Of a stretch of DNA of 22,079 nt, positions 1-22,079 are shown piece by piece. A model generated the notes under the pieces. It was not told the origin of the DNA. It saw nothing but the letters and a program-made list of their open reading frames with translations, and ran no database searches. The stretch's first letter is position 1. Each line of letters begins with the position of its first letter. Source of the DNA: a bacterium (GTDB lineage Bacteria; T1Sed10-126). The translations under genes and the position numbers were made by a program. The stretch spans positions 1-22,079 of the forward strand of contig PWHN01000071.1 in the NCBI GenBank assembly GCA_003554945.1. The letters run 5' to 3'.

Positions 1-17
1 ACTATGGCAGTGGACAT
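1..17 (-). CDS. 5' end of a leftward gene, cut by the window edge
   Basis: On the minus strand an ATG at 17-15 is preceded, six bases upstream, by the strong ribosome binding site GAGGAGGG (31-24). It opens a frame reading Met-Ser-Thr-Ala-Ile before the window ends. The quality and spacing of the site are the only support. The product cannot be identified from five codons. A transposase or any other leftward gene is possible. Confidence 0.5.
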
Positions 18-357
18 GAACTTCCCTCCTCACTCCAATCAAATTGTATTATCGCCTCCTTTCACAATCGGTAAATTTTTGCCTAGTGTAAAGCTTCGTT
101 TTTCTTCGTTAGGAATTGCTACAGAATCTTTCCAGGAGGCTACAAAATTATTTCGTCTTCCCTTTAATCGGACCCCTCCAGAAAAGGAAAAATACTTTTG
201 TCCAGTTAAAAGACTTTTTTTTGTAAATTTATTCAAAATTTGCTAAACTTTGTGATGAAAAGCAAAGTTTAAACTGTTTTGATTCAAGTCTTGCACAGTT
301 ATTCAAAACTTATTTCAAATTTTTGAGAAATCCCATAATTTACTGTCGGAGGTAACT
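18..357. other. Intergenic region upstream of the aminotransferase
   Basis: This stretch separates the leftward edge gene from the rightward aminotransferase, so it should hold two divergent promoters. The part from about 205 to 345 is strongly AT-rich. The frames open on either strand here have no ribosome binding site and read as low-complexity, non-protein-like sequence. No RNA gene was recognised. No promoter is convincing enough to list. Confidence 0.4.
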
Positions 358-1533
358 ATGATGTCTCTTTCACGACGTGCCCAAAAAATTCAACCATCCC
401 CTACACTTGGTATTTCAGCTCAGGCCAGCAAACTTCGGGAGGAGGGAGTAGATATTGCTGATTTTGGTGCGGGCGAGCCGGATTTCCCAACCCCGGAGCC
501 GATAAAAAAAGCCGGAATCGAGGCGATTGAAAACAACTTTACCGGCTACACCTCTGCTTCCGGTATGCCCGAACTAAAGCAGGCCGTCGTCGATAAATTC
601 AAACAGGACCAGGACCTCAACTACACAACCGCTAACGTAACTATCGGGTGTGGAGGCAAACACGTGCTCTTCAACCTTTTTTCAGCACTTGTTGACAGTG
701 GCGACCAGGTTATCCTCCCCGCGCCTTACTGGGTTTCTTATCCAGAACAGATCCGTTTCTTTGGCGGCCAACCAAAAATTGTGGACACCACAAAAAGCAA
801 TTTTCTGCCTCAACCAGAGGCCGTTCGGGAGAAGATAGACGACAACACACGCGTACTTCTTCTCAATTCCCCCTGTAATCCCTCGGGAGCAGTCTACCCC
901 CCCTCGCTGCTGAAGGATCTTGCCGAGCTCTGCCGTGAAGAGGGGCTGGTTTTAATATCTGATGAGATCTATGAAAAAATGATTTATGATGGTGACGAGC
1001 ACGTCTCGGCTGCTGAATTAGTTGTAAATTATCAAGACTACATTGTTATTGTGAACGGCGTAAGCAAAGCATACTCGATGACAGGCTGGCGCATTGGCTA
1101 TGCGGCAGGTCCAGAGGGGATTATTGAAAAAGTCAACAATCTAATGAGCCACTCAACCTCCAACCCCTGTTCAATAAGTCAAAAGGCCGCTCTTAAGGCC
1201 CTCAGTCTCGACGATTCAACGATAACACCTATGGTGAAAGAATTTAACCAGCGGCGGGATAATGTAGTCAAGCGGCTAAACGAAATACCGGGTGTTGACT
1301 GCAAAACTCCCGGCGGCGCCTTCTACGCCTTCCCTGACTTCAACGAATTAATTGAACAAAAAGATGATATTCGGACAGACATGGAGTTGGCTACAAAACT
1401 ACTCAATGAGGCTCACGTGGCTGTTGTCCCGGGCTCGCCGTTTGGTGCTCCCGGACACCTACGCCTCTCCTACGCAACTTCAATGGAAGTTATCAACAAG
1501 GGTCTTGACCGAATAACAGACTGGGTTCGCTAA
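358..1533 (+). CDS. Class I/II pyridoxal-phosphate aminotransferase, aspartate aminotransferase type
   Basis: A complete 391-aa fold-type I PLP enzyme of the aspartate aminotransferase I-gamma group, predicted to exchange an amino group between aspartate (possibly also aromatic or prephenate-type substrates) and 2-oxoglutarate in the cytoplasm. The PLP lysine is K237 in SKAYSMTGWRIGY. N174 (SPCNPSG) and D202 (SDEIYE) contact the cofactor. R369 near the C-terminus is the usual substrate-carboxylate arginine. The length fits the family. GGAGG at 348-352 precedes two consecutive ATG codons (358, 361); either could be the start, and the second has the better spacing. It stands alone, with non-coding repeat-rich DNA downstream. 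A link to the phosphonate operon, as an aminoethylphosphonate transaminase, is not supported by position or motif. The exact substrate is uncertain. Confidence 0.9.
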   Translation: MMSLSRRAQKIQPSPTLGISAQASKLREEGVDIADFGAGEPDFPTPEPIKKAGIEAIENNFTGYTSASGMPELKQAVVDKFKQDQDLNYTTANVTIGCGGKHVLFNLFSALVDSGDQVILPAPYWVSYPEQIRFFGGQPKIVDTTKSNFLPQPEAVREKIDDNTRVLLLNSPCNPSGAVYPPSLLKDLAELCREEGLVLISDEIYEKMIYDGDEHVSAAELVVNYQDYIVIVNGVSKAYSMTGWRIGYAAGPEGIIEKVNNLMSHSTSNPCSISQKAALKALSLDDSTITPMVKEFNQRRDNVVKRLNEIPGVDCKTPGGAFYAFPDFNELIEQKDDIRTDMELATKLLNEAHVAVVPGSPFGAPGHLRLSYATSMEVINKGLDRITDWVR

Positions 1534-1795
1534 CACAACCGCCTGGACTTCCCTCTTCCTTCTTACCTATTTCCCCCCTGGGAAGGAAAAGTGCGGCTAC
1601 CACTCTCTCCCTTTAAAAAAAGTTCTTAAAGATTTTCCCCCTTCCTTCGATACTTACTTATGAAAGATGAAAAGAAAGGACAGGTTGGATGGAAGGAAAA
1701 AAGTTCAATCGGCTTTCCCAAAAATTAAACTTGCAGCCGAAAGTCCTAAAAGATATTTCCCTTCCCATTCACATTCTTGTAGCACCAGGTAAGTA

Positions 1796-1857
1796 GGAGA
1801 GGCCCGGCAGACACACCACTACAACGCACCCGGCCGGGCCTTCCCTGCTTATTTTTT
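1796..1857 (+). terminator. Candidate intrinsic terminator hairpin
   Basis: The arms GAGGCCCGGC and GCCGGGCCTT (a G-T pair at the base) pair around a 24-nt loop, and the stem extends outward with a mismatch. A run of six T follows about nine bases later. The T-run favours plus-strand transcription. It lies 260 bp after the aminotransferase stop, so it may end a long 3' UTR or an unrecognised small RNA. The large loop and the gap before the T-run make it atypical. Confidence 0.4.
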
Positions 1858-1922
1858 CCCTAACTGCAATCACTATAACTTATTATTCTGTCAATAAAAA
1901 TACATCGTCCCTGAAATTCTTA

Positions 1923-1957
1923 ACTTTCTAACTTTCCCACTTGCCAACTTTTCAACT
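1923..1957. repeat. Short ACTTTCNN 8-bp tandem array
   Basis: Four units (ACTTTCTA, ACTTTCCC, ACTTGCCA, ACTTTTCA) followed by ACT. It is followed by AACAAG, the same hexamer that separates the array from tRNA-His at 2322-2327, but no tRNA follows here. It may be a remnant of an array-plus-tRNA unit. Confidence 0.75.
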
Positions 1958-1986
1958 AACAAGTTTTTCCTTTTTGGTTTTCAACT

Positions 1987-2228
1987 AGTGTCCGGTCACA
2001 GTCGAAAATGTGACTGCTTCTGGTTGTCATTTCCGCGGAAGCGGAAATCCAGTGGCGTTGAATTTATGATGGTCTAAAGTCAACGTCACTGGATTGCCCA
2101 ATCAAGTTGGGCAATGACGATCTTAGGATCTGGATTGCCCGGTTGATACCCAGATCAAGTCCGGGCACGATGGCCTATGGGCAATGATGGCAAGGGGCAA
2201 CCCGAAAATTCAATTGTGACTAAGCACT
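1987..2228. mobile_element. 242-bp MITE-like element with terminal inverted repeats
   Basis: The ends are inverted copies: AGTG-N4-GTCACA at 1987-2000 and TGTGAC-N4-CACT at 2215-2228. The inside is a series of smaller palindromes, including GTCACA/TGTGAC, a TTTCCGC/GCGGAAA hairpin, CCAGTG..CACTGG and TTGCCCAA..TTGGGCAA, and no coding frame. It sits within an ACTTTCNN array, which resumes directly at its right end. No clear target-site duplication was found, so its mobility is inferred from structure alone. Confidence 0.5.
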
Positions 2229-2265
2229 TTCCAACTTTCCAACTTTCCCACTTTCCAACTTTCTC
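2226..2265. repeat. ACTTTCNN 8-bp tandem array
   Basis: Five units (ACTTTCCA twice, ACTTTCCC, ACTTTCCA, ACTTTCTC) starting in the last bases of the 242-bp element. No tRNA follows this one. Confidence 0.8.
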
Positions 2266-2294
2266 ACCGAAAGGTTTTGACTCTGCGGTTTCCA

Positions 2295-2321
2295 ACTTTC
2301 CAACTTTCACACTTTCACACT
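2295..2321. repeat. ACTTTCNN array next to tRNA-His
   Basis: Three units (ACTTTCCA, ACTTTCAC, ACTTTCAC) plus a final ACT, ending six bases from the 3' end of tRNA-His. Its left flank, GCGGTTTCCA, resembles the GGTTT flank of the other arrays. Confidence 0.85.
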
Positions 2322-2327
2322 AACAAG

Positions 2328-2401
2328 GGTGGCCGACCGGATTTGAACCGGCGACAACTCGGACCACAACCGAGTGCTCTACCTGCTGAGCTACGGCCAC
2401 C
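2328..2401 (-). tRNA. tRNA-His (GTG anticodon)
   Basis: The minus strand folds into a full cloverleaf. The acceptor stem is GTGGCCG with CGGCCAC. The anticodon stem CTCGG/CCGAG encloses the loop TTGTGGT, giving anticodon GTG. The T arm contains GGTTCAAATCC. An extra G at position -1 (2401) faces a C discriminator (2328), the hallmark of tRNA-His. No CCA is encoded. It may share a transcript with tRNA-Pro, 166 bp upstream. Confidence 0.96.
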
Positions 2402-2439
2402 ATAGAGGGGCTCCAATTGGTTTTGACTTTTTGGTTTCA

Positions 2440-2562
2440 ACTTTCCCACTTTCTAACTTTCACACTTTCTAACTTTCACACTTTCTAACTTTCTAACTTT
2501 CTAACTTTCACACTTTCTAACTTTCACACTTTCTAACTTTCACACTTTCTAACTTTCACACT
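2440..2562. repeat. 15-unit ACTTTCNN tandem array next to tRNA-Pro
   Basis: Fifteen uninterrupted 8-bp units of ACTTTC plus two variable bases (mostly TA or AC in alternation; CC in the first), then a final ACT at 2560-2562. It fills the spacer between tRNA-His and tRNA-Pro and ends five bases from the 3' end of tRNA-Pro. On the transcribed minus strand it reads AGT-NNGAAAGT repeats immediately after the tRNA. Confidence 0.95.
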
Positions 2563-2567
2563 ACCAA

Positions 2568-2643
2568 TCGGGCAGCCCGGATTTGAACCGGGGATCTCCT
2601 GCTCCCAAAGCAGGCGCGCTAAGCCAAACTACGCCACTGCCCG
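2568..2643 (-). tRNA. tRNA-Pro (TGG anticodon)
   Basis: The minus strand gives a full cloverleaf. The acceptor stem CGGGCAG pairs with CTGCCCG and the discriminator is A. The anticodon stem CCTGC/GCAGG encloses the loop TTTGGGA, giving anticodon TGG. The T arm reads GGTTCAAATCC. CCA is not encoded. A degenerate copy of its 5' half lies at 3781-3820. Confidence 0.96.
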
Positions 2644-2669
2644 CCTGTTCAACTTTAATCAGGGCTTAA

Positions 2670-2698
2670 ATTATATCACGTGCAATCAAAATTTTCGA
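2670..2698 (-). promoter_or_regulatory. Candidate promoter for tRNA-Pro
   Basis: On the minus strand a perfect -10 box TATAAT (2675-2670) lies 17 bases from a fair -35 box TCGAAA (2698-2693). The tRNA 5' end is 26 bases beyond the -10 box, which leaves a short leader. tRNA-His downstream has no obvious promoter of its own and may depend on this one. Confidence 0.55.
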
Positions 2699-2757
2699 GG
2701 CTCATTTTTGCCCGGCAAAACCTACCGCTCACCCGTCATTGCGAACTTGTTACCCGA

Positions 2758-3747
2758 TCAATCTTTTTTTCGTGCTGCTTGCTGTATCTCATTAACCAAA
2801 CCCTGTATTTCATCTTTTGGCGGTATTTTATCTTCGGGAAAAGGCCGTTGCCAGACGTATTCAGCATCTGGCTCTCCCTTACCGTAACCCAGCAGATTAT
2901 TAAATTGATTGGCTTCGGTATGATAAAAAATCCCGACTTGCCAGGGCTCCCAATCCTCCCACATGCCGTGGCGAGCGTCAAACTTTTCTTCCTGTCGTTT
3001 TAAAGTCTCCTGCTTGTAATCAAGATTAAACCAATCCAGAAGCTCCTCACCGTTCTCCACAAAATTTGCAGTGAAATTTTCATATCGGCTCCAGTAAATA
3101 TGGCGTTTGAATTTCTTAATGGCGGCCAGATGTTGCTTACTCCAACTAATCACTCGAATCACGGCATTTAAAAAGCGCTCGTCTAACTCTTCACCGAGAA
3201 AAGGAAAACTCGTGTGAGGCCAGTGATCAACAACCGGATCTGAAAAAGAGTCAACCATGTCCCTGAGGTCCCGACACCAGAACATAAATTGTGATTCAGG
3301 AAACAACTCGACCAGGTGGGGAGCAATTATAGAATCCAGGTGATGGTAAAACCAAAATTCATCGTGCACAGCTAAAATAAGACGCCCGAGAGGAATTTCC
3401 GTCAGCCCAAGCTTTTGCTGAATAACCGGACGATCTGCCTCTTTTGATGTCCCTATGTTTAATTTTTCCTCTGACTCCTGCTGCCCCGACGCCTGAAAGA
3501 GCTTGAAAGGTTCCTTGTACACGTTATCAAAAAATTCACTAATGAAATACTTACCGAACCATGAGGAACCGGAGCGGGGAAAACCAAAAGCCCATATTGG
3601 TTGTGAGCTACTGGCAAGTTCCTGTAATTTTTTTAAAAAATCCGCAGGAGCCGTTACTCGTTCCAGCTCCCTCCGGCGTTCGTCAGAAATACCATTTAAT
3701 ATCCGCTCAGGAAATTCGGCCAGAATAGGATTGTTTGTTTTTACCAA
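2758..3747 (-). CDS. Sulfotransferase family protein
   Basis: A soluble PAPS-dependent sulfotransferase, predicted to move a sulfuryl group from 3'-phosphoadenylylsulfate to an unknown acceptor. From the preferred start (329 aa) the 5'-phosphosulfate loop FGFPRSGSSWFGKYF lies near residues 54-68, and the 3'-phosphate motif CRDLRDMVDSF near 158-168. The best ribosome binding site, GGAGGG (3762-3757), sits before TTG at 3747; the frame stays open upstream to another TTG at 3768, but without a site. No signal peptide or membrane segment is seen. It is the only protein gene between tRNA-Pro and tRNA-Arg, bordered upstream by a tRNA-Pro fragment, which suggests a small inserted segment. No PAPS-synthesis genes are in the window, so the acceptor remains unknown. 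Confidence 0.85.
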   Translation of the reverse strand: MVKTNNPILAEFPERILNGISDERRRELERVTAPADFLKKLQELASSSQPIWAFGFPRSGSSWFGKYFISEFFDNVYKEPFKLFQASGQQESEEKLNIGTSKEADRPVIQQKLGLTEIPLGRLILAVHDEFWFYHHLDSIIAPHLVELFPESQFMFWCRDLRDMVDSFSDPVVDHWPHTSFPFLGEELDERFLNAVIRVISWSKQHLAAIKKFKRHIYWSRYENFTANFVENGEELLDWFNLDYKQETLKRQEEKFDARHGMWEDWEPWQVGIFYHTEANQFNNLLGYGKGEPDAEYVWQRPFPEDKIPPKDEIQGLVNEIQQAARKKD

Positions 3748-3780
3748 ATATTTTCGCCCTCCGATCAAATTTCAACTCAT

Positions 3781-3820
3781 TCCCGCACAGACCCGCTGAT
3801 CCAAATTACGCCACTGCCTG
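3781..3820 (-). pseudogene. Degenerate 5' half of tRNA-Pro
   Basis: Bases 3794-3820 match 2617-2643 (acceptor 5' strand and D arm of tRNA-Pro) at 23 of 27 positions in the same orientation. A weaker match continues to a TCCC matching the anticodon loop. The anticodon arm no longer pairs well and no T arm is recognisable, so it cannot be a working tRNA. Together with the intact tRNA-Pro it brackets the sulfotransferase gene. Confidence 0.75.
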
Positions 3821-3855
3821 TCTATCCCGAACTTGCTTTTGATTTTACGGGTTTA

Positions 3856-3890
3856 ACTTTCCAACTTTCACACTTTCCCACTTTCACACT
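3856..3890. repeat. ACTTTCNN array next to tRNA-Arg
   Basis: Four 8-bp units (ACTTTCCA, ACTTTCAC, ACTTTCCC, ACTTTCAC) plus a final ACT, ending four bases from the 3' end of tRNA-Arg. This is the same phase and position seen at tRNA-His and tRNA-Pro. Confidence 0.9.
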
Positions 3891-3894
3891 CAAA

Positions 3895-3969
3895 TACGCC
3901 CGGCAGGATTCGAACCTGCGACAAGCGGCTTAGAAGGCCGCTGCTCTGTCCAGACTGAGCTACGGGCGT
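3895..3969 (-). tRNA. tRNA-Arg (TCT anticodon)
   Basis: The minus strand gives a full cloverleaf. The acceptor stem ACGCCCG pairs with CGGGCGT and the discriminator is A. The anticodon stem GCGGC/GCCGC encloses the loop CTTCTAA, giving anticodon TCT. The T arm reads GGTTCGAATCC. CCA is not encoded. Confidence 0.95.
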
Positions 3970-4064
3970 TTTTCACTCTAACCTCTTTTATTTTAACTAA
4001 ATCAACTCCGTTTTTGCATTAAAAACAATCACAAATTTTGACCATCCAGGGGTATGCCTGGGCC

Positions 4065-4892
4065 TCAAGGCTCTAAGAATTTCCTGATCTCACGCGCATA
4101 ATTTTCCTCGCCGGCCACCTGAACAAGGTTGTTATGTCCGGTCCCCTCCACGAACCAGCTCTCTTTCGGAGGCGAAATTTCCTCATAAAGACGCTCACCC
4201 AGGTAAAATGGGACAATCTGATCGGCCCGGCCATGAATTACAAACTTGCGGATCTCGCCCCATTCTTCCTCGGCCTGGCGCAAATGATCCAGCGTATTCA
4301 ATTCAACGTTTAACATCTTTTCAATACCCGGTACTGGTAGAATAGTCCGGGACATGGAAACAGCATCGGGGAAGCCGCTGTCCAGTATTATCCCGGCCGG
4401 TTGTTTGTGAAGAGCGGCCCGTGAAGCCATAACAGTACCCAGGGAACGACCGTGATAATAAAGTGGTCCTTCTGTTTTGGCGCTCACATACTCAACCACT
4501 GCCTCAACATCTTTATACAGTCCCGCTTCACTGGGACTGCCTTCGGAAAGCCCGTAGCCGCGGTAGTCAAAAATCAGGGCCGACCAACCTTCAGGCGGCA
4601 CCTGTTCTAACCACCAGGTCCGGCCGGTTATGTTACCGGCATTGCCCTGAAATAAAATTATTGCCGGCAGATCTGGCTCCCCGCGACGCCAGATCCCCTG
4701 TAAGATTAACCCGTCTCCTGTTTCTATTTCTACCGGCTGCCAGTCCTTATGCCGAGCGTCAATTTCTTCCAGCCACTCAGGCTGATAGCTCCAGGGATGA
4801 AAAATACCCCAACGTTCCTGAACCCTGACATAAACCCAGAGCAGAACAAAAAGTACTGCACCGGCAACTAACAAATAGAGAACATATTTCAA
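4065..4892 (-). CDS. Membrane-anchored alpha/beta hydrolase
   Basis: A 275-aa serine hydrolase of the alpha/beta fold, similar in layout to the BEM46/ABHD13 group. Residues 4-20 are a hydrophobic N-terminal segment, probably an uncleaved anchor holding the catalytic domain at the membrane. The oxyanion-side motif FQGNAGN is near 81-87. The nucleophile elbow GRSLG has S150, the acid is D224 (HGRADQIVP) and the base H253 (GTGHNN). The start is TTG at 4892, overlapping the TGA of the dehydrogenase upstream, so it is translationally coupled as the last gene of the phosphonate operon. Its substrate is unknown. Its place suggests a role in processing a lipid- or ester-linked phosphonate, but general esterase activity is equally compatible. 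Confidence 0.85.
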   Translation of the reverse strand: MKYVLYLLVAGAVLFVLLWVYVRVQERWGIFHPWSYQPEWLEEIDARHKDWQPVEIETGDGLILQGIWRRGEPDLPAIILFQGNAGNITGRTWWLEQVPPEGWSALIFDYRGYGLSEGSPSEAGLYKDVEAVVEYVSAKTEGPLYYHGRSLGTVMASRAALHKQPAGIILDSGFPDAVSMSRTILPVPGIEKMLNVELNTLDHLRQAEEEWGEIRKFVIHGRADQIVPFYLGERLYEEISPPKESWFVEGTGHNNLVQVAGEENYAREIRKFLEP

Positions 4893-6043
4893 GAAGAATC
4901 ACCGGAGAAAAGCTCCACTGTCGTTGACATTATTCGTTCAATATCCTCACGATCGACCGGTCGAATACTATTGCCGGCACGTTCTGGAGTGTACATCTCA
5001 CCCAGGGGTTCCAGCAACTTCTTAAAATCATCCAGGTGACAACTCAACAGTTGTTTTACATCGAGGGCTTCAAATAACGTAATCAGCCCTTCCTTAACGT
5101 CGTCAGGCTTGAAGAATCCAACTCGCCCGGCAATCTCTCGGGCGCGATCAGAATGTGCCTCACGCACAAAGTCCCAGATCGCCGGCAGAGTTATTCCACA
5201 GGCGAGACCATGCGGAATGCCAAAACGTGCGGTTAAGGGATAAGAAAGCGAATGAGACAGGGCTGTACGGGGCTGGCTGATCGCCAGACCGGAACAGAGC
5301 GCAGCTCTCTGCATACGGCTTCTTGCCTCGAGGTTCTCCGGTTCTTCGACCACAACCCGCAGATTATCAAAGGCCAGGCGAACGGCCTCCGCAGCGAAGA
5401 GATCACTAAGTGGGGAGGCGTTGTTGTTCCAGAGCGCTTCCAGCCCCTGGCTCAGCGCATCCAGACCGGTTGCAGTGCTAATTTTTGCCGGCAGAGTCAG
5501 AGTCAATTGTGGATCCAGAAAAGCGCAACGCGGATAGAGCCTCTCAGCTGCCAACGAGTATTTTTTCTTTTCCTGACGCGACCAGATGGTAGCAAACGGT
5601 GTCACTTCGCTACCTGTCCCGTGAGTGGTTGGAACGGCGATTAACTCCAGCGGCTCCAGCTCCGGCAACTCAGCCTCACCACGCAGGTGAGCGGCGAGAT
5701 CAAACTCTTCTGGCCGAGTCTTCAAAAGAAGACTCAGGGCTTTGCCCGTGTCCAGGACACTGCCGCCGCCCAGAGCCAGCAGGGAGTCAATATCCTGCCC
5801 TCGAAATTCTTCACACACCTTCTCTAAACCCTCAAGCGAGGGATTAGGCTCAACGCCGCAAAAAGTTGCCCCCAGTCGCTCACCAATTATATCTTTGATT
5901 TTTTTTACCAGCCCACGGCGTTTAAAACCAGGTGTGGTAACGAGCAGTATATTGCACCCATCCAGATGATCCGGCAGCTCCTGCAGTCCCCTGGACGGGG
6001 TTATAACTTCAACGGGATTTCTGTACCTCCAGCTATCACTCAC
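4889..6043 (-). CDS. Iron-type alcohol dehydrogenase, probable phosphonoacetaldehyde reductase
   Basis: A 384-aa group III (iron-dependent) alcohol dehydrogenase. From its context it should reduce phosphonoacetaldehyde to 2-hydroxyethylphosphonate with NAD(P)H, like PhpC of phosphinothricin synthesis. The nucleotide loop GGGSVLDTGKA is at 92-102 and the PTTHGTGSE motif at 138-146. By alignment with FucO the metal ligands are D195, residue 199, H264 and H278. Residue 199 is glutamine (DALSQ) where most relatives have histidine (DALTH). The start is GTG at 6043, overlapping the TGA of the upstream cytidylyltransferase in GTGA. It follows PEP mutase and phosphonopyruvate decarboxylase in one operon, which supports the aldehyde substrate. 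Another short-chain aldehyde or alcohol cannot be excluded from sequence alone. Confidence 0.82.
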   Translation of the reverse strand: MSDSWRYRNPVEVITPSRGLQELPDHLDGCNILLVTTPGFKRRGLVKKIKDIIGERLGATFCGVEPNPSLEGLEKVCEEFRGQDIDSLLALGGGSVLDTGKALSLLLKTRPEEFDLAAHLRGEAELPELEPLELIAVPTTHGTGSEVTPFATIWSRQEKKKYSLAAERLYPRCAFLDPQLTLTLPAKISTATGLDALSQGLEALWNNNASPLSDLFAAEAVRLAFDNLRVVVEEPENLEARSRMQRAALCSGLAISQPRTALSHSLSYPLTARFGIPHGLACGITLPAIWDFVREAHSDRAREIAGRVGFFKPDDVKEGLITLFEALDVKQLLSCHLDDFKKLLEPLGEMYTPERAGNSIRPVDREDIERIMSTTVELFSGDSS

Positions 6044-6753
6044 CGGGCCTCACCGAATCTTTCCCGGGCATCGGTCAGATCTGCTTCAGTATCAATTTCC
6101 TTCCAGGCCCGTCCATCAGTCTCAAGAGTTTGAAAGGACAGACCATCGGCAGCCATCCGGTTAAAAGCCGCCGTGTCATAGGCATTAAACTCCTCTTCAA
6201 GCAGCAACCGGCGCGCCGTAGACTGAAAAGATTCGAGACCGGAACGAGAAAAAAAGGTCAACCCAATCCATTCGCCGGCAGCATTATCAAGCGCTATTTC
6301 CTTGCTTGAGTGTTCAAATTTACCGTCCCGCAGACGAACTTTCATAGCTTCCTCGTGAATACTCTCCGGATCATAAATTAGAGCAACCGACTCCCTATCC
6401 CAGCGCCGTATATTTTCAAATAGTATTTCCGGTTCAAAAATAAGGTCACTGTGGCTGTATAAAAGTTCTTCCGAGTCAATAGCTGGTAGCGCCATCCAGA
6501 GGGAAGCCATGTTATTAGTGCTGGCATAAAATGGATTGTAGATAAATTTAGCGCGCCCCTCCAGATGAGCTTCCAGCTTCTCCGCCTGAAATCCCAGAAC
6601 CACGTAAACATCCTCAACGCCCGCCTCTTCAAGCAGACGCAGATTTCTATCAATCAGTGGTTCACCACCCACTTCCAGCAGACATTTGGGGGTCTCAAGT
6701 GTCCGGGGATACAGCCGGGAAGACTCGCCGGCGGCAACTATTACTGCATCCAT
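6040..6753 (-). CDS. LicC-like cytidylyltransferase, probably phosphonate-activating
   Basis: A 237-aa sugar-nucleotidyltransferase fold protein of the LicC/phosphocholine cytidylyltransferase type, related to PntC. It probably couples CTP with a phosphonate to give a CMP-phosphonate and pyrophosphate. The nucleotide loop AAGESSRL is at 7-14 and TPKCLLEVGG at 21-30. SHSD with metal-binding D103 is at 100-103, and the C-terminal acidic motif EIDTEAD at 219-225. NPFYASTNNMASLW (73-86) resembles the choline-site region of LicC. GEWIGL (160-165) is shared with the domain fused to PEP mutase in this operon. ATG at 6753 has AAGGAG ten bases upstream. The decarboxylase ends 51 bp upstream and the reductase start overlaps its stop. 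Without a transaminase nearby, hydroxyethylphosphonate is the likelier substrate than aminoethylphosphonate. Confidence 0.8.
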   Translation of the reverse strand: MDAVIVAAGESSRLYPRTLETPKCLLEVGGEPLIDRNLRLLEEAGVEDVYVVLGFQAEKLEAHLEGRAKFIYNPFYASTNNMASLWMALPAIDSEELLYSHSDLIFEPEILFENIRRWDRESVALIYDPESIHEEAMKVRLRDGKFEHSSKEIALDNAAGEWIGLTFFSRSGLESFQSTARRLLLEEEFNAYDTAAFNRMAADGLSFQTLETDGRAWKEIDTEADLTDARERFGEAR

Positions 6754-6804
6754 AACTGTTCAGCTCCTTGATGTTAGAAGTTATAAAGTAGATAGTTTAT
6801 CACC

Positions 6805-7950
6805 CTAAACGCTGATAGCTTCAATTAAACGCTGCTTGTTTTCAGCCGGACTGAACGGGGGCCGGGGCAGCGCCGGCGGCGAACCGGGTTTTATTTTTAA
6901 ATGAACCAGAACCGGTCCCTTGACGTCGTACGCCTCACGCAGGACTTCGGCGCTTTCCGCCTGGCCGGCTGCACAAAAAACACGCCGGTAACCGCAGGCC
7001 TGCGCTACTGCAGCCAGATCAACCCGGCTGCTGACCGTAAACTGACCGCCGGTCGAATCATGAACCTCGTTGTCCAATAAAACATGGACTAAATTTTCAG
7101 GACGGTAAGCACCTATCGTTGCCAGGTTGCCCATCTTCATAAGTACCGAAGCATCACCGTCCAGCACCACAACGGGCAAATCACTGCGCTGAAGGGACAG
7201 CCCACAGCCAATTGCAGACGCCGTTCCCAATCCCCCGACAACGTATAAATTCCTGGGCCGATCGTTCAAAGCATATAATTCTCTGCCAATTTTACCGGTC
7301 GACCCAATAAGCACCTCATCGCCTGTTAACTGTTCCAGCACCAGCTTTATGGCTTCAGTTCGAGTTGTTTTCTCCGCTGCCTTCTTTTTCAGCAGCTCAA
7401 CAGACCCTTCCCGATCATTAAACGCAGGGGCTTTTTTAGGTTTGTCGGCACCGCTAATTTGATCGCGTGAAAGAAGCAAAGCGAAGGGAAGGCTCTTCTT
7501 TTTAAACCATTCGTCCACTTCTAATAGCACCGCCTGCAGTTCCTGCTCCTCAATCGGAAAATTGCGCCACGGAATACCCAATTTATCGAGGAGGGCTGGG
7601 GTAATTTTACCCATAAATTCATGCTGTGGCGCATCATCGCTCCCCGGTTCGCCACGCCAGGTAACGATTAGAAGAGTCGGAAAGCGAAAGGGATGGTTAA
7701 TTGAAGTGATAGGATTAACCATATTGCCCAGGCCAGAATTCTGACAGAGGGTTACTGTTTTAACTCCCGCCAGATGCGCTCCGGCGTTTAGCGCAATAGC
7801 CTCGCCCTCACTGCTCGCCCCCACGTAAGCTAAGCGATCATCGTCTATAACGCTGTTAATCAGCGGCGTCAAGATAGAACAGGGCACGCCGCTGGCAGCG
7901 GTATAATTATGCTTTAAAAGCTGGTTTACAAATAATCTGGCAGACAACAC
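6805..7950 (-). CDS. ppd: Phosphonopyruvate decarboxylase
   Basis: A 381-aa thiamine-diphosphate enzyme that decarboxylates phosphonopyruvate to phosphonoacetaldehyde, the irreversible step that pulls the PEP mutase reaction forward. The pyrimidine-side domain carries the conserved glutamate in SSEGEA (E48) and the QNSGLGN stretch (70-76). The C-terminal domain has the ThDP/magnesium motif DGDAS (264-268) ending in DNEVHDSTGGQ (N294). This single-subunit layout and length fit Ppd rather than the split sulfopyruvate decarboxylase ComD/ComE. The GTG start at 7950 has AGGAG eight bases upstream and lies two bases after the PEP mutase stop, so the pair are surely co-expressed. No motif is missing. 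Confidence 0.95.
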   Translation of the reverse strand: MLSARLFVNQLLKHNYTAASGVPCSILTPLINSVIDDDRLAYVGASSEGEAIALNAGAHLAGVKTVTLCQNSGLGNMVNPITSINHPFRFPTLLIVTWRGEPGSDDAPQHEFMGKITPALLDKLGIPWRNFPIEEQELQAVLLEVDEWFKKKSLPFALLLSRDQISGADKPKKAPAFNDREGSVELLKKKAAEKTTRTEAIKLVLEQLTGDEVLIGSTGKIGRELYALNDRPRNLYVVGGLGTASAIGCGLSLQRSDLPVVVLDGDASVLMKMGNLATIGAYRPENLVHVLLDNEVHDSTGGQFTVSSRVDLAAVAQACGYRRVFCAAGQAESAEVLREAYDVKGPVLVHLKIKPGSPPALPRPPFSPAENKQRLIEAISV

Positions 7951-7952
7951 GG

Positions 7953-9560
7953 CTAAAACTCCTGTGCTTGTGCTAAGTCTTCAAGCGAATCCACGTCCAC
8001 CCAGTGCCCGGTGACATATAACACGTCAACGGTTACCCCGCTTTCAACCAGATGGTTTATAAGGTCTTTAAAACGGAGATCACGAAAATCAGCCGGACCC
8101 GCTTCTAATTCCTCCAGAACGTTTTGTAAAGCCCGGGTGCCGGCGGCGCTGGTTTTCAGCAGTCCAATCCACTCTCCGTCCGCCTCAGAAGCGGAAAGCC
8201 CCGGATCGATTTTTTTTAGTTCAACCGGGTCTTCCGTATATTCCAGCCTGTAAGGTCGACTGGCTTTTACCAGGTCGCGATAATCGTCTCCTTCCTTCTC
8301 CCGAAAAGCGGCATCAACGGCGAGCACCACGTCTCCCGACTCGAGTAAGAGATTGTTCAGTATATACTGTCGGAAAAGAATGTCACCGTAGCTGATTACC
8401 ATCGGGCCTTCTAACTCCTCACGCGCAGCGGCCAGCGAAACCAGCTCTCCCGCTCCCTCGTAGTCATCTACATCAATAAACCGCATGTCTTCGGCCTCAA
8501 TCTGCTCAGACTGATAACCTCGCACTGTAACCTGATCAGTTATTTCAAAACGTTTGAATTGCTCCTGTAATTTCTGCAGAATTGGCTTGCCCCCCACTTC
8601 GACCATTGTTTTCGGTTTTTCCCGGGTTAGACCGGCCAGTTCTTCGCCACGCGTCGCAGCCAGGACAAGGGCCCGGTAATCGGCGGAGCGGTCGGGCAGG
8701 TAGCGTTTTTCAGCTTCCATCAGCTCCTCAGCTTCCTGCAGTCGGAAGACTTCTTTAACGGGAGCGATCTCATCCTCAACACCAATTGGACGTTTCTCTT
8801 CATAAATCTTCCGTGTCGTCTCCTGCATCGCCGTTATTGATGTCCGCAGGTTATGGTTGGCCCAGATAACCAGGCTGATACCGGCCTGTTCATAAACCTC
8901 CACCGGAGTGCTGTAATACGTGGTGGGCACAATAACAAGCGGCAGGTCACGATCCCAGTTTTCCGAAAATTTTAAGACGTCATCCGGTTTCGACTTCTTA
9001 CTGTGCACAAGTATAGCGTCGGCACCGGCATCCGCGTATAGATTTGCCCGCTTGAGCGCCTCCTCAAGCCCCCAGCCGGCAATGAATGCTTCCAGCCGGG
9101 CGACAACACAGAACTCTTCACTGGCTTGAGCGTCCTTGCCCGCTTTAATTTTACCGGCAAATTCATAGGGATCGGCAAGCGGCTGTTTCTCGCTCTGGAT
9201 AAATGAATTTGTCTTGGGGAACTCCTTGTCCTCGATACAGACGCCGGCCACACGTCTCTGCTCAAGCTTCTTGACCAACCGGCGCATGTTGTTGAAATTT
9301 CCGAACCCCGTGTCACCGTCAAGTAAAATCGGCATCCCCGAGGCGTCGACCATAAATTCAACCTGGTCCATCACCTGGGTCCAGGACAGCTCGTTGTTGT
9401 CGCGCACTCCGTGCGCCGCTGAAATAGCTAAACCGCTGGCCCATATTCCATCAAATTCACTCTCAGAAACTATTTTGGCACTTAACCCGTTGTGGGCTTC
9501 CATTAAATAACTCAGCCGGTCACTATACAGAAGTTCTCTCAACTGACGTCCCGTCTCCAT
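7953..9560 (-). CDS. pepM: PEP mutase fused to a nucleotidyltransferase domain
   Basis: A 535-aa two-domain protein. Residues 1-265 are phosphoenolpyruvate mutase of the isocitrate-lyase superfamily, which rearranges PEP to phosphonopyruvate and makes the C-P bond. The diagnostic motif [10 protein letters not shown] is at 110-119; D54 (GVRDNNE), D81 and D83 complete the active site. Residues 295-535 are a PntC/LicC-like nucleotidyltransferase with [15 protein letters not shown] at 314-328, YGD (D393), EWIGL and VDVDSLEDL. The nucleotide loop is unusual: [11 protein letters not shown] replaces the family LAAGxGxRLG, losing a glycine and the conserved arginine, so this domain may be weak or inactive. 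ATG at 9560 has GAGGAG eight bases upstream. It is the first gene of the operon. The mutase assignment is very secure; the activity of the second domain is open. Confidence 0.95.
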
Positions 9561-9763
9561 ATTTACAGCTCCTCAATCGAGTTAATTATTCAACTTTGTT
9601 AAAATTCCCCTTTTCAGTTTCAAAAAAGAGTCGGGGTTCCCGGCCCAATAAAATGTTTGAAAATCCTCATAGAACTAATTCCCCAGTTCTGTTGAAATCC
9701 TTTTTACTATCTTAGAGAGCAATTGATTATTACTACCTTTTCATTATCTATAAACTTTAATCG

Positions 9764-9891
9764 GGCTACTCGAAGGTGTTTGACGGATTTATAGCTGGCA
9801 ATAGATCCTGGAGGATCTGATTATTGCCAGATATACCTCGGAGATTGGCCGGAGGCCAATCAAGAATGAGTCCCAACACCTTTGAGTAGCC
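9764..9891. repeat. 128-bp nested palindromic element
   Basis: The outer arms GGCTACTCGAAGGTGTT (9764-9780) and AACACCTTTGAGTAGCC (9875-9891) are inverted repeats with one mismatch. Inside are two more hairpins: CTGGCAATA/TATTGCCAG enclosing GATCC-TGGA-GGATC, and GATTGGCC-GGA-GGCCAATC. The whole can fold into a three-way or cruciform structure. No coding frame. It resembles a MITE or REP-like element; function unknown. Confidence 0.75.
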
Positions 9892-9995
9892 GTATACAGC
9901 AAGAATTTCAACTAAGCCACTTATTCTTTTGGCTTCAATTATAATTTATTTGTTCGGGATTTGTGAAGCCCTGATAATTTTCCCCGAACATAACC

Positions 9996-10024
9996 TTGCC
10001 AATCTATTCGATTCATTTTAGAAT
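9996..10024 (+). promoter_or_regulatory. Predicted sigma-70 promoter for glutamate-cysteine ligase
   Basis: TTGCCA (9996-10001) and TAGAAT (10019-10024) are separated by exactly 17 bases, each one mismatch or two from consensus. The ATG of the next gene is 33 bases past the -10 box. Confidence 0.65.
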
Positions 10025-10056
10025 TAATTAAAAATTACTGACATTCAGGTGATAAT

Positions 10057-11304
10057 ATGATTGATGTAATTGCCGAAAAACTCAAGGAAAAACGACCGGA
10101 AGTTGACCGGTTCATAACTTCAATGGCTGCAAAATATCAGCCACCTATTTATAGCTCTTTTGATATACGCTGTAACGGTCACAAGGCCGCAGTTGTTGAT
10201 CCTAACGTTTTTCCGGCCGGATTTAATAACATCTGTCTCAGCGGCGTCCGACTCGCCGCCACTCTCTTTTTACAAATTATTCACAAACGTTTCGGAACTG
10301 AAACTAACACCATTGCTATCTACCCCGAGGATCACACTAAAAACCGCTTTTACCTGGAAAATTTATACGCCCTTCAGGAGCTTATACAGGGGGCCGGGCT
10401 GAACTGTTTACTGGCTTCTACCAACCCGTCAATCGAGAGCTGGCCGGCCGAATTAAAAACCGCCGATGATCACAAAGTTACCCTTCACCGGCTGACTGCC
10501 GAGGACAATCGACTATCTGCCGCCGGCCGCGAAATTGACCTGATACTGAGCAACAACGACTTCTCAACCGGCATACCCGAACTTCTTCAAAACACCAGCA
10601 CACCGGTCGTCCCCACACCACAGATGGGCTGGCACAGGCGCTCCAAATACAACCATTTCCAGAAACAGAAACAGGTGTTCAAAAAACTGGGTGAATTACT
10701 GGATCTCGACCCCTGGTATCTATATCCACAAACACACGAAGTAAGTGGTGTTGATTTTGAAAGCAAGGAGGGATTCGAAGAGATCGCTACCACCATAGAT
10801 GAAATCATTGCTGAAACAGGCAGTCGTTACAGAAAGTTAGGGGCCGATGAACCGGTAAAAGCATTCGTCAAAAGTGATCAAGGAACCTACGGTATGAACG
10901 TCTATCCCTTTTCATCGGGCAAAGAGTTCTTGCAATTAAACCGCAGCCGTCGGGACAGCATGAACCGTCGCAAGGGGGGCGAAAAAAATACCAGTGTGAT
11001 TGTGCAGGAAGGAGTAAGGACCACCAACCGGGTTGAGGACCTGATTGCCGAGCCGGTCCTCTACTGCCTCGAACAGACTCCGATTTGTGGTTTCCTGAGA
11101 ACTAACAAAGAGCAAAACGATCTTGAAAACCTTAACGCCCGGGGCATGGCTTTCACACCCGAAAACCTCTGCCCGCTATTTATCGATCAGGCCGATAAAA
11201 ATGTCGGCAGCAACCTAACCCAGCCGCAAATCGAAGTATACAAATTGCTCGCCACCTGCGGAACAATAGCCTGTGGTATGGAGATAAAGGAGTTAAACCT
11301 CTAA
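10057..11304 (+). CDS. gshA: Glutamate-cysteine ligase, GshA (PF08886/TIGR02049) type
   Basis: A 415-aa protein resembling the proteobacterial-type glutamate-cysteine ligase family first defined in Acidithiobacillus ferrooxidans, predicted to join glutamate and cysteine with ATP into gamma-glutamylcysteine. Recognition rests on the N-terminal block YSSFDIRCNGHKAAVVD near residues 32-48, followed by NVFPAGFNNIC (50-60), and on the family length. Residues about 265-285, FVKSDQGTYGMNVYPF, look like a grasp-type ATP site. ATG at 10057 has AGGTGAT just upstream and a good promoter. No glutathione synthetase is in the window, so whether the end product is glutathione or gamma-glutamylcysteine is unknown. 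Its last four bases overlap tail-to-tail with the RAM gene on the other strand, and the two transcripts converge there. Confidence 0.85.
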   Translation: MIDVIAEKLKEKRPEVDRFITSMAAKYQPPIYSSFDIRCNGHKAAVVDPNVFPAGFNNICLSGVRLAATLFLQIIHKRFGTETNTIAIYPEDHTKNRFYLENLYALQELIQGAGLNCLLASTNPSIESWPAELKTADDHKVTLHRLTAEDNRLSAAGREIDLILSNNDFSTGIPELLQNTSTPVVPTPQMGWHRRSKYNHFQKQKQVFKKLGELLDLDPWYLYPQTHEVSGVDFESKEGFEEIATTIDEIIAETGSRYRKLGADEPVKAFVKSDQGTYGMNVYPFSSGKEFLQLNRSRRDSMNRRKGGEKNTSVIVQEGVRTTNRVEDLIAEPVLYCLEQTPICGFLRTNKEQNDLENLNARGMAFTPENLCPLFIDQADKNVGSNLTQPQIEVYKLLATCGTIACGMEIKELNL

Positions 11305-11585
11305 CCCTCCTCCAGACCGATTGAGAACATGCTGTCAAGGTCATGGTCGGAATAGACTCTGAAAGCAAACAGCGTCTCTGAATCTTCTATCCCCTTCACT
11401 TTTAACAACTGCCCGGTTACCAGTTCAGCCAGCGCGTCGTTATCCCTCGCCCGGACAACACAGACCAGATCGTAGCGACCGGCGACAGAATAAACTTCGG
11501 AAACCGCCTCTTCCGCAGCTATTTTTTCGGCGACCTCATTAACTCTCTCTCGTTCAACGTTAAAAAGTATTATCGCATTTACCAT
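11301..11585 (-). CDS. Stand-alone Lrp/AsnC effector-binding (RAM) domain protein
   Basis: A 94-aa protein made only of the ligand-binding, oligomerising domain of Lrp/AsnC regulators, without the DNA-binding helix-turn-helix. The start MVNAIILFNVERERV, the middle VYSVAGRYDLVCVVRA and the FRVYSDHDL end match the beta-alpha-beta-beta-alpha-beta RAM fold. Such proteins bind amino acids and may form mixed oligomers with full-length Lrp proteins. ATG at 11585 is preferred, because AGGTGAT lies just before it; GTG at 11594 would place the start inside that site. It is 30 bp after the Lon gene on the same strand and probably shares its transcript. The 3' end overlaps gshA by four bases. Confidence 0.85.
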   Translation of the reverse strand: MVNAIILFNVERERVNEVAEKIAAEEAVSEVYSVAGRYDLVCVVRARDNDALAELVTGQLLKVKGIEDSETLFAFRVYSDHDLDSMFSIGLEEG

Positions 11586-11615
11586 TTCTATCACCTTTCT
11601 ATTAATTATCTCTTC

Positions 11616-14030
11616 TTACTCATCTCGTTTAAATTCTCTCACCTTCTCGGCCAGTTCAACCAGGCGCTGCTGAACACGACCGAACACTGAATCTGAAGGA
11701 TACTCTCCCTGCGCATCCTTTTCACCGGCATAACAACCGGTCAACAGCTCAATTCCCTCTTTTACATCCGCGACTGCATAAACGTTAAAATCACCGTTCT
11801 TAACCGCTTCGACCACTTCCTCTTTCAGCATTAAATTTTTTACATTACTGGCCGGTATGATGACCCCCTGACGTCCACTAAATCCCCTTCTTTTGCAGAC
11901 CTTAAAAAAGCCCTCGATCTTGTCGTTTACTCCACCAATGGCTTGAATCTGCCCGCGCTGATTGACGGAACCAGTAACCGCCAGATCCTGACGCAGCGGC
12001 AGACCCGAGAGACTGGAAAGTAGCGCATAAAGTTCTGCCGAGGCGGCGCTGTCACCCTCTACCTCCTCGTATAGTTGTTCAAAGGTCAGGCTGGCGGAGA
12101 GAGTCAACGGCGTCTCAGTAGCAAAACGGTCGCCGAGATAACCGGTCAGTATCATGACTCCCTTGTTATGAATCTTCCCCCCCAGCTCAATCTCTCGATC
12201 AATGTTAACCACACCTTCGCTGCCAGCGTAAGTTCGTGCTGTAATACGAGATGGTTTGCCAAACCTGTAGTCACCCAGCGGCACAACTGAAATACCGTTG
12301 ACCTGGCCCGGTTCTTCCCCTTCGGTATCTATTAAAATTGTTCCCTCCTCAATTAACTCCTGGATCTTTTCCTCAATTCTATTTGACCGGAAAATTCGTT
12401 TGTCTATCGCCTTCTTCACTGACTGTGCACCCACAAATTCTTTTTCTTCCCTTTCTGCCCAGTAGCTGGACTCCCGAATTAAATCAACAATATCACCAAA
12501 TTTTGTGTCTAACTTTTTGCAGTCCCCGGCCATGCGAGAACAATGTTCGATCAGTTGGGCGGTTCCCTCAGGCGAAAAATGCAAAAGTCCCTCGTCCTTA
12601 CAGAGTCCGGCGATAAAGCTAGCATATTTCCCTTCCAGTTCCTCGGTCCAATCAGTTTCTACCGAAAAATCTGCTTTAACTTTGAACAACTCCTGAAAGT
12701 CTTCGTCGAGGTTATATAGCAGATAGTAAATCAAGGGATCGCCGATGATTATTACCTTCAAATCGAGGGGAATGGGCTGCGGTTCCAGGCTTTTCACCTG
12801 CACAGTCCTGTATTCTTGCCCCATTACCTCAGTTTTTATCTCTTCGTTTTTCAGCGCTCTTTTCAAGGCCTCCCAGGCAAACGGTTTGCGCAGTAGATCG
12901 CGAGCTTCTACAATTAGATACCCTCCGTTTGCGCGGTGAAGAGCACCCGGTTTTATCTGGGTAAAATCTGTTTTCATTGTTCCAAACTCTCCAGTATGCT
13001 CAATACGCCCGATCAAGTTGTAAGCGGTCGGATTACTCTCAACCACAACCGGTGCCCCTTCGGAGTCGGAGTAATCAACTAGCAAATTCACCTTGTAATT
13101 TTTTAAAAAAGCCTCTTCATCCCAGAAAAATTGCAGCGGATTGTTTGAACTGTCACGTCCGAGACGTTTAAACTCACCCACTCGCTCACCAATATCATCT
13201 TCCACCGAAGCAAGATAATCTATAACGTTTTCATGTGATTCGTATTTTTCTTTTAACTGATCAAGCAGGTGGCTAACTGAAAACTCTACCACTTCACGAT
13301 CCAGCTCTTTTATCTGCTCCCGGCTCGTCTCCTTGAGTTTACGAAGCTTGTAAACAGCCTCACGAAGGTCTTCCTGCAGTTGGTCGCGCTGACTCTTGAG
13401 CTGATCCCGCTCCTCTTCATCCATGTTATTAATCTGTTCAGGGGAAAGAACTTCACCATCAACTACCGGAGCCAGCACCAGACCACGTGAAGTCTGCAGA
13501 ACTGTAAACCCTTCTTCCCCCGCTGTTTCGTCCAAGTTCTGGAGGATTTTCTGCTGGCTCTGCTGGTGTTGTTTTTGGATTTTTTCATGTTCCTGCTGGT
13601 AATCTTCCGTCCGAAACGCCCGGGGAACTTCCGTCTTCAGCTTCTCAACCAGCTCCTCCATGTCATCACGCAATTCTCCACCTTTTCTTTTGGGAAGTTT
13701 TAGATAACAGGGTTTGTCCGGGTCTTCAAAATTGTAAACGTAAACCCATTCGGATGGTGTCGGTTTTTCGGGGGCACGATTTTTCAGAAACTTCTGTACT
13801 GTTGTCGATTTACCGGTCCCCGGCGGTCCAAGCGCATACATGTGATATCCAGGACTTCCTATGTCTATCCCGAATGATACCGCCTCGACCGCCCTTTTTT
13901 GCCCCACAACTTCCCCCAGTCCCTCCACTTCAGCCGTCGTGTTAAAATCAAACCTTTCCGGCGCACAACGTCTTCTCAACCGGTCGGGTTCTACAAGATA
14001 CTCCTCCTCACTCTCGCTTTTAGTAGTCAC
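11616..14030 (-). CDS. Lon-family ATP-dependent protease (AAA_32 type)
   Basis: A complete 804-aa fused ATPase-protease, predicted to unfold and degrade cytoplasmic proteins. It lacks the N-terminal LAN domain of LonA and the membrane segments of archaeal LonB, and matches the bacterial AAA_32/Lon_C group. Walker A GPPGTGKST is at 68-76. A long charged, coiled-coil-like insertion covers roughly 165-280. Walker-B-like GGYLIVEARDLL follows near 390. The C-terminal protease has catalytic S661 in EGDSAAS and K704 in GGVNDK, with the 43-residue spacing typical of Lon. GTG at 14030 has GAGGAG nine bases upstream and lies six bases after the radical SAM stop, so the two are coupled. Substrates are unknown. 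Confidence 0.92.
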   Translation of the reverse strand: MTTKSESEEEYLVEPDRLRRRCAPERFDFNTTAEVEGLGEVVGQKRAVEAVSFGIDIGSPGYHMYALGPPGTGKSTTVQKFLKNRAPEKPTPSEWVYVYNFEDPDKPCYLKLPKRKGGELRDDMEELVEKLKTEVPRAFRTEDYQQEHEKIQKQHQQSQQKILQNLDETAGEEGFTVLQTSRGLVLAPVVDGEVLSPEQINNMDEEERDQLKSQRDQLQEDLREAVYKLRKLKETSREQIKELDREVVEFSVSHLLDQLKEKYESHENVIDYLASVEDDIGERVGEFKRLGRDSSNNPLQFFWDEEAFLKNYKVNLLVDYSDSEGAPVVVESNPTAYNLIGRIEHTGEFGTMKTDFTQIKPGALHRANGGYLIVEARDLLRKPFAWEALKRALKNEEIKTEVMGQEYRTVQVKSLEPQPIPLDLKVIIIGDPLIYYLLYNLDEDFQELFKVKADFSVETDWTEELEGKYASFIAGLCKDEGLLHFSPEGTAQLIEHCSRMAGDCKKLDTKFGDIVDLIRESSYWAEREEKEFVGAQSVKKAIDKRIFRSNRIEEKIQELIEEGTILIDTEGEEPGQVNGISVVPLGDYRFGKPSRITARTYAGSEGVVNIDREIELGGKIHNKGVMILTGYLGDRFATETPLTLSASLTFEQLYEEVEGDSAASAELYALLSSLSGLPLRQDLAVTGSVNQRGQIQAIGGVNDKIEGFFKVCKRRGFSGRQGVIIPASNVKNLMLKEEVVEAVKNGDFNVYAVADVKEGIELLTGCYAGEKDAQGEYPSDSVFGRVQQRLVELAEKVREFKRDE

Positions 14031-14036
14031 CCTGCA

Positions 14037-14825
14037 TCACTCCTCGCCACGTTTCAATTTTTTTAGCTTGGATCGACCCAGCAGGTCTTTAACCTCCGGT
14101 CGCTGCTCACGATTGACCGCCCGGTATACGAGTTTTTTTTGTTCGAAAGGGATACTGACAAGATCAAGTTCAGTTGCGGTTAGCGGTGAAACAGAAGAAC
14201 CCCGGTGTGGGGTATTTATCTGAATTTCGTCCGGTCCAATCGTCTCCGCCAGCTCTGCCAGCCGACGCGCCTTGTCCATGTTTTCAGGTGTAAACATAAT
14301 CTCCAGCGCAAAAAATACGTCGCTCTCAGCAGCAAATTTGCGCATTGCAGAAATAATCACTTCAAGCTCCAGCTCTTTTTGTGGACGATTTAAGCGTTTG
14401 AATATTCCTTTATCCGGAGCATCGAGCTTTGCTTTGACGATATCAGCTTTTTTGAGCGCTTCTCTTACCTCCTGTCTTGACATTAGGGAGCCGCTGGTCA
14501 GAACAGCCACAGGCAAAGAACTAAGGTTTTTAAGCTCTTCAATAATTTCTCCCAGGTTGGTAGCCAGGGTGGGTTCGCCTGAGCCGGAGAGCGTAATTAC
14601 GTCGGCCTCGACCCCGGAGTTCAGGGCCTCTTTCACCGCTTCCACTACTTTTTCAGTTTCTACAAACAGACGGCGTTCCGTTGTTGTTTCACCGGCATCG
14701 CCGAGCTGACAGTATGTACAGTCAAAGGTACACTGTTTTTCACCACAAATAATATCCACTCCCAGTGAACGACCAAGTCTCCAGGAGGCCACTGGACCGT
14801 AGACTATTTCCTTATCGCTTTTCAT
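14037..14825 (-). CDS. Radical SAM protein, COG0731 type
   Basis: A 262-aa iron-sulfur enzyme. The cluster motif CTFDCTYC gives C32, C36 and C39 (CxxxCxxC), which binds a [4Fe-4S] cluster and cleaves S-adenosylmethionine. The opening YGPVASWRLGRSLGVD is characteristic of the COG0731 group distantly related to TYW1. LSGSGEPTLA (near 90-99) is the SAM-binding glycine-rich stretch, and KAKLDAPD is a conserved family block. The reaction in bacteria is not established. ATG at 14825 with GGAAGTG upstream is preferred over TTG at 14840, which has no binding site. It is the first gene of an operon with the Lon protease and the RAM protein. No extra cluster-binding domain is seen. Confidence 0.88.
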   Translation of the reverse strand: MKSDKEIVYGPVASWRLGRSLGVDIICGEKQCTFDCTYCQLGDAGETTTERRLFVETEKVVEAVKEALNSGVEADVITLSGSGEPTLATNLGEIIEELKNLSSLPVAVLTSGSLMSRQEVREALKKADIVKAKLDAPDKGIFKRLNRPQKELELEVIISAMRKFAAESDVFFALEIMFTPENMDKARRLAELAETIGPDEIQINTPHRGSSVSPLTATELDLVSIPFEQKKLVYRAVNREQRPEVKDLLGRSKLKKLKRGEE

Positions 14826-14866
14826 CTGCTTCACTTCCAATTAAAAGTATAATGATTCCTCGCTTC

Positions 14867-14895
14867 ATTATAACAACCGCCAATTACTACGTCAC
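14867..14895 (-). promoter_or_regulatory. Predicted promoter of the radical SAM-Lon-RAM operon
   Basis: On the minus strand a perfect TATAAT (14872-14867) is 17 bases from GTGACG (14895-14890), which matches the -35 consensus at four of six positions. The radical SAM ATG is 41 bases beyond. Confidence 0.55.
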
Positions 14896-14915
14896 CTCAC
14901 TCAATTCCAGGACAT

Positions 14916-14983
14916 AATCTACCGAAGTGGGACCAAACCCCCTTTCCCCTCCCTCCAGGAAAGGAAAGGTGCTTCGGTAGGTT
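14916..14983. repeat. Palindromic repeat with CTACCGAAG/CTTCGGTAG ends
   Basis: Arms CTACCGAAG (14919-14927) and CTTCGGTAG (14972-14980) are perfect inverted repeats. The pyrimidine-rich middle holds a second stem, CCTTTCC/GGAAAGG, around CCCTCCA. A diverged, inverted relative lies at 21794-21875. It sits in the divergent promoter region between the radical SAM operon and the rightward genes. Confidence 0.75.
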
Positions 14984-15003
14984 GTGCATCTGTAGCAAAC
15001 CTC

Positions 15004-15032
15004 TTGTGGAGAGCGCTCAAATATGATGTAAT
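15004..15032 (+). promoter_or_regulatory. Candidate promoter for the 137-aa gene and downstream genes
   Basis: TTGTGG (15004-15009) and TGTAAT (15027-15032) are 17 bases apart. A second candidate, TTGAAA (15040-15045) and TAAACT (15062-15067) with a 16-base spacer, lies closer to the ATG. Either could drive the rightward genes. Confidence 0.4.
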
Positions 15033-15094
15033 CTTGTGCTTGAAATAACAGAACATTATTCTAAACTTTGCTTTTTTGAAAGGAGATTTCGCAG

Positions 15095-15508
15095 ATGACC
15101 TTTAAGGAGACAGATTTTCCTGACGTTCTTGACCAGATAAATTCCATCTGCAAGAGCGAGAAAAATCCAGCCGCCGCCGTTGAGATTATTCAGCAGGTGA
15201 TCCGCATTTATCAGCAAATTCCGATCTATCCGGGCCTTGTTGAGCTGGTTTCTAACGCTATTGAAGAAGAGGTGGAAGCCGACGATCTGGAAGTTGGTGA
15301 CCGGGTAACTTTTAAGGACGGTGGAGAGTTCTTCCTCGGTGAAATTGAAGAGATAAATGACAACCAGGTCAAACTCTCGCAAACAATCCACACCGAGTCC
15401 AGGGGCGATTTAGAATTTGAACTTAACAAATTCTCCGATTGCCGTAGAATTAACACTGACGCGTTAAAACAGGAATGGCCTGAGCTCTACTTCGAGGATG
15501 ATAACTAA
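15095..15508 (+). CDS. Conserved-looking hypothetical protein, 137 aa
   Basis: Not recognised. A small acidic soluble protein with no signal peptide or membrane segment. Residues 1-60 are helical in character, while residues about 64-95 (LEVGDRVTFKDGG, then GEIEEINDNQVKLSQ) look like a small beta-barrel of the SH3/KOW kind found in some nucleic-acid-associated proteins. It has a strong ribosome binding site, AAAGGAG at 15079-15085. Its stop overlaps the start of the CLP1-like kinase (TAATG), so the two are translationally coupled and probably work together. A role in RNA binding or in partnering the kinase is inferred from this coupling only. Confidence 0.85.
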   Translation: MTFKETDFPDVLDQINSICKSEKNPAAAVEIIQQVIRIYQQIPIYPGLVELVSNAIEEEVEADDLEVGDRVTFKDGGEFFLGEIEEINDNQVKLSQTIHTESRGDLEFELNKFSDCRRINTDALKQEWPELYFEDDN

Positions 15509-16755
15509 TGGACAAATTAACGCTTGAGAAAAATGACATCTATCTGCTTGAGGGACCACAGGAAATTAAAGTTGTGGAAGGAAGTATTGAGGTCGTTGGC
15601 GCCCAGATGGGAACCGACGACGAGCTTGAGATTCCCCGGGGCAAAACTATTCCCGTGGAAGCTCTCAGCGATTCCACCATCAAAGCCTCCAACCTCAACG
15701 ACGAGACGATGGAAAAACTGGACGAACGTTCCATCCCAGAGAGCTGGGATAAGCTCGTCGAAGAATTAATAAGCAGCGGTTCCGAAACCATTCTCGTCAT
15801 TGGCGAGATGGATACCGGGAAAACTTTCTTTTCTACCTACCTGACCAACAGTCTGCTTAACAACAACGACCGGGTCGGCATTATGGACTGTGACGTCGGA
15901 CAGAGCGATATTGGGCCGCCCGGCACAATCGGCGTTGCTATGGTAGAGAAACCAGCTGTAGCCCTTGACACTGTTGGCTGGGATGAGCTGGCCTTCGTAG
16001 GCGCCCATTCCCCCGGCTTACACCTGGTTCCCTTCTTAAGTGGAATCCGACATCTCGCCGATCGGGCACTCCAAAAAAACGATGTGCTCATTGTCGACAC
16101 TACCGGCTGGGTTCAAGGAGACGGAGGACGGACCGTTAAACAGGGTAAGATCGATATGCTCGACCCTGATAAAATTGTCCTGCTGCAGAAAGACCAGGAG
16201 CTCGAACACCTCGTTCACACAATTTCGAGCGAACGAGTTGAACGTGTTGATGTTTCGGACAAAGTCACTCCCACTCCCCCCAACGAACGTAAAGGGCTGC
16301 GAGAGCGCAGCATGGAAAGCTACATGGAAGATAATCAGCTGAAAAGTTTAAACCTCAAAAACTTTGGCCTCGAGCGGGTTTACTTTGGCTCAGGTTCTCC
16401 CCTACAGGTAGAGGATCCCCAGGTTTTGCATGCCGAGAAGTTATCCGGCTGGGAAGGCGTACTCGCAGTTGTCGAGGGAGAGTTATCCGCTACAACACGC
16501 GAAAAGCTGTCTGGCTACGGCCAGCTTAAGATCGTAAGTCCAGAAGTTGTTGAAGGTCTTCTCGTCAGCTTCACAACTGAAGACAACGTCTGTATTGGCC
16601 TTGGCGTCGTTGAATCCATAGACTTCGTTGAGAAAACCATGCAGGTCCATACGCCGCTGGGAAATCCCGAAGAAGCCTACCGGATTCAATTCGGTTCTCT
16701 TCGTTATCTTCCGGACGGTTCTGAAAACGGTTTCGTTGAGCCGGGAGCAATTTAA
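15508..16755 (+). CDS. CLP1-type polynucleotide 5'-kinase family protein
   Basis: A 415-aa P-loop protein of the CLP1/GRC3/NOL9 group, whose characterised members phosphorylate the 5'-hydroxyl end of RNA or DNA. An N-terminal beta-rich domain (1-80) is followed by Walker A GEMDTGKTFF (99-108) and DCDVGQSDIGPPGTIG (127-142, with D127), the CLP1_P signature. DTTGWVQGDGG lies near 196-206. A C-terminal beta-rich domain (about 310-415) completes the three-domain CLP1 layout. The start ATG overlaps the TAA of the 137-aa gene. Bacterial members are mostly uncharacterised, and some CLP1 relatives have lost kinase activity. Here the P-loop lysine (K105) and threonine are intact, so nucleotide binding is likely; the nucleic-acid substrate is unknown. 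Confidence 0.85.
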   Translation: MDKLTLEKNDIYLLEGPQEIKVVEGSIEVVGAQMGTDDELEIPRGKTIPVEALSDSTIKASNLNDETMEKLDERSIPESWDKLVEELISSGSETILVIGEMDTGKTFFSTYLTNSLLNNNDRVGIMDCDVGQSDIGPPGTIGVAMVEKPAVALDTVGWDELAFVGAHSPGLHLVPFLSGIRHLADRALQKNDVLIVDTTGWVQGDGGRTVKQGKIDMLDPDKIVLLQKDQELEHLVHTISSERVERVDVSDKVTPTPPNERKGLRERSMESYMEDNQLKSLNLKNFGLERVYFGSGSPLQVEDPQVLHAEKLSGWEGVLAVVEGELSATTREKLSGYGQLKIVSPEVVEGLLVSFTTEDNVCIGLGVVESIDFVEKTMQVHTPLGNPEEAYRIQFGSLRYLPDGSENGFVEPGAI

Positions 16756-16820
16756 CTGTCAAAGCAATTTGGTAAATTTGGCAGCGCTGTACGGCCACTT
16801 TCGTTTGAATCTATTAACTC

Positions 16821-18548
16821 GTGAATGATTTTACCGTTCTACCGGTCATTCAGGCGCGAGTTGGCTCCACACGTCTACCCGGCAAGGCTCTGGTAGAAAT
16901 CGCGGGGCGACCACTTACAGAACATGTCGTCCGTCGCGTTAACCGGGCGCTGTCAAAACCGGTCCTTGCCCTTCCCGATACTGCTGACAACGACCGTCTG
17001 GCAGAACAAGCCGAAGGCTGGCCGTGTCATGTCATCCGCGGGCCAGAAGAGGACGTCTTAAGACGTTTTATAAAAGCGACCGATAATTTTCAAGAAGCAG
17101 ATTTTATTGCTCGCATAACCGGTGACAACCCGCTGCTCTCAATGCAACTGCTCGAGCTAACCGCCAGGGAGGCTCTACGAACCGGGGCTGCTCTTACCTC
17201 GCCCGCTTTGACTCCGCTTGGTGTGAGCACCGGGATTGTAAAGATCGATGCGCTCAGAGAAGCTGATCAAAACGCAGATGAAAAAGCTGACCGCGAACAT
17301 GTTACTACCTGGGTCAAGAGAAAGAAAAAACAGGCCCAGCATCGTTTTCTTCCCCCATCTATCTACCGAGCTCCGGCCTATAGATTAACTGTTGACCGCC
17401 AGCCTGACCTGGATCTCATACGCGAGCTGTATGACCGCAGCAATACCGATCAACTACTTCCGACGGCCCGGGCAATCGAACTCCTCGATACGAATCCGGA
17501 GTTGCTTAACATCAATTGCAGCGTCCGCCAGAAATACTACGGCGGCCCCCCCACCTCTCTCCATTATTTCTTCAACTGCGGTGGCGAATGGGGCCACGGA
17601 CACCGCAGTCGGTTCCACCTGCTATCTAACGAAATTTTAGCCAACTCAGCTTTTAAACGCAGCTTCTACTCTACCGGAGGACCCAACCCCAGTACTCCTT
17701 CCGATGAATTATCAATATATATCCCCCAAACCGCTCTTCCTATTACTGAAACCCGACCAGAACTGAACGAATTAACCATTGCAAAGGACACCCGCCGCAG
17801 TGGAGCCGATGCTGTTGTGCTTGATGTCAAACAGTCCTCCCGGGATCTGGTCGAAGAGTTACAAAAAAACACCAACGTTGTGATCGGGATTGAAGACCGG
17901 GGTGACGGACGTGATATCATGGACGCCGTCTTTGATCCTAATCTTTACCCCGGTGTTCTAAAGAACGATTCTCTGGCTGAAGAAAAACAATTTTACGGAC
18001 CTGACTATGCCCTGATTGACCCTCAGTTTTCCAAAATTGACCCGGCCCCGGTAAGTAGCCAGTTCAAACGAGTCGGACTCTGTTTTGGTGGCACTGATCC
18101 CGCCGGAATTGCTCAAAAATTTATTGGTGAAATAGTCGAAGCTTTTCCCCACTTGGATTTTTTTCACTACGGCCCCGACCCCGGGGTTAAGGTTGAAAAT
18201 CTCCACTGCCAGGGGATAATATCCAATCCGGCGGAAGAATTTGCCGGCCACGACTTCCTCTTTATTTCCGGCGGTGTAATAAAATTCGAATTAGCCGCCC
18301 TCAAACGACCGACAGCAGTCATTACCCAAAATCGCGAACAGACTCTCAACACAAAACGCTTCCTTAAATATAATCAAATTTCCTGGCCCTGCTTCGACAA
18401 GAATTCCAGCCCGCAAGGATGGCACAGTCTGCTGGAAAAAGCTCACTGCCAAAACTACCGACAGAGTATGGTCGATAGCCTTGAGGGCGTTGTTGATGGG
18501 CGCGGCCTTCAGCGTCTATTGGATTTTCTTGAAAATAAGGTAGAATAG
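16821..18548 (+). CDS. SpsF-like cytidylyltransferase fused to a PseG-like glycosyltransferase-fold domain
   Basis: A 575-aa fusion. Residues 1-235 are an SpsF/KdsB-type cytidylyltransferase: QARVGSTRLPGK (11-22), RITGDNP (98-104), DREHVTTW (157-164) and the VDRQPDLDLIREL block (191-203). This half should activate an acidic sugar or similar acid with CTP. Residues 240-575 resemble PseG, the GT-B-fold UDP-sugar hydrolase of pseudaminic acid synthesis: GHGHRSR (258-264) corresponds to the PseG catalytic G-x-GH-x-x-R region, and GLCFGGTDPAG (419-429) and SGGVIKFELA (483-492) to its nucleotide-binding half. The GTG start lacks a clear ribosome binding site but gives the normal family N-terminus. 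The gene begins 66 bp after the kinase. The PseB, PseC and PseI partners are absent, so pseudaminic acid itself is unlikely to be the product. Confidence 0.85.
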   Translation: MNDFTVLPVIQARVGSTRLPGKALVEIAGRPLTEHVVRRVNRALSKPVLALPDTADNDRLAEQAEGWPCHVIRGPEEDVLRRFIKATDNFQEADFIARITGDNPLLSMQLLELTAREALRTGAALTSPALTPLGVSTGIVKIDALREADQNADEKADREHVTTWVKRKKKQAQHRFLPPSIYRAPAYRLTVDRQPDLDLIRELYDRSNTDQLLPTARAIELLDTNPELLNINCSVRQKYYGGPPTSLHYFFNCGGEWGHGHRSRFHLLSNEILANSAFKRSFYSTGGPNPSTPSDELSIYIPQTALPITETRPELNELTIAKDTRRSGADAVVLDVKQSSRDLVEELQKNTNVVIGIEDRGDGRDIMDAVFDPNLYPGVLKNDSLAEEKQFYGPDYALIDPQFSKIDPAPVSSQFKRVGLCFGGTDPAGIAQKFIGEIVEAFPHLDFFHYGPDPGVKVENLHCQGIISNPAEEFAGHDFLFISGGVIKFELAALKRPTAVITQNREQTLNTKRFLKYNQISWPCFDKNSSPQGWHSLLEKAHCQNYRQSMVDSLEGVVDGRGLQRLLDFLENKVE

Positions 18549-18633
18549 CGATTGTGTCACCCGTCTTTTCAACAGTAAATGGCCGAATGAACGAATGAAC
18601 TAAGAATAAATAATAATAACTACTCACCTTATT

Positions 18634-18707
18634 TTTCCCCCCTTGAAGGGGGGAAACACAAAGGGGGGTGAAAAACGATCCCTATCCCTCCAGGAGATAG
18701 GGGGTCG
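18634..18707. repeat. Two adjacent hairpins between the fusion gene and the aldolase
   Basis: The first (18634-18656) is a perfect palindrome, TTTCCCCCCTT and its reverse complement around one G. The second (18676-18707) pairs CGATCCCTATC with GATAGGGGGTCG around CCTCCAGGA, sharing CCCTCCAGG with the repeat at 14916-14983. Neither is followed by a T-run. They could reduce read-through or protect message ends, or be mobile repeats. Confidence 0.65.
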
Positions 18708-18749
18708 ATGATTAGTTACAAATAACCAACCATAAAGGAGTGGGTAGCA

Positions 18750-19532
18750 ATGGAACGAGACGAACGTTTTTTTGACACGGATCAAATCCAATTGCGGGAA
18801 CAGATCAAGCACCTGATTAAAGAGGATGACATTTGTGCCATGAAGCTTTCGACTGAAGACGCTGGAATGCCCTTTGAGGACATAAGAGAACGCCACCGTC
18901 TATTTGGAGATCTACTCCCAATTCAACTTAAAATCGGAGGACCGGAAGCTCGTAACGATATGCGCATGGCCGTTAAAATAGGTTGCCGGTCGCTAATTGC
19001 TCCAATGATTGAATCCCCATATGCTTTACAAAATTTTGTCACTGCTACCCACGAAACCCTGGGCGATCGAACAGCCGATTTTATTGATCTGCAAATAAAC
19101 ATTGAAACTCGTAAAGGGACTGAGGACATAGACAATATACTGGACACATCAGCAGCCGGCCAAATTGCCCAAATTACTATAGGCCGACACGACCTCTGCT
19201 GTTCTCTCAATAAAAAACCTAATCATCCTGATGTAACCGAGGCGGTCAAGAAAGTTGTAGAATCTGCTCGCAGCTATGGAATCTCCGTCTCCATAGGTGG
19301 GCGCATAACTCCCAATGACGCCGCCATGCTTACCCGCGAAATACGTCCCGATAAAATTAATACCCGCGAGGTCGGATTTAATGTCAAAGACCCGGATCAC
19401 TCCCGCGATATTGTTAAAAAACTACTTGAATTTGAAATTGACCTACTGAAACATGAAAGAGAGCTTTACCGCTCGGAAGACAACCGCATTTCCAGACGTA
19501 TAGAAAAACTTAAGGGACGACAGGGCCGCTAA
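18750..19532 (+). CDS. HpcH/HpaI aldolase/citrate lyase family protein
   Basis: A 260-aa divergent member of the PEP/pyruvate TIM-barrel aldolase superfamily, which makes or breaks C-C bonds using a metal-bound enolpyruvate. KIGGPEARND (61-70) and APMIESPYAL (84-93) match the family's beta-strands that end in PMVE. E119 (INIETRKG) and D148 (IGRHDL) sit where the divalent metal ligands are found. The C-terminal 40 residues are charged and helical. AAGGAG (18735-18740) lies nine bases before ATG. The next gene starts two bases after its stop, so they are co-translated. Together with the cytidylyltransferase upstream it could build a ketoacid that is then CMP-activated. The substrate cannot be told from sequence; citramalyl- or malyl-CoA lyase activity is a less likely alternative. 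Confidence 0.82.
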   Translation: MERDERFFDTDQIQLREQIKHLIKEDDICAMKLSTEDAGMPFEDIRERHRLFGDLLPIQLKIGGPEARNDMRMAVKIGCRSLIAPMIESPYALQNFVTATHETLGDRTADFIDLQINIETRKGTEDIDNILDTSAAGQIAQITIGRHDLCCSLNKKPNHPDVTEAVKKVVESARSYGISVSIGGRITPNDAAMLTREIRPDKINTREVGFNVKDPDHSRDIVKKLLEFEIDLLKHERELYRSEDNRISRRIEKLKGRQGR

Positions 19533-19533
19533 C

Positions 19534-21771
19534 ATGGCTAAAACCCTGATGCTCATCGGCGCCGGACAGATGCAGGTGCCGGCAATTCGAGAAGCCCGAG
19601 CCATGGGATTAACCACCGTTGTTCTCGACTACAATCCTGAAGCTCCCGGCATGGCGCTGGCGGACTATCCGATTGAAATGAGCACCCGGGATTTCGAAGG
19701 CTGTGTTCGTGTCGCCCGCGAGTTTGACAGCGAAACTATTGACGGCGTCATCACCGTCGGAACTGACGCCTCCCTCTCCCAGGCTGCTGTCTCTGAAGCG
19801 CTGGACCTGCCGGGAATAAAATTTACAGTTGCAGAACGTGCAACAAATAAAATAAAAATGCGGCGACAATTTGAAAAATATAACATTCCCCAGCCAGAGT
19901 TTCGCGAAATCTGGGATTTTGAAGAAATGCAAGCGGCGGTCGAAGAACTTGGTTTCCCGCTTGTCGTAAAACCGGCTGACAATATGGGCGGACGCGGCGT
20001 CCGTAAAATAGAGGACAGCGACGATCTGCAGCCCGGTTTTTCTAAAGCCAAAAACCTCTCCCCCCGGGGCGAGGTAATCGTTGAACAATACCTCCCGGGG
20101 CCGGAATATTCCACTGATTCGCTCTTTTTCAACGGCGAGCTAATTCACCAGGTTATCGCTGACCGAATTATTGAATTTGAACCCTTTTTTATTGAAACCG
20201 GCCATGTTCTTCCATCTGCCGAGGACCGCCAAACTCAGGAGCTTCTCCTCGAGCAAGCTCGCCGGGCGGCGGAAGCGCTTGGCATCGATTTTGGTGCCGC
20301 CAAAGGTGACATAAAACTCACCCCCGACGGACCTAAAATTGTCGAAATGGCCGCCCGGCTCTCCGGTGGTTTTATGTCCGGCTACACCTACCCGCTGGCA
20401 GCCGACCGTTCTATCATACGGGATGCTATTAGAATCTCTTTCGGTGAGAAACCGGACTGTCCCCTCAACCCCAAATACTCACGTGTTGCCATTGAAATGG
20501 CTGCTTTGCCTGATCCCGGCGAGGTCCGTAAAATAAGTGGCTATGAGGCGCTCCGCAATTCTCCCGGCGTAGAAGAAATTTTCATCAATGTAGACGTGGG
20601 TGGCAGAATCGTCAAACCCCGCAGTAACCTGGACAAACCGGCCAACGTAATTGTCACAGCGAACGATCACGATACAGCTCACCAGCGGGCCCGGCAGGCC
20701 GTAGATAAAATCAGGTTTGAGGTCGGTCCGCCGCCCGAGTTGACGTGGCAGGAAATTGAAGATCGTGCTCGCAAACGTTTCCAGGGCAGTTGCGCCGTCT
20801 GTGAAATATGTGACGGTCACCACTGTGCTGGCGAGGTACCCGGCGTTGGGGGCGTCGATACAGGCGACTCTTTTAAAGAAAATCTTCGGGCCCTGCGGCG
20901 CTGGAAAATCGATACTTGCTGCATTCAATCGGGCTCGCCTACTGACCTTTCGCTCACCCTCTGGGATTATGAACTTAAGCTACCCGTCCTAGCCGCTCCA
21001 ATCACCGGAACCAGCACTAACATGAACGGTGCTTTACCCGAGAGTCACTACGCTCGCGCCGTCGTCCAGGGCTGCCGCGCTGCCGGCTCACTGGCCTTTT
21101 TAGGCGACGGTGCAACAACTAATAAGTATAAAATTGGCCTCGACACAATTTCTGCTTCAGACGGATACGGTATCCCTGTTTTTAAACCTCGCATTAATCC
21201 CGACGAGGTTAGTAAACGAATCGAGCTGGCTGAAAAATCTGGAACACGCGCCACCGGTATCGATATTGATTCCATTAATCACGAATGTATGAAACTGCGC
21301 GGACAAAAAACTCGCGGCTATGACGCTCAGACAATCCAACAGCTTGCTACACAGACTGATCTTGCTTTCCTGCTCAAGGGAATTATGTCCGTCAAAGACG
21401 CTCAGCAGGCAATTGACTGCGGGGCCGACGGTATTATTGTCTCAAATCACGGCGGGCGGGTGCTGGACCAGCAGCCGGGAACCGCTGACGTTCTCCCTGA
21501 AATCGTTAGCGCCGTTGACAAACAGATTCCCGTCCTGGTTGACGGCGGCATTCGAACTGGAATTGATGTCTTTAAGTGCCTGGCTCTCGGCGCCAACGCT
21601 GTTCTTATCGGACGACCTCTTATGATTGCCGCTGTCGGCGCTGAACATGTCGGGGTCGAATTTTATCTCAAAAAAATTCGCGAGGAACTTCTGCAGGTCT
21701 GCGCTATGACCGATGTTTCTTCCTGCGCTGATTTTCACCCCGGCCTTTTGCGACAAACCACCCCCTATTAG
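19534..21771 (+). CDS. ATP-grasp ligase fused to an FMN-dependent alpha-hydroxy-acid dehydrogenase
   Basis: A 745-aa single-frame fusion. Residues 1-400 are an ATP-grasp enzyme of the CarB/PurK-like kind: MAKTLMLIGAGQMQVPAI (1-18), PLVVKPADNMGGRGVRKI (142-159), VEQYLPGPEYS (183-193) and the metal-binding end of KIVEMAARLSGG (268-279). This half should join a carboxylate to an amine through an acyl phosphate. Residues 418-735 match the complete Firmicutes stand-alone alpha-hydroxy-acid oxidising protein: a cysteine cluster C420, C423, C426, C431 before EVPGVGG, LLKGIMS (613-619), SNHGGR with H639, and VDGGIRTG...LIGRP (669-694) for FMN phosphate. It would oxidise a 2-hydroxyacid or reduce the ketoacid. 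It starts two bases after the aldolase. The fusion is unusual and I know of no characterised example. Confidence 0.9.
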   Translation: MAKTLMLIGAGQMQVPAIREARAMGLTTVVLDYNPEAPGMALADYPIEMSTRDFEGCVRVAREFDSETIDGVITVGTDASLSQAAVSEALDLPGIKFTVAERATNKIKMRRQFEKYNIPQPEFREIWDFEEMQAAVEELGFPLVVKPADNMGGRGVRKIEDSDDLQPGFSKAKNLSPRGEVIVEQYLPGPEYSTDSLFFNGELIHQVIADRIIEFEPFFIETGHVLPSAEDRQTQELLLEQARRAAEALGIDFGAAKGDIKLTPDGPKIVEMAARLSGGFMSGYTYPLAADRSIIRDAIRISFGEKPDCPLNPKYSRVAIEMAALPDPGEVRKISGYEALRNSPGVEEIFINVDVGGRIVKPRSNLDKPANVIVTANDHDTAHQRARQAVDKIRFEVGPPPELTWQEIEDRARKRFQGSCAVCEICDGHHCAGEVPGVGGVDTGDSFKENLRALRRWKIDTCCIQSGSPTDLSLTLWDYELKLPVLAAPITGTSTNMNGALPESHYARAVVQGCRAAGSLAFLGDGATTNKYKIGLDTISASDGYGIPVFKPRINPDEVSKRIELAEKSGTRATGIDIDSINHECMKLRGQKTRGYDAQTIQQLATQTDLAFLLKGIMSVKDAQQAIDCGADGIIVSNHGGRVLDQQPGTADVLPEIVSAVDKQIPVLVDGGIRTGIDVFKCLALGANAVLIGRPLMIAAVGAEHVGVEFYLKKIREELLQVCAMTDVSSCADFHPGLLRQTTPY

Positions 21772-21793
21772 GCAATCTGAAGCTAAAAACCAG

Positions 21794-21875
21794 AACCTAC
21801 CCAAGCATCTCTCCTCCCCTGGAGGGAGGGGATTAAGGGGAGGGGGGAAGGAATTTTGGAACCCTTCGGTAGGTT
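21794..21875. repeat. Palindromic repeat, inverted relative of the one at 14916-14983
   Basis: Its ends AACCTACC..AAG and CTTCGGTAGGTT form inverted repeats. Read on the minus strand it aligns with 14916-14983 through CTACCGAAG, CCTCCCTCCAGG and the GGTAGGTT end, with about 15 extra pyrimidine-rich bases in the middle. It lies 22 bp after the fusion gene's stop. Confidence 0.7.
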
Positions 21876-21945
21876 TTGTCTCACAGCAGAATAATCTTTC
21901 CTTTTTTTAGTTTTTCTGTTATTTTCTTATGAGCTTGTCCTAACC

Positions 21946-21984
21946 CGGATTATGCACAAAAAATACTTTTTCGTGCATAATCCG
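21946..21984. repeat. 39-bp palindrome
   Basis: CGGATTATGCAC (21946-21957) and GTGCATAATCCG (21973-21984) are perfect 12-bp inverted repeats. The 15-base centre begins with A6 and ends with T5C, so it nearly continues the pairing. It could be a bidirectional hairpin, a binding site or a mobile-element end. No T-run follows it. Confidence 0.75.
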
Positions 21985-22079
21985 CCTCTACGAGGTAGCA
22001 TTCAAGCTTTATTTGGCAAATAAAGCAAATTAAAATAAGTATGCCAATTTTACAGAGTGTTTTTTCACTCCACATGACA

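Follow-up and report, generated by a model that had tools for sequence, protein, structure and literature searches.

In the window, a stretch of 22,079 nt that makes up contig 21 of a 2.2 Mb MAG (G000) of an uncultured bacterium with 41 tRNA genes, three tRNA genes on the minus strand (His, Pro and Arg) are each followed by a tandem array of octamers (Table 1). In plus-strand reading the array is (ACTTTCNN)n; it is present after all three tRNAs, 4–5 nt after ACTTTCNNACT, and NNACT stands after each series of units. The initial annotation had proposed that the same repeat and the same junction follow all three genes with 3, 15 and 4 units, and this is borne out: the gap between ACT and the tRNA is 5 nt for His, 5 nt for Pro and 4 nt for Arg with ARAGORN ends, that of His being 6 nt if the Rfam end is taken. 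The two arrays without a tRNA that it had placed at 1923 and 2226 are likewise real, and the former has the end ACTAACAAG in common with the His array.

Table 1. Octamer arrays, tRNA genes and Y1 transposase genes; positions are those of the window unless a locus is named.
Feature	Position	Strand	Repeat units proper	Basis
Degenerate octamer array, 4 units, terminating in ACTAACAAG, without neighbouring tRNA	1923..1957	+		
Octamer array, 5 units, 63 nt away from tRNA-His	2226..2263	+		
His element, conserved distal (gene-far) flank GGTTTTGACTCTGCGGTTTCCA	2268..2294	+		trailer alignment
His octamer array, 3 units + ACT; ACTTTC strand directed into tRNA-His 3' end	2295..2321	+	2295-2316 (3)	
tRNA-His (GTG)	2327..2400	-		ARAGORN ends
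Pro element, conserved distal flank GGTTTTGACTTTTTGGTTTCA	2417..2439	+		trailer alignment
Pro octamer array, 15 units + ACT; 16-bp higher-order TA/AC alternation	2440..2562	+	2440-2557 (15)	
tRNA-Pro (TGG)	2568..2643	-		ARAGORN ends
Arg element, conserved distal flank CTTTTGATTTTACGGGTTTA	3834..3855	+		trailer alignment
Arg octamer array, 4 units + ACT, adjoining tRNA-Arg 3' end	3856..3890	+	3856-3885 (4)	
tRNA-Arg (TCT)	3895..3969	-		ARAGORN ends
C16 Y1 transposase (PF01797 + DnaA_C), recG-like and glgB-like neighbours; inverted repeats = palindrome + octamers	L048 16436-17375			
Four further Y1 transposase genes, TIRtron-like, every one between inverted repeats of its own (25-30 bp)	L235, L236, L238, L239			

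When the three tRNA trailers are aligned, the elements agree in the TTnnAGT head beside the tRNA and in the tail on the distal side, GTTGAAACCGnAAAGTCAAAACC (also given as GTT(G)GAAACCGnAAAGTCAAAACC), and the number of units is the sole difference between them. A far-side flank had been noted for two arrays; the flank is real, but it is present in all three window elements rather than in two. Because both ends are common to the three elements and only the unit number varies, they are better described as copies of a discrete dispersed element of variable length than as three independent local repeats.

Other repeats are found in the same region. A dispersed repeat of about 250 bp occupies positions 1980-2220, between two octamer arrays, and pieces 72–93% similar to it lie in L058 and L045. 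The 5' part of tRNA-Pro (2611-2646) has a 36-nt, 81% copy at 3788-3823, 1177 bp off; the two are separated by an ORF resembling sulfotransferases (2758-3747, weak Pfam match), where the sister genus has an 87-nt spacer only.

For a genome-wide census we read 970 kb of DNA, taking in all tRNAs and the arrays found by pattern search, and called genes with a home-made gene finder based on a simple hexamer model; all CDS borders given here rest on these calls. About 51 octamer arrays were mapped. Period 8 and its multiples predominate among the intergenic tandem repeats of the genome, with higher-order repeats of 16, 32, 45, 61 and 65 bp among the arrays. Across some 256 units, the variable NN is predominantly AC, TA or CC, and is AA in 15. 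Most often (31 of 51 arrays) the right end reads NNACT with A or C as the next base, which makes the phase of the junction a property of the array and not of the tRNA. On the distal side, GGTTT occurs within 16 nt in 15 of the 51 arrays, as against 1.6% of random intergenic sites. The whole element, comprising distal flank, octamers and ACT, is tandemly duplicated at a spacing of 45–65 bp before tRNA-Tyr (L037 5580-5800) and before a Shine-Dalgarno sequence (L041 906-1069). A hairpin stands beside 14 of 51 arrays compared with 9% of random sites, mostly as weak 4-bp stems. The arrays have no replication-strand bias (20/48), no directional ageing of their units was found, and a search of viral contigs for the array gave no match.

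Arrays adjoin several kinds of gene border. Seven lie 2–11 nt from the 3' end of a tRNA (Thr-TGT, Leu-TAG, Thr-CGT, Leu-CAA, His, Pro and Arg-TCT); of the 51, seven adjoin CDS stops and another seven start codons, immediately before the Shine-Dalgarno sequence. One adjoins the 5' end of a tRNA (Tyr), and a terminator and 5S rRNA are also adjoined. In every one of these cases the ACTTTC strand is directed into the gene, at start or stop alike, and both the permutations and the list of borders place the beginning of the purine-rich strand at the nearest ORF border whatever the direction of the ORF. As a null model, each array was re-placed and re-oriented randomly inside its own gap in 2000 permutations. 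Of the 51 arrays, 22 contact a border with the gene-proximal (right) end, where 6.8 are expected (0/2000 permutations), and two with the opposite (left) end, where 6.7 are expected; for roughly half of the arrays there is no called border within 25 nt.

The interpretation given in the initial annotation stands in part: the enrichment is supported, a mechanism tied to tRNA 3' ends as such is not. Enrichment is clear: seven right ends fall 2–11 nt away from the 3' end of a tRNA, where chance placement predicts 1.2, with none of the 2000 permutations reaching seven, and among 3' ends with a spacer of at least 60 nt an array is present at 6 of 34 tRNAs and 7 of 570 CDSs (odds ratio 17, p = 3e-5). 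However, these arrays also meet non-tRNA borders, with identical end and polarity, and the expectation that most tRNA genes would carry the array fails, 34 of 41 being without this octamer array. tRNA 3' ends are a favoured but non-exclusive border for arrays. Since the same arrays touch starts and stops of ordinary genes, they look more like a scattered intergenic repeat element at gene borders, with tRNA ends over-represented, than like a tRNA-processing device.

Behind about eight additional tRNAs stand arrays of other 7/8-mer families, again in the same sense. The heptamer family TTAGTTCAGCT(GAAAGCT)n starts directly after Ile, Met, two Ser and Ala tRNAs (L054, L055, L057, L067, L052), (AGTTNNAA)n follows two Arg tRNAs and (NTAGTTGG)n a Gly tRNA, while (ACTAGCNN)nACT stands before a Val tRNA. 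A distal motif similar to TTGATTTTACGGTTTT lies ahead of members of several of these families.

The sister-genus genome (G001) carries the same His-Pro-Arg tRNA cluster, with array-free spacers of 11 and 87 nt. Its His-Pro spacer of 11 nt compares with 167 nt in G000, and the array is therefore dispensable. One conserved CDS pair (87% identity) has an array in G000 in place of the roughly 20 nt of ordinary spacer seen in the sister genus; its Shine-Dalgarno sequence is retained. In other phyla the octamer is present in at least 104 contigs, mostly with one uniform NN. Of 66 arrays there, 26 have the right end near an ORF border and 4 the left end. Part of this excess is expected, and the 3'-end counts are biased, since stop codons occur in the GAAAGT strand; 11 of the 19 3'-end contacts lie clearly outside the array. 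Among 40 other array-bearing genomes, a single tRNA-linked case was seen, an array about 20–25 nt downstream of Arg-CCG in a Latescibacterota MAG (L228).

Five Y1 (IS200-like) genes are present in the genome, with products of about 290–320 aa. In the two products that were scanned against Pfam and NCBIfam, the C-terminus is DnaA_C-like, and both match the model for REP-associated tyrosine transposases at a score below its cut-off. All five genes are bordered by inverted repeats of 25–30 bp, and these repeats form intergenic families with between 2 and about 11 copies in the DNA read. Judged by these features, the five resident Y1 genes match the TIRtrons/TIRYT (Di Nocera et al. 2013, PMC3733652; subclass 2.1 of PMC6006769), which likewise combine Y1 transposases with a DnaA_C-like C-terminus and flanking inverted repeats that form dispersed intergenic families. 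Here the octamer is part of one such family: the TIR of the C16 gene is TTACCTCGGAGGT + TGAAAGTTTGAAAGTT, that is, TTACCTCGGAGGT followed by two GAAAGTTT octamers. Its two copies adjoin the borders of recG-like and glgB-like genes (names read from translations) with array polarity, and a solitary copy is continued by a mixed array of 7 units (L117). Unlike TIRtron TIRs, however, most arrays lack a TIR head, the full C16 head being found in about 5 of 51, most of these with two units, and growth into octamer arrays is not part of the published descriptions of TIRs. In the sister genus, related TIRYT inverted repeats lie from about 10–12 nt to 64 nt after the 3' end of tRNA-Val (L090 1437-1488).

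Several known repeats resemble the octamer arrays. In Xanthomonas and Nostoc, GGGNATC heptamers are reported to lie nearer to the 5' neighbouring ORF, whichever way that ORF runs; their G-rich strand is the sense strand behind stop codons and the antisense strand ahead of start codons (Rehm et al. 2015, PMC4692102). Like them, our arrays are intergenic tandem repeats of 7–8 bp units in variable number, whose purine-rich strand starts at the border of the adjacent ORF in either ORF orientation and often overlaps the stop codon. They differ in the fixed NNACT end, in their presence at tRNA 3' ends, and in the unit GAAAGTNN, which has no recurring run of three G and hence is not the quadruplex-forming unit of the Xanthomonas/Nostoc subtype. 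The TAACTGA repeats of marine Beggiatoaceae, Cyanobacteria and Bacteroidetes are oriented toward start codons (MacGregor 2015, PMC4679880); they too are short tandem units in one orientation a few nt from start codons, patchily distributed over phyla. However, their unit is different and they are mostly found at start codons, mostly without a Shine-Dalgarno sequence, whereas the octamer arrays are often at 3' ends and beside tRNAs. tRNAs are nowhere mentioned by Rehm et al. (PMC4692102), and the sole tRNA mention in MacGregor (PMC4679880) is the name of a tRNA ligase gene; neither reports tRNA ends. GTAG REP/RAYT elements are similarly extragenic, often less than 20 bp from an ORF 3' end, and may supply the TAG stop. 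Assignment to GTAG REPs, which are palindromes of 20–40 bp tagged GTAG, was rejected since the arrays are not palindromic, have no stable fold, have TTnnAGT heads and lack the GTAG tag.

Two conserved ends, a fixed polarity, enrichment at borders and tRNA 3' ends, and absence of the array from conserved borders of the sister genus characterize these repeats. We propose, with about even confidence, that the arrays are a dispersed, polar, border-seeking intergenic repeat element that grows by slippage. The element would have a gene-proximal end ...NNACT(A/C), TT..AGT in outward reading; a body of octamer units, NNGAAAGT in the same reading; and, in about one third of the copies, a GGTTT/TTTACGG flank on the distal side. 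Copies may be placed, or may survive, with the ACT end against a border, whether a stop codon, an RNA 3' end or a Shine-Dalgarno leader, and the unit number would then be altered by slippage or unequal exchange, as the higher-order repeats suggest. A tRNA-specific function would not be needed, tRNA 3' ends being simply a favoured border. More tentatively, dispersal could be due to the resident Y1 (HUH) transposases of the TIRYT type, since one TIR carries two octamer units and a TIRYT element of the sister genus stands some 10 nt downstream of the 3' end of a tRNA. The further idea that such transposases seed short repeat tails at gene borders, chiefly at tRNA 3' ends, and that these tails grow into polar SSR arrays is speculative and rather unlikely. 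Few units are of the TIR type (NN=AA; 15 of about 256), and the repeat may thus have been acquired by the transposase instead of being dispersed by it. The dispersed-element model also has against it that the arrays show neither directional ageing of units nor replication-strand bias, and that about half of them stand away from called borders. A primase start site (CTA/CTC) was also considered as the source of the ACT end.

Slippage alone could produce arrays anywhere in spacers, with selection purging octamers that invade genes, so that the fixed end would simply mark the start of functional sequence. The higher-order multiples of the unit, and the similar, usually homogeneous octamers in many phyla, are consistent with such pure simple-sequence growth. 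It is nevertheless unlikely, as it leaves the one-ended contact with genes (22 versus 2), the phase of the NNACT end and the common distal flanks unexplained. Alternatively, the array might be a functional border signal, its unstructured (ACUUUC)n RNA serving for Rho loading against incoming transcription or, before starts, as a leader that binds S1 or the ribosome. The ACTTTC strand is indeed G-free in its body with no predicted structure (MFE 0) and is directed into the gene at every adjoined border, and S1 and similar proteins have been proposed for the TAACTGA repeats (PMC4679880). However, at 5' positions a Rho-loading array would sit in the gene's own leader and be harmful, at 3' positions the sense RNA is GAAAGU, and arrays are absent from the same borders of the sister genus and from most genes here; we therefore consider a border signal rather improbable.

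A device specific to tRNA 3' ends, either a processing trailer or an integrative element that targets them, is a reading that the initial annotation proposed, and the array at 2–11 nt in 7 of 41 tRNAs, 17-fold over CDS stops, speaks for it. The identical junction at CDS stops, Shine-Dalgarno leaders, a terminator, 5S rRNA and a tRNA 5' end mostly refutes it, however, although the enrichment at tRNA 3' ends stands. The processing trailer in particular finds no backing: array RNA has no stable fold on either strand, no terminator-like site overlaps the arrays, a GC-rich hairpin with a U tract after the tRNA was not found, and the His and Pro genes of the sister genus are array-free. The unstructured trailer thus gives no sign of a processing or termination structure. 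An integrative element would need a duplicated tRNA 3' end; none was found in the window region, where only the 5' part of tRNA-Pro is duplicated (3788-3823). Such a device is accordingly very improbable.

The polarity rule of gene-flanking 7–8 bp repeats is now seen in a poorly known bacterial lineage, and the same octamer follows it across several phyla. tRNA 3' ends are added as a favoured site, and a candidate mobiliser is offered, so that the origin of the repeat becomes testable. If single-strand TIRYT transposases do seed the arrays, this would explain why unrelated 7- and 8-mer repeats in several phyla point into the gene.

Contig ends of the assembly overlap by 121–125 bp at 99–100% identity in two cases (L101/L046 and L117/L061), suggesting that C22 and C14, and C120 and C112, are neighbours.
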